Source: Candidatus Thiodiazotropha endoloripes
Lineage (GTDB): Bacteria > Pseudomonadota > Gammaproteobacteria > Chromatiales > Chromatiaceae
DNA: 64,000 nucleotides
Assembly: GCA_001709035.1 (NCBI GenBank)
Contig: LVKA01000021.1
Location: 186,001 to 250,000, forward strand
Direction: 5' to 3'
This document shows, piece by piece, positions 1-64,000 of this stretch. The notes under the pieces are model-generated. The model did no database searches, was not told where the DNA came from, and was given only the letters and a program-made list of their open reading frames with translations. Positions within the stretch are counted from its first letter, which is position 1. Each line of letters starts with the position of its first letter. A program made the translations under genes and the position numbers.

Positions 1-560
1 TGCGAAAAGCCGAATCAATAGCCCCTAATGATGCCAGTACCCATCTGCTACTAGGCCAGAGCTTGCTTATGCTGCAACGTAATAAACAAGCCCAACGCTC
101 TTTTGAAACGGCTCTAAAATACGATGATCAAAACCTATTTGCTTATCTTGGAAACGGATGGTCTGCCCTACTACAAGACAATGTAATTCTTGCCAAGGAG
201 ATGTACGCTCGAGCGGTAGAAATTGCTCCCAATGAACCAGAGTCTCATGTTGGACTGTCTGTCGTGGCGTGTTACGAAAACAATCCAGAATTAGCACTAA
301 AAAATGCAGAACATGCATTATCCTTAAATCCAGAACATGTGACAGCTCAATGTATTGTAGAAGCGTTAAAACAAACCAATGGCAACCAGACAAAATCAAC
401 GGATCTATTGATAAAGGACATACTGAATAACAGTAAACTTCAAATCCTTGATATCAGCGTCAAGGATTTTATAACCCGATACGAAGCTTCAGATACAGCA
501 AAACGCGTAGTACAAAAAAAGTTACGCCATGCACGAATGAGTAAAAGCAATCGTTTTTAG
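1..560 (+). CDS. TPR-repeat protein, 5' end outside window
   Basis: The reading frame is already open at base 3 and encodes TPR-like residues (RKAESIAPNDASTHLLLG) before the first in-window ATG at 63, so the true start lies upstream of the window. The visible 186 residues hold at least three TPR units, with the usual small/aromatic spacing (AYLGNGW, EMYARAVEIAPNEPESHVGL, NAEHALSLNPEH), then a helical tail without repeats. TPR proteins act as protein-binding scaffolds. No catalytic domain is visible. It is followed at short spacing by three more plus-strand genes, one of them another TPR protein, which suggests a common operon. The partner and pathway are unknown. Confidence 0.8.
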   Translation, partial: RKAESIAPNDASTHLLLGQSLLMLQRNKQAQRSFETALKYDDQNLFAYLGNGWSALLQDNVILAKEMYARAVEIAPNEPESHVGLSVVACYENNPELALKNAEHALSLNPEHVTAQCIVEALKQTNGNQTKSTDLLIKDILNNSKLQILDISVKDFITRYEASDTAKRVVQKKLRHARMSKSNRF

Positions 561-601
561 ATGTTTTTTGTAATTAGCACTAATCTTTGGAGAACTAACC
601 T

Positions 602-883
602 ATGTGGAACAACCTATTTATATCTTATGAAATTAATAATTCTGAGCTCGATCAATCTAAGCTTACTTCAGCGATTGAATCTCTGGGTAACTCAACCCAA
701 ATCCATGAGAATTGCTGGTATGTGAACTCACCCAAAAATGCTTCTGAAGCAGCTGATCTTATGAATCGTGTCGTAAGTGAAGATGATATTGTTATTGTTG
801 CAAACACAACAACAGACTCAGCTACTTGGTTAAATCTTGAAGAAAAACGTGAAATTCGATTAAAGCAAAATTGGAAACGGTAA
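602..883 (+). CDS. Small protein, possibly SinR/Cas2-like ferredoxin fold
   Basis: This 93-residue protein starts MWNNLFISYEIN and ends with a basic tail. Its pattern (beta strand at the N-terminus, helix, a tryptophan-containing strand, helix, then VIVANTTT) resembles the small proteins often annotated SinR-family, which are thought to share a Cas2/VapD-like ferredoxin fold. That is a family impression, not a proven match. No CRISPR array or cas gene is near. The start is supported by GGAGA about 9 bases upstream. It lies between two TPR genes and is probably co-transcribed with them. Function unknown. Confidence 0.6.
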   Translation: MWNNLFISYEINNSELDQSKLTSAIESLGNSTQIHENCWYVNSPKNASEAADLMNRVVSEDDIVIVANTTTDSATWLNLEEKREIRLKQNWKR

Positions 884-928
884 TCATCTGTTGACCCGGT
901 GAAAATATCGACTAAATATGGTAATTAA

Positions 929-1513
929 ATGAAAGAAGAAGGCAAAATACTGGATAGTGAGGAGTTATTGCATTTAGCGATGCATTCTAACAATCCAGAA
1001 CTGACTATAGAGTACTTGAAGCGAGTACTGGAAATGGATTGTGATAATAGTAAAGCATACTATTTACTTGGTGCCACTCATGCACAAATTGGGATGTATG
1101 ACAGAGCAATTCAAGAGATGAGTAAAGCTCTTGAAATTGATCCTACACTATCAACAGCTTGTTTTCAGCTTGGTCTCCTACACCTTACATCCGGTCGAGT
1201 TGAAGAAGCCAGAGAAGTTTGGTCTGCGCTTGATAAACTTGGAGAAGCAAACCCACTGTATTTATTTAAACGAGGAATGCTTTCACTCGTTATTGATGAA
1301 TTTGATGCCTGCATTGACGATTTGACTAACGGTATTGCATCAAATCAAATCAATGTAGCACTGAATAACGATATGCAGAAAATCATTGATAAGGCTAAAG
1401 AAGCTCAAAATACCACGAGCGCTTCAGATCCGTCTCAACAATCAAGTCAGACAGATGGTGGTCATCACATTTTACTTTCTGCCTATAAAAGCAACGACGA
1501 GACCGAGCACTAA
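929..1513 (+). CDS. TPR-repeat protein
   Basis: This 194-residue protein has about three TPR units between residues 15 and 110 (AYYLLGATHAQIGMYDRAIQEMSKALEIDP is typical). A shorter helical region follows, then a Ser/Gln-rich low-complexity tail from about residue 155. There is no signal peptide or membrane segment, so it is probably cytoplasmic. It follows the 93-residue gene by 45 bases on the same strand, and the next gene starts 40 bases after it. The pairing with the upstream TPR gene suggests an assembly or chaperone role, but no substrate is identifiable. Confidence 0.7.
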   Translation: MKEEGKILDSEELLHLAMHSNNPELTIEYLKRVLEMDCDNSKAYYLLGATHAQIGMYDRAIQEMSKALEIDPTLSTACFQLGLLHLTSGRVEEAREVWSALDKLGEANPLYLFKRGMLSLVIDEFDACIDDLTNGIASNQINVALNNDMQKIIDKAKEAQNTTSASDPSQQSSQTDGGHHILLSAYKSNDETEH

Positions 1514-1553
1514 CCAGTGTTCGTTATATTATTTCACAAAGAACTGAATAATA

Positions 1554-1940
1554 ATGGATCCTATCAGTAAACTATCTAGATTACTCGAGACAATTCGCTC
1601 TCAGCAGGTTTCAGAAAATCGAAGCAAGAAACAAGTTGCTTCAAGTTCAGGTGAAGTCAATCAATCAAAAAAATCAACAAATCCAAGATCAAAACCATCC
1701 ATCAATCAATTATCAAATCGCATCAGTGAACGATTAAATCACCTCTCAGATTCTGAACAATCCAGCACCAAAGCAATTCAAGTATTCGTGGACTCTATTT
1801 TAGCATGGGAATTTGGAGATGAGTTTCTTCAAAGTGATTCATTTTTCAGATACTCGGAAAAAGTTAGAGATGTGATTGCTAATGATAAAAAACTTAGTCA
1901 TGAGTTTGATCTGCTTATAAACCAACTCACAAACAAATGA
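1554..1940 (+). CDS. Hypothetical protein with basic linker and helical C-terminus
   Basis: This 128-residue protein is not recognised. The first 60 residues are polar and Lys/Ser/Asn-rich and look disordered. Residues 65-128 are predicted-helical (STKAIQVFVDSILAWEFGDEFLQS onward) and could be a small interaction domain. It is the last gene of the plus-strand group, 40 bases after the TPR gene. Nothing in it points to an enzyme. Confidence 0.55.
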   Translation: MDPISKLSRLLETIRSQQVSENRSKKQVASSSGEVNQSKKSTNPRSKPSINQLSNRISERLNHLSDSEQSSTKAIQVFVDSILAWEFGDEFLQSDSFFRYSEKVRDVIANDKKLSHEFDLLINQLTNK

Positions 1941-2272
1941 TGCAACATCTTTTTACTACAGATCTATTTCATGCAACTGTACTTGCGTTTTTATTTTCAA
2001 GCAGGATCCTATTATAGTAAAATTATCTTTTATTAAGAGCACTTACATATTGTTAGACATTTGTGCAAAACAATCTTCTTGATCTTTAGGTGTATAAATC
2101 TGAACTTGATCTGACAGATTGAAACTCTAGTTTTTGATATCACCTGACAGATGCTGCTGCCTATCAGGAAATAGCGGACATAAAGAGCTTTCTGTATAAA
2201 TGCCCGCTACGCGACCAAAGCTGACATCGTGATAAATCTTTCTACTCCCTGGTTAGCGGTCATTAAAATTAG
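1941..2272. other. Noncoding, AT-rich gap
   Basis: About 330 bases with no convincing ORF on either strand. It separates the plus-strand TPR group from the convergent minus-strand cassette array. No clear terminator or tRNA is visible. The right part contains GGTTA and TAACC arms that lead into the attC-like site beginning at 2273. Confidence 0.4.
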
Positions 2273-2341
2273 TCTTAACCGGCACAAAAAAACGGAACAC
2301 AACGCATCGTTCTAGGGTCTGAGTTTATGGTATTATTAAGT
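2273..2341 (-). repeat. attC-like recombination site (outer end of array)
   Basis: The + strand reads TCTTAAC at 2273-2279 and ATTAAGT at 2335-2341, that is, complementary core boxes about 69 bases apart. The methyltransferase stop codon lies inside the right box, as in the two best-formed sites of the array. The right box has A where the consensus GTTRRRY has G, so this site is degenerate. The call rests on its place at the end of the array more than on its own sequence. Confidence 0.4.
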
Positions 2342-2977
2342 GCTTTTCGCTGAAAAATTAAATATATAGTCAACGTCTCGATGATCACCACCATGCCTTT
2401 CTAATTCGTTGTAGTAGTATTGATCGAGTGTCCTTAACCCTGCGGATGCTACAGCGCCCAACACCTCTTCATCGTCGAAGTATGACATATAGCGTCGAGG
2501 TCTAGCTGTAAACTCCGCTTCTGTTTGCATTCCTTCTCCATGACCCTTTTTCACGGCGATAAATATCTTGCCTTCTTTTTTGACAATTCTTTTAAACTCC
2601 CGAAGTGCCATGGGAAGTTCCGCCTTTTTCAGGTGGGACAGAACTGCGCAACACCATATAGAGTCGAAAGTATCGTCTTCAAATGCAGAACTTAACAAAT
2701 TCATTCGTGTAAAAACATTTTCTCCTACGTCCCGCTTTGCTATTGCGAGAAACCCCATTGAAAGATCAATTCCATACGCTCTATATCTACGATTAAGAAA
2801 CTCTTGGACATCACGTCCCGGCCCACAACCCACATCTAAAATTAGCTTCCCCGGCGAAATATTGCACAGCCTTTCGATTTCATCCACGCAGCTTGCACCT
2901 TGCCTGATACCCTTGTATTCATGAGCGATTGCGTCGTACGTGGCGATAGTTTCCTTTAACGTTATATCCATCATCAC
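2336..2977 (-). CDS. Class I SAM-dependent methyltransferase
   Basis: This 213-residue protein has the glycine-rich SAM-binding motif I LILDVGCGPGRD at about residues 41-52. The acidic end of motif II (YGIDLSMGFLAIAKRD) and a Methyltransf_11/25-type core ending in FDSIWCCAVLSHL follow. Such enzymes transfer methyl from SAM; the substrate cannot be read from sequence. It overlaps the upstream nuclease gene by four bases (ATGA), so the two are translationally coupled. Its TAA stop lies in the attC-like box. It is the last gene of a three-gene cassette. Confidence 0.85.
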   Translation of the reverse strand: MMMDITLKETIATYDAIAHEYKGIRQGASCVDEIERLCNISPGKLILDVGCGPGRDVQEFLNRRYRAYGIDLSMGFLAIAKRDVGENVFTRMNLLSSAFEDDTFDSIWCCAVLSHLKKAELPMALREFKRIVKKEGKIFIAVKKGHGEGMQTEAEFTARPRRYMSYFDDEEVLGAVASAGLRTLDQYYYNELERHGGDHRDVDYIFNFSAKST

Positions 2978-3723
2978 GCGTTCACTTCTATTTCAATGAT
3001 GATCGGAAGGTGGTCTGACGCATCCGTTTGAACGACATTAGAACTCAGAACATTGATGTCATTTGTGACAAAGGCGTAATCAAGCCTCCAATTCAATGCA
3101 TCTTCCTTAAATCCTTGATAATCAAAAGGCTTTGTTGTCCATGTCTTTATGTTGTCTGCAGGACCACAATCGCGAAACTGCTGTCTAAGGTGCGCCACAA
3201 TTTCAGAGTTTTCTGGAGAATTTAGATCACCACTAAAGAAATAGCTGTTAGTCTTGTCCCGCAATATCGATTTAAGACAAATTTCCTCTTCAATCCTTTC
3301 ATCACCCCCCATAAATTTGTGCGTATAGGATAGGTGCGTTGTTCCAACGGTTAAAATCCTTCCATCAATACTTATATCTACATCAATATAAACCCTTCCT
3401 TCTCTAGACCAATCAATTGTTTCTTTTACATGAGGATGTCTGAGAAAAATGGTATTGCCACCTAATATTGGGAACTTTGAAAAAATTCCATTCGCCTGAT
3501 AGTCCTTATGCCATCCCACCCATTCCTGTGCTTTGGCAACATGAGAGAAATATGAAAATCTCTCTTTAATAATGCTGTCAGTTTCGATGCCTGGGTTAAC
3601 TTGTGTATTTCCGCTTAGCTCCTGTAAACAGCAGATATCTGGATCCAAGTAACGAATAACATCTATTATCTTATTGATATCTTCTAGATACCAAATGTTC
3701 CATTGCAGTATCTTTACTCTCAT
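2974..3723 (-). CDS. Endonuclease/exonuclease/phosphatase (EEP) family protein
   Basis: The EEP-fold motifs occur in order: MRVKILQWNIWYLED (strand with Asn), CLQEL (metal-binding Glu), a central H-containing motif, SGDLNSP (catalytic Asp and Asn) and SDHLPIIIEI (catalytic His). Length 249 residues fits the family, which cleaves phosphodiesters in DNA, RNA or small substrates. The start at MRVK is chosen because the fold begins there; a longer frame opens at 3765. The upstream membrane-protein gene ends 17 bases before this start and the methyltransferase overlaps its 3' end, so it belongs to a tight operon. Confidence 0.8.
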   Translation of the reverse strand: MRVKILQWNIWYLEDINKIIDVIRYLDPDICCLQELSGNTQVNPGIETDSIIKERFSYFSHVAKAQEWVGWHKDYQANGIFSKFPILGGNTIFLRHPHVKETIDWSREGRVYIDVDISIDGRILTVGTTHLSYTHKFMGGDERIEEEICLKSILRDKTNSYFFSGDLNSPENSEIVAHLRQQFRDCGPADNIKTWTTKPFDYQGFKEDALNWRLDYAFVTNDINVLSSNVVQTDASDHLPIIIEIEVNA

Positions 3724-3739
3724 GATTACATCCGCTTTG

Positions 3740-4450
3740 TTATTCGTTCTCGTATATCGTATCAAATAGAGATTGGTACTTTCTTATCAGTTGTTGTCCA
3801 GATGCGGTTTTTGATTCGACCAGAATTGGCTCTAAGAAATCTACTGAATGACCATCAACAGTCGTCTCATAATAAAGCCCCTGAACAAGACAGTTGTCTC
3901 CAAATATCACGAAGTAGTGATTTGGCACAAATTTGTATCGTTTTATGAATATCTTTCCTATAATACCTTGTTCAGGGCTTGATAGGCCTTTCCAGCTTTC
4001 AACAAATCCATCTACCTTTCTGTTCATTGAGATCGCTTTGATATTTCCATTCTCCCCATCTAACTCTTGAAGCATTAAATAGCATTTATTTACATGAATT
4101 CCGCTTTCGCGGATAGCTGGAAGAATAATTTCGCTAGTAGAAGCAAATACCCGTAAACTTTCAAAACGCTTTTTTTCCGATACGGCAGATGCGATACAGT
4201 CTTTTATCGATTTATGTGAAAGCAAAGCTACTTCTTTGGTGTGTGTTCGGCCTAATTGAGAATAAATATCTATTGCTACAACAGTGAACCCCGCAACAAT
4301 GATACCTATAAGTAATTCTGGTCCATATCCAGCAGGGATTGCTCGCTCAATGACGCGCCAAAAAATCAAGATCAGCGCTGATGTGAATAACATTACATAC
4401 GCCCCAATTCTTCCTATTTTCTTGATTACATCAACTCTTGTCATTTTCAA
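3740..4450 (-). CDS. Two-TM membrane protein with soluble C-terminal domain
   Basis: This 236-residue protein has two predicted transmembrane helices near residues 15-32 and 43-62, then a soluble domain of about 170 residues. The domain shows FASTSEIILPAIRESG and HYFVIFGDNCLVQGLYYE, vaguely like a phospholipase-D-fold sensor without HKD residues. It is the first gene of the three-gene cassette with the EEP nuclease and the methyltransferase. A two-helix membrane anchor plus a sensor-like domain is a layout seen in some defence effectors, but this is inference. Function not recognised. Confidence 0.6.
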   Translation of the reverse strand: MKMTRVDVIKKIGRIGAYVMLFTSALILIFWRVIERAIPAGYGPELLIGIIVAGFTVVAIDIYSQLGRTHTKEVALLSHKSIKDCIASAVSEKKRFESLRVFASTSEIILPAIRESGIHVNKCYLMLQELDGENGNIKAISMNRKVDGFVESWKGLSSPEQGIIGKIFIKRYKFVPNHYFVIFGDNCLVQGLYYETTVDGHSVDFLEPILVESKTASGQQLIRKYQSLFDTIYENE

Positions 4451-4472
4451 TGACCTTTGTTTTATTATTTAC

Positions 4473-4547
4473 ACTTAACGACCAGGGTATGGGGCGCTGA
4501 GCTGCTCACACAGCTTAGTTTGCGTCCGAACAAGCTCATGGTTAGCT
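4473..4547 (-). repeat. attC site of an integron-type cassette
   Basis: Core boxes ACTTAAC (4473-4479) and GTTAGCT (4541-4547) on the + strand enclose about 60 bases with further self-complementary stretches and a TTTGCGTCCGAA segment typical of attC sites. The HNH gene's stop codon lies inside the right box. Spacing and layout match the attC consensus (RYYYAAC ... GTTRRRY) except for one position in each arm. Confidence 0.7.
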
Positions 4548-5303
4548 ATTTTTAAAGACATTAGAACGATGGAACTCCAGATAGTCTTGGTGCCTTTCCG
4601 TTAATTTTTTTGCTTTTATTTTCAATTTGGGTGTAATCCTCAGGGAATATGCGTTCGAGTTCGTGACCAACGGTGAAATAACAATTTTTCCCTTTTTGTC
4701 AAAAGATATGTAACCAGCGTCAAATGCTGCATCTAGGTTGGGTGCCAGCAAAAAGCCATTGAACACATCAAGGCGTTCTTGATTGTTGGAACTGCTCCAG
4801 GGCTTTATGTGAGACGCCTTTAGCAAAGGCAAAAACTCACACTCCGTTACAGCACACCCTTGCCAATATTCTATTAATGAATTTCTAAATATGCCTTGCC
4901 CAAGCCTACTTTGTATGATTGACTTTCCTTCTGTTTCAGGGAGGCTTTGTAATAAGGATATTTCTTCTTCTATTTCTTCAAGCGATGGTTTCGGTTGTGT
5001 AGCGTTGATTGAAGACTTCCTAAGTTCGCCAGAAACCACAAATAAGCTATCAAATCCATTTTGGCCAAAAATTGACTCGGCTAATTCGTCAATTAACCCT
5101 AGGGACGAAAGTTCCGAAGTTATATTGATATATGCCCCCATGCCTGTGGCCTGAATCACGCGATAAACGTCGCCATCAAGGTTTTGAACACCAACTACCA
5201 TTGTCTTCCCGCCCCCATCTATTGGATAAGACTCAATGGCTTCTGTGACTTTCTTATCGAAAGGTGGGATATCAATCCCTTCTATGTATTTTGATTCAAG
5301 CAT
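4542..5303 (-). CDS. HNH endonuclease domain protein (HNH_2/COG3440-like)
   Basis: This 253-residue protein has a C-terminal HNH_2-like nuclease domain at about residues 160-225: CAVTECEFLPLLKASHIKPW, then NGFLLAPNLDAAFDAGYISF. The His of SHIKPW and the Asn/Asp of the second motif are the expected metal-binding and catalytic positions. The N-terminal half is unrecognised and may recognise the target. Related proteins are annotated as putative restriction endonucleases. It is the only gene of its cassette, bounded by attC-like sites at 4473 and 5315, and no cognate methyltransferase sits beside it. Confidence 0.8.
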   Translation of the reverse strand: MLESKYIEGIDIPPFDKKVTEAIESYPIDGGGKTMVVGVQNLDGDVYRVIQATGMGAYINITSELSSLGLIDELAESIFGQNGFDSLFVVSGELRKSSINATQPKPSLEEIEEEISLLQSLPETEGKSIIQSRLGQGIFRNSLIEYWQGCAVTECEFLPLLKASHIKPWSSSNNQERLDVFNGFLLAPNLDAAFDAGYISFDKKGKIVISPLVTNSNAYSLRITPKLKIKAKKLTERHQDYLEFHRSNVFKNS

Positions 5304-5314
5304 GCTCTTTTATT

Positions 5315-5387
5315 GGCTAACAGCTAAACTATTTGTTTTTCTGCGTCACTGCAGTTGCTCAACTGGAGGAGTCCATATACGTTACTA
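5315..5387 (-). repeat. attC-like site
   Basis: Boxes GGCTAAC (5315-5321) and GTTACTA (5381-5387) on the + strand lie 73 bases apart. Between them CAGTTG-CT-CAACTG forms a perfect six-base stem. The large upstream ORF stops only a few bases from the right box. The central part differs from the neighbouring sites, as expected for independent cassettes. Confidence 0.55.
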
Positions 5388-5391
5388 TTTT

Positions 5392-7035
5392 TTATACGCT
5401 TTTGTTTTTGAGCAAAATTCCAACACCAGTGCTATTAATCTCACTGTCTTCTGCCTTGAGTTTTTTATATTGTTCTTTTAAATCTTTTACATTAGGGATC
5501 GCACCAGTCATTCCTGCCATTGCTCCCAAAGCACCATACAAAGGCAAACCAGTCAAAGCTGCTGTAATTTCAATACCACCAACCACGACGAATGAACCAA
5601 TATCCTTTCCAGCAAAAGTCCAACGTTTTGAGGTTAGTTCCTTAATTTTCTGTTCATGCTCTTTAAATGCGACGTCAAGATTTTCAAATACTTGATCGCC
5701 TGTACGATAGAAGTTATTTGAATTAGCTTCAATTAAGCTTTTAAGCCCACTTGACAATAAATGCCTTATTTCATCCATGGCGCCTGCCTGCCTGATTTCT
5801 ATCAACGCATCAGGGGGTATATTTCCCATCCACGGCATTTCATTCTTAACAGTAGAGTTTAATGCACGAGCAATATGAAGGTCATTTAACGAATCGGCAT
5901 CACTATTTCCAGCGTTATACTCAAGCATTTGGTTGTACCAAATCCAGCTTGTTTCAGCTCGAATTATTGGTGTGCCGCGTAGCTGTAAGCTGCGCTGAAA
6001 TGCGTCATTAGCTTGTGAGAATCTACTTATCAAGTGCAGATAAACAGCTTGCCCTGCTTTTTTCATACCAAGCTTGGTGCCTTGCTCCTCCAATAGTCGC
6101 ATCATTTGCTCTGCTAAAGTCCCATCCCATTCAGTTGCAAAAACTAATTTTTCTGGTTTCTTTAGTCTGCTAACAACCTCGTCAGCATCTGAGAAATGTG
6201 AGTAATAAGCAAGTAGCTCTTCGCCATCACTGATATCTTGATCAAATAAAGTTTTTGTATGTTCGATGGAGTCTGTTATAGCGCAGTCGTTGACGAATTT
6301 ACGATACTCATCTTCTAGGTTGTGCCTATCAGGAAGAATAGCAATTATTGGTTTTTCAATATCTATAATAGCTAATGATTTATAAGAGAGAACTTGAAGT
6401 GCAAGCCTAACTATTTCATAACACTTTTCAGCATCAACCATGAACTGAATCATTGGAGATATTTTTAAAAATGGGTCTGGTAATATTGTTGTATCAAAAT
6501 ACAAGCCTGTGGAGCTTGTTACATTTGATCTCCCGTCAGGAAAAAGCTCACCAGTAAATACTGCTTTTGAATCAAATGAATCTTCAAGGTGAATCCATGT
6601 TGGGTCTGAAATATTCTCCCAGAACTCCTTAATCTCTTCTAGGAACGCATCAATAACTGGTAAGCAATCTTTGACTCTACTATCTTCGGATGAGAACCAG
6701 CCAGCAAATTTATAAGGGTCTGCATTTGACTCGGTCATCATTTCAAATAATTGACCGAATGCATAATTAACCCTTTGAAAATAACCCTCTTGTATTTCTC
6801 TTAATGAAACAGCATCTTTCCATTCTTGCCTATCATCTTCATAAGCTATAAACATACAAAGTGATCTTACTCTTCCGTCCACGGTATCAGGATCAACCAT
6901 GCCATCAGATAAGACCCTTACCTTTTTCATGCTTTCCCAGAATCCATCTATCAAATGAGGAGCGAATTTTATTTTTCCCTCCTTTAATTTATTTTGAAGA
7001 AGATCTATTCGCCTATGTAATTCTTCTCGTTCCAT
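5392..7035 (-). CDS. Large hypothetical cassette protein
   Basis: This 547-residue protein is not recognised and is long for an integron cassette product. Most of it is soluble and Glu/Asp/Lys-rich. Near residues 480-515 there is a hydrophobic glycine-rich stretch (SFVVVGGIEITAALTGLPLYG and following) that could be a membrane or pore segment, followed by a basic coiled tail. The ATG at 7035 lies inside the end of the upstream ORF (23-base overlap), so translation may be coupled. There are no recognisable nuclease, kinase or NTPase motifs. Confidence 0.65.
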   Translation of the reverse strand: MEREELHRRIDLLQNKLKEGKIKFAPHLIDGFWESMKKVRVLSDGMVDPDTVDGRVRSLCMFIAYEDDRQEWKDAVSLREIQEGYFQRVNYAFGQLFEMMTESNADPYKFAGWFSSEDSRVKDCLPVIDAFLEEIKEFWENISDPTWIHLEDSFDSKAVFTGELFPDGRSNVTSSTGLYFDTTILPDPFLKISPMIQFMVDAEKCYEIVRLALQVLSYKSLAIIDIEKPIIAILPDRHNLEDEYRKFVNDCAITDSIEHTKTLFDQDISDGEELLAYYSHFSDADEVVSRLKKPEKLVFATEWDGTLAEQMMRLLEEQGTKLGMKKAGQAVYLHLISRFSQANDAFQRSLQLRGTPIIRAETSWIWYNQMLEYNAGNSDADSLNDLHIARALNSTVKNEMPWMGNIPPDALIEIRQAGAMDEIRHLLSSGLKSLIEANSNNFYRTGDQVFENLDVAFKEHEQKIKELTSKRWTFAGKDIGSFVVVGGIEITAALTGLPLYGALGAMAGMTGAIPNVKDLKEQYKKLKAEDSEINSTGVGILLKNKSV

Positions 7036-7435
7036 TATCCATCTCTATTTTTGCGTATAACGCCAAAGTTTTGGGGCCGAGGCGAAGCCGAGGTCGAAGC
7101 CTCCCCCAGAAATCAACGTACAGTTCCTTCAATAATTCTGGCATGAGAACCCAGCCCCATTCTTTCTCCTCCTTGTTTAGCAACGACAAGACGCCTTCGA
7201 CAAACGATACATCAATGGCATTTTTCATTGCTTCATCCCCCTGCCTAAAACAGCGCTCAGCCAAGATGAATGAAGCAAGAACCTTTTCTTTGTCTTTGTT
7301 TCGTATTGCCTCGGTTGTTTTCATTTCGAACTCGCTCATTTGCATATGAAGAAGACCTTCGTATTCATCAAATGCCTCAGCGAGACCAGGATACAGTGTG
7401 AGCGCTCGATCCTTGAACTCTTGCTCAATTCCCAT
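7013..7435 (-). CDS. DUF7674-like hypothetical protein, C-terminus reads through attC
   Basis: This 140-residue protein resembles the DUF7674-type family: FKDRALTLYPGLAEAFDEYEGLLH, then ERCFRQGDEAMKNAIDVSFVEGVL, then WGWVLMPELLKELYVDFWG. The family core seems to end near residue 112. The last 28 residues (RLRPRLRLGPKTLALYAK onward) are encoded by the attC-like sequence between this cassette and the next, because the usual TAA of the core box is missing. The gene therefore overlaps the following ORF by 23 bases. Family function is unknown. Confidence 0.65.
   Translation of the reverse strand: MGIEQEFKDRALTLYPGLAEAFDEYEGLLHMQMSEFEMKTTEAIRNKDKEKVLASFILAERCFRQGDEAMKNAIDVSFVEGVLSLLNKEEKEWGWVLMPELLKELYVDFWGRLRPRLRLGPKTLALYAKIEMDNGTRRIT
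7055..7120 (-). repeat. Degenerate attC site inside ORF
   Basis: The + strand starts with GTATAAC (7055-7061) and shares GGGGCCGAG and CGAGGTC blocks with the attC site at 7446, so it is of the same family. The other end (about 7111-7120, AATCAACGTA) has lost a recognisable GTTRRRY core. The sequence lies within the 3' part of the preceding coding frame. Confidence 0.5.
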
Positions 7436-7445
7436 TCTTTTGTAC

Positions 7446-7523
7446 CGCTAACGACTTAAATAAGGGGCCGAGCGTCCGCGAGGTCCCAGCCCCGGAGGGG
7501 CGGTCTTGATTTTCTGGTTAGGT
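7446..7523 (-). repeat. attC site of an integron-type cassette
   Basis: Boxes CGCTAAC (7446-7452) and GTTAGGT (7517-7523, a perfect GTTRRRY) on the + strand are 78 bases apart, with a GC-rich self-complementary middle (GGGGC and GCCCC arms). The TAA stop of the gene at 7518 overlaps the right box, the classic attC arrangement. Confidence 0.7.
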
Positions 7524-7919
7524 GCTTAATGACGAAAGCCATTGTTCAAAATACTCCTTCTGACGTGTAACAGAGGCCGGTATTACATCCGACCCTTGAT
7601 CGAAGATATCAACCATATCTTCTCGCCGCGCCTGCTTGCCCAGCTCCACTTTATATGCTTTTAGACCTAAACCCATACTTCGTCCCATTCCAGACGGATA
7701 AACATTTAGGCTGGCCCCATAACAGAAAGGAATTAAGTTATTTTCTTCCAGTTTTTCTCGAATTAAACAAAATGCCGAGAAATAGTCAGCCGCCTCCACC
7801 TCAAACAATTCATCCCGGAACTTAAAGCTTAGCTTACACATTACATTCGTTTTTTCTGCTTGAAGCACACCGTACTCATCGTTTCTGGCGCCAATCAGAT
7901 ATATTTTACGCTCATTCAT
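7518..7919 (-). CDS. Hypothetical cassette protein
   Basis: This 133-residue protein is not recognised. It is predicted mixed alpha/beta without signal peptide or membrane segment, and starts MNERKIYLIGARNDEYGVLQ, suggesting an N-terminal strand pair. It is the only gene of a cassette bounded by attC-like sites at 7446 and 7926 and is the cassette nearest to the recombinase gene. Its stop codon is embedded in the attC box. Small orphan proteins of this kind are typical of integron cassettes. Confidence 0.6.
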   Translation of the reverse strand: MNERKIYLIGARNDEYGVLQAEKTNVMCKLSFKFRDELFEVEAADYFSAFCLIREKLEENNLIPFCYGASLNVYPSGMGRSMGLGLKAYKVELGKQARREDMVDIFDQGSDVIPASVTRQKEYFEQWLSSLST

Positions 7920-7925
7920 TGTTGC

Positions 7926-7966
7926 GCCTAACAGCTACGTTAACGAGACCCCCTGTCTCGTTAGTA
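7926..7966 (-). repeat. Compact attC- or attI-like boundary
   Basis: The + strand reads GCCTAAC (7926-7932, the exact complement of GTTAGGC) and GTTAGTA (7960-7966). In between lies a perfect nine-base inverted repeat TAACGAGAC / GTCTCGTTA (7941-7949, 7955-7963). It is the upstream boundary of the first cassette. It is shorter (41 bases) than the other sites and could be a recombined attI or a small attC. Confidence 0.5.
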
Positions 7967-8403
7967 TTTTATAGCAAGCCCTCTATATAACACTTTAATT
8001 GGCAGAATTACAATGACTTAGCTTCCTGCACTCTCGTTATTCACTTAAGAAAGTCGTGACAGAGTCGAATTTTACATTTTTGTAGCAAATCATGGAGCAA
8101 TCAGGCCACACCGAGACAAAGTAAGACAACCCGACGCGATTCACCTGGCATGTCGCCATTGCTCAGTTGAATAGTCCGCTAGGTGGCTATTTGGGCAAAG
8201 AATTCCAGTTTAGGCGCATTTCTGCTTTTGGCCGTTTCCTGCCGGGACAACAGAGTTTGCATGAGGTCTGCTTTTGATAAATTATCCGTAGGTATCCTCT
8301 ATCTAGACTGTCAGATTACATCGGACCAAATTTCGATAGATGCCAGATCAAGCCTAGATCTCTACATCTAAGACACGAAATAATCGAGGCTATATTAGAA
8401 CGG
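7967..8403. other. Noncoding gap between cassette array and recombinase
   Basis: About 440 bases with no ORF that looks real; a 62-codon plus-strand frame at 8183 lacks a ribosome site and coding character. The recombinase gene's 3' end is at 8404. No intrinsic terminator with a T-run and no tRNA are visible. Confidence 0.4.
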
Positions 8404-9300
8404 TCACCTTTTCGACTTAGCTCTTGGATGAGCCTCCCTGTATACATCCTCAATCGCTTTTACATCCAGGTGTGTATATATTTGGGTTGTACTGATGTTT
8501 TCATGGCCCAGTAATTCCTGAATTCCCCTAAGATCGCACCGAGACTCTAATAAATGAGATGCAAAACTGTGGCGAAGCAAGTGAGGGTAAACGTGCTTAT
8601 GTAATACATCATCTGACAAATCACTTAGTGACTTTCTAACAACAGATCGTGATATACGCTTTCCTCTTGCGCCAACAAACAGAGCAACTTCATTATCATT
8701 TGCAAGTAGCGATCGAACGGACATCCATAATTCAATTGCTTTTGCTGCGATGCACCCAAAAGGCACGTATCGATCTTTTAACCCTTTACCAGTGACAATA
8801 AGAACCCTCTCATCCAAATCGATATCTACCAAGGAGAGCTGTACGAGTTCTTGGAGTCTGATACCAGACGAGTAGAGTAATTCTAATATTGCATGGTCAC
8901 GAATGTCCGTAGGCGATCGTCGATCAAAATCCGCATCGAGTAATTTCTTAATTTCATCCTGGCTTAATGTATAGGGTAGCTTTCTTGGCCGTCTTTTGAG
9001 ACGAACCAATTTACCAGGATTCGTCTGTACAACCCCTTCTGCCATCAAGTACTTAAAGAATGATCGAATACAAGATAGCTCTCGCTGCAAAGTAGCAATG
9101 GACATACCATCACGACTGCGAAACCCTATATATTTAGTTATTTGTATATCACTAACCTCAGACCATTGAGCAATACTTCGCCAACGGATCCAACCAGTAA
9201 AAGAAGCCAGATCTCGTTTATAAGAAGCTATTGTGTTCGGCGGAAGCCTACGCTCCACCATTAGGTGAGAAAAGTAATAATCAACCCACTCATACACCAA
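8404..9300 (-). CDS. Tyrosine recombinase, XerC-type
   Basis: This 298-residue protein has the normal Xer length. A SAM-like N-terminal core-binding domain (about 1-90) is followed by a catalytic domain with the complete signature: Arg148 (SSGIRLQEL), Lys172 (TGKGLKDR), His240-x-x-Arg243 (HLLRHSF), His266 (LLGHENISTTQIYTHL) and nucleophile Tyr275. The LESRCDLRGIQELLGH segment is XerC-like. It lacks the extra helix insert that defines integron integrases (IntI). It is not in the usual dapF-xerC context and sits between a cassette array and a conjugation module, so it is more likely an element-borne recombinase than the housekeeping copy. Confidence 0.85.
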   Translation of the reverse strand: MVYEWVDYYFSHLMVERRLPPNTIASYKRDLASFTGWIRWRSIAQWSEVSDIQITKYIGFRSRDGMSIATLQRELSCIRSFFKYLMAEGVVQTNPGKLVRLKRRPRKLPYTLSQDEIKKLLDADFDRRSPTDIRDHAILELLYSSGIRLQELVQLSLVDIDLDERVLIVTGKGLKDRYVPFGCIAAKAIELWMSVRSLLANDNEVALFVGARGKRISRSVVRKSLSDLSDDVLHKHVYPHLLRHSFASHLLESRCDLRGIQELLGHENISTTQIYTHLDVKAIEDVYREAHPRAKSKR

Positions 9301-9456
9301 AAATCCCTTTTATACACAAAAAGTGCTTGTCGATAACAATGACTCCATGTCATATAATGTTAAGTGACTAATCATGAACCACCAGAAGTTCTAAGCTTAA
9401 ACATTAAATCAAAATACTGTGTGTCATTGCAAATGATCAAATAGAGGTTATTAGAT

Positions 9457-9882
9457 ATGAGTAATATCAGCCCAGATGCAGAGGGCATGGATTTTTTAAA
9501 CCCTAATCCAACGAAGGATATGCTACGGACAGCAAGACATTTAGCTGGTATTAATTATGGAGAAGCCGCTGAACTCTGCGGTATCGAGGAAAGTTACTAC
9601 AGAAAAATGGAACGGGGTACAATAGATGTAAAGGTGTCTGTTTACAGACTCATACTCTGCCGTGCCGGATATCTCATCCATAATGGATGGGAAGGCTGGA
9701 AGATCCGAAAAGGAAAAATATGGAGTCCAGTAGGATCAGGCCATACACCTGGCGACATCATGTCCATCTATTGGTTGGATCAATCGGTTCGCACATTAAG
9801 AGCGGAGCTCTATCAGAAGACCGGACAACTTTATGACCAGGATTACTACCACGGGTATGAATTCCGTGAGCATGAAGCTTAA
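9457..9882 (+). CDS. DUF3653-like phage-type HTH regulator
   Basis: This 141-residue protein has an XRE-like helix-turn-helix (about residues 20-70: LRTARHLAGINYGEAAELCG, then EESYYRKMERGTIDVKVSVY). The tail YLIHNGWEGWKIRKGKIWSP, then GHTPGDI, matches my recollection of DUF3653 proteins found beside filamentous-phage and mobile-element recombinases. It is divergent from the recombinase gene and probably controls it from the 156-base intergenic region. It has an AGAGG ribosome site eight bases before the ATG. Confidence 0.65.
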   Translation: MSNISPDAEGMDFLNPNPTKDMLRTARHLAGINYGEAAELCGIEESYYRKMERGTIDVKVSVYRLILCRAGYLIHNGWEGWKIRKGKIWSPVGSGHTPGDIMSIYWLDQSVRTLRAELYQKTGQLYDQDYYHGYEFREHEA

Positions 9883-10635
9883 TTAATTCTGAATCAATAA
9901 TTGAACAGCCAGTAGTAGCCCGAGGTGCAATGGGTAAAGCACATAGAAGATGTGGCGGAGTCGTGGGAATTTTATTCGAATTTTAGATAAAACCAATATG
10001 ATGGGTATTGACGCAATCGCCCACAGATTACCGTTTAATAAACAAATCAATCCCAGAGCAGGTATGCCAACACCCAGGAAGAAATACCAGTTCCTATATC
10101 GAAAGTAGGTCCAGACAGATACCCCAAATAAGAGACCAGGCCAGAAATACTCCACAAAGATGCCACCAGCAAGTAGAAACAGGATGGCTAGCGTATAATC
10201 CCGAGTTGTTCCACCTTCCCATAATTGACAGAATAGCGTCACAACAAGCAACGTAAACAAGATATTGAGCGGAAATGTCTCAGATAGACCAGCATTTTGT
10301 CTCAGGAGATAAATGATTGGAATAGAAATGAGTCCGTAGACGAACAATCGACGAGCCACTCTCCAATAACTCTGATGATTATCAATAGCCGATTGAGCTA
10401 AATTATAGACAAGAACCATCATAAAAATTGGCATAGCCAATCTACCTATCTCATACAGAAATGGCATTTGTCGATTGAAGAGAAACACGTCAACGTGGTC
10501 AGCAATCATTGCCAAAAAGGCAAACCACTTTAAAAACTCCAATGAACCACTCGAAATAGATATCAATGGTAGATCAACAAATATTGAAGCGTTTTGAGAG
10601 TTGGTAGTAGATAACATATTTACCTTATTAATCAA
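9883..10635 (-). CDS. traX: TraX family membrane acetyltransferase-like protein
   Basis: This 250-residue polytopic inner-membrane protein has about eight hydrophobic helices. The TraX hallmarks are FLKWFAFLAMIADHVDVFLF near the N-terminus (conserved Lys-Trp and Asp-His) and GRLAMPIFMMVLVYNLAQS. F-plasmid TraX N-acetylates pilin; in mobile elements the target is unproven. It stops immediately next to the end of the convergent HTH gene (9882/9883). Presence beside the conjugation cluster fits a role in modifying the element's pilin, but that is inference. Confidence 0.8.
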   Translation of the reverse strand: MINKVNMLSTTNSQNASIFVDLPLISISSGSLEFLKWFAFLAMIADHVDVFLFNRQMPFLYEIGRLAMPIFMMVLVYNLAQSAIDNHQSYWRVARRLFVYGLISIPIIYLLRQNAGLSETFPLNILFTLLVVTLFCQLWEGGTTRDYTLAILFLLAGGIFVEYFWPGLLFGVSVWTYFRYRNWYFFLGVGIPALGLICLLNGNLWAIASIPIILVLSKIRIKFPRLRHIFYVLYPLHLGLLLAVQLLIQN

Positions 10636-10668
10636 TAATGAAGAAAAATATTAGTCATTGATAGTGCA

Positions 10669-11559
10669 CTACCAATTCATGACATAGCTTGACGAGCCAT
10701 TTGAAACGACATACTGCGTACAGCTGATAAAATCGATTGAACCTTGTAAATTATTACTGCCAGAAAAGACGACCCTCCCAACACTTGGGTGCGTGCTCTC
10801 ACAGTTCAAATCGATCCTCAAGTCAGAATCTGTTTCGAACTCCACATAACCAAGATCTGGATGGTAGGCACGGCCACTTACCTGTATTCCGGTATTACGG
10901 CTTCTGCTGGTACGATATATATCGGTCATCCGATAGACAAAGTCGTCATCGCTAAAATAATCGACCACGAAGACACAACTATCGAAATCACATCTCAATG
11001 TGCGATGTATGCGTGCTAAGTACCCCTTTTCATCGAGCACTTCGCCATCAAGAATACTCACAAATGGACCAGCCAGGGAATCTTCATGGACAATCGTATT
11101 AAAGCCAGACACATAGTAGGTGCCATTACGATCTCTCCCGTTGGTGCCACAATCGGTAAATGAATACTTACTGATCGTGCCTGACACATTGTGTTCAGAA
11201 GTCGATGATCCAGTAGGGACACAGTGTGGGTCGCTCGTTAAGGATAGTGAGCTGGTAGCATCTGACGGAAATGGACGGGTTGTTCTCAGCATTTCAGTTT
11301 GAAGAATGACATCATACAATCCAAGATTTTTGACGGTCTGTGCTACGGCATATGCCAATTGAACAAGATTCGAACTGGTCACAATGGCAGGTGATTCGTT
11401 ACCCATATACTCGAATGTAGTGATATCGAGATCAATGTCATCTGCATCCGAATCCTCACTATTTGATGAAGATTCAGATTGTCCAGCCCCTCCCCCGCAG
11501 CCAACATACAAGGAAAACAAAAGAGCCAAGGGTAGTGATTTAGAAAGTAACAAATTCAT
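10669..11559 (-). CDS. Hypothetical lipoprotein
   Basis: This 296-residue protein begins with a lipoprotein signal (LPLALLFSLYVGC, cleavage before Cys21), then a Gly/Ser/Asp-rich linker. The rest is predicted beta-rich, with Cys residues that could form disulfides (HCVPTG, FTDCGTNG, LRCDFDSC, LNCESTH). No family is recognised. It is predicted to be anchored in the envelope. It lies between traX and the end of the conjugation operon on the same strand as both and could be cargo or a surface-exposed element protein. Confidence 0.65.
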   Translation of the reverse strand: MNLLLSKSLPLALLFSLYVGCGGGAGQSESSSNSEDSDADDIDLDITTFEYMGNESPAIVTSSNLVQLAYAVAQTVKNLGLYDVILQTEMLRTTRPFPSDATSSLSLTSDPHCVPTGSSTSEHNVSGTISKYSFTDCGTNGRDRNGTYYVSGFNTIVHEDSLAGPFVSILDGEVLDEKGYLARIHRTLRCDFDSCVFVVDYFSDDDFVYRMTDIYRTSRSRNTGIQVSGRAYHPDLGYVEFETDSDLRIDLNCESTHPSVGRVVFSGSNNLQGSIDFISCTQYVVSNGSSSYVMNW

Positions 11560-11707
11560 AGTAACGCTCCTTGTCAGCTATAATTAAACGCCTTATCTAA
11601 AAACTGAATGATGTTAAGCGATTGAGTAACGAGACATTAATCAAATGTCCGAAAAATAAACAACTAAGGATTGGGTATAAAAGACCTGAAGAGTCAGGGA
11701 ATGATTG

Positions 11708-11736
11708 TTGAAACAATCCTCGGCCGATCATATACT
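11708..11736 (+). promoter_or_regulatory. Putative sigma70 promoter
   Basis: TTGAAA (11708-11713) and TATACT (11731-11736) are separated by 17 bases, 43 bases upstream of the 11780 start codon. It would drive the convergent DUF3742-like gene. Confidence 0.5.
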
Positions 11737-11779
11737 TATCCTTGTAAGGGACTGACTTTAACACACAGGGATTCCAGAC

Positions 11780-12097
11780 ATGAAGACCTACACCGCAACC
11801 CACGAAAAAAGGCCAACGAAACTTGCTGGTCTGTTGACCAAACTCAATGCCTTCCGGCAGACGCCAGCGTGGGTAAAAACCCGGCGCTTTTTCTGGGCGG
11901 TTGGAGTTGTGCTTCTGGATGTCATCGCTGGACTCTTGTCTGGCGCTGCTAGCGCAAGCAAAGCCCAAGAAGATGGGTACACTACCAATTCTGGAGGGCC
12001 TGTTCGGAAGGATCGACTTACAGGCGTTTATTACGATGAGTTCGGTAATCCCTGTAACACTCCAGTAAATCCATCTGTGAGCACTCTTGACGATTAA
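11780..12097 (+). CDS. DUF3742-like small membrane protein
   Basis: This 105-residue protein has a basic N-terminus, one hydrophobic helix at about residues 38-58 (FFWAVGVVLLDVIAGLLSG) and a tail ending with GVYYDEFGNPCN. In PFGI-1-class conjugative elements a small DUF3742 gene is usually found convergent to traG at this exact place, and the basic-TM-YYDEFG layout fits. A promoter-like sequence lies upstream. The overlapping minus-strand ORF (11597-12112) is treated as a shadow. Function unknown; probably membrane-associated. Confidence 0.55.
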   Translation: MKTYTATHEKRPTKLAGLLTKLNAFRQTPAWVKTRRFFWAVGVVLLDVIAGLLSGAASASKAQEDGYTTNSGGPVRKDRLTGVYYDEFGNPCNTPVNPSVSTLDD

Positions 12098-12108
12098 CAT
12101 AGCCATCA

Positions 12109-13698
12109 TCACTTCCTCTTTTTGATGGCTTTGTTCACTGCCCCTCCTGCAGCACTTGCACCTTGATTAACGGATCCTTGAGTGCTTTGTTGAATATTCC
12201 CTACAGAATCTTGAGCTATTCTTCCTGCCTCTACTCCTGCAGTCACTAATAGTTTGCTAAAAATCACCGGAATACCTATATACCCTAGCATCGCAATGAT
12301 GGATAGAATCGCTGCTGGTGCATTGAGCTGCATCCCCAGGATCGAATAGCTGTCAAATATCGACTCCAACAACACATTGTCAATCCATCGAGCAATTGCC
12401 CACATACCCGGCCACAGTAGGATTGCCATCAAAAAGAATGCTAGAGCAATCACAGGCTTTGGACTGTAGAGTGTCACCAACATCACCAAAGGCAAAAGAG
12501 CGGCAATAATTAGAACCAAATAGCCTTGCAGTAGCGGAAGACTGTCCACAATGACCCCGTTGAGCAGAGACAGAATGCCGTTGCCTGTTACGGCGGAAAA
12601 TGTCCCCGCCACCCAATCGATAAAATCTTTGAAGTTTGTAACAGAGTTATGGCCTTCAGCCGAGTTGCTGCCATAGATCAGGCTACCGGTATTTGATAAT
12701 GCACGCTGGACAATTGCGTCACCCCGATCTTCGGCATTCACCACACCAATGGCTGTGCCCCAAGCTGTAAAGTTATCCGCAATGGAATCTGTTATGTCTG
12801 AGCGCTCTGTTTCCATGTAGGTAACCAGCTTTTGCTTCAAACCTCTCGCTGGACTCGACCACCAGTCTGCACAGCTCGGTCCTGACCTGGCCGGAGAGGA
12901 GAAATCATAGATCGTCTCCCAGCCAGATACCGGCGAATAGGGTCCTATCGCATCTTGATGAGGGCAATCCGCTGGGCTGTTACACAGTCGATATAACCCC
13001 CGTGTAGTGAGCAGCTGCCGCGCCCCGATGTAACTTAGATCGCCGTAGATCTCACCCTCATAGAGATTCTGTGCTGAATTGAAGTCTGTGACCATTTGAA
13101 CGGGCGCTTGGGCACTTGAATCACCGCCTAAATTGAACGAACGAATGGTAGATATCGAAGGCTGATAGCAATCTCGATTGAATCGCCTCACTTCCGCTTG
13201 TAGCGCAGGGTCATGGATCGATAGTTGACCCATGCTGTGCATTAAGCTTCGGATATCTTCCTGATCCGGAAGAATAGCCTCGATGGCGGCATTGATACCA
13301 CCCGCCAGCGAGCTTACCGTGTACCAGAGTAAGGGCACCTGTACTTGAGGGGGCAGCGCTGTGAGTGTGCTATCAAACGTGGTATTGGTATTGCCTGGCG
13401 TATGGGTGCTTGTCTCATCCGAATAGGTGAACGAGGATGAATTTACAGAAACAAGCGGTAATAATGAAAAGGCGATGACGACCGCTTTAACATAGACACC
13501 GACTTCCATCGTACCAAGCGACCGTTCACTAAATCCACGATAACTACCAGCCCCTGCTTGGCCTATTGTCGATTCAAAAAAGACCACAAAGAAAGGCACC
13601 AACCACAAAGCGGTAGCTTGAAGTACACCCACAAGCATATCGAAAATGTACCATCCGAATAGGAAGGTATAAGAACCAAATACACTACCGGCTTCCAT
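12109..13698 (-). CDS. traG: TraG N-terminal domain protein (conjugative element, PFGI-1 class)
   Basis: This 529-residue protein belongs to the TraG_N-like proteins of integrating conjugative elements. Hydrophobic helices at about 12-40 and 70-90 are followed by a large soluble domain, then three or four helices between about 395 and 490 (GYLVLIIAALLPLVMLVTLY and following). The Gly/Gln-rich tail ends in lysines. TraG-type proteins stabilise mating pairs and help pilus assembly in the inner membrane. It is the last gene of the minus-strand conjugation operon, 41 bases after the PFL_4711-like gene. Confidence 0.85.
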   Translation of the reverse strand: MEAGSVFGSYTFLFGWYIFDMLVGVLQATALWLVPFFVVFFESTIGQAGAGSYRGFSERSLGTMEVGVYVKAVVIAFSLLPLVSVNSSSFTYSDETSTHTPGNTNTTFDSTLTALPPQVQVPLLWYTVSSLAGGINAAIEAILPDQEDIRSLMHSMGQLSIHDPALQAEVRRFNRDCYQPSISTIRSFNLGGDSSAQAPVQMVTDFNSAQNLYEGEIYGDLSYIGARQLLTTRGLYRLCNSPADCPHQDAIGPYSPVSGWETIYDFSSPARSGPSCADWWSSPARGLKQKLVTYMETERSDITDSIADNFTAWGTAIGVVNAEDRGDAIVQRALSNTGSLIYGSNSAEGHNSVTNFKDFIDWVAGTFSAVTGNGILSLLNGVIVDSLPLLQGYLVLIIAALLPLVMLVTLYSPKPVIALAFFLMAILLWPGMWAIARWIDNVLLESIFDSYSILGMQLNAPAAILSIIAMLGYIGIPVIFSKLLVTAGVEAGRIAQDSVGNIQQSTQGSVNQGASAAGGAVNKAIKKRK

Positions 13699-13739
13699 AG
13701 GTTACCCCACGTTCAAGTTGATGACAGGTAATTGCAATC

Positions 13740-15170
13740 TCACTGAGTGACCGCACCGCCCTGCATAAACGGTCCTACGTTGCTACTTTCACCGGGTCCG
13801 GATTGCCGCCTTGATCTGAAATTACGTAACAGGGTTAGAGCTGTATCTGAGACCAACATACGACTGACATCTTTCTCAGTGAGTAGCATTTGAATCTCTT
13901 TGTCCATAAGTTCCTGACGATAAGCGAGTTGCTGACGTGCTGGTTCATATGAAGAGATATTGGGCTCGCTGTATCCAGCAATCAACGCACGTCTGGCGGC
14001 CATTGCCATCTGTGCGACGTTCGCGATCGCTATTTCTCTTGCAAGGCGAGCCCCAAGGATATCCCGCATCGATGAGGCTCGAAGTGCTCTCAGCAGCTCG
14101 GGAGTTAGAACGGCGGTTGAGCTGGTACCCGATATTGATTGAAGGTCATCGTTAGAAGGCATAATACCCGTATTGATGTACTCCTCAATTAAGTCTCTGA
14201 TGGGTTGCTCTTCAATGTAAACCTTAGGTAACAAGCCGAGCGCTGGTGAGTTGTTGTCTGCCGAAAGAAACTCATGAGTCACAACAACATCTTCGCCCCC
14301 TTCCCCGTGATCACCATCGGAATCTCTGGTATCTGTTGAGCCGATGCCTATGGGTGATATACCTGATGCACTCTCATCAATATCAGGACGTATTTCCCCG
14401 ATGACTTCAGTCACCCACTTAGCGGCCTCTTCAGGAGTACGCCAATATCTGGCGATCGGATTATTGGCAGCATCTTCATTAGACAGATTAAGGACCGAGC
14501 TATTCAATACATTCCGACCAAACTGTAGGTTGTAACCCGCTTTCACCGTATCCGCAACAACCCGTAAGGGGGGTTGGCCATGGCCGCCGGCACGTACACC
14601 TCCAATCCAGGTGACGCCCGATGAGCCGTCAACTTGACTCACTTCACGACTGGTTTCTTCCGGGTTTTCATCGTTTCCTGCGTTATCTTCCCATTCCTCA
14701 GCTTGAATCGATTTTAGCCAACCTCTTGTTTGGTCCGTATCCGATGCAACACTCGATTGAAACTCTTGGCAAAAGTCCATACCCGTTTTATAAAACCCTT
14801 CCATACGTGCCGTAATATTTTCCTGCAGCTGACACGCTAATGGATTCGATCGGCAGAAAATATAACCCGGTAATCCACCGAGCATCGCAGTAAAATAACT
14901 GCCAAGTTGCGTGAATGCATCTGAGAAATCATTGATCATTTGCTGAACAGAATAATGAGGGTCGAACTGTCCGCAGGCACCAAACAAGGATGCGCTAATG
15001 TCTGCACTAAAGGGAACATAATCTCTGCCACCAAGATCCGTAGGTATATTGAGACCACCACCGATTTCATAAAAGAGCTCACTTTCACCCGGTGGGGGCA
15101 TATCAGCACGGACAGCGTTGATGGGAGAAAGCATACAAAGTGTAACAACGATGTATAAGTACTTGTTCAT
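13740..15170 (-). CDS. Conjugative element protein, PFL_4711 family (TraH-like)
   Basis: This 476-residue exported protein has an N-terminal signal peptide (MNKYLYIVVTLCMLSPINAVRA). A region with Cys pairs follows (GACGQFDPHYSVQQMINDF; IFCRSNPLACQLQEN), then a long helical C-terminal half. The order next to TraG- and PFL_4710-like genes is that of the TIGR03755 family. It is probably periplasmic or outer-membrane associated and needed for pilus extension or mating-pair formation. The end is Gly/Gln-rich. The start is consistent with the signal peptide. Confidence 0.85.
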   Translation of the reverse strand: MNKYLYIVVTLCMLSPINAVRADMPPPGESELFYEIGGGLNIPTDLGGRDYVPFSADISASLFGACGQFDPHYSVQQMINDFSDAFTQLGSYFTAMLGGLPGYIFCRSNPLACQLQENITARMEGFYKTGMDFCQEFQSSVASDTDQTRGWLKSIQAEEWEDNAGNDENPEETSREVSQVDGSSGVTWIGGVRAGGHGQPPLRVVADTVKAGYNLQFGRNVLNSSVLNLSNEDAANNPIARYWRTPEEAAKWVTEVIGEIRPDIDESASGISPIGIGSTDTRDSDGDHGEGGEDVVVTHEFLSADNNSPALGLLPKVYIEEQPIRDLIEEYINTGIMPSNDDLQSISGTSSTAVLTPELLRALRASSMRDILGARLAREIAIANVAQMAMAARRALIAGYSEPNISSYEPARQQLAYRQELMDKEIQMLLTEKDVSRMLVSDTALTLLRNFRSRRQSGPGESSNVGPFMQGGAVTQ

Positions 15171-15197
15171 CTGGGTATCCCTACAATAATGTTGATG

Positions 15198-16460
15198 CTA
15201 GTAATCGTTCGATCCAATCACACAAATGGGTGAAAACTCGACTGACCCCAAAAAAATGCCTGCTGTGGGTACACAGCATTTGTATTTACGCCAATATTGC
15301 CAGCCAAAGGTGTATTCATCGGTCTGTTTATCATCCGACCAGTCATCAGGTACTTCGATGAAAGACTCACAGTAATTTTGTTGAACGGGCGAGATCATTT
15401 GCCAAGCTCTTTCTCTTTCTAAGCCTGGCTCCAGCCAATAAACGTATTGTTGCAATTGACAGGAAAACCCGTCCCAAAATCCACCGCTTGAACTACAATC
15501 GGCTTGATTGTCTGCACAGGGATCACCACGCATGCGCGTGAGTTCTTCACTACCCGCCCCTTCTCCGCCTGTTTGAACAAGCGAGTTCATATACTCGATG
15601 AATTCGGGTGTCACAGACTCAACACTATACGACCACAAGCCTGTTTCCGAATCAGTACCCGCACATTCCAATCCATCAGGACCTGTGTCTGTGCTTGATG
15701 GATCACTGACAACATTATCAAGATCTGGATTGATCTTACCGTAGCCAAATGGAATATAGAGATGGGGTAGTTGCCAGGTTTGTAGTGTGATATCGATGGC
15801 TCGTTGCGCCATGACGGCTGCCGCTTTTGGCGGGTCGTATGACTTCAGGTAACCGACTCTTGGAAACACACTGCCTCCCATAGGCCAGATTTCACGCATA
15901 CCTGGTATGTAGCTTTCTGGGTGATGGCCCTCAGAATATGGGTTCCTCCAAGCTGCTGCATCGACTTCTGACATAAAATAGGGAATGGGATCGGATTCCG
16001 TGTCACACAGATAGTCCGTAGACTCACTCACGTAAGCGACTGGATTTCCGATAACCTGCACTTCATTAAAGGCAACTGACGATTTTTCTTCACTGTCGTG
16101 GTACATGGTTGAATAGACGGTCGCGGACCCATCTGCGTGATCACCTTGGATGCTTCTCAGCGCATCCAGGGCAAATTCTCCATACACATTTCTTGCTTCG
16201 GTCCAGGGGTTTTCACCTGGGAGTTTATAGGCGCTAACGACGAGATCAGGTAATCGATGCTGTATTTTTGCCGTCGTTTCAATCTCACAAAATGGGCAGA
16301 TCCCGACCAACCAAAAGCAAACACCGACGATGCAGTAATCAAGACACTCATCTGCAGCAAAACCTTGAACAAGATCATCAATACCAAATTCATCGGATTT
16401 GGCCGGGGTAGACACGATCAGTACGAGTATCATGAAGCTGTTTATTAATTTGAATTTCAT
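15198..16460 (-). CDS. Conjugative element protein, PFL_4710 family (TraU-like)
   Basis: This 420-residue exported protein has a signal peptide, then a cysteine-dense segment (DECLDYCIVGVCFWLVGICPFC) typical of the TIGR03756/TraU-like proteins, which need disulfide bonding in the periplasm. Further motifs of the family include LPDLVVSAYKLPGENPWTEA and MAQRAIDITLQTW. It is expected to act in mating-pair formation. It overlaps the zinc-ribbon gene upstream by four bases and is followed by the PFL_4711 homologue after 27 bases. Confidence 0.85.
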   Translation of the reverse strand: MKFKLINSFMILVLIVSTPAKSDEFGIDDLVQGFAADECLDYCIVGVCFWLVGICPFCEIETTAKIQHRLPDLVVSAYKLPGENPWTEARNVYGEFALDALRSIQGDHADGSATVYSTMYHDSEEKSSVAFNEVQVIGNPVAYVSESTDYLCDTESDPIPYFMSEVDAAAWRNPYSEGHHPESYIPGMREIWPMGGSVFPRVGYLKSYDPPKAAAVMAQRAIDITLQTWQLPHLYIPFGYGKINPDLDNVVSDPSSTDTGPDGLECAGTDSETGLWSYSVESVTPEFIEYMNSLVQTGGEGAGSEELTRMRGDPCADNQADCSSSGGFWDGFSCQLQQYVYWLEPGLERERAWQMISPVQQNYCESFIEVPDDWSDDKQTDEYTFGWQYWRKYKCCVPTAGIFLGSVEFSPICVIGSNDY

Positions 16461-16693
16461 TTAACGACTCCCTTCTCATCTACATGGGTAGCTGGCTTGA
16501 GTTGTTTATCTTCCTCAGGAAGGACATTCCAGCACTCGGTGCATATGCCAACTCGCTTGTCTTGATCTACAACAGCCCATTGAATATCCAGATCCGGAAA
16601 TAACCGACGCGAAATACCGCACCATATACACTCAATGTCATCTGTTGTACCTGTTGACGCTTGATCGTTTTTATTTGATTCCTGAGAAGACAT
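16457..16693 (-). CDS. Small zinc-ribbon-like protein
   Basis: This 78-residue cytoplasmic protein has two Cys pairs: ECIWCG near residue 24 and GICTECWN near residue 50, a plausible zinc ribbon. It overlaps both neighbours (PFL_4709-like gene by 23 bases, PFL_4710-like gene by 4 bases), so it is translationally coupled within the secretion operon. I do not recall a gene at this position in the textbook PFGI-1 order, so it may be a local addition. Function not recognised. Confidence 0.65.
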   Translation of the reverse strand: MSSQESNKNDQASTGTTDDIECIWCGISRRLFPDLDIQWAVVDQDKRVGICTECWNVLPEEDKQLKPATHVDEKGVVK

Positions 16694-17096
16694 GACGCAG
16701 ATCCTCTACATGAGTAAAGATGCGCCCATCCGCCCATACGGCAGGCATATTTCCGGGATTAATACCAAGATCGCTGGCCATATGTCGACCACGCCATGAC
16801 TTAGCCAACATCGTCTTATCTTGATCAGTCATGGACGCGATACGTTGTTTCAATACCAAAAGTGCTTTTTTCTGACCGTTGGGTAGCGCTTTAGCCATTT
16901 CATCTTCAATCAGATCCACATCGCTCCAGTAGTGCCACACCACGCCAAATCTTTCCTCTGCTTGAGTTTTACCCGCCAACGCATATTGCTGGTCTCTATC
17001 CAATACAAACACATGGGCTTTGATCGTGTTGCTTTCTGCATAAACCGATGAGCAAAACAGCAGCGTCAACAGCATTGAATAAATGATGATCTTCAT
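16671..17096 (-). CDS. Conjugative element protein, PFL_4709 family
   Basis: This 141-residue protein has a signal peptide (MKIIIYSMLLTLLFCSSVYA). The mature domain with AHVFVLDRDQQYALAG and AVWADGRIFTHVEDLRHV matches the TIGR03757 family of conjugative elements. It resembles thioredoxin-like TrbC/TraW-type periplasmic proteins in layout but lacks a CxxC. It overlaps the VirB4 gene by four bases and probably works with the downstream TraU/TraH-like proteins. Confidence 0.8.
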   Translation of the reverse strand: MKIIIYSMLLTLLFCSSVYAESNTIKAHVFVLDRDQQYALAGKTQAEERFGVVWHYWSDVDLIEDEMAKALPNGQKKALLVLKQRIASMTDQDKTMLAKSWRGRHMASDLGINPGNMPAVWADGRIFTHVEDLRHVFSGIK

Positions 17097-19924
17097 AGTC
17101 TGAATTCCCTTCTACCGGCTTCAATACGTTTAGCGATTTCTATGGCGGCATCCAACTCCTCTGAAAGCCCCAACTCTTTCATTATTTGATGCCGTTGTTG
17201 TTTTTCATTTTGCTCGGTTTGAGCAATCGCAAGCGCTAGTGTCGGTGGCACATTACGGAAGAGCGACAGCAGCTTTTTGGACATCACCACACCTTCAACG
17301 TATTTGCCGGGTTCTTTTCTGGCCTGTTTCAGCAGCGTTTTCTCTTCTGGCGAAAGATCCTTAAATTTACTGATTTCATCCACCTCATCCTGGTCGGATG
17401 AAAGTGCCAGCCACCATTCGGGTTGGTTCAGTAACTGTTTCGATGTTTCTGGGATTTGGCGTAGATTTTGTGTGGCGATCCACAACCAACCACCAAATGT
17501 TCGCCACATAGCCGAGATTTTATTGATGTAGGGGCCGACCAGAGGATTCTGGATAAGTAAGTGCGCTTCATCGATCAACGTGATATTAGGACGGCCTGAG
17601 TATTGATTATGCTCAACTCGATCATTGATACGGCCCATCAATCCGGTCATTGCCAACGCCAATTGTGATTCGTACCCAGTCCGTGCCAGCATACCCAATT
17701 CCACGATGGTAACGTCAACATCGGGCCAGTTTTCACCAGGTCGATTGAAAAGTTGACCATCCCAGTGCTGCGTATACTTTTCCATGGCAACCGCCATTCC
17801 AAGCATTTTTTCGCATTGATTGTGGGTATAGTTACCTTCACCCTGTGATAAATCACGAAATGCTTGTACCACATCTTCCGTTAGCGCTTGACGATCCTCA
17901 GCAGCAGCTTTTTTACCCGCTTTGATAATCGCACTACCGATCATAGTGATATCTTCTTGTTTCAAAGCCTCTTCGTCTTGTTTACGGCCGCCTGTGATCA
18001 TCAGTTTTGCAGCAAGTACGGCTTCACCTAATATATCGCGTTCACTCTGCTCGCTCGCCTGATCGATTTCATCGTCTTTTGCAAGTTCTGTGATGTCAGC
18101 AAAGGGTGGTAATGAGATATCTTCGGTTTTTTTGATGTGTTTGTGTAAAACACTAAAACCATGACGCTCAAACCATGCGCCCAATAGTCCAAAGGTGGGT
18201 AATGCCGTGATAAGAAAAAGCCTTGGACGGTGCACAGCCATGGTATGCATCAGCATGGAGACAAGAGTTGCTGTTTTTCCGGATCCAGTCGGACCAAGCA
18301 CTAACATATGAGCATTCTTAGATCGATCCAGACTGTTGAGTGGATCAAAGGTCAGAGGTACACCGATGCGGTTAAATGCGAAAATACCCGGGTGACCTGT
18401 TCCAGTGCCGCGACCGAGAAATGGCACGATGCGGGATAAATGGGAATCCCATTGTAATCGACCTCTTCGAATGAACTTACGGTCTACCTTCGGATTCCAA
18501 GAAAACGGCAGCATTCTCACATAGGTATCAATCGAGAGAAGGTCATCACCGGGTTCTATGGCATCAAACCCTGCAGACGAACACGCCGCAACAACCTTAT
18601 TGGTATTGAGTTCCAAGTCTTCAATGCTATCGGCGGATAAATAGACACCAGAACAAACAGATATCATCCGATGGCCTTTCGCTATCCAACTTTGTGATAA
18701 TTTGCACTCTTCTGCAGTCAGTGAGGCATCGGCACCATCACCGATTGAGACCGTCAACAGTTTAGAGATACGCTCATCGATCAGATCTTGAGCATCAAAA
18801 ACGATTGTGATGGCCAGTATCGAGCCATCTGGCAGACGATCAAAGGGTGATGATTGTCCCCCGGTGGTTTCACGCGTCCATACGCCTGCTCTCGGTTTAT
18901 GCCGTAGCGGCTGTAAGGTGACAAACCGATTAAACCGATCCCCATGTCGCCAGCAAAAGTTACACTCATCCGCCAAGCTGAGGCGGCCTCTGATGCAGGC
19001 TTCACCCAAATCCCATTCAGGGGGTAATTCACCAGTTGCTTCATCTTCCTTTGGATAAGGGTTCTTCTCAATCCATTGATAGGCATCGATTCCATCGCCG
19101 GTATACCAGGGTAATAACCAGTCCCTGAGGGACTCACCATCTAACAGGTGGATCTTGACCCCGCCTTCGACTAAAGTCTGACGAAACCGCTCCAGTACAC
19201 CATTCAGCTCATCCGGATCTACTTTGGAGCCGGGTGCTTTTGTGAGCACACATCTGACCGTTCTTGCTCGGGCACGCCAGGCCGTACCACCGACCATATC
19301 GTCACGAAAGATACCTTGTTGCCGAGACGTCAGCTTGAGATGCTCATCCATGATCTCTAACCAGGCCTCAGAGTATGGATGTAATTTTGTATCTTGTAAT
19401 TCTTCGTTAAAGACTTGTCGATTGGAAGGTGAGTGTTCGACCATATAGGACCGAAGACGGTGGACTTGTGCGGCAACCGGCTCATCTTGCATATAGATCT
19501 GAAGCATCCATGCGGGTTCTTTGCCGGGTAAGGCTTGGAGTGCCGTTGTCAGTTTATCGGCCATTTCATCAATGATTTCGTCGTTCCTGCCTTCTACGTC
19601 CGCTGGAATCAACTCAAAAACAAGGCCACGACGCCGGCGATCCGCACAGACAAACTGTTCATACTCCGGGTCGTACCAACGAAACGGGACAAAGGAAAGA
19701 AACGATTTGGACGGTAATGTCCTCGAGGCGCGCTTCTTGAGCAGGAGATCACTGTCTCGAGTTTCAAGCGGTATATCACCTTTGAGTGGGTATAGACCGA
19801 TCAATCGTTTGAGAAGCGTAAATCCACCCTCGATCGATTTTTCACGCACGGACGCAAATTCTTCAGCATGCTCGTTTTGAGCATCCTGATCTTGACCGGT
19901 AGTCTCATACAATAAATTGCTCAC
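17093..19924 (-). CDS. VirB4-type conjugative transfer ATPase (PFL_4706 family)
   Basis: This 943-residue ATPase powers pilus biogenesis and DNA transfer on the inner-membrane face. Walker A LGPTGSGKT lies at about residues 543-551 and Walker B LIDEAH near 783-788; the N-terminal half has the TraC/VirB4 region. I place the start at the GTG at 19924, where GAGG precedes it by eight bases; the frame stays open to 20008, but the extra residues overlap the 3' end of an upstream HTH remnant. Length fits TIGR03744. Confidence 0.9.
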   Translation of the reverse strand: MSNLLYETTGQDQDAQNEHAEEFASVREKSIEGGFTLLKRLIGLYPLKGDIPLETRDSDLLLKKRASRTLPSKSFLSFVPFRWYDPEYEQFVCADRRRRGLVFELIPADVEGRNDEIIDEMADKLTTALQALPGKEPAWMLQIYMQDEPVAAQVHRLRSYMVEHSPSNRQVFNEELQDTKLHPYSEAWLEIMDEHLKLTSRQQGIFRDDMVGGTAWRARARTVRCVLTKAPGSKVDPDELNGVLERFRQTLVEGGVKIHLLDGESLRDWLLPWYTGDGIDAYQWIEKNPYPKEDEATGELPPEWDLGEACIRGRLSLADECNFCWRHGDRFNRFVTLQPLRHKPRAGVWTRETTGGQSSPFDRLPDGSILAITIVFDAQDLIDERISKLLTVSIGDGADASLTAEECKLSQSWIAKGHRMISVCSGVYLSADSIEDLELNTNKVVAACSSAGFDAIEPGDDLLSIDTYVRMLPFSWNPKVDRKFIRRGRLQWDSHLSRIVPFLGRGTGTGHPGIFAFNRIGVPLTFDPLNSLDRSKNAHMLVLGPTGSGKTATLVSMLMHTMAVHRPRLFLITALPTFGLLGAWFERHGFSVLHKHIKKTEDISLPPFADITELAKDDEIDQASEQSERDILGEAVLAAKLMITGGRKQDEEALKQEDITMIGSAIIKAGKKAAAEDRQALTEDVVQAFRDLSQGEGNYTHNQCEKMLGMAVAMEKYTQHWDGQLFNRPGENWPDVDVTIVELGMLARTGYESQLALAMTGLMGRINDRVEHNQYSGRPNITLIDEAHLLIQNPLVGPYINKISAMWRTFGGWLWIATQNLRQIPETSKQLLNQPEWWLALSSDQDEVDEISKFKDLSPEEKTLLKQARKEPGKYVEGVVMSKKLLSLFRNVPPTLALAIAQTEQNEKQQRHQIMKELGLSEELDAAIEIAKRIEAGRREFRL

Positions 19925-19940
19925 AATATACCTCAGTGAT

Positions 19941-20216
19941 TTAGCTGTCTTCTGCGTTGTTTGGTTTGTATTCCCATACGTCCATGCCGAGCACGCTATG
20001 CATCTCACGTTTCAGGCTTTCGGGTAGTGTGCGTAGCCCTGCCAGTGATTTGCAGATCCTGGATTAATCGACACCGGCCTTATCGGCAATCAGGTTTTGC
20101 GTCATATTCATCACCTTAAAGCGTAAGTTCACGCTCAGTGGTAAGGGAATAAAACACGCCTGATGCACCACCAGAATTATCTTGATTTGAGTCTCTTGCA
20201 ATCGACGTAAAGGCAT
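19941..20216 (-). pseudogene. HTH protein gene broken by an in-frame stop
   Basis: From ATG at 20216 one frame reads MPLRRLQETQIKIILVVHQ, then MTQNLIADKAGVD, then TAA at 20064-20066, then continues SRICKSLAGLRTLPESLKRE to a TAA at 19941. Joined, MTQNLIADKAGVD-x-SRICKSLAG looks like a helix-turn-helix in which Gln (CAA) became stop (TAA) by a single C to T change. The remnant is about 91 codons. It lies between ssb and the VirB4 gene and ends 16 bases before the VirB4 GTG start. It could have been a DNA-binding regulator of the operon. Confidence 0.55.
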
Positions 20217-20349
20217 GATTGTTCCGATGAGTTATTCCTACTGCGTTACGAATGGATTTCTACCGTGTCAATGGCAGTCAACCCAGTTTGAGTAACGGTA
20301 TGATGGGTTAGGAAATTGGCCTCTAACTCCACCACGACAGCAGAACGAG

Positions 20350-20799
20350 CTATTCAGACGGCGGTTCGCTCTGGCCACTCACTTCGGCAAGGGACTCATA
20401 GTGAGCCAGCTCCGAATCACTGATACCGGTTTCATCGGCACCATTTGGTGATAAAGATTGAGGATTCTTGCCCAACATCTGTATTTCGGTACAGATAATC
20501 TCCGTGATGTATCGATCCTCACCGTCTTTTTTATACACACGTGTACGGTTACTCCCCTCGACATAGAGCTGTGAACCTTTTTTGGGGTATTTAGCCGCAA
20601 TCTCAGCCAGTTGGTTGAAAAGGACCACCCGATGCCACTCGGTTCGTTCTCGTCGTTCGCCGCTCTCCTTATCTTTCCAGGACTCAGTAGTCGCCAAGGA
20701 CACATTGACGACCGGATTGCCTTTTGGCATATACCGGATTTCTGGATCATGGCCTAAATAACCGATCAGTATGACTTTATTGATTGTGCCTCTTGCCAT
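20350..20799 (-). CDS. ssb: Single-stranded DNA-binding protein
   Basis: This 149-residue protein has a canonical OB-fold: [44 protein letters not shown] and [13 protein letters not shown]. It coats single-stranded DNA, as expected for an element moving as one strand. It ends in EPPSE and lacks the acidic DDDIPF-type tip through which chromosomal SSB recruits partners. Its place between the PFL_4705-type lipoprotein gene and the VirB4 gene is unusual; in related elements ssb is with the replication module. A 16-base gap separates it from the lipoprotein gene upstream. Confidence 0.9.
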
Positions 20800-20814
20800 T
20801 GATAGCTCCTTGAC

Positions 20815-21261
20815 TCAATAGTCGAGTAGTGATTGCTCCGTCTCCCGCTTGTCTTGATAGCGTGCATCCCCGGGTGGCCGTGACAACAGTGGCTGTGTAC
20901 CGATCTCACCAGGTAACGCGTAGTGAGTGGTTTCGTACATGGGGATACAGCTGGAATATCCGGGTACCGGCAGGCCCTCTTGAGAGAGATGTGGATAGAC
21001 ATAGAAACAGAGATCTGGATTTGGTAATCGAGCGAAGAGATTCCGTGTTTCGTTTGCCGCTGTTCGGGTGTAACCAGACATGTTATAGGTGTCAGGCCTC
21101 CCGAGACGGCGAATAGGTCCATTTAACGCACCCCCGCCCCCGATATGCTGATTCAATACCTCACGCATGGTGGGGCCTTCTGAGAGGTCTTTGGGTGGCT
21201 GATTGGCACAGCCGATCAGCGAGAGCAGAGCCATCATGGACATCGGTAAAATCAAATTCAT
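20815..21261 (-). CDS. Conjugative element lipoprotein (TIGR03751-like)
   Basis: This 148-residue lipoprotein starts at ATG 21261, preceded by AGGAG about nine bases upstream. The signal MNLILPMSMMALLSLIGC has Cys18 as the lipidated residue. The mature part (LNQHIGGGGALNGPIRRLGRP; ARLPNPDLCFYVYPHLS) matches the small VirB7-like lipoproteins of PFGI-1-class elements, which stabilise the outer-membrane core complex. A longer frame to 21411 overlaps the upstream gene and is not used. Confidence 0.8.
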   Translation of the reverse strand: MNLILPMSMMALLSLIGCANQPPKDLSEGPTMREVLNQHIGGGGALNGPIRRLGRPDTYNMSGYTRTAANETRNLFARLPNPDLCFYVYPHLSQEGLPVPGYSSCIPMYETTHYALPGEIGTQPLLSRPPGDARYQDKRETEQSLLDY

Positions 21262-21278
21262 CGTGAGCGCTCCTCTTA

Positions 21279-22652
21279 TCAGTCGGTCATGCTGCCGGTT
21301 GCCGTGGACAGGTAGGATATTTTTCGGGCCTCTTTCGAGTAGTTGATGGGAATTTCCGCCTGAAGGTGAACCGCTACTTTCATGCCGGCTCGCACAAGCA
21401 CGGAGTCCCAAATATCGAGATTTCGATTCCGAATGTAGTCGGAAACGCCGTGTGCGCCACTGGCGATGGCTTGACCCATGACGTACTTTCCATCATTGCC
21501 CGTTACAGCGGTTGTTATGCCGCCTGTAGAAGAGACGACACTGGTAGCTTCTTTATTGGAATAAGCATCCGCAGCACCTGTGGCAAGATCTGCGAGAAAC
21601 CTGGCCGTTAACGTGCGAGGGGCATTCGTGATGTACTTTCCGGGAATACAGGTCGAACCGTAGTCATCCGTCAAATAACCGATGGATTCTTTGCTACCAC
21701 CTTTTTTGTTCTTGTCGCCCTTTTTTTCTGGGTAATTGACAATACGACCGTCTTTGAAGACGAAACTCGCCCGTTCCACATAGGCCCTGACACACGAGAG
21801 TGTTGCATCACCCCAGACGTGCCCCTCCATAAACATCCCCTCGATCCCGGGTATGTTGTGCCCATTTGCGGCCAGGTTGTCATAGCCGAGCACCACCTTG
21901 AAGGGTGCAGGGTCTGTAACGTCGCCTTTGATTGGCACTCGACCGATCATATGCGTTACCGCAGTGGCTTCATTCAAGATGCTGAGATCCGGTAACGTAT
22001 AGACAGGGGTACCCTTGTCTTCGTTTCGATGACCTCGCGGGTTAGTCAGAGAGACATTGTTGAGGTCCGGTTTATTCATGAATTCGGGAAGCATGCTTTT
22101 TACCCCACCCTTCTTATCCACAACCACGCCTAATCCATGGATTCGTTTCGTTGATGTCAGGTCCATGCTGGCGCCGGCAACAGGGTATTTAGGTTGTCGG
22201 CCTTGTGTCGACGACTCCGATCGATTGATTTTTGCCATGACTTTTTTTGTTATTTCATCGAGATCAACGTCCGTATCAGAACCAGTGTTTTGGCGAGACC
22301 GTTTTTTGGCCTTGTCGAGATCTTTTTTGAGTTGGGTATTACTGGCCCTGAGTTGGTTGATTTCTCGCTTGATGAGGTTGAATTCATCCATGGATTCTGT
22401 AACAAGCTCATTATTACCCTTAAGTAAATCCTTAAACTCACTCATATCCGTGGATAGCTTATTCAGGGTATGCTCGGGTAAATCCCCATCGGGTGAAACC
22501 GCGATCGCATTACCAAATTCAGTATCAATGTTCGAACCACCGGCCCTGTTGGTGGTTTGCTTGTTACTGTTGATATAGAGAATAAACAGAACAACCATTA
22601 ATACCGTAGCTGCACCCAGTACTGGAAGCGCCTTGTTGCCACTTAGTTTCAC
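21279..22652 (-). CDS. VirB10/TraB-like conjugation protein (PFL_4705 family)
   Basis: This 457-residue protein has one N-terminal transmembrane helix (about residues 10-28, PVLGAATVLMVVLFILYI). A coiled coil at about 80-130 is rich in Lys/Glu, and the C-terminal periplasmic domain has GIEGMFMEGHVWGDATLSC and a central RVPIKGDV segment. This matches TIGR03752, the TraB/VirB10 role of linking inner and outer membranes in the core complex. Spacing to both neighbours is under 20 bases. Confidence 0.85.
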   Translation of the reverse strand: MKLSGNKALPVLGAATVLMVVLFILYINSNKQTTNRAGGSNIDTEFGNAIAVSPDGDLPEHTLNKLSTDMSEFKDLLKGNNELVTESMDEFNLIKREINQLRASNTQLKKDLDKAKKRSRQNTGSDTDVDLDEITKKVMAKINRSESSTQGRQPKYPVAGASMDLTSTKRIHGLGVVVDKKGGVKSMLPEFMNKPDLNNVSLTNPRGHRNEDKGTPVYTLPDLSILNEATAVTHMIGRVPIKGDVTDPAPFKVVLGYDNLAANGHNIPGIEGMFMEGHVWGDATLSCVRAYVERASFVFKDGRIVNYPEKKGDKNKKGGSKESIGYLTDDYGSTCIPGKYITNAPRTLTARFLADLATGAADAYSNKEATSVVSSTGGITTAVTGNDGKYVMGQAIASGAHGVSDYIRNRNLDIWDSVLVRAGMKVAVHLQAEIPINYSKEARKISYLSTATGSMTD

Positions 22653-22663
22653 GAATACTCTCC

Positions 22664-23524
22664 TCAGTCTTCTTGGTGATCACGGTCGATCGAGCGAGAA
22701 TCAATGCGCACAGCATGGCCATTGATTGACTCTGCGAGCGGTCTCTTGCTGATTAAGAAAAGCGTTGTCGCATCACCCATGCTTCCCAGCGGTTCTAAGT
22801 GGTTTCTTTGAAATCGTGCCGCAAGAACCTCACCTCGGATTTCTCGTGGATCCAGGGTAATTGGCCGATCAGTAGTGTTAGTAACCAACAAGGCTGTGAC
22901 ATAATGGGTATCGTTCTGCCAGGCTTTAATGGGTTCTGTGATCACTTTATGTTTTCGAATTAAGTGATGTATTCGGCCTTCAGGTATGGGCGCATTGGTG
23001 AGGTTATTGTGTTGGCCAGCTTCTCTTAACCGATGGGGTGCGTAGAGTTGCTTCGCTGAATAACGAAACAGTCCGCCAAAACCGATTTTTGGGTATAGGT
23101 TGTCAGATACCGTGGCAACCTCCTGCTCCATGCTTTTGTTGTCATCACTTTTAACGGCTCGATTATCCGAGACTAATAATTGAGGCGCAGCATAGTCTTG
23201 TTGCACGGCATTTAAGTTGATGAGGTATATCCGGTTACCGCCTTCCTCGCCAACGACAATTCTGACCGAATCAAACGGGCTGCTGGCTTTCCAATAGAGA
23301 TCGGGTCCGACAATCTGGGTCGAAAGCGTTGCTAAGGATTCAGGGACATCCACATAAATCGGATGATCAAAGGTTATTCTCCGTTCATGTCCTATCGATA
23401 ATGATATGGGCAGCGGATCTCCACGATAGATCACACGCTCAGGGGTGATCGTTTGCGCAGAAACCGTACTCACCAAAAGCAGGAGCCCTAAGCTGACGAT
23501 GGATTTAAAAATGGCATACATCAT
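22664..23524 (-). CDS. VirB9/TraK-like conjugation protein (PFL_4704 family)
   Basis: This 286-residue exported protein has a signal peptide (MMYAIFKSIVSLGLLLLVSTVSAQ), then a beta-rich domain with YRGDPLPISLSIGHERRITFDHP, typical of DUF3438/TIGR03749 and TraK-like outer-membrane core proteins. LVTNTTDRPITLDPREIRGEVL is a second family stretch. It overlaps the upstream VirB8-like gene by four bases, so the two are translationally coupled. Confidence 0.85.
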   Translation of the reverse strand: MMYAIFKSIVSLGLLLLVSTVSAQTITPERVIYRGDPLPISLSIGHERRITFDHPIYVDVPESLATLSTQIVGPDLYWKASSPFDSVRIVVGEEGGNRIYLINLNAVQQDYAAPQLLVSDNRAVKSDDNKSMEQEVATVSDNLYPKIGFGGLFRYSAKQLYAPHRLREAGQHNNLTNAPIPEGRIHHLIRKHKVITEPIKAWQNDTHYVTALLVTNTTDRPITLDPREIRGEVLAARFQRNHLEPLGSMGDATTLFLISKRPLAESINGHAVRIDSRSIDRDHQED

Positions 23525-24162
23525 GATTGGCCCTCTTTTACGGCGATACTTTCTGGGTTTTTATAAAATCCGTTTAGTCTGAGTCCAAATCGATTATCAT
23601 TAATCACTGAAGATTCACTGACTGAAAGATAATACCGAAGCGGTACGGATTTAATTTCTTGGCCCAAGTACCACTCTTTGACGACATAATCAGCGATGAC
23701 AAGCCATTCACCAGAACCCAAGGACTGGACTCTTTTTTCATCATAGTGCATACCGACGAAAGGTTCGATGTGACGAATTCGATTTGCAAGCTCGCCTTTT
23801 GTTTTACGGCGATTGAAATCACGGTCTAGGTATCCTTTGTATTCAGGCGTTAACAGAGGAATCAGATTGTCGATGTTTTTACGATAATCGGTCTGCCCTG
23901 CTTCAGGCCAGTGTTGTAAATCCTGAAAATACCAAAGCGCAAAGGTGTAGATGGCCGTCTCATCCTTTTGACCGCGTTTGAGTAATGCCCCCTTACTGGG
24001 ATCAGGTGGGAGTGACACCTCAATTGTTTCAAGCGCATAGAATGTCGTCGCAATACTGCCACCATTGATAATCAGCAGTAAAAATAACGCCCGACCCAAC
24101 ATTCGGATGGCGGAGGATTGATTATCCGATGGATTCTCAAATGTAAATAATCCATTCTTCAT
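23521..24162 (-). CDS. VirB8/TraE-like conjugation protein (PFL_4703 family)
   Basis: This 213-residue inner-membrane protein has one transmembrane helix at about residues 25-47 (ALFLLLIINGGSIATTFYAL). A periplasmic domain follows, with FALWYFQDLQHWPEAGQTDY and KEWYLGQEIKSVPLRYYLSV, characteristic of DUF2895/TIGR03746. It fits the VirB8/TraE position in the core complex. Four-base overlaps with both neighbours indicate a tightly coupled operon. Confidence 0.85.
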   Translation of the reverse strand: MKNGLFTFENPSDNQSSAIRMLGRALFLLLIINGGSIATTFYALETIEVSLPPDPSKGALLKRGQKDETAIYTFALWYFQDLQHWPEAGQTDYRKNIDNLIPLLTPEYKGYLDRDFNRRKTKGELANRIRHIEPFVGMHYDEKRVQSLGSGEWLVIADYVVKEWYLGQEIKSVPLRYYLSVSESSVINDNRFGLRLNGFYKNPESIAVKEGQS

Positions 24163-24527
24163 CCTTTATCTCCTTGTAAAGCGGTTCTAAATCCTTCGTA
24201 GTACTCAGGTCTATAGATAAATGGCGCCTTTCCAAACCCCATGTTCTGTTTGTAGATCTGCATTTGTTGGAGATAATAGCCTTCCGGTTTACCTCGCTTT
24301 ACATAGGCCAGTATCCGCATCGTGCCAAATGATCCACCAAGGAATATAACTGCCCCAATCGTGACACCGATTCCCATTCCAAAAAAAATACCGCTTATTA
24401 AACCAAGTACGATACTGGCTACGAGCGATACGCCAAAGGCCATCTCCACTTCTTTTGCGGTACAGCTCATAACAACAATCGGTACGCGGTCCATACGATT
24501 TGGTGCTAAATCTGGAATTTCTCTCAT
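24159..24527 (-). CDS. Small conjugation membrane protein (DUF3487/TIGR03750)
   Basis: This 122-residue inner-membrane protein has two hydrophobic helices (about 34-54 and 56-76, glycine-rich IFFGMGIGVTIGAVIFLGG). It begins with a cytoplasmic segment having DRVPIVVMSCTAKEV and ends with YYLQQMQIYKQN and the family-typical PFIYRPEYYEGFR. It resembles VirB3/TraL in size and place and probably partners VirB4. Confidence 0.85.
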   Translation of the reverse strand: MREIPDLAPNRMDRVPIVVMSCTAKEVEMAFGVSLVASIVLGLISGIFFGMGIGVTIGAVIFLGGSFGTMRILAYVKRGKPEGYYLQQMQIYKQNMGFGKAPFIYRPEYYEGFRTALQGDKG

Positions 24528-24593
24528 AGCGTCTATTCGAGGTTAAGAACAACAATGGTCAGTCAACCGACCATGGTTGTTCTTGTGTTTTGT

Positions 24594-24992
24594 TTAAATA
24601 CCTGTGTTTGTGAGGTCCGATGCGGTTGATAGTAACCACATGCCTGCAACAACAATCACAACCCCGACAATGATCACCGCACCGACTTCGCCGAGCTCTT
24701 TACGACCTTTCATCCAATCAGCAAAAGCACCGATGAGGAAATACGCCGGTACAAATATCAGTAGAATGCCAACGACCCAAATGGCATAAAACATACCTTG
24801 TTGGGTGGTACCTGCACTTTGTTCCAATAAATCATCCGCACCACCCGATCCAATATCGGGTAATGCAGGTTGAGTCGCCATTGCTTCTGGTGCTAGAAAC
24901 AACAGAGAGATCAGAGCGAACATCAAAATCACTGAGAAAAGGCTTCCTGGATTTCCAACCATCGAGTTAATGAATTTATTTACATGTGTCAT
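24594..24992 (-). CDS. Conjugation membrane protein, TIGR03745 (DUF2976)
   Basis: This 132-residue protein has a cleavable-looking signal helix ending near ATQPALPDIGSGG, then two further hydrophobic helices (AIWVVGILLIFVPAYFLIGAF; VGAVIIVGVVIVVAGMWLLS). The size and topology (short loop between two helices) are like conjugative pilins and TIGR03745 proteins, so it may be the pilus subunit or a pilin-related protein. It is preceded by GAGG 11 bases upstream. Confidence 0.8.
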   Translation of the reverse strand: MTHVNKFINSMVGNPGSLFSVILMFALISLLFLAPEAMATQPALPDIGSGGADDLLEQSAGTTQQGMFYAIWVVGILLIFVPAYFLIGAFADWMKGRKELGEVGAVIIVGVVIVVAGMWLLSTASDLTNTGI

Positions 24993-25013
24993 CGTATAAG
25001 TCCTCCTGAACGT

Positions 25014-25256
25014 CTATTGAAGAATAAAAGCAACGACAATGACCAAGAGAATCATGTTTCTCAGCAGGTACATTGCCATTTCAAAAAAAGTAAAACTTCC
25101 TATTACCCACGATCTGTAATAGCCAAGCAATTGAAAGGCAGTCCAAACAAAAAATAAGCTCGCTAGAAAAAATACAATGTATTGAGCAATATTGGCCGCA
25201 CTGGATCCTGCATAGGTTTCAAAAGCCGTAATAACTGAAGCAAGGGTATTACCCAT
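25014..25256 (-). CDS. Small two-TM conjugation protein (DUF3262/TIGR03758)
   Basis: This 80-residue protein has two helices (about 23-44 and 56-78: YIVFFLASLFFVWTAFQLLG; LLRNMILLVIVVAFILQ). The short GSFTFFEMAMYLLRN motif is typical of TIGR03758. It lies directly beside the TIGR03745 gene, the usual pairing, and may be a second pilin-like subunit. Confidence 0.8.
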   Translation of the reverse strand: MGNTLASVITAFETYAGSSAANIAQYIVFFLASLFFVWTAFQLLGYYRSWVIGSFTFFEMAMYLLRNMILLVIVVAFILQ

Positions 25257-25259
25257 AAG

Positions 25260-25559
25260 TTATCGCCTGTAGTTTCCTTTCAGTTTGTTTAGATTCACAG
25301 GCCTGTCTTGTGGCGTACTGATGTAGGCCTCGATACCATGCCGGATTGTCAACAAATCCTGGCGCAAATAGTCGTAACGAAATGGATACCGAGCTGCAGG
25401 GTCGGCCATGCTTTCTGCTTCTTGCAGCAATTGCTCCATGGCATGAACTTCCCAAGCAAGCCTTTGTAATGATGCTTTTTCTCCTGAAGCATCAGCAAAC
25501 AAAGCACAACTGGGCACCGATAAAAATGCACTCACTAAAATCATCCCAAAACGATTCAT
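25260..25559 (-). CDS. RAQPRD family conjugation protein
   Basis: This 99-residue exported protein has a signal peptide (MNRFGMILVSAFLSVPSCALFA), then a helical domain with EVHAMEQLLQEAESMADPAARYPFRYDYL in which the arginine-rich positions of the RAQPRD family are kept. The family's namesake motif corresponds to STPQDRPVNL near the end. Periplasmic; exact role unknown, but constantly found at this place between the TIGR03758 and PFL_4697-type genes. Confidence 0.75.
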   Translation of the reverse strand: MNRFGMILVSAFLSVPSCALFADASGEKASLQRLAWEVHAMEQLLQEAESMADPAARYPFRYDYLRQDLLTIRHGIEAYISTPQDRPVNLNKLKGNYRR

Positions 25560-25569
25560 CGATTACTCC

Positions 25570-26283
25570 TTAGAGATATTTTTTAAACCAAGCGGCACCA
25601 ATCCATAGCGAGATGGAAAAGATCACCGCGAACGGCAGTACTACCAGGTTGGGGTGTATTGAAATCGGAAGGCCCAAGTAAATGACCACCGGTGCGATAA
25701 TCGATGGTTTAAGCATTCTCATGGCGTGATGCCAGATATAGCCGGACTCTCTCCCTCCTCCAAATCGTCTTAAGTCGCGTTGTAACAGACCATCTGTCAA
25801 TGCCACGAGGCCAAACGCTATGAAAATCGGTAATGAGAACAGAATTACCACCAACCTGACGGCAAAGACTTGAATCGTCCATAGGGCAGCTCTGAAATAA
25901 TCGTAAAGGGAACCACTGCCAATAGATCCCAGTATGGCCTGGCCAAAATCTTTACCGTCCCAAACCCAAATGACTTGATAAAACGCTTTACTCGCAGTGA
26001 GTGCGATTGAAAGCGGATTACCTAAGGCCTGCTTGAAGTCACTGTTCAGCCAATTCAGCTCTTGAACCAGCACTTGTCTTGCGTGTTGTGACCCACTTAA
26101 CTCCCACCAGTTGAACGCAATGCCCGCCACTTCAACAACAATATTCAAGATTAGGGCAAGCACCATCCAACCTAAGAGTGACATGATCAGATTAAAGGTA
26201 TTACTGATCACGCCAGTCCGACGCTCATGGATCTCTCGATTTTTGTGCTGAGGATGATTGGACGCGGTTGCTGAACTGGCCAT
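25570..26283 (-). CDS. Conjugation membrane protein (PFL_4697 family, TIGR03747)
   Basis: This 237-residue polytopic protein has helices near residues 30-58 (NTFNLIMSLLGWMVLALILNIVVE), 125-165 and 195-230. WVWDGKDFG and RDLRRFGGGRESGYIWHHAMR are typical of TIGR03747. Inner membrane. It touches the TraD start at 26283, so the two are coupled. In these elements it is encoded right after TraD and may support its membrane complex. Confidence 0.8.
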   Translation of the reverse strand: MASSATASNHPQHKNREIHERRTGVISNTFNLIMSLLGWMVLALILNIVVEVAGIAFNWWELSGSQHARQVLVQELNWLNSDFKQALGNPLSIALTASKAFYQVIWVWDGKDFGQAILGSIGSGSLYDYFRAALWTIQVFAVRLVVILFSLPIFIAFGLVALTDGLLQRDLRRFGGGRESGYIWHHAMRMLKPSIIAPVVIYLGLPISIHPNLVVLPFAVIFSISLWIGAAWFKKYL

Positions 26284-28499
26284 TAGATACCCATCATATC
26301 GTTGCTGTGACTGGTGTCGTCAGGTGAGTCACTACCCATCTCAGTCAACGCGCCACTGAAATTAGCGCCAGACGAATGCTGATCATTATTTGAGGTGATT
26401 TGCCCTCCTCCCCACCAATCTGGCTCCGCTTTTGCGTACCAATGTTCAGGTGTCGTTGGTTTATAGGTTTCTCGCATTGCTTGCGCTACCCGCTTAATAT
26501 CCGACGGGAGATCATCTTTCTCCTTCACAGGCAGCGGTAGACGTAACTTGAGAAGCTTTCCACCCTCTATAAAGGCAAAGGCCTGGCCTTTCGGCAAAGC
26601 CGTCAAATCTGCAGGCTCGAGCATCGGCACATCTTGCGTCGTGATACGATCTTCATTGCGAGATGTAAAATGAGTATCAGAATCTGGGTCAGAGCTATCA
26701 TTGACACCACTGACCAACATATGCTGGCTTATTTGTACTGACGGCAGTTGATTCGTCAAAAATTCTGAGGTCTGTTTATTTTTTACACGCAACATTATCA
26801 ACGTATTAAAGTTGCCTTGAATCACACCAGCTTTATGTACATCACCAATTCCGGCAATAATGTCATCACCGGTTTGCGTGTAACCGGTAAACTGAAATCC
26901 GGATCCACCGGCTTTATTGATCATTGGGATGAATTGAGATCCCACAAGCTCATTAAATTCATCACCATGGAGGGCAATTTTGGGTGGAGGAAGTTTTGGA
27001 TCAGCCTCACCGATATCGGGTAGCTGGGATTCAGTACCATGCTTATAGATTCGGCCTGAGACAGACGTTAAATCGGCAAACATCGAGGCGCCGACCGCTC
27101 CCCCGACGATTGCATCGGAAAGACAATCTAAGCCGACATAAACAACAGCTCGCTGCTGTATGACAGAATACCAATCAAAGATCGGGCGTTCATCCTTGAG
27201 ATCGAAGTAGTTCGGTGCAATGAGTTCTGCGACCTGGCCAGTTGTTAGCTTCTCAAGTAAGGGACCCACAGACGAAATGATCTTGTCGTAGTAGGTTCGA
27301 TCATATCGAAATGCGCCTAATAGGCCTTCCAAGATAGGATCATAGATTTCTTTCTGTTGCGTGTACCTAAGGATGGCAATCGCCGTATGATTCCGACCTT
27401 TAAGCGCTTGCGGAAGCTTCTTTTCGTCAACATCCGATTCAAGCATTGCAACATGCTGTTCCCAACCCTTGTCACCATTCAGGCCCAGTGACATCATTCC
27501 AAACTCAACCAACAACGGATCGATATTAAAGATGTATCTGGATATCAGGTTGTAATCAGGTCGTTTACCCAAGGCGACAAGCGCGCGAGCAACGATGTTG
27601 ACAAATCGCCAGGCGAACTCTTTAAAAGCAACAGAATTACCTTGACTCGGAAGCTGATCAGATATCCGAGTCGCCACCTCTGTGACACGCTCGAAGTTAC
27701 CTACAGCGTTGTACCTGGCACTGATGTCTGGATATCCGAGATGAAAGATATAGCAAGCCCTGCTTGCCTTGCGCGCTTCAACGAAGGTACGGGTCATCAA
27801 TTCCGCATCCCCTTTGGGGTCAAAGACAATCACCACATCCCCTCGGTGAATATCCTGAGTAATCAGAATCTCGGCCAAACGAGTCTTTCCAACGCGAGTG
27901 GTACCCAGCACCAGGGTGTGCCCTACCCGCTCGGAGAGATCTTGGTATTGATCCCGCTCACCTTCCAGTAGGCCAACCGCATGGATCTCAGGTTTTCCGC
28001 CGATATCGGGTCGTGGACGCCAAGGATTGAACGGACTATCCAAGAGTAGCGCATCACCAATGCGCTTCAGTAACCACGTAGTCTCCCAGGCAATTGGACG
28101 CGACCGTATCCAGGCATTCAAACCTGATTGTTGCGTGTACTGATCTCCAAAAAGGCGGATATCTCTCAGTCTCTGAACGTGAATTTGTTTCCATACAAAG
28201 CCTTTCCCCAAGAACAGCTTTCGTTTAGAAACAGGAATCTTATGGCTGGTCAAGGCGTATCGAGGCAATCGAGTCAACCGTTTTCGGTACCGGATGACCT
28301 TAAATCCCTGTATAGCACGCCAGCACCCGGCAAGTATCATCAACCCCCCAGAAGTCATAGCCGTAGTGGGTGTTAACAAGGTGATATAGGGGCTGTAAAT
28401 CAGAAGACCCCCGATCGGTACAGCTACCATCGCTGTATAGAGCTCCACAGGTGGCCTGAGAAGTGATTGAAGCGGGAAATTGCCTCCTACCGCCATCAC
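26283..28499 (-). CDS. traD: TraD-type coupling protein ATPase
   Basis: This 738-residue type IV coupling protein has N-terminal membrane helices (about 22-60) and Walker A LGTTRVGKT at residues 198-206. Walker B VVIVFDPKGD lies about 20 residues later, followed by a second ATPase block including ALHGDEFNELVGSQF and an acidic tail. It couples the relaxase-DNA complex to the secretion channel at the inner membrane. Length and motifs match TIGR03743 (SXT TraD). It overlaps the lytic transglycosylase gene by four bases. Confidence 0.9.
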   Translation of the reverse strand: MMAVGGNFPLQSLLRPPVELYTAMVAVPIGGLLIYSPYITLLTPTTAMTSGGLMILAGCWRAIQGFKVIRYRKRLTRLPRYALTSHKIPVSKRKLFLGKGFVWKQIHVQRLRDIRLFGDQYTQQSGLNAWIRSRPIAWETTWLLKRIGDALLLDSPFNPWRPRPDIGGKPEIHAVGLLEGERDQYQDLSERVGHTLVLGTTRVGKTRLAEILITQDIHRGDVVIVFDPKGDAELMTRTFVEARKASRACYIFHLGYPDISARYNAVGNFERVTEVATRISDQLPSQGNSVAFKEFAWRFVNIVARALVALGKRPDYNLISRYIFNIDPLLVEFGMMSLGLNGDKGWEQHVAMLESDVDEKKLPQALKGRNHTAIAILRYTQQKEIYDPILEGLLGAFRYDRTYYDKIISSVGPLLEKLTTGQVAELIAPNYFDLKDERPIFDWYSVIQQRAVVYVGLDCLSDAIVGGAVGASMFADLTSVSGRIYKHGTESQLPDIGEADPKLPPPKIALHGDEFNELVGSQFIPMINKAGGSGFQFTGYTQTGDDIIAGIGDVHKAGVIQGNFNTLIMLRVKNKQTSEFLTNQLPSVQISQHMLVSGVNDSSDPDSDTHFTSRNEDRITTQDVPMLEPADLTALPKGQAFAFIEGGKLLKLRLPLPVKEKDDLPSDIKRVAQAMRETYKPTTPEHWYAKAEPDWWGGGQITSNNDQHSSGANFSGALTEMGSDSPDDTSHSNDMMGI

Positions 28500-29029
28500 A
28501 TGACCCTCATCAGGTGATAGCTTCTGATTCGACGTACTGATCTCACAGGAGACGCTGGAGCGCCATACAGTTTTAGAACTTTATGGACATACGCTTGTGT
28601 TTCAGAATACGGGGGTATGCCATTGTATCGATCAACAGCATTCTCACCGGCATTGTATGCTGCCAAGACAAGGTCTAGCCGGCCATGGAACCTGTTGAAC
28701 AGAAAACGTAGATATCGCATTCCTCCCTGCAGGTTTTGATAAGGGTCGTAGGAATCCACGACTGCAAATCGCTCAGCGGTGGCCGGCATAAGCTGCATAA
28801 GCCCAACCGCGCCTTTCTTAGACACCACAGCAGACTGCCAGTCTGACTCTACGGTTATCAAAGCGTGAATCAAATCCGCTGATAGGCCGTAGTGTTTAGC
28901 AAATGACGTCGCAACGGTTTTGAGTTCCTCTCGCGAGGGGATACTCTGATTCGATGAGACAGACGACGCCCCAAGCATCATCGTCAATACGAAAATAAAT
29001 CTTAGTTTTGTAGAGGAGATAAACATCAT
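28496..29029 (-). CDS. Conjugation lytic transglycosylase (SLT)
   Basis: This 177-residue exported protein has a signal peptide, then an SLT domain: catalytic Glu in ALITVESDWQ, then GAVGLMQLMPATAERF, NLQGGMRYLRFLF and LVLAAYNAGENAV. It opens the peptidoglycan for the transfer channel (VirB1-like). Four-base overlaps with both neighbours place it firmly in the operon between the TIGR03759-like gene and traD. Confidence 0.9.
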   Translation of the reverse strand: MMFISSTKLRFIFVLTMMLGASSVSSNQSIPSREELKTVATSFAKHYGLSADLIHALITVESDWQSAVVSKKGAVGLMQLMPATAERFAVVDSYDPYQNLQGGMRYLRFLFNRFHGRLDLVLAAYNAGENAVDRYNGIPPYSETQAYVHKVLKLYGAPASPVRSVRRIRSYHLMRVM

Positions 29030-29718
29030 TCGCCAGACGACGACATTATTTCGCCAACATTCAGAGTTATGAGCTTTTGCCTCACCCGATCAGGATCAAT
29101 ACCGATCTCTCTCGCCCAGGTTTGAATGTTATCGACTGACTCGACGCCATAGAAGTAAAGATCCACCGGTTTAGACGTCGCCTTTGCCAGGGTTGGCGCT
29201 ATTCGCTTGTAACAAACAGACTCAATATCGCAGGGAAGCGTGATATTAACCCGCTTTCTTTGGTGCTTTACCTTCTTCGTTTTCGCAATGGCTGGGGCTC
29301 CTTCATAAAGAGGCGCATTCGGATAGAGCTTTGCGTACTCAGCCAAGTAGGCTTTTTCAAAGGCGCGTTCACGCACAAGTCGATTGTGCTCGATGATGGC
29401 CAATCGTCGAGCATAGTGTTGACGCTCCTGAACTGACTCAGCATTGATTCCGAGTACCTGCAATGGACTCAGGTTTGGCGTCCAATTACCACGAGGGCCT
29501 TTCATGATGCGCTGATATCGCTCAGTCTCGGTCTCACTCAGTCCCCAACCATCAAACCCCATTGCCTCTGCATTAACAGCGGTAGAGTTGAGATTTGATA
29601 TTTCAACACCGGTTTGTTTGACCTCATCACCATACGAGATCGAAAAAAAAGTGGCGCTCAGGAAGAACGCCAAAGCACGGGTGGAGGTCGAGCAAAATGA
29701 AGAGAAATAATTAGTCAC
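29026..29718 (-). CDS. Conjugative element protein, PFL_4693 family (TIGR03759)
   Basis: This 230-residue exported protein is read here from the GTG at 29718, which overlaps the pilL stop and leaves a normal signal peptide (MTNYFSSFCSTSTRALAFFL). A longer frame to 29781 runs inside pilL. The mature part with WGLSETETERYQRIMKGPRG, LSPLQVLGI and CDIESVCYKRIAP is typical of TIGR03759. Periplasmic; role in mating-pair formation inferred from context. Confidence 0.8.
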   Translation of the reverse strand: MTNYFSSFCSTSTRALAFFLSATFFSISYGDEVKQTGVEISNLNSTAVNAEAMGFDGWGLSETETERYQRIMKGPRGNWTPNLSPLQVLGINAESVQERQHYARRLAIIEHNRLVRERAFEKAYLAEYAKLYPNAPLYEGAPAIAKTKKVKHQRKRVNITLPCDIESVCYKRIAPTLAKATSKPVDLYFYGVESVDNIQTWAREIGIDPDRVRQKLITLNVGEIMSSSGE

Positions 29719-30349
29719 GACACTGGCCTCGTTTGTTGTATGCGTGGGGGTAACACCAATAAACACGCTGAGGCCAGGCAACCGTCATATCACGTGAGAT
29801 GGTTTTACAGTTGTGGCTGAGAGAGAGCGGATAAATCTGTTCAGACTTCGTTTCTGATTCTTCGAAACCCAGGAGTTTCAGGCCATTGTGTGGCCCAGAT
29901 TTGGTGACAATAGGATCGTCTTGGTAGGGATAAGGTAATTCAAATGAAACCATCCTATGAACAGGATCGACCACCAGCAACCAAGGATTCCCTGCAATGA
30001 TCGCGAGCGATTCCATAACAGAGAAATGCTTGAGAGATCGTTGGTGCTGGGGCAGCCTTGCATCGAGCAACACACGAATTTCTGGATCCGCGGTAAAGCC
30101 CTGCGTCAGGGTGTAGCTGGTACCGGCAAGCAGATCCTTCATTGCACGCTCAACGGTTAGAGAGTCGGGTGCAATACGCCCCATTGGGGCCTCTAGCGGA
30201 TTAATCTGGCCAGGAGAAGGCGGGGCTTTCCGATAGCCTGTGTACCGAGCGTCACGGTCTGTTACAGCAGCGACGTCATCCAATCCGTGAGACAGGCAAT
30301 CTTGTGTAACAATTACTGCGAACAACAGCATCAAAACGTTTACTCTCAT
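29711..30349 (-). CDS. pilL: PilL-like protein (PFGI-1-class element)
   Basis: This 212-residue exported protein has a signal peptide (MRVNVLMLLFAVIVTQDCLS), then a short domain with MKDLLAGTSYTLTQG, LDARLPQHQRSLKHFSVM and ESLAIIAGNPWLLVVDPVHRMVSFEL, similar to TIGR03748 PilL and STN/secretin-N-like folds. It is the first gene of the conjugation operon. A 744-base noncoding region with an intrinsic terminator at 30464-30488 lies upstream, so its expression depends on read-through or a promoter downstream of that terminator. Confidence 0.75.
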   Translation of the reverse strand: MRVNVLMLLFAVIVTQDCLSHGLDDVAAVTDRDARYTGYRKAPPSPGQINPLEAPMGRIAPDSLTVERAMKDLLAGTSYTLTQGFTADPEIRVLLDARLPQHQRSLKHFSVMESLAIIAGNPWLLVVDPVHRMVSFELPYPYQDDPIVTKSGPHNGLKLLGFEESETKSEQIYPLSLSHNCKTISRDMTVAWPQRVYWCYPHAYNKRGQCRD

Positions 30350-30463
30350 TGATTCACTCGCATGGCTAAGGTCCAGAAATCAAGTCTCGTGGTTAGGCTG
30401 CCACAAAAGATCAGAAAAGACGCTGGAAAAAGTTTTTGCGCCAAAAACATTTATGGAATACAG

Positions 30464-30488
30464 AAAAAAGGCCAGCGAAGCGCTGGCC
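30464..30488 (-). terminator. Intrinsic terminator upstream of pilL
   Basis: The minus strand reads GGCCAGCG-CTT-CGCTGGCC followed by TTTTTT (+ strand stem 30470-30488, A-run from 30464). An eight-base perfect GC-rich stem with a T-run is a textbook Rho-independent terminator. It lies about 115 bases before the pilL start. Confidence 0.8.
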
Positions 30489-30684
30489 GGGATGGAAATC
30501 ACGTCAGGCCATGCGAATTCAATTAGCCGTCAGCTCGATTAAAGAAAGGCCTTTGCAAAGGTTCTCGCTACAACCCATTCGCATTCGATCTGATTTAAGC
30601 CGGACAGATCAATCGAGAAGGCACGCTAACTGCGTACAAAGGGTGCCGCGTAAATTCCGGCCACGGCGACCGGCTTTGCTGAAA

Positions 30685-30742
30685 GAAGACCTACGGTCTT
30701 CCCGCATAACCCCAAAACAAGATCATCCGGGAAGACCGTAGG
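30685..30742 (-). repeat. 15-bp inverted repeat with competing hairpin
   Basis: CCTACGGTCTTCCCG (30690-30704) and its exact complement CGGGAAGACCGTAGG (30728-30742) can form a 15-bp stem. The left arm can instead pair with the bases before it: GAAGACC-TAC-GGTCTTC (30685-30701). The two folds exclude each other, as in an attenuator, though a DNA-binding or nicking site is also possible. Confidence 0.6.
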
Positions 30743-30971
30743 ACGTAGCTGTAAGGGGCACCGAAGGGTAAAAAACCCTCCGGTGCTTATCGTTGAAGAT
30801 AACGCTTCACGGGCGTCTTAATAAACCAGGATTATCTTGTCGGAGATACCTGGTATCAACACCCAACCCGAAGGTTCGACCGTATTTTCAGGGTGCGGTT
30901 ACAGTCTTGGGTGCGGCAAGGCCGCTATGGTGCACCAATATACCGAGGCGCGGCGGTATGAAATCCAGTTC

Positions 30972-31000
30972 AGTATAACCTTGATATGACAATGCTTGAA
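30972..31000 (-). promoter_or_regulatory. Putative promoter of the pilL-upstream RNA
   Basis: On the minus strand TTCAAG (30995-31000) and TATACT (30972-30977) are 17 bases apart. The -10 fits 5 of 6 consensus bases and the -35 only 3 of 6. Predicted start is just before the pseudoknot. Confidence 0.4.
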
Positions 31001-31030
31001 CCATCTAAAAAAGATATTGATCAATACTGC

Positions 31031-31060
31031 AAAAAAAAGCCCGCACTCAAGAGTGTGGGC
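31031..31060 (-). terminator. Intrinsic terminator after DUF3577 gene
   Basis: The minus strand reads GCCCACACTC, a short loop, GAGTGCGGGC, then eight T (+ strand A-run 31031-31038). The ten-base stem has one mismatch. It lies 34 bases past the stop of the DUF3577 gene and separates it from the RNA-like region below. Confidence 0.75.
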
Positions 31061-31093
31061 TTTCTTCAAGGAAATATGATATTTCCAATAGGT

Positions 31094-31705
31094 TTATGAC
31101 TCAGACGGCATCTGGATGTTAACAGAATAACTGCCAGGCAATCCTTGTCCGTCTGTCACAGGAGAGTGGCTGTACGCATTACCATTTATGGGGCCACTAG
31201 TGGTCTCTGAATGGGCTTGGTCAACTTTATCGGATTCTGAACTCGCTTCCTGCTGATCAGCTGAAACTGCTGCAGGCGTTTGGTCGTCATCCTTCGCTCC
31301 TTCAGTATCGGATGGTTGGGGAGCGGAGTAAACAGTTTTTCCATCTACTTTGACCCACATGATCCGAAGTAACCGGCCTTTGAGGGTGACACGCAACTTA
31401 CCATCCTTTTCGTAAGGTTCGTCTGGGTACATATCACCAATATTGAAACCGGCAAGAACTTTGTGTTCCTTATCATTAATAACATCTTCAAATTCCTGGA
31501 TGACTTTCTCTGACTCTGCGCCAGTTGCTTTCACATCAAAGAAAACATAAGAAATGGCATCACGAGGACCATGAAAAGCAGAAATTGATACCGCCCAAAA
31601 CGGTGTGAACCGTTGGCCTGCTTTTGGTTTGACTTCACGGGCTCTGCCCAAATAACCAAGGCCAGTAGTGTGCAGATCAAAATACAGATTGTTGGAAGTG
31701 CTCAT
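31094..31705 (-). CDS. DUF3577 family protein of conjugative elements
   Basis: This 203-residue protein reads LYFDLHTTGLGYLGRAREVKP at the N-terminus, typical of DUF3577, then FDVKATGAESEKVIQEFEDVI and VTLKGRLLRIMWVKVDG. An acidic, Ser/Glu-rich tail starts at about residue 140. The start at 31705 is supported by AGGAG eight bases upstream; the frame extends to 31756 without need. Role unknown, but the family is a fixed part of the PFGI-1-class maintenance region. It has its own terminator and, probably, a promoter at 31915-31944 with a structured leader. Confidence 0.8.
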   Translation of the reverse strand: MSTSNNLYFDLHTTGLGYLGRAREVKPKAGQRFTPFWAVSISAFHGPRDAISYVFFDVKATGAESEKVIQEFEDVINDKEHKVLAGFNIGDMYPDEPYEKDGKLRVTLKGRLLRIMWVKVDGKTVYSAPQPSDTEGAKDDDQTPAAVSADQQEASSESDKVDQAHSETTSGPINGNAYSHSPVTDGQGLPGSYSVNIQMPSES

Positions 31706-31816
31706 AGTGAATCTCCTAATTAATCGAAAAAAATCAGAAGACGCACCAATGCCCACAAGGGATGGTTTGTCCCCTGAGGGTTGAGTGATGTGGAAAGAAC
31801 TCCCGCTTTAAAAGCG

Positions 31817-31893
31817 CCAAGTCTGATGGAGCGATGACTTGGTGGGTGCAGCAAGTGCTGCAGTTGTATCCATATACCGGGATACGTCGGTAA
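31817..31893 (-). ncRNA. Structured leader RNA, second copy of pseudoknot element
   Basis: Minus strand: TACCG (31888-31892) pairs CGGTA (31875-31879) and GTATCC (31880-31885) pairs GGATAC (31866-31871), an H-type pseudoknot. The GCAGC-ACTT-GCTGC hairpin follows at 31848-31861, then CCAAGTC/GACTTGG (31817-31823, 31836-31842). The order of helices and their spacing equal those at 30860-30960 while most paired bases differ. It lies in the 5' leader of the DUF3577 gene, about 110 bases before its start. Confidence 0.55.
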
Positions 31894-31914
31894 GAAAATC
31901 GCTTTACAATTAAA

Positions 31915-31944
31915 TTAGTAGCTGATGACCACAGTATCTGTCAA
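31915..31944 (-). promoter_or_regulatory. Putative promoter of the DUF3577 leader
   Basis: Minus strand: perfect TTGACA (31939-31944), 18-base spacer, TACTAA (31915-31920). Predicted start is about 15 bases before the pseudoknot. The -10 is weak. Confidence 0.5.
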
Positions 31945-31958
31945 GCACAAGTCGAAAA

Positions 31959-32240
31959 TCAGTCAATAAATCGTGATGGATTTACTGCATTCCTTCGGCC
32001 TACTGAAACGAGATCTAGGTCAGTGAAAAGGTATTGTATGAACTGTTTCAGAATCAGAACACGCTCCTGGCCATGTTGTCGCAGTGCGCTTGGAATCCTG
32101 ACAAAGGTAGATTGTAACACCAAGCCGATTGAGATCTGCCGCAGCACACGAATGTCCCTTTTGCTGAAAAGCCCTTTCTCGCTCACCCCTTTGCGCTCGA
32201 TCCCTAATCGAGCGCCCGCGATCTGAACCAGATTACCCAC
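31959..32240 (-). CDS. Uncertain small ORF
   Basis: A 93-codon frame opens with GTG and reads MGNLVQIAGARLGIERKG. It is basic, not recognised, and partly overlaps another open minus-strand frame (about 32205-32397, hydrophobic, no good start). There is no clear ribosome site. It may be real, or a decayed gene between the DUF3158-like gene and the DUF3577 promoter. Confidence 0.25.
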   Translation of the reverse strand: MGNLVQIAGARLGIERKGVSEKGLFSKRDIRVLRQISIGLVLQSTFVRIPSALRQHGQERVLILKQFIQYLFTDLDLVSVGRRNAVNPSRFID

Positions 32241-32396
32241 TTGTCAGGTCCTGGCGCAGCATTCCAATAGCAAACACCAGATACCTTGGCCCAGGAATTC
32301 AACAGTGAAAAGTTATTGATCCAATGATGGCCGACAATATTTGCGACAGCGACCATCAAGAAAAACGCGATGAATGTTCCTCGTAGAACATTCAGA

Positions 32397-32957
32397 CTAA
32401 ACGTGACTCTTTAAGGAATTGGCAGATCTGATCTGCTCCAGGGCCTTCTCGATCCGAGCACGCTTGAAAGCGACAATGCCTGCCACATAGTTAAGCTCGA
32501 TTCGCCGACGCTCAAATTTCAGCATCTTCTCTCTCAGTTCTTCCGGGCACTGGAGTAACATCTCATCGGATAATTGAGCACGACGGCGATTATTGAGGAG
32601 ATTGCCTTTACCATCAGTACGGTGATTCCGCCACTTCAGAATATTGTAGGAACGGTCAAACGAGTAAGCGATGTAGTAAGGGGAAACATGTTTACCCTGA
32701 ACCTTTGTGCCTTTAACAACTGGTACACCGACCAGCTCCACGTTGGCTCGATCTCGAAAGATACGTGCTACTTCCATCAAATGCTTGACTTGAGCATCGG
32801 CGGCCTCAATCGCGCCTTCGAGCTCTTTAAGTGTACGAAATGGGTATTCTATCAACTCCGCCCAGTCCCTCTGGGACTCAGGATAGATGACATCATTGCC
32901 ATATCCAGTGATATTCTTCATTGTGTTGTCCATTGTAGGAGCGATTGTTTGTAACAT
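32397..32957 (-). CDS. DUF3158-like protein
   Basis: This 186-residue protein has RSYNILKWRNHRTDGKG and LREKMLKFERRRIELNYVAGI, which recall the LRWR...DGKG and ER-RI-LN segments of the DUF3158 family found between the PFL_4669-like and ssb genes of PFGI-1-class elements. The order here (after the PFL_4669 homologue) agrees. Helical, basic, cytoplasmic; a DNA-maintenance role is only inferred. Start at 32957 has AGGT seven bases upstream. Confidence 0.6.
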   Translation of the reverse strand: MLQTIAPTMDNTMKNITGYGNDVIYPESQRDWAELIEYPFRTLKELEGAIEAADAQVKHLMEVARIFRDRANVELVGVPVVKGTKVQGKHVSPYYIAYSFDRSYNILKWRNHRTDGKGNLLNNRRRAQLSDEMLLQCPEELREKMLKFERRRIELNYVAGIVAFKRARIEKALEQIRSANSLKSHV

Positions 32958-33080
32958 TTATCTACCTATCGAATACTACTTTAAGTCTTTCTTATTTGTC
33001 ATTCCAATCACAAAATCCTTGATGCAGACATCTATGAATTGAAGGGAGGTTCCCTCCCTTACCCTTAAAGGGAGGGAGTT

Positions 33081-33905
33081 CTAATTGGTCATGGCCTTCG
33101 TGTTACCAAGTCGGTCATGGTTTTCCTGCACATACTCTTCGGTCTTTGCTGCAGGCATCCGGACACTGTAGTAACGGGCGGAGAAGGCTGCCACAGGTTT
33201 TGGGGTAAATTCCGGTCTCTTCAGGCCTCTGAGAATAGCATCAGACACTTGGCCTCGCTTTGCTACAGTCTCTTTCGCTTTAGCATTGCCCTGAAGCAGA
33301 TCGTTTGTAGTTAGGCCAGAGAATTTGTAGCCAAATGCCGATTCAAAAGCACCTCGAACCGCACGGCCACCCTTGTGAATCAATCGAAAGGCCTCTTTAT
33401 CTGCCAATCGACCTACATGTTGCGCCTGCATCGCCAGTCGTACCAGCCGATCGTATTCACTGAGCAGACTGGCGCCGATGTATGAATAGGGTGTCGAAAA
33501 ACGAATTTCGACGATAAGCGGTTCAATGCTATGAGCCTCAGAATGACTAAGACCTGGCGCAGACACCAATGATTGATCAGCCGTCTGGGTCAACTCCTCA
33601 ATAAGCGCTTTTTGACGTTTCAGTGTTTCCTCAACCTGGAGCAGTTTTTCCCATGCCCAAGGGCAGTCTTTTACTGCGCCATGCCAGACTGCCGTCAGTA
33701 GTGAGCCAAATCCACGCAGCCCAATGATCCGATCTTTTTTCTCTTTTTCGCGACGCCCATTGAAAAGCAGTTGGCTCTGCAGTGTCTCCAACTTCAGAGT
33801 TGAGCTCGCTTGTAGTCGACCCACTCGGGCTTTGTCCAGTTTGTCTGCATCAATGGTCTGCAGTGTGGTTGGGGACTGTGGATCTTGTTTACTAGCATCT
33901 GCCAT
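33081..33905 (-). CDS. PFL_4669-like conjugative element protein (TIGR03761)
   Basis: This 274-residue protein shows DRIIGLRGFGSLLTAVWHGA, IVEIRFSTPYSYIGASLLSEYDRLVRLAM and FRLIHKGGRAVRGAFESAFGYKF, all matching the TIGR03761 pattern. The start at 33905 has AGGAG eight bases upstream; the ATG at 33911 is too close to it. Function is unknown, but it is a constant member of the replication/maintenance region of these elements. No signal peptide. The HTH gene upstream ends 103 bases before it. Confidence 0.85.
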   Translation of the reverse strand: MADASKQDPQSPTTLQTIDADKLDKARVGRLQASSTLKLETLQSQLLFNGRREKEKKDRIIGLRGFGSLLTAVWHGAVKDCPWAWEKLLQVEETLKRQKALIEELTQTADQSLVSAPGLSHSEAHSIEPLIVEIRFSTPYSYIGASLLSEYDRLVRLAMQAQHVGRLADKEAFRLIHKGGRAVRGAFESAFGYKFSGLTTNDLLQGNAKAKETVAKRGQVSDAILRGLKRPEFTPKPVAAFSARYYSVRMPAAKTEEYVQENHDRLGNTKAMTN

Positions 33906-34008
33906 GATCATTGCTCCTAGATTCGGTCGTTCAACTATGTCTTATCATGAAAACTGCGCCAGGTATCCGAGAAAAGATTCCAAGCATCTGTCTTTTGTCG
34001 CAGTTGGA

Positions 34009-34293
34009 TTACTGGGCCAAATTCCTATCATCTATCTCTCTGTAAACCTTCCATAGATCCTGTCCCAGTCTCTTCTCGAGTAGCTGTCGCAGTCCTTCAG
34101 GAGGGGTTCTTTCTCCTCTCAATGTCAGATAGAAATGGGTTCGGGTGAACCCTGCCTCAGTGGCCGTTTCCTCCACGCCTCTTCCGGCCAGTTTGAGCAG
34201 GAACGGCACGCTCATCTCCATCGGCACGCCTTTTTCGGCATGGATTTGGAGCAACTGCTGTATGTTCTCCATCGCTGTTACCATTGATATCAT
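34009..34293 (-). CDS. Small helix-turn-helix regulator
   Basis: This 94-residue protein has a central FLLKLAGRGVEETATEAGFTR with THFYLTLRGERTPPEGLRQLLEKRLG, which has the spacing of a helix-turn-helix with a recognition helix near TRTHFYLTL. It is probably a DNA-binding regulator of the maintenance genes. Several ATG codons (34293, 34284, 34269) compete for the start; the longest is given. It lies directly downstream of the 250-bp structured segment 34315-34564. Confidence 0.6.
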   Translation of the reverse strand: MISMVTAMENIQQLLQIHAEKGVPMEMSVPFLLKLAGRGVEETATEAGFTRTHFYLTLRGERTPPEGLRQLLEKRLGQDLWKVYREIDDRNLAQ

Positions 34294-34314
34294 CGATTCA
34301 ATAAATCCGATTTC

Positions 34315-34564
34315 TGAGACAACTCAGGTGGAGCGACGGACCCAAAATCAGCAGACTGTGAGCCACCGGGCATCTACTGCAGTCTGTCCTGTCACCGGTG
34401 GTACCTTTTGTACGCACGCCTAAATGTGAGTCTCTACGCGCACCCGGCGCCGCTCTGAAGCCGGGAATTCGGAGCACATCCTGCCATGGCCACGGCAGGG
34501 TCTGTCGCTCTGTTTGGCGACCAGGACAGCCTCACCAGTCCGTCGCTCCACCTGAGCTGTCTCA
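34315..34564 (-). ncRNA. Candidate multibranched structured element closed by 27-base arms
   Basis: Arms at 34315-34341 and 34538-34564 are complementary over 27 bases, with one position that is G-U on the minus strand but A-C on the plus strand. Inside is a pseudoknot: CAGACTG (34352-34358) with CAGTCTG (34380-34386), and CCACCGG (34363-34369) with CCGGTGG (34395-34401). Further stems are CCCGGC/GCCGGG, CCTGCC/GGCAGG, GTCGC/GCGAC and TGTCCTG/CAGGACA. There is no ORF with coding character. It fills the gap between the winged-helix gene and the small HTH gene. It could be an RNA, a single-strand replication origin or a MITE-like insertion. Confidence 0.5.
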
Positions 34565-34573
34565 ATGTGCCAG

Positions 34574-35308
34574 TCATTCCGACGCTCCCTTCTCGGCTAC
34601 CAGCTGCTCCAGGCCATCCAGTCGCAACCGAAATTCCCGCACGGCGGGTATACCCCAGAACCGCTCTTTGAGCAGGTCATGTTCGATGAGTTTCTTTCGT
34701 GCCTGATCGACCTGGTACCGGGAGAGCCCCAAGGATTGTTGGATGTCTGCCATTTTGAGATGAAAGAAGTAACCCTGTGCCTCGAACTGCTTATCGAGAT
34801 CAGCTATCCAACAGAACAAAGCTGCAGGTTTGTAGCCTATGTATCCAGACAATCCCGGCCAATAGGGAAAGCAAATGATCGGTTCTTGTCTGTCCAGCAG
34901 GATCTGGTATCGGTAATACGATGAGGCGGGAAATCCTCTTCGTTGATACTTGAGACAGCCTTCCTCTATGAGCGATTGTCTTACACGGTCAATTTGACGC
35001 CTTGCCAATCCTGTCTGTTCTGACCACATGGCATCTGTCGCATCCCAATTTGTATCTTCGCTGGTACTCAACTGACGATGACTGGCATGACTCCGGAAGA
35101 GTGCCGTTGCAAGATCGTCCCCCTGATAGACTTGTACAGGATAAGACTTTCCCTCCAAGAGGATATCCAAGAAGATTTCAAGATGAGCCTGAAAATCAGG
35201 CTGACCAAAGCGATCGAGTTCTTTCCCTCGTTTGTTTGGATGGTAGGGACTGTGTTTATCCAGCAGTGTAAATGGCGCTGGTACTTTCTGGCCTATACCG
35301 TCGATCAT
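34574..35308 (-). CDS. Winged-helix DNA-binding, replication-like protein
   Basis: This 244-residue protein has two similar winged-helix-like units: ATDAMWSEQTGLARRQIDRVRQSLIEEG near residues 90-120 and MADIQQSLGLSRYQVDQARKKLIEHDLL near 185-212. The paired arrangement is like plasmid replication initiators, but no initiator family is certain. It is cytoplasmic. Two 58-bp repeats with hairpins lie just upstream (35336-35461) and a large structured segment just downstream, a layout seen around replication origins. Confidence 0.6.
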   Translation of the reverse strand: MIDGIGQKVPAPFTLLDKHSPYHPNKRGKELDRFGQPDFQAHLEIFLDILLEGKSYPVQVYQGDDLATALFRSHASHRQLSTSEDTNWDATDAMWSEQTGLARRQIDRVRQSLIEEGCLKYQRRGFPASSYYRYQILLDRQEPIICFPYWPGLSGYIGYKPAALFCWIADLDKQFEAQGYFFHLKMADIQQSLGLSRYQVDQARKKLIEHDLLKERFWGIPAVREFRLRLDGLEQLVAEKGASE

Positions 35309-35335
35309 TTAGGTGCCCTCATCGCTCTTAATGTA

Positions 35336-35461
35336 TGTCTGTTCATTTCTCTCACTCTGGCCCACCGTGGGCCAGTTTGTTAGTTTTGCTCATGCTTATA
35401 CCTTGTCTGTTCATTTCTCTCACTCTGTTCCACCGTGGAGCAGGTTTTTAGTTTTGCTCAT
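35336..35461. repeat. Two tandem 58-bp repeats with covarying hairpins
   Basis: Copies at 35336-35393 and 35404-35461 share TGTCTGTTCATTTCTCTCAC at one end and TTAGTTTTGCTCAT at the other. In the middle, CTGGCCCAC-C-GTGGGCCAG in the first becomes CTGTTCCAC-C-GTGGAGCAG in the second; both still form a nine-base stem, with one T-G pair on the + strand in copy two. On the minus strand each copy holds a 13-codon frame (MSKTxxLxHGGxE). They precede the start of the winged-helix gene by 28 bases. Confidence 0.75.
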
Positions 35462-35491
35462 ATTGTTAGTTTCCCAGAATCCACTATGCAT

Positions 35492-36763
35492 TCAGTTTTC
35501 AGCTAACTGCTGCATCTCTTCGGTCAACGCCTGCAAGGTTGCCTCCTCCCGCTGGAGCGATTGCGACAGCTGCTGATGTAGCGCTGGGTTTTTACTTGCG
35601 CCAGGGCCGTCCAACAGTGTTTTCAACGATCCGATTCTGGATTTCACTTCCCGCAGTTGCGTTTCGATATCGTTCTTCTGCACCCTCGCTGAAATGTCGT
35701 CTGTAGGTTTTCGGTAATCCCGGGTCGAGGCAGAAGTCAGTACGTCCTGGCCTTCCTGATGATTTTTGATCAGCCAGAACATGTACTTGACCGGATCCTC
35801 AAGATCCGGTTGATGGCTATCCATCATCCGTCCGGTGAGTTGATTGATGAGCGGCTGCTGATCCTGGCCATCTACGAGACTCAATCTGCGTAAAATCAAG
35901 GCCCGTTCACTGTCGTTGAGCTCTGACATCAGCAAAGGTGGCCAGAAAAGCTCAGCATCTGAAGTTTTTCGATTCTCGCCCGTTGTAGTAGTAGTTGTAT
36001 TAAAACTACTACTACTACAATACTCTTCAGTTTTTGAAGTCAGGGATTTTTGGCTCTTCAAAAACTGAAGTCTGGGTTCAGAATCCTGCCCTCCTGTACC
36101 TGACTTCAGTTTTTGAAGTCTGGCTTCTGTCGGTAATTCCTCCTCATCGAGGGTGCTAATCTTGTTGGAATATGCAACAGCGTGATAGGTAATCTTATCG
36201 ATTTTACCTTGCTGGAATTGCCTAAGATTCTCATGGGACTCTTCACGGATTTCCTGTTTTTCCGTCGGCGACAGACTGCGTACTGATCGCTTTCCATCAG
36301 CGACCAGATCGCTAAACAGGTCAATCCCGTCCTGGACCGATTTCGCTATGTGGACCACCGCCGGATGGTGATGAGAATGCATGCGCTTTACAAAACCCAA
36401 ATATCTTGTGTCTCTTTTTATGACGGTCTGCAGACATTCGGGTTCGTCGCAGATGTCGTAGGCTGTCCGGACAATTCGGCCACCGTCGTCGCGGATATCT
36501 CCGACCTTGATGATCCATCGGGTGAGTCGAAGGATGCTGATCGCTCGGGAGACAGTCGCATCGGAGCCGATATTGGCCATGCGTTTGATCTCTCGGTAGG
36601 TCGGCATGGCCATCTTGGATGTCTCGCTCATCTGCGTCCGAAAGACGCAAAGGACATTCCGATCCGTCGCTTTAAGCGTCGGGTCGATAAATATCCCCGT
36701 TGGGAGTGCCTGATGGGGTATTCCAGAATGCCTAACCGACAGATCAACACGATCATCAGCCAT
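35492..36763 (-). CDS. STY4528-like pathogenicity-island replication protein
   Basis: This 423-residue protein has a winged-helix region near residues 30-90 (KATDRNVLCVFRTQM; YREIKRMANIGSDATVSRAISIL) like the STY4528 family. A low-complexity middle follows (poly-Ser then poly-Thr near residue 255), then a coiled-coil C-terminus. I use the ATG at 36763, which overlaps the DUF2857 stop by eight bases; a longer frame to 36949 runs inside the DUF2857 gene. The family belongs to ICE and island replication modules. Repeats inside the gene suggest recent expansion of the linker. Confidence 0.75.
   Translation of the reverse strand: MADDRVDLSVRHSGIPHQALPTGIFIDPTLKATDRNVLCVFRTQMSETSKMAMPTYREIKRMANIGSDATVSRAISILRLTRWIIKVGDIRDDGGRIVRTAYDICDEPECLQTVIKRDTRYLGFVKRMHSHHHPAVVHIAKSVQDGIDLFSDLVADGKRSVRSLSPTEKQEIREESHENLRQFQQGKIDKITYHAVAYSNKISTLDEEELPTEARLQKLKSGTGGQDSEPRLQFLKSQKSLTSKTEEYCSSSSFNTTTTTTGENRKTSDAELFWPPLLMSELNDSERALILRRLSLVDGQDQQPLINQLTGRMMDSHQPDLEDPVKYMFWLIKNHQEGQDVLTSASTRDYRKPTDDISARVQKNDIETQLREVKSRIGSLKTLLDGPGASKNPALHQQLSQSLQREEATLQALTEEMQQLAEN
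35983..36120. repeat. Internal inverted and direct repeats within STY4528-like gene
   Basis: TTGTAGTAGTAGTT (35983-35996) is complementary to bases ending at 36020. CTTCAGTTTTTGAAGTC occurs at 36025-36041, inverted at 36056-36072, and again at 36104-36120. The repeats encode the poly-Ser/Thr linker and repeated LQFLKS/LQKLKS peptides. Confidence 0.7.
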
Positions 36764-37346
36764 GGGTGATCTCCTTGAGCTCATTGCAATACCAAAACCA
36801 TATTTCCGAAAGGGTTGTGCCACTGACCGTTGCCAGTGCCAGCCAGTCTTGCGCGGACTGTGGGGTTGAGCGATCGCTACCGATGACCTCATACCAGGCC
36901 TGAGCGATGCGGTCACCGATATCGTCTGCCGGCAGTGGGGGGCGCCCACGAGACTGAAGGTTGGTCAACCCGGCGAGGCGCCGTTCAAAATGGAAAGCTT
37001 CCCGCGTCCAGCCATACAGCTCGCGAATCATCGGGAAAGGGGCGCCCCTGATAATTAATTGGCGTGCTTGTGCTTGGGCTTCCATATGTTTCTCTTCTAT
37101 CTGCAGATGCATATCCAACACCTGGTTATCCAGGCGAAATTTGACGAAATTACCCATTCGAGTGAGCAGCCGGTGAAAGGACTCGCTCGACAGACCCCTA
37201 ACTCTGATCAATAGATCCAGATCAATCCCCAGTCTTTCCAAACTCTCTGCCTCGCCTCTGCTGTGATACCGAAACAACATCTCAAAAGCCGCTCTTGACA
37301 GGCTGATGTCGTCGATTGTGTTGTTAGATTCCATGTGATGACCCAT
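36756..37346 (-). CDS. DUF2857 family protein
   Basis: This 196-residue protein has LIIRGAPFPMIRELYGWTREAFHFERRLAGL, the hallmark segment of DUF2857, with an HTH-like pattern, followed by RGRPPLP and a C-terminal Trp-rich helix. It is part of the parA-parB-DUF2857-STY4528 order that defines PFGI-1-class maintenance modules. The start has GGAG eight bases upstream. It overlaps the next gene by eight bases. It may control element replication or excision; no direct evidence. Confidence 0.8.
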   Translation of the reverse strand: MGHHMESNNTIDDISLSRAAFEMLFRYHSRGEAESLERLGIDLDLLIRVRGLSSESFHRLLTRMGNFVKFRLDNQVLDMHLQIEEKHMEAQAQARQLIIRGAPFPMIRELYGWTREAFHFERRLAGLTNLQSRGRPPLPADDIGDRIAQAWYEVIGSDRSTPQSAQDWLALATVSGTTLSEIWFWYCNELKEITHG

Positions 37347-37406
37347 AGGGTTCTCCCTCTATCACTATGCGGCCACCGTGCCGCCTTCCTACCAAATCGT
37401 GTAAAT

Positions 37407-39482
37407 CTATTCGTAGCGATTTAAGCTATCGATCTTCTGATCGCCGTATTGTCGATCCCAGTTCGACTCGAAAAGGAACAAATTCCCCGTGTCGAATTTC
37501 TCCACACAACGCCGGTTGAGTTCATTATTGGCCCGATTGATGATCATCTGCTCGAGGCTGAAATTGAGCGGGGCATGGAGCATCAGGTCATGCATCAGCA
37601 ACATGCTCGGCTCAATTTGAACGCGCTTGGCGATGGCATTGCCAATCCGCTGGAACAGCAAGTCCCCACCATCGAAGTTTTTGTCAAAGACGTCATCGAG
37701 GATCTGGCCAAAAGGCGATGTGAGGATTTCCTGTGGGAGCTGACCCAGCTCAATAATCTTGAGCTGGCCGCTGGCCACGACCAACCAGTGCCAGGTCGCC
37801 AACTGCAGGTAGGCCAGGATAGGGTTCTCCTCATTTAACGGCAGATCCCTGGGCCAGTCAGCGACAAAGAAACCAACGCCACGGTTGAACGGCTGAACCA
37901 GATGGTCGGCTATTTCCTGCCTGAAGAATTCACAACAGATACGGCGTGCCGAGGCGTAAGCGTCATGGTGCAGTCGTTCCGTGGGGAGATGCCGTAAATT
38001 CATGATCGCTCGTTCGACCAGCATGCTGGTGGATCGGGTGCGGCCACTTTCTTCCCGGTCCCGTTGCAATCCCTCCAACCACGCCTCACGGCGCCGCATG
38101 AGATCCTTCTGCTCTGGCGTTAGCTCAGGTCCTTCCGGATTTTCCGCTTTATGTTTTTGCCAAACCTCCAGATTGGCTCTGGTGTTGGCCTCCTCCTCCT
38201 CATCAGTTAGTTCACGAAATTTGGGCCGATAGTGAGTTTTGCCGTCTTCATCGATGTACAAATCCTCATCCGGCACCAATCCACGTAAAGCCTCATCATC
38301 TTCCAGTTCAGTGTTCGCAATCTGCATGAGGGGATCGTCCGCGAAATACTCCGGCCGATCATCTGGGTCCTCTTCCGTCTCTTCCAAAATGAGGGAAATG
38401 CCCTGCCCCTTTCCGTTGACAGGTGTCTGCTCTGGCGCTTTAGGTGGCTCAGCCTTGGGTTTCGATGGTGATGAAGGCTTGGGTGCTGATGACGCTTTAG
38501 GCGTACTTGGCTTGGTCGGCGATTGTGGCGGTTCGGTCTCGCCGGTACCGGTATCATCATGGGCCTTGAAGGGCTTGTATTCGCGTTTTTCGGGCAGCTG
38601 GCCGGTCTCGAGCACGAATTCCAGCCCGGCCTTGGCGCGCTCAATCCCTTGAGTATCGTTACTGCCCAACTCCCGGGCGACCTCCTTAAACAGGTGGTCA
38701 TAGGACCAGTCACCCAGCGTCTCTATGCGCTGATCCAGTTTTTTGAGGATCCCTTGAAACAGGGGATCCCAATCTTCGGTCTCGCCGGCATCCTCCCACA
38801 GCTTGGCGGAGGCCTTGTGAATTTTGCTGATCGCGTCTATCTGCCGGGGCCCCAATCCCAACGAGAGTGTCTCTATCAGAGCCTCTTGCAGTTGATCGAT
38901 GGTGTATTCGAATCGGGTGACATCTGCTCGGTTGACTTTGCTCAACCCATGACTGTTAATGTACTCAATCAGTTCTCTCGGCCCGTATGGGTTACCTGAT
39001 TGTTCCTCAAGGATCGCCTTGAGATCCATTGAGGCATGAGCTCGGTCGAAGAATGTAACTTCTCCACGGACATCATTTTCCGCCATGGTGTCAGTGAATA
39101 TCTTGGCCTCTGATACCCAGGCGACATATCGGCATTTGATCTGCAGGAAGCGCTCGTCTGATGTCTCTTCCAGGATTTCGTGAATGATCTCTAAGCGAGT
39201 ATTGGCACCTCTGGCTAACATGAATTGATCAGGTGGCATATCCGGCCGCTGAGTCACGGATAAGACTTCCTGAACTCCCTGTGACATCAGCTGCCGCTTA
39301 ATCGATTCGTACTCACGATTGCGGACAATCCGGGGATTTCTGTCATATTTGAGGATTTGGCTTGGGTGCAGAATCAGCGTGTCTCCATCCTGCGGAATCA
39401 GGTTGCTTTGCGTTTCATTGGAAAAATTACCGACTAAAACCTTGTCCAGTAACTCCTCTTGAGTGGGCTGTTTCTTGCTCAT
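37407..39482 (-). CDS. parB: ParB family protein (PFGI-1-class, TIGR03764)
   Basis: This 691-residue protein has a ParB-like nuclease/CTPase domain at about residues 35-130 (LHPSQILKYDRNPRIVRN; ARGANTRLEIIHEIL), an HTH region (LIEYINSHGLSKVNRADVTRFEYTI) and a long Pro/Lys/Ser linker (about 340-390). An acidic stretch and a C-terminal helical domain follow. It is much longer than chromosomal ParB, as normal for this element class. The start at 39482 overlaps the parA stop by four bases. It works with ParA in stabilising the excised element. Confidence 0.85.
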   Translation of the reverse strand: MSKKQPTQEELLDKVLVGNFSNETQSNLIPQDGDTLILHPSQILKYDRNPRIVRNREYESIKRQLMSQGVQEVLSVTQRPDMPPDQFMLARGANTRLEIIHEILEETSDERFLQIKCRYVAWVSEAKIFTDTMAENDVRGEVTFFDRAHASMDLKAILEEQSGNPYGPRELIEYINSHGLSKVNRADVTRFEYTIDQLQEALIETLSLGLGPRQIDAISKIHKASAKLWEDAGETEDWDPLFQGILKKLDQRIETLGDWSYDHLFKEVARELGSNDTQGIERAKAGLEFVLETGQLPEKREYKPFKAHDDTGTGETEPPQSPTKPSTPKASSAPKPSSPSKPKAEPPKAPEQTPVNGKGQGISLILEETEEDPDDRPEYFADDPLMQIANTELEDDEALRGLVPDEDLYIDEDGKTHYRPKFRELTDEEEEANTRANLEVWQKHKAENPEGPELTPEQKDLMRRREAWLEGLQRDREESGRTRSTSMLVERAIMNLRHLPTERLHHDAYASARRICCEFFRQEIADHLVQPFNRGVGFFVADWPRDLPLNEENPILAYLQLATWHWLVVASGQLKIIELGQLPQEILTSPFGQILDDVFDKNFDGGDLLFQRIGNAIAKRVQIEPSMLLMHDLMLHAPLNFSLEQMIINRANNELNRRCVEKFDTGNLFLFESNWDRQYGDQKIDSLNRYE

Positions 39483-40315
39483 TTCGACGTCCCCTGAGAA
39501 TGTGCTTGTGCGGTATCCGACAGATGAGGCCAAAGCTCAGTAACGAGATCACACATGATTTCGCGTGCATGGGGATCCATACGGGATACTGGCGTTTGAG
39601 CCGTACAGGCCTCTCGGTAGACAACTCGTTCAGGAACCAGAGTCGAGAGAAACCGAACTGGAATTCGGTATTGTTCCCATGCCATGGATGTCAGAATCTT
39701 TGCGTAATTTCGGCTATCGTTGGTTCGGTCAACCCGGTAGACCAATCCAAAGAGGTTACCGATGGGGATCCCTAAATCCTTTAGTGGCGCCAGATCCTGC
39801 ATCAACTGCACGGCACCGCGGGTAAACTCCCGGGTGTCCATCAGCCTGGGGGGAACTGGTGATAGGAGCATATCACCAGCTATCACTGCTGCCTGAAGCA
39901 ACGAAGTCATTGCGCCCTGGCTATCAATGATGATGATATCGTAGTTATGTATGGCCTTTCGTAGGGTGGCTCTCAGGCGCGTACGACCATCGGGGGTTTG
40001 TTGAATCCAGGTGGAAAGTTTTCCGGTTGGGTCATCTGAGATCACCACATCCAGACGATCGATGGAAGATTTTGAGATGAATTGATCCAGCTCTATACTG
40101 CCACTGGATGTGTATGGCATCTGTACTAGTCCTGTGAGGCCCTGGGGGGCTCGCTGTACAATGGCATAGTAGCTGGATGCGGTAGGCTGGGTATCGCCAT
40201 CAATGAGCAAAACCCGTTGTCCAAGATCGGCCAGAAGGCCGGCAAGATTGGCAGCTATTGTGGTCTTACCCACACCGCCTTTGGGATTACAAACTGTCAA
40301 TATAGTACCGTGCAT
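39479..40315 (-). CDS. parA: ParA-type partition ATPase
   Basis: This 278-residue P-loop ATPase starts MHGTILTVCNPKGGVGKTT (deviant Walker A KGGVGKTT). RVLLIDGDTQPTASSYYAI and IIIDSQGAMTSLLQAAVIAGD follow. The start is placed at MHGT because homologues begin there; a longer frame to 40354 exists. It is the first gene of the minus-strand maintenance operon, with AT-rich DNA upstream. In PFGI-1-class elements parA sits near one end of the integrated element, which fits the boundary proposed between 40316 and 40590. Confidence 0.9.
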   Translation of the reverse strand: MHGTILTVCNPKGGVGKTTIAANLAGLLADLGQRVLLIDGDTQPTASSYYAIVQRAPQGLTGLVQMPYTSSGSIELDQFISKSSIDRLDVVISDDPTGKLSTWIQQTPDGRTRLRATLRKAIHNYDIIIIDSQGAMTSLLQAAVIAGDMLLSPVPPRLMDTREFTRGAVQLMQDLAPLKDLGIPIGNLFGLVYRVDRTNDSRNYAKILTSMAWEQYRIPVRFLSTLVPERVVYREACTAQTPVSRMDPHAREIMCDLVTELWPHLSDTAQAHSQGTSK

Positions 40316-40590
40316 ATCGATTTTCTCACTGTTATAAGGCCAGAGAAAAACCAAAATCTAATGCACTGGAAATATCTAAGTTATCAATATTTTACATACT
40401 AATTCTCGACGACTGTAATATACATTATGAACATATATGCAATTTGCTAATTCAGGAGAATATAGTTAATTATATTTATTAAGTATGTTCTATATATCCC
40501 TGTTTTTTAATGTATATTTTAATGCCTTATACGTCAGAGCTATGATCCCTCATTCCAAAACCACATGACATGGTACCAGAGCAATAATAA
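40316..40590. other. AT-rich parA upstream region and probable element boundary
   Basis: No ORF. It probably holds the parA promoter (minus strand TTGCAT with TATATT nearby). At 40411-40438 the minus strand reads CATAATGTATATTA, an exact match to 14 central bases of the E. coli dif site as I remember it, while the XerD-side half is not conserved. The chromosome-type repeat at 40591 makes this the best place for the element's right end. No tRNA is visible. Confidence 0.4.
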
Positions 40591-40657
40591 CGTCACGCTA
40601 CGCAAAATCTACCATTATCCCCTGACACGAAGTGTCTACATTTCACGTAGGAGTACG
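40591..40657. repeat. 65-bp imperfect inverted repeat, copy A
   Basis: Left arm CGCTACGCAAAATCTACC (from 40596) and right arm GTCTACATTTCACGTAG (to 40650) are imperfectly complementary. The same layout and shared bases recur at 46281-46344, so it is a dispersed family. Confidence 0.55.
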
Positions 40658-40793
40658 TCCATAGAGGCTCTAAACATCTGTTATACAAGGAATATAAAGT
40701 TGCGGATTTTAATTGGGTGTTGGTCTGTTATTACACGGAATGGATGGTCTGGAGGCCACTATTCTGGGTTTCTGTCTTTATCGATTACAGCTA

Positions 40794-41897
40794 TCAAGCT
40801 ATTGCATCGCCGTCTGCTGTAAAGAAGTGTAGCCGTTCCGGGTCGAAGCTTAATTGGATGCTATTCCCTGTTTCATAAAGTGCTGGGCCAGGCAAGCGAG
40901 CGACCTGTGTTTTCTGATCCCTACCAGGTACTACGCATGATGCCGTGAAATATACCAGACATTCGTGTCCTAGCGACTCGACACTTTCTACGGTCACCTC
41001 GGCACCCGAAGTCGATGTTGAAAACATTTCCGGACGCAGGCCCGCCAACATTGCTCCTTCCATGTACTCTGACAGTGAGGGTTTACGTGCCAACAACGGC
41101 TCGAATGGGATCTGCCAAGCACCGGCGGCGAGTTGAAGCATCCCAGTATCTCTGTTCAGCGTCGCATCAAAGATGTTCATGCCAGGATTACCCAGGAAGA
41201 CCGCGACAAAAGTGTTGGCAGGATGGTCATAGAGTTCCTGCGGTGGTCCTACCTGTTGTAGTTTTCCCGCGTTGAGTATCGCTATGCGGTCGCCCAATGT
41301 CATTGCTTCAACCTGATCGTGAGTGACGTAGATCGTCGTGACTCCCGAGCTTTTTTGCAGACGGATGATCTCCGTACGAATCTGAGTACGTAGCTTGGCA
41401 TCCAGGTTGGAGAGTGGCTCATCCATGAGGAACACCTGTGGTTGACGCACCATGGCACGCCCCATAGCGACCCGCTGGCGTTGACCACCTGATAACTGCC
41501 GAGGCCGCTTTTCCAGTAGATCCGTGAGTGTCAACAAGTGGGCGGCATCCTCAACCCGCCGGGCTATTTCGGACTTGGACAGCTTCATCATCCGCAGGGG
41601 GAACTCAAGATTTCGGCGTACGGTCATGTGTGGGTAGAGCGCGTAATTTTGAAACACCATCGCAATATCACGGTGTTGTGGTGAACACTCGTTCACAAGC
41701 CTGCCACCGATCAACAGCTCACCATTGCTCACTGCTTCTAATCCTGCCAACAGCCGTAAGGCTGTCGACTTACCACAACCCGACGGCCCCACCAGCACCA
41801 TCATCTCCCCATCTTCGACTGCCAGACTGAACTTCTCGAGGGCTTTTGTGCCCTCTTCAAAGATCTTATCAACATGTCGATATTCAACGTCGGCCAT
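40794..41897 (-). CDS. CUT1 sugar ABC transporter ATP-binding protein (MalK/UgpC type)
   Basis: This 367-residue protein has Walker A GPSGCGKST, signature LSGGQRQRVAMGRA, Walker B VFLMDEPLSNLDAKLR and the H-loop THDQVEAM. A C-terminal regulatory OB domain (about 240-367) is typical of the MalK/UgpC group. It energises the importer formed with the two permeases and binding protein encoded upstream in the same minus-strand operon. The substrate is a carbohydrate or a related compound such as glycerol phosphate; which one cannot be told. Confidence 0.9.
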   Translation of the reverse strand: MADVEYRHVDKIFEEGTKALEKFSLAVEDGEMMVLVGPSGCGKSTALRLLAGLEAVSNGELLIGGRLVNECSPQHRDIAMVFQNYALYPHMTVRRNLEFPLRMMKLSKSEIARRVEDAAHLLTLTDLLEKRPRQLSGGQRQRVAMGRAMVRQPQVFLMDEPLSNLDAKLRTQIRTEIIRLQKSSGVTTIYVTHDQVEAMTLGDRIAILNAGKLQQVGPPQELYDHPANTFVAVFLGNPGMNIFDATLNRDTGMLQLAAGAWQIPFEPLLARKPSLSEYMEGAMLAGLRPEMFSTSTSGAEVTVESVESLGHECLVYFTASCVVPGRDQKTQVARLPGPALYETGNSIQLSFDPERLHFFTADGDAIA

Positions 41898-41912
41898 AGC
41901 GCCCTGCCCCCC

Positions 41913-42743
41913 TTACCCTTTTATACCGGTGTGGGCAACACCGCGAACGAACCAACGCTGAAACAGCAGGAACACCACCAGAATTGGTAGCACCATCATC
42001 ACACCGAAAGCTAAGATATCCCCCCATTGCAGTGGCGGCAGGCTATGAAATGTGGCAATGGCCAACGGTAATGGTCGCACGGTCTCGCTGCTGGTAACCA
42101 TCAGCGGCCAGAGAAAGGCGCCCCACTGGGAAAGGAAGGTCAATATTGCAACGGTTGCGAAAACCGGCTTGGCATTGGGCAGAATAATACTGAAATAGGT
42201 GCGTAGCACACCAGCACCATCGATACGCGCCGCCTCCTCTAGTTCGCGTGGCAGACCGATGAAATAGGTGTAGAACAGATAGACGGAGAATGCATTAGCG
42301 ATGAACGGCAAGATCTGCACTAAATACGTATCACGCCAACCGACCAGCGACACCATGTAGAAAAGGGGCACGGCAATAGCCTCGAGGGGAATAATCATCA
42401 CCGCTAACACCAGACCGAATAGTAGTTCACGCCCGCGCCATAGTAGACGGGCAAAGGCGTAACCGGCCAGGGAATTCACCAACAGCCCCGCTCCCACGAT
42501 CATCCCGTTGATGAACAGGGAGTTAAGCAGGTAGCGGGCAAAGTCCACGCGGGCGAACACATCCCGATAATTATCCAGCGTCACCCCGGCAGGCCAGAAG
42601 GCACGCCAATCCCCCGCCTCCACTAAAACCCGGGCATCCGGCTTCAAACTGCCGGCCAGCATGAAACCAATTGGGCTGATAAACAGCAGCCCAAAGAGTA
42701 AAAGGCACAAATAAATCATTGGGACGAATAAACGGTGCGTCAT
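41913..42743 (-). CDS. Sugar ABC transporter permease (MalG/UgpE type)
   Basis: This 276-residue protein has six hydrophobic helices and the EAA loop EEAARIDGAGVLRTYFSIILPNAKP, which docks to the ATPase. The MalG-type ending FQRWFVRGVAHTGIKG is normal for the family. It overlaps the other permease gene by four bases and is followed by the ATPase gene after 15 bases. Confidence 0.9.
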   Translation of the reverse strand: MTHRLFVPMIYLCLLLFGLLFISPIGFMLAGSLKPDARVLVEAGDWRAFWPAGVTLDNYRDVFARVDFARYLLNSLFINGMIVGAGLLVNSLAGYAFARLLWRGRELLFGLVLAVMIIPLEAIAVPLFYMVSLVGWRDTYLVQILPFIANAFSVYLFYTYFIGLPRELEEAARIDGAGVLRTYFSIILPNAKPVFATVAILTFLSQWGAFLWPLMVTSSETVRPLPLAIATFHSLPPLQWGDILAFGVMMVLPILVVFLLFQRWFVRGVAHTGIKG

Positions 42744-43648
42744 GTCACCTCCCGTTCCTGGCGAGCGACTCGGCGTTGCAGCCAGGTGATCAACAACACC
42801 ACCAGAAACAAGATCACGGTCATGGCTGCGCCTCGCGCCACCTGTTGACGCGCAAAGGCGGCTTCTACCGTTTCAAACATCACAGTGGTGGAAGCATCAT
42901 AAGGACCACCTTGGGTCATGATCTGCACCTGATCGAATAACCGGAAGGCAAGAATGGTGGTCACCAGCACGACGAAGATCAACGTATTGCGAAGTTGAGG
43001 CAGCGTGATATGCCAGAATTGCTGCCGACGGCCGGCGCCGTCAATAGCGGCGGCTTCGTAGAGCTCCGCTGGAACGGCCTGTAGGCCGGCAAGCAGGATG
43101 ACCATCTGGAAGCCGGTACCCTGCCAGATCGAGGTCAACATGATCGCCGGCAACGCAAAGTACGGATCATGAAGGAAATCACGTGGGGTCCAGCTACCTA
43201 AGCTGACCAGATCCAGAAAAGCGTTCATCATTCCATTGGGTCCCGGTGCGAAAATCAATACCCAGACAACGGCTACTAATGAAAGTGGGAACACTACGGG
43301 CATGAAGAACAAAGTGCGGAACCATGTGGTGCCGTAGAAGCGTCGATTGAGCAGTAATGCCAGAACAAGCGCCAAGACAGTCTGCAACGGCACCACCACG
43401 ACCACGAACACCAGATTATTCAGCAGGGCGCGAACGAAAGAAGGGTCGGAAAAGATACGGCGATACTGCTCGAACCCCATCCATTCGAGGGGTAGTGGCG
43501 AACCGAGTCGGAGGTTGGTAAAGCTGAGCGCCACAGCGAACAGAAATGGCACCGCAACAAACAGCAACAAGCCTACTAGTGCCGGGGCACTCATAAAGGC
43601 GGCGGTAAAATTCCGACTATCCAATAACGGTTGTCTCATAATCGGCAC
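42740..43648 (-). CDS. Sugar ABC transporter permease (MalF/UgpA type)
   Basis: This 302-residue protein has six hydrophobic helices and the EAA loop YEAAAIDGAGRRQQFWHITLPQL. It forms the channel with the MalG-type permease. The first ATG (43648) and another at 43639 are both possible starts. It follows the binding-protein gene by 21 bases. Confidence 0.9.
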   Translation of the reverse strand: MPIMRQPLLDSRNFTAAFMSAPALVGLLLFVAVPFLFAVALSFTNLRLGSPLPLEWMGFEQYRRIFSDPSFVRALLNNLVFVVVVVPLQTVLALVLALLLNRRFYGTTWFRTLFFMPVVFPLSLVAVVWVLIFAPGPNGMMNAFLDLVSLGSWTPRDFLHDPYFALPAIMLTSIWQGTGFQMVILLAGLQAVPAELYEAAAIDGAGRRQQFWHITLPQLRNTLIFVVLVTTILAFRLFDQVQIMTQGGPYDASTTVMFETVEAAFARQQVARGAAMTVILFLVVLLITWLQRRVARQEREVT

Positions 43649-43669
43649 GATCTGGTTGGCGACCTCTGT

Positions 43670-44947
43670 TCAATCCACCTGAGGATAACCTTTGTTATCA
43701 CGAATGTCCTGATCGATCTCAGCCGCCGCCTTATCCAGCGCGTTTTGTATGTCACCACCGTTTCGTATATCGATGAAAGCCTGTTGAAAAGCCGATGTAA
43801 TGACTGGATAAGCAGGCGTTTGTGGACGTGGTACGGAGAATCCCCCTTGCAACTGCCGGGTAAACAGTTGCAGCGGCTCTTTGTCGCCATACAATGGCGA
43901 GCGAGCGATGGCCGTGCGAGTGGCCGGTACTGCCCCATTGGCTGCAGCCATCACGAGGACCTCGTTTGGCTGGAGCAGAAACTCGAGCAATCGTACGACT
44001 GCCTGAGGATTTTTGCTGTGCTTTGTGATACCCCATACCCAAGAACCCTGGCCTGTGCGCGAACCCTTGCCAAGGTCAGGCAGCGGTAAAAGGGCCAGAT
44101 CGCTACCCAGCGCCTCTGCATAGCGAGAGTATTCCCAGTGTCCGGCCCACGAAAGTGCAACACGGCCGCTGACAAAGGCAGCATCATCCACATTGCTATC
44201 TATGTAGCCACGGGTAAACCAGTGCTGCAGAGCCTTCATGGCCCTTACCGATTGAGGACTATTCAGAACCCCCTCCGCAGATTGATAGTCGTTGCGATCG
44301 ATAAGATCTCCCCCGGCTGATTGCAGCAATGGGGAGAAAGCATAGGTAAACCATTCGCCTGAATAGTTGAGCTTCAGATCCAATACCCTACCGTCAGGAT
44401 CACGAGAGGCGAGTGCTGCCAGCACAGTGGCAAATTCGTCGTCTGTCCAGGCATTATCAGGCCCGGATGGAATTTGTACACCGGAATCCTTGAGTGCACT
44501 CCGCCTTGCATATAGTCCTAGTCCGGAGTCAAAAGTGCCAACAGCGTAAAATTTGCCAAGATAATGGCCCTGCTTTTGAATTGACGGCAGAAGTTCTTCC
44601 TGCAACTTCGCGCTTAGCAACTTATCCAAAGGTTCCAAGTGACCTTGCCAGACATAGTTGTAGAGAAAGGGACCGTCAAATTCAAGCATATCAGGCAGTT
44701 CGCCAGCGACTGCAGCTGCTTGCACCTGAGCATTGTAGGACTGCTCAGGGATAAATGTAAGCTGGACTTGTATCTCTGTCTGTAAGCTATTAAAACGTTT
44801 TACTTGTTGTTCAAGCACCTTTCTTTCAGCTGCCTGACCTGCATGTGCCCAGACCATGAGTACAGCCAGGTCAGGCGACTGATGATCCTGCTGATCACTG
44901 CAGCCTATGACTAGCGCCAATGAGCCGATCAAAAGATATTTCCACAT
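43670..44947 (-). CDS. Sugar ABC transporter substrate-binding lipoprotein
   Basis: This 425-residue extracellular solute-binding protein (SBP_bac_1 type) has a lipoprotein signal with lipobox LVIGC, so it is membrane-tethered. VKRFNSLQTEIQVQLTFIP, ELPDMLEFDGPFLYNYV and GSWVWGITKHSKNPQAVVRLLEFLL are characteristic. The start at 44947 gives a compact signal peptide; the frame extends to 45025. It is the first gene of the ABC operon. Substrate unknown. Confidence 0.85.
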   Translation of the reverse strand: MWKYLLIGSLALVIGCSDQQDHQSPDLAVLMVWAHAGQAAERKVLEQQVKRFNSLQTEIQVQLTFIPEQSYNAQVQAAAVAGELPDMLEFDGPFLYNYVWQGHLEPLDKLLSAKLQEELLPSIQKQGHYLGKFYAVGTFDSGLGLYARRSALKDSGVQIPSGPDNAWTDDEFATVLAALASRDPDGRVLDLKLNYSGEWFTYAFSPLLQSAGGDLIDRNDYQSAEGVLNSPQSVRAMKALQHWFTRGYIDSNVDDAAFVSGRVALSWAGHWEYSRYAEALGSDLALLPLPDLGKGSRTGQGSWVWGITKHSKNPQAVVRLLEFLLQPNEVLVMAAANGAVPATRTAIARSPLYGDKEPLQLFTRQLQGGFSVPRPQTPAYPVITSAFQQAFIDIRNGGDIQNALDKAAAEIDQDIRDNKGYPQVD

Positions 44948-45139
44948 AGCCTCAATAGTCCATTTTTTTATCACTGTTAATGAGTTGTGCAACCTCAGGG
45001 TATCAGACGTTGGCAATCGTTTCATGAATGCATGATATATTCATTTATGGTCATCGCATTTCGGGGATTTCACCCTAACCCGATCCTGGAGGAGTCTGGA
45101 CAGTCGGCTGGAGCGCCTTAAAACGAGGTCATAGCGGAT

Positions 45140-45445
45140 TTAAAACAGAGACAATAAATTGTGGATGAGATCGGCAATTTGAGAGCCTGTCATTGCTAGT
45201 TCGTCTCTCAAGAATAGTAGATTGATTAGAGAAAAGACTACGCCACTACACAGATGTCCACCAGGTGACCCGGAAGGTGTGATTACCCCTCCCATCTTGA
45301 TCCTGTTAAGACACAATAGCTTGTGTTCAAGGGTATCTATTTGATCAAGCATCTCATAGGCAAACACATTGTGTGAATATTTTTTATATGTTGTCTCCCA
45401 AGAAGATACGGTGATAAGTTCGTCAACCACTATAGGTTTTAACAC
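45140..45445 (-). CDS. Uncertain hypothetical ORF
   Basis: A 101-codon frame, MLKPIVVDELITVSSWETTY onward, with one moderately hydrophobic segment (HLCSGVVFSLINLLFL). No family recognised and no strong ribosome site. It may be an orphan or chance ORF in the space upstream of the ABC operon. Confidence 0.25.
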   Translation of the reverse strand: MLKPIVVDELITVSSWETTYKKYSHNVFAYEMLDQIDTLEHKLLCLNRIKMGGVITPSGSPGGHLCSGVVFSLINLLFLRDELAMTGSQIADLIHNLLSLF

Positions 45446-45784
45446 CCCAGAGCAGCCCTGGTGAAACCTCGCAAAATACGTCCATTCCGAGCCTCATCAG
45501 GCTTTACTTCACTTGCCAGTAATGTGATGGTTTTACTGCAGCATCAAGCGATTACCGTGCCCCCAAGACAAATTGGTTCATAAAATACGTGCCAATTCTT
45601 TGTCTCTTAAACCCGGCTAGATTCATGAAGATACCGCCACCGATTAGGTCTACGCTCGGACCGTAATACCCATCTTGCTCTAAGCAGACCATGAAAGGAT
45701 AGTGAAATTATTTTGTGATCAGTTGAAACATCGGTAAAATATCGCCTTTTCCAAATTCCAACATTTATGGATATGTGATCTAGC
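45446..45784. other. Noncoding gap
   Basis: About 340 bases without a supported gene. A 76-codon minus-strand frame (45607-45837) overlaps the start of the next gene and has no coding character. Nothing else recognised. Confidence 0.35.
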
Positions 45785-46252
45785 ATGACTAACTTACTTG
45801 TAGAACAGCACGATGAACTTGTTGTTGAAATGGCCAAATTCTATCTGGAAAATATGGAGAAAGAGTTAGGCAAGAAATATGTCGATAACAGCCACGAGGT
45901 TAATGCCAGTCTCTCTGATTCTCAATACAGTGAATTAAAGGGTAAATATGACATAACCGACTTCGAATTTGCTGACCTCTATAATGAGTTCCAGAAGATG
46001 AAGCCAACCAAGCACTTAAAATCCACACTGGATGCTTTTGCTGCCTCTGGTGGAAATGTGGATATTGAGCCTGTTTTTGATGAAAAACAACAAAAACTGA
46101 ATATCTCCATCAGTTTCTCGATCAAGGACCAAACCTATGAAACAATCGAAGGTCTGAGCACCCTGGAAGAGATCATATTAAAGATGAACGCCATGATTCA
46201 GATCGATAATGTTCTTTCAGGCGCTGATCCTGATGTAGAACCGACATTCTAG
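45785..46252 (+). CDS. Hypothetical cytoplasmic protein
   Basis: This 155-residue acidic protein has no signal or membrane segment. The first 75 residues look helical (LVVEMAKFYLENMEKELGKKY) and the second half strand-rich (KLNISISFSIKDQTYETIEGL). No family recognised. It is single, with an inverted repeat element 28 bases after its stop and a DUF900 hydrolase gene convergent to it. Confidence 0.6.
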   Translation: MTNLLVEQHDELVVEMAKFYLENMEKELGKKYVDNSHEVNASLSDSQYSELKGKYDITDFEFADLYNEFQKMKPTKHLKSTLDAFAASGGNVDIEPVFDEKQQKLNISISFSIKDQTYETIEGLSTLEEIILKMNAMIQIDNVLSGADPDVEPTF

Positions 46253-46280
46253 ATTTAATCCAAAAATAGCCCTTTTTTAT

Positions 46281-46344
46281 CGTGTGCTACGTAAAATCCA
46301 CCACGCTTACCTTTGTTAAGTCAACTGGATTTCACGTAGACACG
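46281..46344. repeat. 65-bp imperfect inverted repeat, copy B
   Basis: CGTGTGCTACGTAAAATCCA (46281-46300) and TGGATTTCACGTAGACACG (46326-46344) form a near-perfect stem with a 25-base loop between two convergent genes. It is related in arm sequence and size to the copy at 40591-40657. Confidence 0.65.
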
Positions 46345-46407
46345 CTCTTCCATCTCAGTCAGTGCATCTTTACAAGTTGGATTCCATCACTTTATTTAGT
46401 TTTAACA

Positions 46408-47490
46408 TTATCCAACCGAAAAGAAGTTACCTTCCGGAAAGTATCGCAAACCACCTTCAGGTGAACCTCCACTGAAAGCACTAGTGAAGAACTCATGGAC
46501 TTTCTCATTTTTCTCAGCCGGCTTGGCAAATGGCGCATGCGAGAATCTGACCCAGGATGCATCGGTAAAATTGATGTAATGGGCATCACGACTCGATAGA
46601 TTGCGTACATAGTGACCAAGCCGGGCCAACTGTTCCGATCCGGCCTTTGCTCGTGAGGCGCGCAAGGCATAGTCGTTCTCATTTATAGTGACATAGAGAC
46701 GGTTACGAAATCGGATCTGATCAACCCAATGGTCATGTTCAAGGTTGTTGGCATCCGCCTGGCACAAAATGACATTATCAAAGAGTAGGTGGTTGCCTTC
46801 ATTGCTTGTACTTTTAATCACCTGCTTGAGTAGATAGTTACCCATACTGTGAAACATGGCGTTGACGGTGAATGGACACTCTTTTTCCAGCAGACGAACA
46901 TAGAGATCCTCACATTGTGCGGCATTCTCCGGATGCTTCTTTTTAGCCATCTCGTAGAGTTCCAGCCTTCTCGCTTCTGTAAGCAGCTTGAAATAACGAA
47001 AACTGATTGCCAGGACACGATCCAAGGCACCGGCGGATGCACGTGCATCTCGCTTGTCTGATTTATAGTTCAAGACACCAGAAACACCACCACCGTTGGC
47101 TGGCCAAGAGAATGTGAATACTTCAACACCGTAATGCTTTTCCAGATAGCTGGCAGTCTCTATCACATCCTGCAGGTCATTGTTGAAACCATGGATGAAG
47201 AAAAGGATATGACGACGATTTTTACGCGCTCTTCGGGTAAGCTCACAGGCAACTCGTAGGCTGGCATAGTGTGGCTCACTGGTATTTACAGTTAAGCGGA
47301 ACTCTTTTTTTAACTTTTCAACTTCAGCTTTCTTAAGTTCGTCATTAAGATAGTTAACAGACCAGCCCGTTCCTTTCTTTTTAACTTCAGCCAAACGCAG
47401 CTCATTGGGGCCTTTTGCATTCGGCCTTTTACCAAACTGATCGAGGCCGTTTGCATTCTGAATCACTTCACGATTGGTCACGACAAACAT
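46408..47490 (-). CDS. Alpha/beta hydrolase, DUF900-like
   Basis: This 360-residue protein has ILFFIHGFNNDLQDVIETA (oxyanion strand and HG motif), VFTFSWPANGG, and a nucleophile elbow-like AMFHSMGNYLLKQVI with Ser in HSMGN. This set is typical of DUF900-type alpha/beta hydrolases. A likely acid (Asp) follows in LCQADANNLEHDHW. Cytoplasmic by sequence; substrate unknown. Monocistronic as far as can be seen. Confidence 0.8.
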   Translation of the reverse strand: MFVVTNREVIQNANGLDQFGKRPNAKGPNELRLAEVKKKGTGWSVNYLNDELKKAEVEKLKKEFRLTVNTSEPHYASLRVACELTRRARKNRRHILFFIHGFNNDLQDVIETASYLEKHYGVEVFTFSWPANGGGVSGVLNYKSDKRDARASAGALDRVLAISFRYFKLLTEARRLELYEMAKKKHPENAAQCEDLYVRLLEKECPFTVNAMFHSMGNYLLKQVIKSTSNEGNHLLFDNVILCQADANNLEHDHWVDQIRFRNRLYVTINENDYALRASRAKAGSEQLARLGHYVRNLSSRDAHYINFTDASWVRFSHAPFAKPAEKNEKVHEFFTSAFSGGSPEGGLRYFPEGNFFSVG

Positions 47491-47902
47491 CCTGATATCC
47501 TCTTCATGTTCGTTGTTATTTTTTCCTGATTAGCTGTATCCAGTATAGCTGTTTAGAAACTTTGCTATTGGTAAAAAATCACTAACTTGACCGTATGCGT
47601 TTTCTTACCACCTCCAATCTTTAAGACTGACTTTATCTCACCGTATTTCAGTTAGGTATGGCTACCCTGCCCTTTACTTTTAGTGGTCCAAAAATTCTCT
47701 CATCGCAAAGTAGTTGTTTGTGTTTCATGCATACCGAAGCTTGAGCCCTGAAGGGGGTTTGAAAGTGCGAGACCTGACAATGTCGGTGGGATCAATTTCA
47801 ATTTACGGGGATTACCGGCAAGGTTCCGAAAGTGGAATTCCAGCTTTGACAGTTTCCGCAAGTCAATCGTTGAAATGTGTGTTCGACTCAATACTTTTTG
47901 AT
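47491..47902. other. Noncoding gap upstream of zinc operon
   Basis: About 410 bases without a supported gene; 63- and 67-codon frames on both strands overlap each other and lack ribosome sites. The right end leads into the Zur box and promoter of the zinc operon. Confidence 0.4.
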
Positions 47903-47921
47903 AATGTTATGTTATAACATT
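47903..47921. promoter_or_regulatory. Zur box
   Basis: AATGTTATGTTATAACATT matches the gammaproteobacterial Zur consensus AATGTTATAATATAACATT at 17 of 19 positions and is nearly palindromic. It lies 31 bases before the DUF2796 start codon, where Zn-loaded Zur would block transcription. Confidence 0.75.
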
Positions 47922-47952
47922 TTAAATTGTTTTATCAGGAGATCAAAGCGCC

Positions 47953-48525
47953 ATGACCAAGACCAATCAGGGACTCATTTTTCTTTCCTGCTCACTGTTA
48001 GCCGCTTCCAACCAGCTCCAAGCGGCTGATTCAGACCACGAACAGCATCAAGCCCATGTCCATGGCGAAGCGCAGTTGCTGATTGCCCTGGACGGCTCAA
48101 CCCTTGAACTCGAGTTTCAGTCTCCTGCAATGAATATTGTGGGTTTTGAGCATCAACCGAAAACCGAGAATCAGGTCAAGGCGGTAGAGGCCGCAATAGA
48201 GACCCTGAAACAGGCCGATCTGATATTCACCCTCTCTTCAGCCGCCCAATGCAATCCTGTGTCGATCGAAGTGAAGTCTCCCCTGTCCAAGAATGACGGG
48301 CACGGCCACACTGATGACCATGACCATGAGCACGAAGTAGAGAGCCATAGTGACTTCACCGCGCATTACAGTTTTCGATGTGAGCAACCCTCACGGCTGG
48401 ATAAGATTGAATTTGACCTCTTTAAACGCTTTCCAGGTACAGAACAGCTTGAGGTACAGAGTATTTCTAAAAAGGGGCAGCAGAAGATAGACTTAACTCC
48501 CGGAAACAGTACCCTGGAATTCTGA
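47953..48525 (+). CDS. zrgA: ZrgA-like periplasmic zinc-binding protein (DUF2796)
   Basis: This 190-residue exported protein has a signal peptide and a mature N-terminus with HEQHQAHVHGEAQLLIAL. The central His-rich loop NDGHGHTDDHDHEHEVESHS can bind several metal ions, and the core is the DUF2796 fold. In Vibrio the homologous ZrgA captures zinc in the periplasm under Zur control. Here the near-consensus Zur box upstream and the ABC genes downstream support the same role. AGGAG precedes the start by about 12 bases. Confidence 0.85.
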   Translation: MTKTNQGLIFLSCSLLAASNQLQAADSDHEQHQAHVHGEAQLLIALDGSTLELEFQSPAMNIVGFEHQPKTENQVKAVEAAIETLKQADLIFTLSSAAQCNPVSIEVKSPLSKNDGHGHTDDHDHEHEVESHSDFTAHYSFRCEQPSRLDKIEFDLFKRFPGTEQLEVQSISKKGQQKIDLTPGNSTLEF

Positions 48526-48533
48526 GATATTTG

Positions 48534-49247
48534 ATGCCGCAAACCGCTGCCATACTGTTAAAAGATCTTCGTTTTGGTTGGCGTAAGAACCTGCCTGAGG
48601 TACTGCACATACCGGAACTTGAAGTACCCCGTGGCGAGCGAATCTTCATTGGAGGCGCCAGTGGTAGCGGCAAGAGCACCCTGTTGGCGCTACTCGCCGG
48701 GGTCAATCTGCCAACCCGTGGTGAGGTGACGGTCCTCGGTGAGACGATCAACCGTCTCAGCGGCGCCAGGCGGGACCATTTCCGCTCCGATCACATCGGA
48801 TTTGTCTTCCAGCTGTTCAATCTCATCCCCTACCTGTCCGTGTTGGAGAATGTCACCCTGCCCTGCCGTTTCTCACAGCTACGCAGGCAGAAGGCCACCG
48901 AATCGGGTGGCGATCTTCATTCCGAAGCGATGCGCCTGCTGACGCACCTGGATATGGCCCACGAGAGTCTCATCCATCGCCCGGTGACTGAACTGAGTGT
49001 CGGACAACAGCAACGGGTTGCTACGGCCCGAGCCTTGATCGGCGCCCCAGAGATCATCATCGCCGATGAACCCACCTCCGCCCTCGACAGCGATATGCGA
49101 CAGGCCTTTCTAAGGTTGTTGTTCCAGGAGTGTGACGAGACCGGATCGACCCTGCTGTTTGTCAGCCACGATCGACAGCTCGCGTCCCTGTTCGAGCGCC
49201 ATATCGCGCTGGATGAGCTCAACCAGGCCGATCAGGAGGGGCGGTGA
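48534..49247 (+). CDS. ABC transporter ATP-binding protein of zinc operon
   Basis: This 237-residue ATPase has Walker A GGASGSGKST, signature LSVGQQQRVATARAL, Walker B IIIADEPTSALDSD and H-loop VSHDRQL. It belongs to the LolD/MacB-type ATPases that pair with FtsX-fold permeases, as in ZrgC-like proteins. It starts nine bases after zrgA and overlaps the permease gene by four bases. Confidence 0.85.
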   Translation: MPQTAAILLKDLRFGWRKNLPEVLHIPELEVPRGERIFIGGASGSGKSTLLALLAGVNLPTRGEVTVLGETINRLSGARRDHFRSDHIGFVFQLFNLIPYLSVLENVTLPCRFSQLRRQKATESGGDLHSEAMRLLTHLDMAHESLIHRPVTELSVGQQQRVATARALIGAPEIIIADEPTSALDSDMRQAFLRLLFQECDETGSTLLFVSHDRQLASLFERHIALDELNQADQEGR

Positions 49248-50506
49248 TGGCGATCCTTTCACTTGCCTTCAAAAGCCTGTTCAATCGCCGATACACGGCC
49301 GGGCTGATCCTGATCAGCATCGCCCTGAGTGTCTCACTTCTGCTGGCTGTCGAGCGTTTACGGGTGGAATCACGCAACAGCTTTGCGCACACCATTTCTG
49401 GCACGGATCTGGTGGTTGGCGCCCGCAGTGGCTCGATCAACCTGTTGCTCTACTCGATATTCCGTATCGGTGATGCCACCAACAACATCTCCTGGAAGAG
49501 CTATCAAAAGTTTGCCGAACACGATCTGGTGAAGTGGACCATTCCCATCTCTCTGGGGGATTCGCACAAGGGTTATCGGGTGATGGGCACCAATCAGGAC
49601 TATTTTCGATATTACAAATATGGCCACAAAAAAAGCCTGACCCTCAACCAGGGACAGCCTTTCAAACAGGTCTATCAAGCCGTATTGGGACAGGAGGTGG
49701 CCCGCAAGCTCGGCTATCAAGTCGGTGAGAAGATCGTCATCGCCCACGGTGCCGGCAAGACCAGTTTCACACGGCATGATGACAAACCGTTCGAGGTGGT
49801 GGGCATACTCGAACCCACCGGCACACCGGTCGATCGTACCGTCCATGTTCCCCTGGAAGGCATTGAGGCGATCCATAAAGACTGGATAGCCGGGAGACAG
49901 GTTGCCGGGCTTCAGATCAGTGCCGAGGAGGCGCTGGAAAAGAATCTGACACCGAAGGTGATCACCGCCTTTCTGGTAGGACTGAAAAGTAAAATCGCCA
50001 CCTTTCGGATTCAGCGTGAGATCAACGATTACCGTAAGGAACCTCTGCTGGCAATCCTCCCTGGGGTGGCGCTGCAGCAACTCTGGGACATGATGGGAGT
50101 GGCAGAGAATGCACTACTGGTCGTCACGGTCCTGGTGGTGTTTGTGGGCCTGATCGGAATGCTCACTGTGATGCTTGCCGGTCTCAATGAGCGGCGCCGG
50201 GAGATGGCGATACTGCGTTCGGTGGGGGCCCGCCCGGGCCATATCCTGCTACTGGTCACCGGCGAGAGCCTGTTGCTTAGCCTGCTCGGGATCGCGCTTG
50301 GCTTGCTGCTGCTCTATACCGGCCTGCTACTCGGACAGCCTGCCATCGAAAGTCGCTATGGCTTACACTTGCCAATCGGCATTCCCGCACTGCGGGAGTG
50401 GATTATCCTGGGCCTGATTGGAACTTCCAGTTTGATCATTGGCCTAATTCCCGGTTATCGTGCCTATCGCTACTCCTTATCAGATGGTATGAGCATGCGT
50501 ATCTGA
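49244..50506 (+). CDS. FtsX-like ABC permease of zinc operon
   Basis: This 420-residue inner-membrane protein has one N-terminal helix, a large periplasmic domain (about 40-275) and three C-terminal helices. NERRREMAILRSVGARPGHI is the coupling region typical of FtsX/MacB permeases. With the upstream ATPase and ZrgA it would form the zinc-uptake complex (ZrgB-like). GTG 49244 or ATG 49247 can be the start. Confidence 0.85.
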   Translation: MMAILSLAFKSLFNRRYTAGLILISIALSVSLLLAVERLRVESRNSFAHTISGTDLVVGARSGSINLLLYSIFRIGDATNNISWKSYQKFAEHDLVKWTIPISLGDSHKGYRVMGTNQDYFRYYKYGHKKSLTLNQGQPFKQVYQAVLGQEVARKLGYQVGEKIVIAHGAGKTSFTRHDDKPFEVVGILEPTGTPVDRTVHVPLEGIEAIHKDWIAGRQVAGLQISAEEALEKNLTPKVITAFLVGLKSKIATFRIQREINDYRKEPLLAILPGVALQQLWDMMGVAENALLVVTVLVVFVGLIGMLTVMLAGLNERRREMAILRSVGARPGHILLLVTGESLLLSLLGIALGLLLLYTGLLLGQPAIESRYGLHLPIGIPALREWIILGLIGTSSLIIGLIPGYRAYRYSLSDGMSMRI

Positions 50507-50559
50507 CATGTTGTTAACTATCTGATCGCTCGGTTAAAAAGTACACTTGAGGTCAACAG

Positions 50560-51087
50560 ATGAAGAACTGGTTTGGGAGTCTGATTTTTTCTGCATTTCT
50601 ACTCTCCCTGGGATCTTTACAGGCGGAAACGGCCAAGGAGCTGGAGTGGGATGCAATGATCCCAGAGGACTATCGACCTGATAAGATCATGAATCAGTTT
50701 GGGGATATCAGTGAGCTTGATGATAATGACCCCAGGGCGCAAAAAATCATGGATGAACTTGAGGCGGCCTGGAAGGTGGCGCCTGTGGTCGAGAGTCTGG
50801 ATGGAAAACGGGTCAGGATACCGGGCTTTGTAGTGCCGCTTGAAGGAGACGGGAAGAAACTGAGCGAATTTCTCCTGGTACCCTACTATGGCGCCTGCAT
50901 TCACGTACCACCCCCACCAGCCAACCAGACCGTCTATGTAAAGGTACCAACGAGAGATGCAAAGATCCGCCAGGCATTCGACACAGTCTGGGTTACCGGG
51001 GTTCTCAGCGCCAAGTCCTTCGACAGTGATCTCGCCACAGCCGGCTATCAACTGCAGGCAGAAGAAGTCGCGCCATACGATGAGTAG
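50560..51087 (+). CDS. DUF3299 exported protein of zinc operon
   Basis: This 175-residue exported protein has a signal peptide (MKNWFGSLIFSAFLLSLGSLQA). The DUF3299 core follows: VRIPGFVVPLEGDGKKLSEFLLVPYYGACIHVPPPPANQTVYV, with a conserved Cys and His that could bind metal. In Vibrio a similar protein accompanies the Zrg transporter. It lies 53 bases after the permease gene on the same strand. Confidence 0.85.
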   Translation: MKNWFGSLIFSAFLLSLGSLQAETAKELEWDAMIPEDYRPDKIMNQFGDISELDDNDPRAQKIMDELEAAWKVAPVVESLDGKRVRIPGFVVPLEGDGKKLSEFLLVPYYGACIHVPPPPANQTVYVKVPTRDAKIRQAFDTVWVTGVLSAKSFDSDLATAGYQLQAEEVAPYDE

Positions 51088-51379
51088 CCAGGCTCGTCTG
51101 CTTACAGGTGCAAGCCTGTGCAGCGTGCTATTCTGCTATCCGCTTCAGGCCAAGGAGGTTACCTGCCACCTGCATACTCCGGCGGACTATAACAAGTTCA
51201 GCAAACAACCCTTAGTGATACCCGCAGTTGGCAATCCCTCGGAATGTGAGCAGCTCAATCTGCGAAGCTTCAGTAACAGAGGTCGATGCCATTGCCCTCA
51301 AAGTGGGATCAGTTTTCAGGATAACAGTGGCCCAGCTGATTTCTCCTCCTCAAGGAATCGGCCTGAAATGTTGCCGTGA
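51080..51379 (+). CDS. Small cysteine-containing exported protein
   Basis: This 99-residue protein starts ATG at 51080, overlapping the DUF3299 stop (GATGAGTAG), so it is coupled to the zinc operon. It has a signal peptide (MSSQARLLTGASLCSVLFC and following) and six Cys in the short mature part, including EVTCHLHTP and GRCHCPQSG, which may bind metal or form disulfides. Not recognised otherwise; its place suggests a zinc-related periplasmic role. Confidence 0.65.
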   Translation: MSSQARLLTGASLCSVLFCYPLQAKEVTCHLHTPADYNKFSKQPLVIPAVGNPSECEQLNLRSFSNRGRCHCPQSGISFQDNSGPADFSSSRNRPEMLP

Positions 51380-51908
51380 TTGACCCGTTCTTTTTTGCAA
51401 TGGGTTCAACACTGGGTATTGTCACGAAAAAGCAGTGTGCCCAGTTGTTCTGTGTCAAAGGCCGCTAACAATAGTTTTTCATTCAGGGCCCAGTATCGGT
51501 ACCTCGGTATAGTCGTACATCAGATTATCCCAGAAATGGTATAACGCTTGAGATCCAGTACAGAGTTAATGAAACTAAGATGGATCCGGAGAGGTTTGTA
51601 ATACAGGTCCTCAAACAATTCGCACAGAAAAGATACGAAATTTACATTGGTAAAACCAAATTCTCGAATATACTTAATCAAATAGTCCCAAGCAGGGGCG
51701 TGAAGCTGATCAATCAACAACACTCACGATAGCTAGAGCATACATAACAATAAGTTTTGTATAGATATTAAGTAGTTGTTGTGGATATACAGCGAGCAAG
51801 ATGAATGACATCCAAGAGAGCAATCAGTGAGCGTGGCTGGTTACGCTTAAGCATTTCAAGAAGCTGGTTGTGAACGGTATCTGAAATCGTCCGGAGTTAT
51901 GAAGAAAA
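51380..51908. other. Noncoding gap with one doubtful ORF
   Basis: About 530 bases. A 67-codon minus-strand frame (51520-51723, MLLIDQLHAPAWDYLIKYIR) is possible but lacks family resemblance and a ribosome site. No terminator with a T-run, tRNA or repeat recognised. Confidence 0.35.
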
Positions 51909-52355
51909 ATGATAACTTGGCAGAAAATCCTGGAATTTGCCAATCAGGGCAATCCGGCACCAGACCGCAAGGTTGTCAAAAGCGACACAGAATGGCGGGA
52001 AACGCTCTCTCCAGAGACCTTTCACGTTACCCGTCAAAAAGGAACGGAGAGACCATTCAGTTCAGAGATGTGCGGCCTGTTTGAACCCGGTCGTTACGCC
52101 TGCGCCTGCTGTGGCACTCTGCTGTTTGATGCACAACAGAAATTTGATTCCGGTACAGGCTGGCCCTCTTTCACACAGCCAGCAGAGATCAATGCCATTG
52201 CCTATCATGCGGATAACTCCCATGGCATGCAGCGGGTCGAGGCACTCTGCAATACCTGCGACGCTCATTTAGGGCACGTGTTTCCCGATGGGCCTCCGCC
52301 AACCGGATTACGCTACTGCATCAATGCCCTGTCGCTGAAAAAAATTCAGGAATAA
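51909..52355 (+). CDS. msrB: Methionine-R-sulfoxide reductase
   Basis: This 148-residue enzyme repairs oxidised methionine (R form), using thioredoxin. Both zinc-binding Cys pairs are present (Cys65/Cys68 in CACC, Cys114/Cys117 in CNTC), with GTGWPSF and the catalytic Cys137 in RYCINA. Length is normal and no signal peptide is seen, so it is cytoplasmic. It is monocistronic, convergent with the HNH gene. Confidence 0.92.
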   Translation: MITWQKILEFANQGNPAPDRKVVKSDTEWRETLSPETFHVTRQKGTERPFSSEMCGLFEPGRYACACCGTLLFDAQQKFDSGTGWPSFTQPAEINAIAYHADNSHGMQRVEALCNTCDAHLGHVFPDGPPPTGLRYCINALSLKKIQE

Positions 52356-52433
52356 GTCTAACGGTAACACACATCTAATGCGCCCTTTCGCAGCTGAAAA
52401 TGCGGCAAGCTGAATAGATTGGCGTAAACAGTT

Positions 52434-52997
52434 CTAAGAAGCCCGTCGAACTCGTGCAAGCAGGAACTCGGCCTGATCGACCAGAATATTCTTTCCGCGT
52501 AACATGAGGTGTTCTGCATAGCAGGGAGCATAGGGTATTGCCAGCAGTTCAACCCCCCATTCGCCCGGTGTTCTGGCCCCTTTCAGGTGATTACAGCGAT
52601 AACAGCAGCTGACTACATTGGACCAGGCATCGGTGCCACCCCGACTTTTCGGTATCACATGATCTCTTGTCAGTTCACTGTTCGGAAACTGATTTCCACA
52701 GTAGAGACAGAGATGACCGTCTCGGGCAAACAGAGCCCGATTGGTCAAAGGTGGTTGATAGGATTCGGACCAGAGATGGGGCTGCACCTTCGAACGGGTA
52801 AGCAGAATGGACGAGACCTCGATGCAGGATTGCAGACCAGTCAAAGCGTTGATGCCACCTCGGACAACACGGGTTTGCTGGCCCAAAGGAGCCAATACCC
52901 GATCGGTTGCAATCAGGTGTATTGCCTTTTCCTGGTTAAGCCAGCGACTTGGATTGCCGGCCTGGTCCAGCGCCAGAATGGGCATGACGGTCTGCAT
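52434..52997 (-). CDS. HNH endonuclease family protein
   Basis: This 187-residue protein has the full HNH motif with zinc ribbon: LCLYCGNQF, then LTRDHVIPKSRGG, then WSNVVSCCYRCNHLKG. N-terminal PILALDQAGNPSRWLNQEKAIHL matches the group of small chromosomal HNH proteins of unknown role. The start at 52997 has GGAGG ten bases before it; the frame extends to 53063. Probably a stand-alone nuclease, not a restriction system. Confidence 0.85.
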   Translation of the reverse strand: MQTVMPILALDQAGNPSRWLNQEKAIHLIATDRVLAPLGQQTRVVRGGINALTGLQSCIEVSSILLTRSKVQPHLWSESYQPPLTNRALFARDGHLCLYCGNQFPNSELTRDHVIPKSRGGTDAWSNVVSCCYRCNHLKGARTPGEWGVELLAIPYAPCYAEHLMLRGKNILVDQAEFLLARVRRAS

Positions 52998-53227
52998 ATT
53001 GAGGGCCCCTCCATTCAGTTGCATGATTAATTTATCACAACACTCCAGAGAGTTTGTACACAAATGACAGGCTGGGCTCGATCTAAGTGCTAAAAACCTG
53101 CAAAAAGTACGAATTATTTCAACGAAACCACAATTGTTTTACAGTTTTACCCTGGCAATTGCCGATAATTCTGTCTATTAGACCCTCAATGGGCCCATAT
53201 TTAACGCACTATTTCTCTTTTTTGCGA

Positions 53228-54610
53228 TTAATGCAGTTTTATCGCAGGATCAATACTTCGTCTTAGCATCCTGGCTAATGTGGTTAAACCGGTTCTCCAC
53301 CAACCGAACAGAGTCAACTGATGCATTTTGTACAAAGACAAATAGACCCATCTGGCGATCCATCCACTGACTCTGACACTGCCGGTAATGGCACCCATCA
53401 GATTGCCGACAGTGCTGTATCGACCCAGCGTTACCAGTGAGCCGTAATCACGGTAGATGTAGCGCTTGTCAAATCTCTGTCCCTTTATCCTTTTGAGCAA
53501 CGCTTTGGCGACAAATGAGGCCTGCTGATGTGCAGCCTGAGCTCTGGGTGGCACCAGTTCCCCCTGCTCATTCATCACGCAGGCGGCACAGTCTCCAATC
53601 GCATAGATACGCTCATCATCCTCCAGGGTCAGGTCACCATGAACTTTGAGTTGATTGATGCGATTGACGCTCAGATCGAGCTGGGCAAGAAAATCGGGGC
53701 CTTTGATGCCGGCCGCCCATACCTTGATAGCGGCAGGTATCACCAGACCAGAGTCTGTATGAACAGCATCCTCGGTTACTTTAGTGACCATTTCCGAGAC
53801 ATGCACCTGGATACCCAGGCTCTCCAGCTCTTTTTGTACTTGGCTGGAGAGTTTTTCCGGTAGGGCCGGCAGTATGCTTGGCCCGGCATCCAAGATATGC
53901 AGATGGATATGGCGATCCGGCTCAATGGTCTCAAATCCGTATTGGGCGATCTGCCGGGTTACCTGATGGAGCTGAGCTGCCAGTTCAACACCGGTCGCAC
54001 CGGCACCCACAATGGCCACATCCAACTGGCCATCCTGTAGTGCCTCTGTTTGGGTATTGGCCTTGATCAGTGCTTCCAATAACTGCTGCTGAAAATTGCT
54101 TGCCTGAGATTTTGTATCCAGCATCAAGCAGTGCTCCTGAACACCGGGAATACCAAAATCGTTACTTACACTGCCGACAGCGAAGACCAGGTAGTCATAG
54201 GAGAAAGTGCGACTGGGAATCAGCTCCTCACCCGTTTCGTTATGCAATGGCGCCAGAATAATCTCACGCTTTATCCGATCCAGATCCTGCATGACGCCAA
54301 GACGGAATCGATAGTGGTTCCAGCGGGCATGTGCCAGATAACCAAGTGCATGTTGTGCCGGATCAAAAGTACCGGCAGCCACTTGGTGGAGCAGCGGCTT
54401 CCATACATGAGTACGGGTGGCATCGATCAGGGTTACCTGTGCCCTGTCATGCTTGCCTAAACGTCTGCCAAGATGGGTTGCGAGTTCGAGACCGGCAGCA
54501 CCGCCGCCAACAACAACGATTTTCCTGATTCCAACATCAGTGGCTCCAAATTTAATTTGAACGTGCAGCGATTGAGTTTTTGTCAGGAAGCAGAACTGTT
54601 CCAATCTCAT
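53228..54610 (-). CDS. ndh: Type II NADH dehydrogenase (NDH-2)
   Basis: This 460-residue flavoprotein oxidises NADH and reduces quinone without pumping protons. The FAD motif IVVVGGGAAGLELA lies near residues 31-44. The NADH motif VAIVGAGATGVELAAQLH lies near 195, followed by YAIGDCAAC, and a C-terminal hydrophobic membrane-binding region is seen (VYLSLYKMHQLTLFGWW). The first 30 residues are not homologous-looking, so the real start may be later. It stands alone on the minus strand. Confidence 0.88.
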   Translation of the reverse strand: MRLEQFCFLTKTQSLHVQIKFGATDVGIRKIVVVGGGAAGLELATHLGRRLGKHDRAQVTLIDATRTHVWKPLLHQVAAGTFDPAQHALGYLAHARWNHYRFRLGVMQDLDRIKREIILAPLHNETGEELIPSRTFSYDYLVFAVGSVSNDFGIPGVQEHCLMLDTKSQASNFQQQLLEALIKANTQTEALQDGQLDVAIVGAGATGVELAAQLHQVTRQIAQYGFETIEPDRHIHLHILDAGPSILPALPEKLSSQVQKELESLGIQVHVSEMVTKVTEDAVHTDSGLVIPAAIKVWAAGIKGPDFLAQLDLSVNRINQLKVHGDLTLEDDERIYAIGDCAACVMNEQGELVPPRAQAAHQQASFVAKALLKRIKGQRFDKRYIYRDYGSLVTLGRYSTVGNLMGAITGSVRVSGWIARWVYLSLYKMHQLTLFGWWRTGLTTLARMLRRSIDPAIKLH

Positions 54611-54692
54611 CTCAATACAGAAAGGTATTCATCGAGGATACTGGCAGCATCATACGGATTGCTGACAAGTGGGCCAGCGATGGATAGAGTTA

Positions 54693-54839
54693 GGGCCTGT
54701 TAACACGAATCCAAAACGCCCTGCTGGGACTGTTTTTGCGTCCAGCAAGGCAGAATGAGCGTGGTGTAGTTATTCTACATGAGCGAATGATAACGCCGCT
54801 GGGCGCAACAGGACGTATTGGATTCGTGTTAACAAGCCC
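54693..54839. mobile_element. MITE-like element, complete copy
   Basis: Terminal inverted repeats GGGCCTGTTAACACGAATCC (left) and the near-exact complement at the right end (GGATTCGTGTTAACAAGCCC) enclose 147 bases. TA dinucleotides flank both ends (54691-54692, 54840-54841), as for a Tc1/mariner/IS630-type target duplication. No ORF. A related, right-truncated copy is at 56487. Confidence 0.75.
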
Positions 54840-54968
54840 TAGGATAGTGTCCCAATTTCATTAAGTCCAGCAATAACTTAACTGTCACTTTAACGGACAC
54901 TCAATGGGCATACATGCATCAAATTTGAGTCTGTTTGTGCTCCATTTCAAAGCAATCAGAAGCTTCTT

Positions 54969-56294
54969 TTAGGCTGAGTCAAAGCTTGAGTAAGGCACGG
55001 TATGACCATCCACGTCGTAGAGGTAGAGACGGTTTCTGCCAGCGTCCTTAGCCGCATACAGGGCTTTGTCAGCCAGACCGAGCAAGCTGTTCAAATCTTT
55101 TCCAGGCTGATCCTCGACCGCTACCAGACCGATACTTACCGTCACCTCTACTCCACCCGGTTTGAGTGCTTCGGCCGCTTTGCGCATCGCTTCACAACGA
55201 CCGGGTATCGACTCGCCGTGGGCCAAGACGACAAATTCCTCCCCGCCAAAGCGTACCGGCAGACCATCCTGAAACGATTGATTCAATAATTTACCCATCG
55301 CAATCAAAACCTGATCGCCGATCAGATGGCCTTGCGTATCGTTGATCCTCTTGAAATGGTCAAGGTCTATGATGACCACCCATCCGTCGTTTCGCTCGGT
55401 GAGGAATGTTTCACCGGATTCGACCAGATAGAGTCGGTTGTGGGTCTGGGTCAGCGCATCCGTCTTGGCCATTTGTTCTAGATTTGCTGCTTGCCGGCGC
55501 AGGGTATCGTATTGGAATTTCACCAGTAGCAGGGCGTGTACCCGGGCCATCACCACCTCTTCCACCAGAGGCTTGTTGACAAAGTCGTTGGCACCGGCAT
55601 GGAACACCGCAACCTGGGTTTTGCTATCTTCTTTTCCGGTGGTAACGAGCACCGGCAGCTCCTGTTGTGAGTAGTGTTGTCGGACGCGAATCGAGTAAAG
55701 CAGATCCCCACCGGTCATTTGACCCTGTAAATGAAAATCTGTAATCACAAGGTCAAAACTCTTTTCATCGGTCTGACAGGATTTTTCCAGTAGAGTCAAT
55801 GCCTCTTCCACAGAGCTGGCATGTACCACTTCCATACCATGCTCTTCCAGCATTTGTCGTGTCGAGGCAATGGCTGTTTTACTGTCTTCCAGATAGAGTA
55901 TCCGACCATAGAGTTCTGCATTGCGCGCCAGAATCGATTTTATAAATTGACCAAAAGCCATAAAACCGCGGGCCTTATCAAAATAGTCGGTAACACCGGC
56001 ATTGTAGCCTTCATGCAACAGGCGCTGATCGGCATCCGACGAGACCACGATCACGGGGGTATAACGATATCGTTTACTGCTGCGAATTTTGCGGCATAAA
56101 TCGAGGCCATCCATATCGGGTAGCAGCAAGGCCGTTGTGATCAGTGAAAAGCGCTCTTCTGCGATGCGGGCCAGAGCCTCGTTTGCCGTGGCGCAACTTG
56201 CTATATGGATTTCAGGCATAGCAACCTGCAGGCGTCGAATGAGCACCTCCCGCGAAGCGGTGGAACCATCAACCAGCATGATTCTATTGATCAT
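54969..56294 (-). CDS. Diguanylate cyclase with two receiver domains
   Basis: This 441-residue protein has two receiver domains and a C-terminal GGDEF domain. The first receiver (1-125) has Ala55 where the phospho-Asp should be, so it is probably a pseudo-receiver. The second (130-255) keeps Asp186 in VITDFHL and Lys241. The GGDEF domain has active-site RFGGEEF (350-354), so it should make c-di-GMP. It is the PleD-like layout. Single gene on the minus strand. Confidence 0.9.
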   Translation of the reverse strand: MINRIMLVDGSTASREVLIRRLQVAMPEIHIASCATANEALARIAEERFSLITTALLLPDMDGLDLCRKIRSSKRYRYTPVIVVSSDADQRLLHEGYNAGVTDYFDKARGFMAFGQFIKSILARNAELYGRILYLEDSKTAIASTRQMLEEHGMEVVHASSVEEALTLLEKSCQTDEKSFDLVITDFHLQGQMTGGDLLYSIRVRQHYSQQELPVLVTTGKEDSKTQVAVFHAGANDFVNKPLVEEVVMARVHALLLVKFQYDTLRRQAANLEQMAKTDALTQTHNRLYLVESGETFLTERNDGWVVIIDLDHFKRINDTQGHLIGDQVLIAMGKLLNQSFQDGLPVRFGGEEFVVLAHGESIPGRCEAMRKAAEALKPGGVEVTVSIGLVAVEDQPGKDLNSLLGLADKALYAAKDAGRNRLYLYDVDGHTVPYSSFDSA

Positions 56295-56486
56295 TCTACT
56301 CTACACTGTCCTTTAGCTTTAAAAATAGCGATGTATATTTGGGATTCCCTTTTGATCTATTGTATATGATCTCATGGCGCATATTGAGACCAGTCTGGCA
56401 TAGAGTAAACAAACTGATCACCAGAAACAGGGAAATATCGCTGTCAAATTCAACAAGCTTATAATTATTAGTAACTTAGGCTACTG

Positions 56487-56613
56487 GGGCCTGTTAACTC
56501 TAATTCAATATGTCCTGTTGTGCCTGAAAAAGCGCCAATCGAGGCGCGAGGAGCGTAGATTGGTTGTTCCAAATGAGCGACGAGCAACGATTCGTGGCGC
56601 TTTTGCAGGCGCA
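56487..56613. mobile_element. MITE-like element, right-truncated copy
   Basis: It begins GGGCCTGTTAACTCTAATTC and shares the central GAGCGT, ATGAGCGA and AACG blocks with the copy at 54693-54839. The right terminal repeat is missing; after GCAGGCGCA the sequence changes to a CAGCCCCC/GGGGGCTG hairpin. Confidence 0.65.
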
Positions 56614-56917
56614 GCCCCCTATATTGATATTAAAGTGGGGGCTGGGTCTGTTTTTGTGCCCCGTGACTTGGACAGAGGTCAATTGAGGGGGAGATAAAAA
56701 GACAAAAAAAGGGCCGGGATTCGATATAGGTATTGCCTGAAATCGGTCTCACAGTCCGATCAATCCAATCCGCCGACCCCTAAACAAAGATTTCTGCCAG
56801 TTATCCCAGGCCCGGTCTGTTGAGTCAGGTATGAATGGCCTGGGATTAAAGGATCTGTGGATGTAGATTCACTCCTGTCTGGATTCTCTACTGACTGCCC
56901 GCAATCTATGTAACACA
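56614..56917. other. Noncoding gap with inverted repeat downstream of TonB receptor
   Basis: About 300 bases. It contains CAGCCCCC/GGGGGCTG arms near 56612-56645 and a ten-base perfect inverted repeat ATCCCAGGCC (56803-56812) with GGCCTGGGAT (56837-56846), possibly marking the 3' end of the TonB receptor transcript. There is no T-run, so it is not a standard terminator. Confidence 0.4.
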
Positions 56918-59236
56918 TCACAGAAACTCATATCGAATACCTGCCCAGATTGCCCTCGGAGAGCCCGGAGAGAGAAAACGGCTCTCTTCATAGTCATCGC
57001 CAAGTACTTCATCCGCTTCACCATAAAGTCCGAAAGTTTCGTACTCCTCATCAAACAGGTTATCCACTTTGGCAAACAGCTTGAATCTGTCTGTTGCCTG
57101 ATACTCACCACGCAGATGGACCAGGGCATAGCCATCAATCTCATCATCAAGATTGGCTTCATCCCCTCGCAATACGACACTGGAGCTATAGTGAAGATCA
57201 AGGCCAATTGCCAGCTTGTTGGTAAATCGATAAGTCACACCGGCTTTCAAAAGGTTTTCAGGGAGACCTGGAATTCTATCGCCCGAGCTGACGTTGACCT
57301 CCCCATCTACCGCAAATGGATTGTTTGGGCTAGCAACGGTCAGATCATCTTCAAAGGTGGCCTTCAAATGGGTATAACTGACAAACCAGTCGAGCCGCTC
57401 GTCATAGGCATTTCCACTGAAACTCATTTCGATACCCTGCCTGCTGGTATTACCAACATTATCGAAATACCCCTCATTGGTCAGAGCACCAGCACTGATG
57501 AAAATGATGTCATCTTCATTGGTGGTATGGAAAAGTCCTAAATGCCAATCGAAGCCTGGTTGCGAGCCACGGATGCCAGCTTCCCAACTTTTGGCTACAA
57601 CCTGCTCCAATGGAGGATCGGAAAGAAAGGCATTCGGCAAGCGACAGGGATCATCGGGGTCCGCGCAGGTCAACTCCATTGCGGTGGGAGCTCGATTCGA
57701 TTCACTGTAACCTGTATAGAAATTGATCTGCTCAGTCACATCGTAAGCCACACCAGCTGCCGGGTTGAAGCGGGTAAAACTGTGATCCCCGTTCAATGCC
57801 GTACCCAGTTGATCGCGCAACTCGATCTCAGTCTTATTCCAGCGACCTGACAAGGTCAGGGAGAGCTGCTGAGTAACCGACCAGGTGTCTGTAAGATAGA
57901 AAGAGAGATTCTTGCTCTTGGTTTCGACTTCGGTAAAGCTCTCTTCGACCAGAATACCACTGCCGATCGCCCGTCGAGTCTCATCCAATGCACCCAGTTC
58001 GGTACTTGATGAGAAATCGACTTCACTGCGATCCGTGGCAAAACCAACAATCAGCTGATTGTCTCTACCGGCCAGGGGTTGCAGAAAAGCGGTTTGTAAG
58101 CTGAGTCCCAGAGTATCCTGATCACTCTTTGAACGATTGATCGTACCACCTTCCAGATCATCATCGGCAACAACCGGATTGCCATTCTGATCGATAACGA
58201 CCTCTTCCTCTTCATCATCCTCCTCGCAGATGAAGCCTTCATTTTCTTCCTCTTCACACGCTTCAAAATCGGAATCGTCACCATTCAGGGTTTTGACCTC
58301 GCTGTTTCGATAAAAGAGTGTGCCCTCAAGAACAAACTCATCATTCACATAGTGTTCTCCCCCAAAACGTAGCAGCTGTGCCTCCTGCTCAGTCTGATCG
58401 GGCCGGGTAAATATCGCCTCCCTATCCTCTTCAAGCAGCTCTTCCGGTAGTGCGCCATTTCCGATCAAGTCACTATCGCTGACACTCAGGCTCACATCCA
58501 GTGAGCTGAAATCACCCTTCCATGCCAGATTCCCGAACAGCTGTTTTGATTCTGAAGGTGAATAGTCACGCCAGCCATCCTCTTCGAAATAGTTGCCGGT
58601 GATGAAGTAGGCCAGATCGTCCGCACTGCCACCGATACTCGCCTGGGTGGTCACCCGCTCAAATGATCCAGCTGATATTTCAACCTCACCACCAGGATGA
58701 GTGAAGCCGTTTTTGGTTTGAACCGAGAGTGCCCCGCCCAGCGTGTTCAGACCAAACAGGGGATTAGAGCCAGACATGAGATTGATACCGGCAATTGCCG
58801 ATTCCGGAATCACAGACCAGTTGACCGTATCTCCGAAGGGTTCATTGATTCTGACACCATCCATGTAGACGGACATGCCCTGAGGCAAGCCGATCAATGG
58901 CGAAGCAACAAACCCGCGATACAAGACATCCGGTTGCAGAGGATTGTTTTGCGCTTCATTGACAAAGACACTGCCGAAACGTTGATTGAGAAACTCAGAA
59001 AGGTCGAGAGTCTGTTGATTCTCCAGGTCCTCATCGGTCGCCACTTCGGTGTGCATGGGTAAGCGGTCTCTTTGAATACTCACTCCATGCAATGGCGTGG
59101 TGCTGATGACCTCTATGGGTGCCAATGTCTCAGCTGCATAGCTTAGCCCAATGCCTGGCGGTATCAGGGCAATACCAAGGAGTAAGCGATTGGGTTTAAG
59201 TCGTCTGGGAAAAATATCTGGCATATGGCTTTCCAT
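56918..59236 (-). CDS. TonB-dependent outer membrane receptor
   Basis: This 772-residue protein has a signal peptide and a TonB-box/plug region (APIEVISTTPLHGVSIQ; plug motif GMSVYMDGVRINEPFGDTVNW). A 22-strand-type barrel ends in a C-terminal Leu after aromatic residues (RYEFL). A highly acidic Cys-containing loop (EACEEEENEGFICEEDD) near residue 340 may bind metal. It transports an unknown iron complex, cobalamin or similar ligand using TonB energy. A GGGAAATTTTCCC palindrome lies about 100 bases upstream. First ATG 59236 or 59224 is the start. Confidence 0.85.
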   Translation of the reverse strand: MESHMPDIFPRRLKPNRLLLGIALIPPGIGLSYAAETLAPIEVISTTPLHGVSIQRDRLPMHTEVATDEDLENQQTLDLSEFLNQRFGSVFVNEAQNNPLQPDVLYRGFVASPLIGLPQGMSVYMDGVRINEPFGDTVNWSVIPESAIAGINLMSGSNPLFGLNTLGGALSVQTKNGFTHPGGEVEISAGSFERVTTQASIGGSADDLAYFITGNYFEEDGWRDYSPSESKQLFGNLAWKGDFSSLDVSLSVSDSDLIGNGALPEELLEEDREAIFTRPDQTEQEAQLLRFGGEHYVNDEFVLEGTLFYRNSEVKTLNGDDSDFEACEEEENEGFICEEDDEEEEVVIDQNGNPVVADDDLEGGTINRSKSDQDTLGLSLQTAFLQPLAGRDNQLIVGFATDRSEVDFSSSTELGALDETRRAIGSGILVEESFTEVETKSKNLSFYLTDTWSVTQQLSLTLSGRWNKTEIELRDQLGTALNGDHSFTRFNPAAGVAYDVTEQINFYTGYSESNRAPTAMELTCADPDDPCRLPNAFLSDPPLEQVVAKSWEAGIRGSQPGFDWHLGLFHTTNEDDIIFISAGALTNEGYFDNVGNTSRQGIEMSFSGNAYDERLDWFVSYTHLKATFEDDLTVASPNNPFAVDGEVNVSSGDRIPGLPENLLKAGVTYRFTNKLAIGLDLHYSSSVVLRGDEANLDDEIDGYALVHLRGEYQATDRFKLFAKVDNLFDEEYETFGLYGEADEVLGDDYEESRFLSPGSPRAIWAGIRYEFL

Positions 59237-59333
59237 TATTCTTTCAGAGTAAAGAATGTGTTTTTCAGTTGCATAACTGAATTTATAACGACACAGATGC
59301 CCGATGTGTAGGGGAACTTTTACTTAGTGATCC

Positions 59334-59346
59334 GGGAAATTTTCCC
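59334..59346. promoter_or_regulatory. Palindromic operator-like site
   Basis: GGGAAATTTTCCC, differing by one base from the site at 61438-61450. It lies upstream of the TonB receptor gene and 70 bases past the response regulator gene's stop. It may bind the neighbouring NarL-type regulator. A second imperfect palindrome TGTCACGTGTGACA is at 59374-59387. Confidence 0.45.
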
Positions 59347-59416
59347 GTACCAAAATTGAGCAATTTTGCACAGTGTCACGTGTGACAATTGAACAACTGG
59401 GCATGTTGACAGAGCG

Positions 59417-60064
59417 CTATTCGCTGATCGGATCGATCACACCGTGTCTGATCGCCAGGTGGACCAGTTCGGTAGTGCTCTTTACGTTGAGTTTGGATTT
59501 GATCTGGGTGGTGTAATTGGCCACCGTTTTATAGCTCAATGCGAGCTCGTTGGCGGTTTCAGATGGTGTCAGGCCATGGGCAAGCAGATTGAATATCTGA
59601 AATTCCCGTGTTGTCAGACAGGCAAATATCTCCCGTCCGCCAGCCGCCTTATGCAGCGCCAGATTTTGTGCAAGTTCATGATCGATATAGGCCTGCCCGG
59701 AAGCGATGGTGCGAATTGCATCCACCATGATTTCTGCTGCGCTGTTCTTAGTGATATAGCCTCTGGCACCGGCAGAGAGAGCCTTTTCAACGAAGGCTGT
59801 ATCATCGTGCATACTGAACACCAGAATAGATGCCTGATGATCCCGGGCGATAATCCGGCGGATCGCTTCCAACCCACCGATACCGGGCAGGGAGAGATCC
59901 ATCACCACTAGATCGGGCTGAAGCTCGGCATAGCGCTGGCATGCCTCTTCACCCCGCTCTGCCTCGGCGACGACTTTGATATCAGGTGTACCATCGAGCA
60001 GTGTACGGTAACCGGCTCGTACTACAGCGTGATCATCAACCAGCAGTACCTGAATATTACTCAT
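59417..60064 (-). CDS. NarL/FixJ-family response regulator
   Basis: This 215-residue protein has a receiver domain with acidic pocket Asp10/Asp11 and phospho-acceptor Asp56 (DLVVMDLSLPGIGG). A C-terminal LuxR-type HTH follows (LTTREFQIFNLLAHGLTPSETANELALSYKTVANYTTQIKSKL). It is activated by the histidine kinase encoded directly upstream (gap six bases) and would bind promoter DNA as a dimer. Targets are unknown; the shared palindromes beside the two receptor genes are candidates. Confidence 0.92.
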   Translation of the reverse strand: MSNIQVLLVDDHAVVRAGYRTLLDGTPDIKVVAEAERGEEACQRYAELQPDLVVMDLSLPGIGGLEAIRRIIARDHQASILVFSMHDDTAFVEKALSAGARGYITKNSAAEIMVDAIRTIASGQAYIDHELAQNLALHKAAGGREIFACLTTREFQIFNLLAHGLTPSETANELALSYKTVANYTTQIKSKLNVKSTTELVHLAIRHGVIDPISE

Positions 60065-60070
60065 TAGCGA

Positions 60071-61399
60071 TCAGCCTGCATCATCTTGGGAAGGAATCGT
60101 AATGTCAATTGTTACACCCTGTGGTCGATTACTGGCAAGGGATATTTTCCCATTCAACGCCTCGACCCGCTCCCGCATACCCAGCAGCCCCATACCTTTA
60201 TGGGGATTGTTTTGATTGATACCCTTGCCGTTATCGCTGATATAGGCTTCTATCAAACCATCCGATTGACGTTTGATCGTTATTTCCACCTTCTCTGCCG
60301 AGGCGTGTTTGGCCACGTTGGTCAATGCCTCCTGAACGATACGATAGAGAGTCATCGCGGTATCATCATCCACACTGTCGAAGTTACCGCTGATCATCAG
60401 GGCACAAAAGCTCTCTTCCTGGTGGTCATTCCAGCCATCAACCAGTCGCTCAATCGCAGTCTCGACACCCAGCTCTTCCAGGGCGACCGGGCGTAGACGG
60501 TTCATCATGTCCCGGACCACGCTATACATGGTATTACAGACACCGATGATTGCATTGGTGCCATCCTGCATATTGTCCGGGTGTTGTCGAAGGTTGACGG
60601 ACATCGCCTTGATCGCACTGATCGACTGACCCAGCTCATCATGCAACTCTCTTGACAGGTGGCGACGCTCTGACTCCTGGACAGAGATCAGACGCCTGTT
60701 GAGTTGTCTATTCTCAAGCTGTTGAGCTTCCAGTACCTGTGCCATATGGTTGAATTGCTGAGACAGTCGATTGAGTTCAGGAAGATTGAAACGGGGCAGT
60801 CGCGCGGCGTAGTCTCCTGTTTGAATTACCCCTAAGCCTTTACTGATCTTATTCACAGGTCGTAAGGCGTGGCGAATGGTGAAAGCCATCAGAAACAGAC
60901 AGATCACAGTGAAGGTAATGATCAAGGTAAAGACGGATTTTGCTTCCAGCCAGACCTCTTTGATCTCGTCGATCGGATCAGCCAGTATTACAATCTCGCT
61001 GCTGCCAAATAACGGGCTGGCAATGCGTTTACGATATTCAGCAGGCGCCGGTTTGACCAGTTGATAAAACCACTGGGGAACCGCTTTTGAGGATGCGGTT
61101 TTCTGTTCGCTGTTCGGATAGATAATCCTTCCATCGCCGCGAATGACAGCAATCTGTAGATGGCGGGTATCATCCAGACTTTGCAAATGGGTTATGAGAA
61201 TCTGCTGAGCCTTTACCTGGTCTTCAGTATGGCCACTGATCAGAGCTGCCGTTAGTAACTGCATGGTGAGCCGGGCGCTCGATTCCACTTCATTGTTAAT
61301 GTTATCTCTGGCCACACCCAATGCCAGATAGGCACCACTGATCAGCATCGTTGTAACGATTAAGATGACCAGAATCAGTAAGCGGCCTGTCAGTGTCAT
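60071..61399 (-). CDS. NarX/UhpB-type sensor histidine kinase
   Basis: This 442-residue inner-membrane kinase has transmembrane helix 1 at about 6-28, a periplasmic sensor of about 120 residues, helix 2 at 155-175 and a HAMP domain (about 176-228). A HisKA_3 dimerisation domain with phospho-accepting His253 (HLSRELHDELGQS) and an HATPase domain (NVAKHASAEKVEI; DNGKGI; GMGLLGMRERVEAL) follow. It phosphorylates the downstream NarL-type regulator. The signal is unknown. Confidence 0.9.
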   Translation of the reverse strand: MTLTGRLLILVILIVTTMLISGAYLALGVARDNINNEVESSARLTMQLLTAALISGHTEDQVKAQQILITHLQSLDDTRHLQIAVIRGDGRIIYPNSEQKTASSKAVPQWFYQLVKPAPAEYRKRIASPLFGSSEIVILADPIDEIKEVWLEAKSVFTLIITFTVICLFLMAFTIRHALRPVNKISKGLGVIQTGDYAARLPRFNLPELNRLSQQFNHMAQVLEAQQLENRQLNRRLISVQESERRHLSRELHDELGQSISAIKAMSVNLRQHPDNMQDGTNAIIGVCNTMYSVVRDMMNRLRPVALEELGVETAIERLVDGWNDHQEESFCALMISGNFDSVDDDTAMTLYRIVQEALTNVAKHASAEKVEITIKRQSDGLIEAYISDNGKGINQNNPHKGMGLLGMRERVEALNGKISLASNRPQGVTIDITIPSQDDAG

Positions 61400-61437
61400 C
61401 TAGGTTCGGTTCCTCAACTTACACTCATTACAACTTC

Positions 61438-61450
61438 GGGAAATATTCCC
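61438..61450. promoter_or_regulatory. Palindromic operator-like site
   Basis: GGGAAATATTCCC lies in the divergent region between the kinase gene (start 61399) and the second TonB receptor gene (start 61675), one base different from the site upstream of the first receptor. Such a shared site fits a local regulator. Confidence 0.45.
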
Positions 61451-61674
61451 ATGACATCGCTGTGCATAGTGGATTAGTTTTTGCTTGAGTTTACGCTGAT
61501 TGATACTCATTCATGTGCTTGATGAGAGTTTGTGATCGGTTAATACAGTATATAAATTATAAACTGCTAATGTAGGGCGCCCCGAATCATTGTCGTACTA
61601 TTTCACTCTTTGTACTTCGATAGAGTCATCAATCAATACAACTTTTTTGAGCAGTTTCTCATCCGGAGTGAATC

Positions 61675-63741
61675 ATGTTACCGTCAAATCGTCAAACCCT
61701 GTCAATTGTCACTACCTTGATACTGGTCCCACTCAGTAGTTATTCCACGGCAGAGGATACAGGGCAGCCAACCACGCTCGATGATATTTCTGTGACCGCA
61801 ACCCGTGTTGAAAAACCGCTACAGACTGTACCTGCTGCGGTGGGCATAGTGCAGCAACAGACAATCCAGTTTGCAGAACCTCAGTTAGGCCTGGATGAAT
61901 CGTTGACCCAGATTCCCGGGATATTCATGCAGAACCGTTACAATTTCGCACAAGACCTGCGGGTATCAATTCGTGGTTTCGGTGCCCGTTCCGCATTCGG
62001 TATCCGGGGTATCAAGGTGGTTGTTGATGGAATTCCCGAAACACTGCCGGACGGACAAGCCAATGTGGACAGTATCGATATCGGTTCAATCGGCAACATA
62101 CAGGTAATCCGTGGGCCGGTCTCTGCGCTCTATGGCAATGCCTCCGGAGGTGCTATTTTAATCGAGTCAGAACAGGCTCCGGAAATTCCCTTTATCTCTC
62201 TACGCCCTACCTTTGGTGAAGACGGTTTTCAAAAACACCAGATCAAATTTGGCGGTCAGGCTGACTCCTTTGACTATTTGGTCAATCTGTCTGACATGAG
62301 TTACGACGGTTATCGGGATCAAAGTACAACAGAACACAGTTCGTTAAATAGCAAGTTCGGCATCGACCTGGATGGAGGCGGTCGCTTCAATACGGTACTC
62401 AACTATACCGACTCTCCCCAAGCAGACGATCCTGGTGGTTTGACCGAACAACTGGCAGACGATGATCCCACAGCGGCCTGGACAAGGAATGAATCCCTCG
62501 ACTCCGGAGAGGAGCTGGAGCAGACAAGAGTGGGATTTGTCTATGAAAACCCGATCGGGGAACAAGGCGATCTCAGAGTGCGCAACTACTATGTATGGCG
62601 TGATCTTGCCAATCGTCTACCGATTGGAGCAACGGGCCATGGTATCGTACTCGATCGATTTGCCTATGGTGGAGGAATCCAATACACCCACAGTGCCCCG
62701 CTCTACAATCATGCCAATCGATTCACCATCGGACTGGATCTGGATAGACAAGAGGATGACCGGAAACGCTATCTGCTAGCTGGAGACGACCTCGGAACCA
62801 AGATCCAGGATCAGGATGAACAGGTCGATAGTATCGGTCTCTACCTGCAGAACGAATACAGTATCAGTGACATGATGGAGTTGACCCTTGGCGGGCGCTA
62901 TGACCGACTCGATTTCGAGGTGGAAGATGATTTCCTCAGCAACGGGGACGATTCAGGTGACCGCAGCTTCAGCAAGTTCAGTCCATCCCTTGGATTTCGC
63001 TATTCCCCAAGACAGGATATCAACCTATACGTCAATCTGTCCCGCTCCTTTGAATCACCCACCGCAGTGGAGTTGCGTGACCCGGATGGCGCCGGTTTCA
63101 ATCAGGATCTGGAACCACAAATAGCCACAGGCTATGAAATTGGTGTTAAAGGGTATCTGGATAACAGAGTCCGCTACGATCTGGCCCTGTTCGCCATGGA
63201 TGTCACTGACGAACTGGTTCCGTTTGAAATCGATGATATCACCTATTATGAAAATGCCGGCGAATCCCGCCGCAACGGTCTGGAGGCTCAGCTTGTTTTT
63301 GAGCTGTTTGACCATCTGATCACCACCCTCGCCTACACCTATTCAGACTTTGAATTTGATAAATTCATCGATGACAACGGTAATGATTTCAGTGGCAATA
63401 CAATACCAGGCGTTCCTGAAAACCTGTTCAGTGCCGATTTCTCCTATACCCACCCAAATGGGTTTTACAGTCAGTTGACAGCACTCTACGTGGATGAAAT
63501 CTATGCGAACAATGCCAACACGGTGACCAATAACTCCTATGCCCTGGCTGATCTTCGAATTGGTTACAGCCGATTTTTCGGTCCCTGGGAACTCTCGCCG
63601 TTCATTGGCGTAAACAATCTTTTTGATAAACAATACAATGGCAATGTGCGCATCAATGCATTCGGTGGGCGATATTTCGAACCTGCACCAGACCGGGATA
63701 TCTATGCAGGCCTGACACTTCGTTATGATTTCGGTGGCTGA
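61675..63741 (+). CDS. TonB-dependent outer membrane receptor
   Basis: This 688-residue receptor has a signal peptide and TonB-box-like DDISVTATRVEKPLQTVPAAVG. The plug follows, with RVSIRGFGARSAFGIRGIKVVVDGIPETLPDGQ and RGPVSALYGNASGGAI, and a barrel ends FGGRYFEPAPDRDIYAGLTLRYDFGG. The plug style resembles siderophore and ferric-citrate receptors. It is divergent from the two-component operon and may be controlled by it. The ligand is unknown. The start has CCGGAG about nine bases upstream. Confidence 0.88.
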   Translation: MLPSNRQTLSIVTTLILVPLSSYSTAEDTGQPTTLDDISVTATRVEKPLQTVPAAVGIVQQQTIQFAEPQLGLDESLTQIPGIFMQNRYNFAQDLRVSIRGFGARSAFGIRGIKVVVDGIPETLPDGQANVDSIDIGSIGNIQVIRGPVSALYGNASGGAILIESEQAPEIPFISLRPTFGEDGFQKHQIKFGGQADSFDYLVNLSDMSYDGYRDQSTTEHSSLNSKFGIDLDGGGRFNTVLNYTDSPQADDPGGLTEQLADDDPTAAWTRNESLDSGEELEQTRVGFVYENPIGEQGDLRVRNYYVWRDLANRLPIGATGHGIVLDRFAYGGGIQYTHSAPLYNHANRFTIGLDLDRQEDDRKRYLLAGDDLGTKIQDQDEQVDSIGLYLQNEYSISDMMELTLGGRYDRLDFEVEDDFLSNGDDSGDRSFSKFSPSLGFRYSPRQDINLYVNLSRSFESPTAVELRDPDGAGFNQDLEPQIATGYEIGVKGYLDNRVRYDLALFAMDVTDELVPFEIDDITYYENAGESRRNGLEAQLVFELFDHLITTLAYTYSDFEFDKFIDDNGNDFSGNTIPGVPENLFSADFSYTHPNGFYSQLTALYVDEIYANNANTVTNNSYALADLRIGYSRFFGPWELSPFIGVNNLFDKQYNGNVRINAFGGRYFEPAPDRDIYAGLTLRYDFGG

Positions 63742-63795
63742 GGTTGCCGACCGTTTATCAGGTTGTCCGCAACGAGTAGAGTAAAAGGAACTCAG

Positions 63796-64000
63796 CTAGC
63801 CATATTCGGCGTTTATCTGTTCCTTGCGTCTTAGCAGATCGAGTAAGGCGGACGCCTTGTGGCAGGTCTCCTGATACTCTGCTTCGCTATCAGAGTCGGC
63901 GACTATCCCTCCACCAGCCCAGAGCCGGGTGATGCCTTGGGCATGCACCATGGTCCTGATGGCTATGTTGGTGTCCATATCACCATCGAAACTGATATAG
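63796..64000 (-). CDS. pabB: Aminodeoxychorismate synthase component I, 3' end only
   Basis: The 68 visible codons are the C-terminal end of a chorismate-binding enzyme: YISFDGDMDTNIAIRTMVHAQG and WAGGGIVADSDSEAEYQETCHKA, matching PabB/TrpE-type enzymes and closer to PabB by the FDGDMDTNIAIRT stretch. The frame is open at the window edge, so the start lies beyond 64000. PabB makes aminodeoxychorismate for folate. It is convergent with the TonB receptor gene. Confidence 0.8.
   Translation of the reverse strand, partial: YISFDGDMDTNIAIRTMVHAQGITRLWAGGGIVADSDSEAEYQETCHKASALLDLLRRKEQINAEYG

Follow-up and report, generated by a model that had tools for sequence, protein, structure and literature searches.

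The window analyzed here is the whole 64,000-nt stretch of DNA, and every feature described below lies on its minus strand. A gene encoding a DUF3577 protein, an STY4534-like protein of integrative and conjugative elements (ICE), is preceded by one structured element (copy 2) and followed by another (copy 1), and pilL2 lies 3' of copy 1. The features, in 5' to 3' order, are as follows.

31914..31944, minus strand: promoter-like boxes 5' of copy 2, TTGACA (31944-31939) and TACTAAT (31920-31914); by eye, weak
31866..31892, minus strand: copy 2 pseudoknot PK1; S1 TACCG/CGGTA (31892-31888 / 31879-31875), S2 GTATCC/GGATAC (31885-31880 / 31871-31866)
31847..31862, minus strand: copy 2 hairpin P3, TGCAGC/GCTGCA
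31799..31842, minus strand: copy 2 pseudoknot PK2, of radC-type topology; S1' CCAAGTC/GACTTGG, S2' GCTCC/GGAGT; inner hairpin CGCTT-tta-AAGCG (31816-31804) between the 3' strands of S1' and S2'
31745..31780, minus strand: copy 2 pseudoknot PK3; outer stem CCC/GGG, inner stem CAGGGGA/TCCCTTG; loop ACCA (31766-31763) with TGGT (31748-31745)
31705..31748, minus strand: hairpin sequestering the Shine-Dalgarno (SD) sequence, TGGTGcGTCTTCTGATT (31748-31732) with AATTAGGAGATtCACTA (31721-31705)
31717-31713, minus strand: DUF3577 SD, AGGAG, hidden with the start codon by that hairpin
31094..31705, minus strand: DUF3577 gene (PF12101, E=8.4e-35)
30972..31000, minus strand: promoter-like boxes 5' of copy 1, TTCAAG (31000-30995) and TATACT (30977-30972); by eye, weak
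30932..30959, minus strand: copy 1 PK1; S1 ATACCG/CGGTAT, S2 GCGCC/GGTGC
30913..30925, minus strand: copy 1 P3, GCGGC-ctt-GCCGC
30859..30906, minus strand: copy 1 PK2, including hairpin AACC-ttcg-GGTT; S1' GACTGTA/TACGGTC (30906-30900 / 30884-30878), S2' GCACCC/GGGTGT (30896-30891 / 30864-30859)
30621..30673, minus strand: third PK1 with hairpin; CCGGT/GCCGG, GCCGTG/CGCGGC, GTACGC/GCGTGC
30470..30488, minus strand: strong intrinsic terminator between copy 1 and pilL2
29711..30349, minus strand: pilL2, conj_PilL-like (TIGR03748, E=8.1e-12, below cut-off)

The DUF3577 protein also matches STY4534_fam (NF040584), below the family cut-off. Copy 2 sits 134 nt 5' of the gene. None of 1000 dinucleotide-preserving shuffles matched PK1 plus P3 of either copy, and the same result (0/1000) was obtained for PK2 of copy 2 and for the third PK1 with its hairpin. 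PK2 of copy 1 was matched by 8 of 1000 shuffles.

A preliminary description, made from sequence alone, had reported two minus-strand copies of a pseudoknot with a five-base hairpin, flanking the DUF3577 gene. The copies and all of the helices named for them were confirmed in place. They are better described, however, as leaders of DUF3577 and (probably) of the pil operon than as a chance flanking pair. The wobble in copy 1 (GGTGC), from which a minus-strand RNA had been inferred, is a G-C pair (GGCGC) in the Ca. Thiodiazotropha taylori relative L002, as expected of such an RNA. The motif GATTT does precede both copies. The claim of promoter-like hexamers before both is weak: a scan for promoter consensus sequences listed neither set of boxes. 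By eye, several of the copies that precede integrase genes (e.g. L088, L034 and L087) also have a TATACT-like box at the equivalent position. As for the longer stems, CCAAGTC/GACTTGG of copy 2 stands and forms S1' of PK2, whereas CACCCAA/TTGGGTG of copy 1 is probably mispaired. The pairings GACTGTA/TACGGTC and GCACCC/GGGTGT are better supported; they give the topology of the CCAAGTC/GACTTGG domain of copy 2, which is common to the homologues. Overlooked in that description were PK2 with its radC topology, PK3 near the ribosome-binding site, the hairpin hiding the SD and start codon, and the third PK1 copy (30673-30621).

Copy 1 was checked for PK3 and the SD hairpin, and this platform was found for copy 2 only. 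The next annotated start past PK2 of copy 1 is that of pilL2 (30349), about 510 nt away. A 15-bp inverted repeat, CCTACGGTCTTCCCG / CGGGAAGACCGTAGG (window 30742-30690, minus strand), sits in noncoding DNA 3' of copy 1 and 5' of pilL2, and recurs in L002 with one change.

A leader family with covarying helices

Of 274 genomes sampled from the class, 14 contain DUF3577 relatives, and a descriptor scan around them recovered the same helix arrangement in several, often repeated. Seven copies found beside other DUF3577 genes were used to build a covariance model (R1). At E<=1e-3 it matched 17 of 369 genomes sampled from the class. A single genome has as many as seven copies, and many copies lie around DUF3577. 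Almost all DUF3577 loci recovered within the order have the leader or a variant of it. Across the phylum, a search with R2, the other model of the family, matched only 1 of 299 genomes; at that sensitivity, therefore, this is mainly a family of this class. The genes 3' of the leaders encode DUF3577, RadC, DUF932, DUF3275, an SNF2-type helicase and integrase, and in most cases, for DUF3577 and other genes alike, 115-192 nt separate leader and gene.

Searches outside these loci were less productive. Plasmid nucleotide searches with the noncoding DNA as query gave no match, and PK1 was not significant when R2 was run on ten named DUF3577 plasmids. PK3 was present in nearly all of these ten, and radC-type leaders in two (L097 and L098). 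A consensus-pattern search of the window's own genome yielded only the two copies as convincing; two of the near matches were inspected and lacked the structure.

Helices of the family vary in sequence and keep their pairing, as the preliminary description had proposed on the basis of two copies. In 45 distinct sequences (alignment A4), pairing in S2 of PK1 reaches 99.3%, and each of its six pairs has changed on both sides. P3 is 86.7% paired, and five of its six pairs show both-side changes. S1 of PK1 hardly varies and includes a conserved U-G, read on the sense strand. No shuffle of 500 reached the whole-structure covariation score of this alignment. The wobbles, U-G in S1 and G-U in S2, fall on the sense strand of the target gene. 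After P3, most elements carry PK2, in which the loop of a stem pairs with a strand past the next hairpin. S1' and S2' are 100% paired in alignment A7, as is S2' in A6. Members of these alignments were chosen for carrying PK2, and the evidence is the covariation of the helices, not the 100%.

The contig of L002 is nearly identical to the window downstream of mid-DUF3577. We rejected this identity as evidence of constraint because it spans coding DNA, i.e. reflects recent common origin. The identity jumps to about 98-100% from mid-DUF3577 downstream (window 31330-29000) and is much lower upstream. Such an abrupt change is a mosaic that could reflect recombination.

Do the window copies belong to this family? 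Their R1 scores are poor and not significant (11.7 and 10.0 bits), the top R1 match in the window being the third PK1 (11.9 bits, likewise not significant), and the R2 search did not list the copies. Membership therefore rests on position, architecture and bridging forms. Copy 2 has the helix order of the family before DUF3577, at a distance within the typical range. Copy 1 lies upstream of pilL2, at the place matching that of copies upstream of integrase-pilL2 in L078, L079, L081, L087, L088 and L092; the integrase is absent from the window there. The family trait of a PK3 and an SD hairpin that share a strand is seen in copy 2 only. L115 and L116 bridge the window form and the consensus form; in L115, S1 is ACCC/GGGT, intermediate between CCGU/GCGG of the consensus and ACCG/CGGT of the window. 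These data make it likely that the window copies belong to the family, despite their poor model scores.

Some members (L029, L030, L031 and L037) have an extra hairpin directly 5' of PK1 (CTTTCC..GGAAAG, GTCTGTC..GACAGAC, TCTCTCC..GGAGAGA). It appears to covary, and a terminator-like hairpin often precedes it.

Two exclusive pairings at the ribosome-binding site

A G-rich/C-rich hairpin is located 3' of PK2 and ahead of the start codon, and its loop pairs with the next strand downstream (PK3). This same strand also opens a long hairpin that hides the SD and the start codon. In the window, the 5' arm of the sequestering hairpin starts with TGGT, the strand used by PK3. The hairpin was matched by 2 of 2000 shuffles, and in the predicted fold 11.4 kcal/mol is needed to open the SD. 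PK3 alone is modest here (69/2000 shuffles), and the two structures jointly were matched by none of 2000.

We surveyed this platform in 40 leaders, including those of the ten named plasmids and three radC leaders. At p<=0.05, the SD hairpin was supported in 22 and PK3 in 26, against 2 expected, and the two overlap by at least 2 nt in 24 of the 40. Since the surveyed helices were picked for complementarity, the permutation tests used stems chosen without it. The match between PK3 loop and 3' strand was better within a leader than between leaders (3 of 10,000 permutations). The same was true of the anti-SD arm and the start region, with the SD core left out (0 of 10,000). Because some of the surveyed leaders are related, the permutation counts should not be read as strict probabilities. 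These data show that the two pairings at the ribosome-binding site are mutually exclusive and that both covary across species. A conserved, covarying RNA leader stands before many genes of these elements and ends in two exclusive pairings at the ribosome-binding site.

Relation to radC RNA and other known systems

A scan of the window against Rfam 15 at gathering thresholds gave zero matches, and no plausible family emerged from a search of the leader region at E<=10 or from a scan of six homologue loci at permissive E-values. Matches to Thr_leader, rnk and isrD were rejected as terminator hairpins, below threshold. The statement in the preliminary description that no known riboswitch or ribozyme consensus is present thus holds against Rfam 15, but the leader is partly related to radC RNA. 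That description had named two outcomes that would refute its proposal and could be checked here, a lack of homologues with covarying pairs and a match to a known Rfam family; neither was found. Its proposal of a new RNA class tied to this conjugative element is supported in amended form, as a multi-copy leader of PFGI-1-class conjugative elements.

radC RNA (RF01754) was reported in 2010 (Weinberg et al. 2010, PMC2864571), and is among the families whose database structure is without covarying pairs (Rivas 2020, PMC7657543). The RF01754 model (criterion >=40 bits) found no match in the window or the six homologue loci, permissive E-values included. It does find matches in genome G262, repeated along an element of the same type, one of them just 5' of DUF3577. 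The leader family and radC RNA have in common the PK2 topology, a stem whose loop pairs past the following hairpin, and the niche, namely 5' UTRs of conjugative-element genes. Some radC members also have the PK3/SD platform, with PK3 matched by 0/100 shuffles for L041 and 3/100 for L043. In contrast, the place of PK1 and P3 is taken in radC RNA by a nested 5' hairpin (CAUG..GCUGAC-GUCAGC..CAUG), and radC RNA apparently has two modules of the PK2 type. Because the radC model fails and the radC 5' hairpin is absent, we do not file the leader family as radC RNA, although we consider the two likely to be related. The leader is absent from the Rfam library and is, we propose, a new form related to radC RNA; that it was named in the 2017 survey is not excluded. 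In the literature searched, we found no function for radC RNA or for these leaders; the 2017 Weinberg survey (224 candidate RNAs) was outside our coverage.

In four radC RNAs (L040-L043) there seems to be an unannotated loop pairing, CGAUC/GAUCG, past the next hairpin, together with a second similar module. The pairing varies to CGGUC/GACCG in L042. This S2' pairing of radC RNA was read by eye.

Two other systems invite comparison. In the leader pseudoknot switch of repZ/repA in IncI/IncB plasmids, a loop pairs with a strand beside the ribosome-binding site and prevents an SD-sequestering structure, in that case for a plasmid replication gene. That switch serves one gene and involves an antisense RNA and a leader peptide, whereas the leader described here is repeated before many genes and has two further pseudoknots upstream. 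The mechanisms are alike by analogy, and no homology is claimed. Riboswitches of the preQ1 class I type likewise control translation from a 5' leader by means of a compact H-type pseudoknot, but our leaders have no Rfam riboswitch match and precede mobile-element genes rather than metabolic ones.

A putative translational switch and its alternatives

We infer that copy 2 is likely a cis-acting leader of the DUF3577 mRNA and a translational switch common to genes of the element; we have no transcript, probing, reporter or ligand data. From 5' to 3', PK1, P3, PK2 and PK3 would be followed by the ribosome-binding site. Pairing of the UGGU strand (31748 onwards) with the PK3 loop would leave the SD free, and pairing of the same strand with the SD and start codon would hide both. 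PK1 and PK2 may sense or bind a shared signal, be it a protein, an RNA or a small molecule, and so bias the choice. The hiding hairpin makes the longer helix, which is why OFF is the probable default of the full-length leader. Since the same leader stands before many PFGI-1-class element genes, it would coordinate them. Copy 1, upstream of pilL2, would in this scheme consist of nothing but the sensor part. It lacks PK3, no gene start follows for about 510 nt beyond PK2, and a terminator does follow; it may therefore work as a separate RNA or at the level of transcription, by way of the terminator at 30488-30470 rather than through translation.

We considered four other explanations. According to one, the 5' pseudoknots act on RNA polymerase (attenuation or antitermination, put- or EAR-like), such that operons are read through terminators. 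The terminator between copy 1 and pilL2 is in line with this, as is the position of many copies elsewhere directly after a G+C-rich terminator-like hairpin. Yet most leaders precede one small gene, for which no intervening terminator is needed, and the covariation in the SD hairpin and PK3 favors control of translation, so we regard this as unlikely. It also seems improbable that the leader is merely a protein-binding operator, with an element protein repressing or stabilizing the mRNA and the SD hairpin alone exerting control, without a two-state switch. Its presence before many different genes of one element, like a regulon tag, would fit. But simple occlusion would not require the covariation seen between the PK3 loop and the anti-SD arm, and no candidate protein has been identified. 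A third possibility, which we doubt, is that copy 1 and the third pseudoknot together make up an independent noncoding RNA, about 490 nt long, which titrates a leader-bound factor. The DNA from about 30965 to the terminator at 30470 is noncoding, contains PK1 twice and has no gene start nearby; however, a matching copy elsewhere precedes integrase and pilL2, and copy 1 may be a leader that lost its first gene. Least likely by far is that the structure acts in single-stranded DNA during transfer, as an origin or a promoter of the Frpo type. Elements repeated ahead of early-transfer type genes (RadC, DUF932) recall leading-region promoters, but the wobbles fall on the sense strand, where a folded template strand would put them on the other, and the structure extends into the ribosome-binding site and covaries with it.

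If the leaders are indeed translational switches, a single RNA-level control governs many genes of a widespread class of conjugative elements, RadC, DUF932 and integrase among them. The leaders would offer a concrete, testable output, a strand choosing between a decoy loop and the ribosome-binding site, and the shared signal would become searchable with a simple reporter. A bolder reading, which we hold to be slightly less likely than not, is that the leader, radC RNA and the other structured DUF3577 leaders form one superfamily of translational switches setting many genes of PFGI-1-class and related elements with a single signal, and that lineages swapped the sensor and kept the SD decoy platform.

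Two further observations concern DUF3577 loci. Plasmids of Shewanella, Aliivibrio and Vibrio (L099, L103 and L105) have other structured DUF3577 leaders, without PK1 and with the same 3' platform. Multiple DUF3577 genes were seen in genomes G247 and G772, one with three copies of identical match scores and the other with four genes, i.e. several related elements in one genome.
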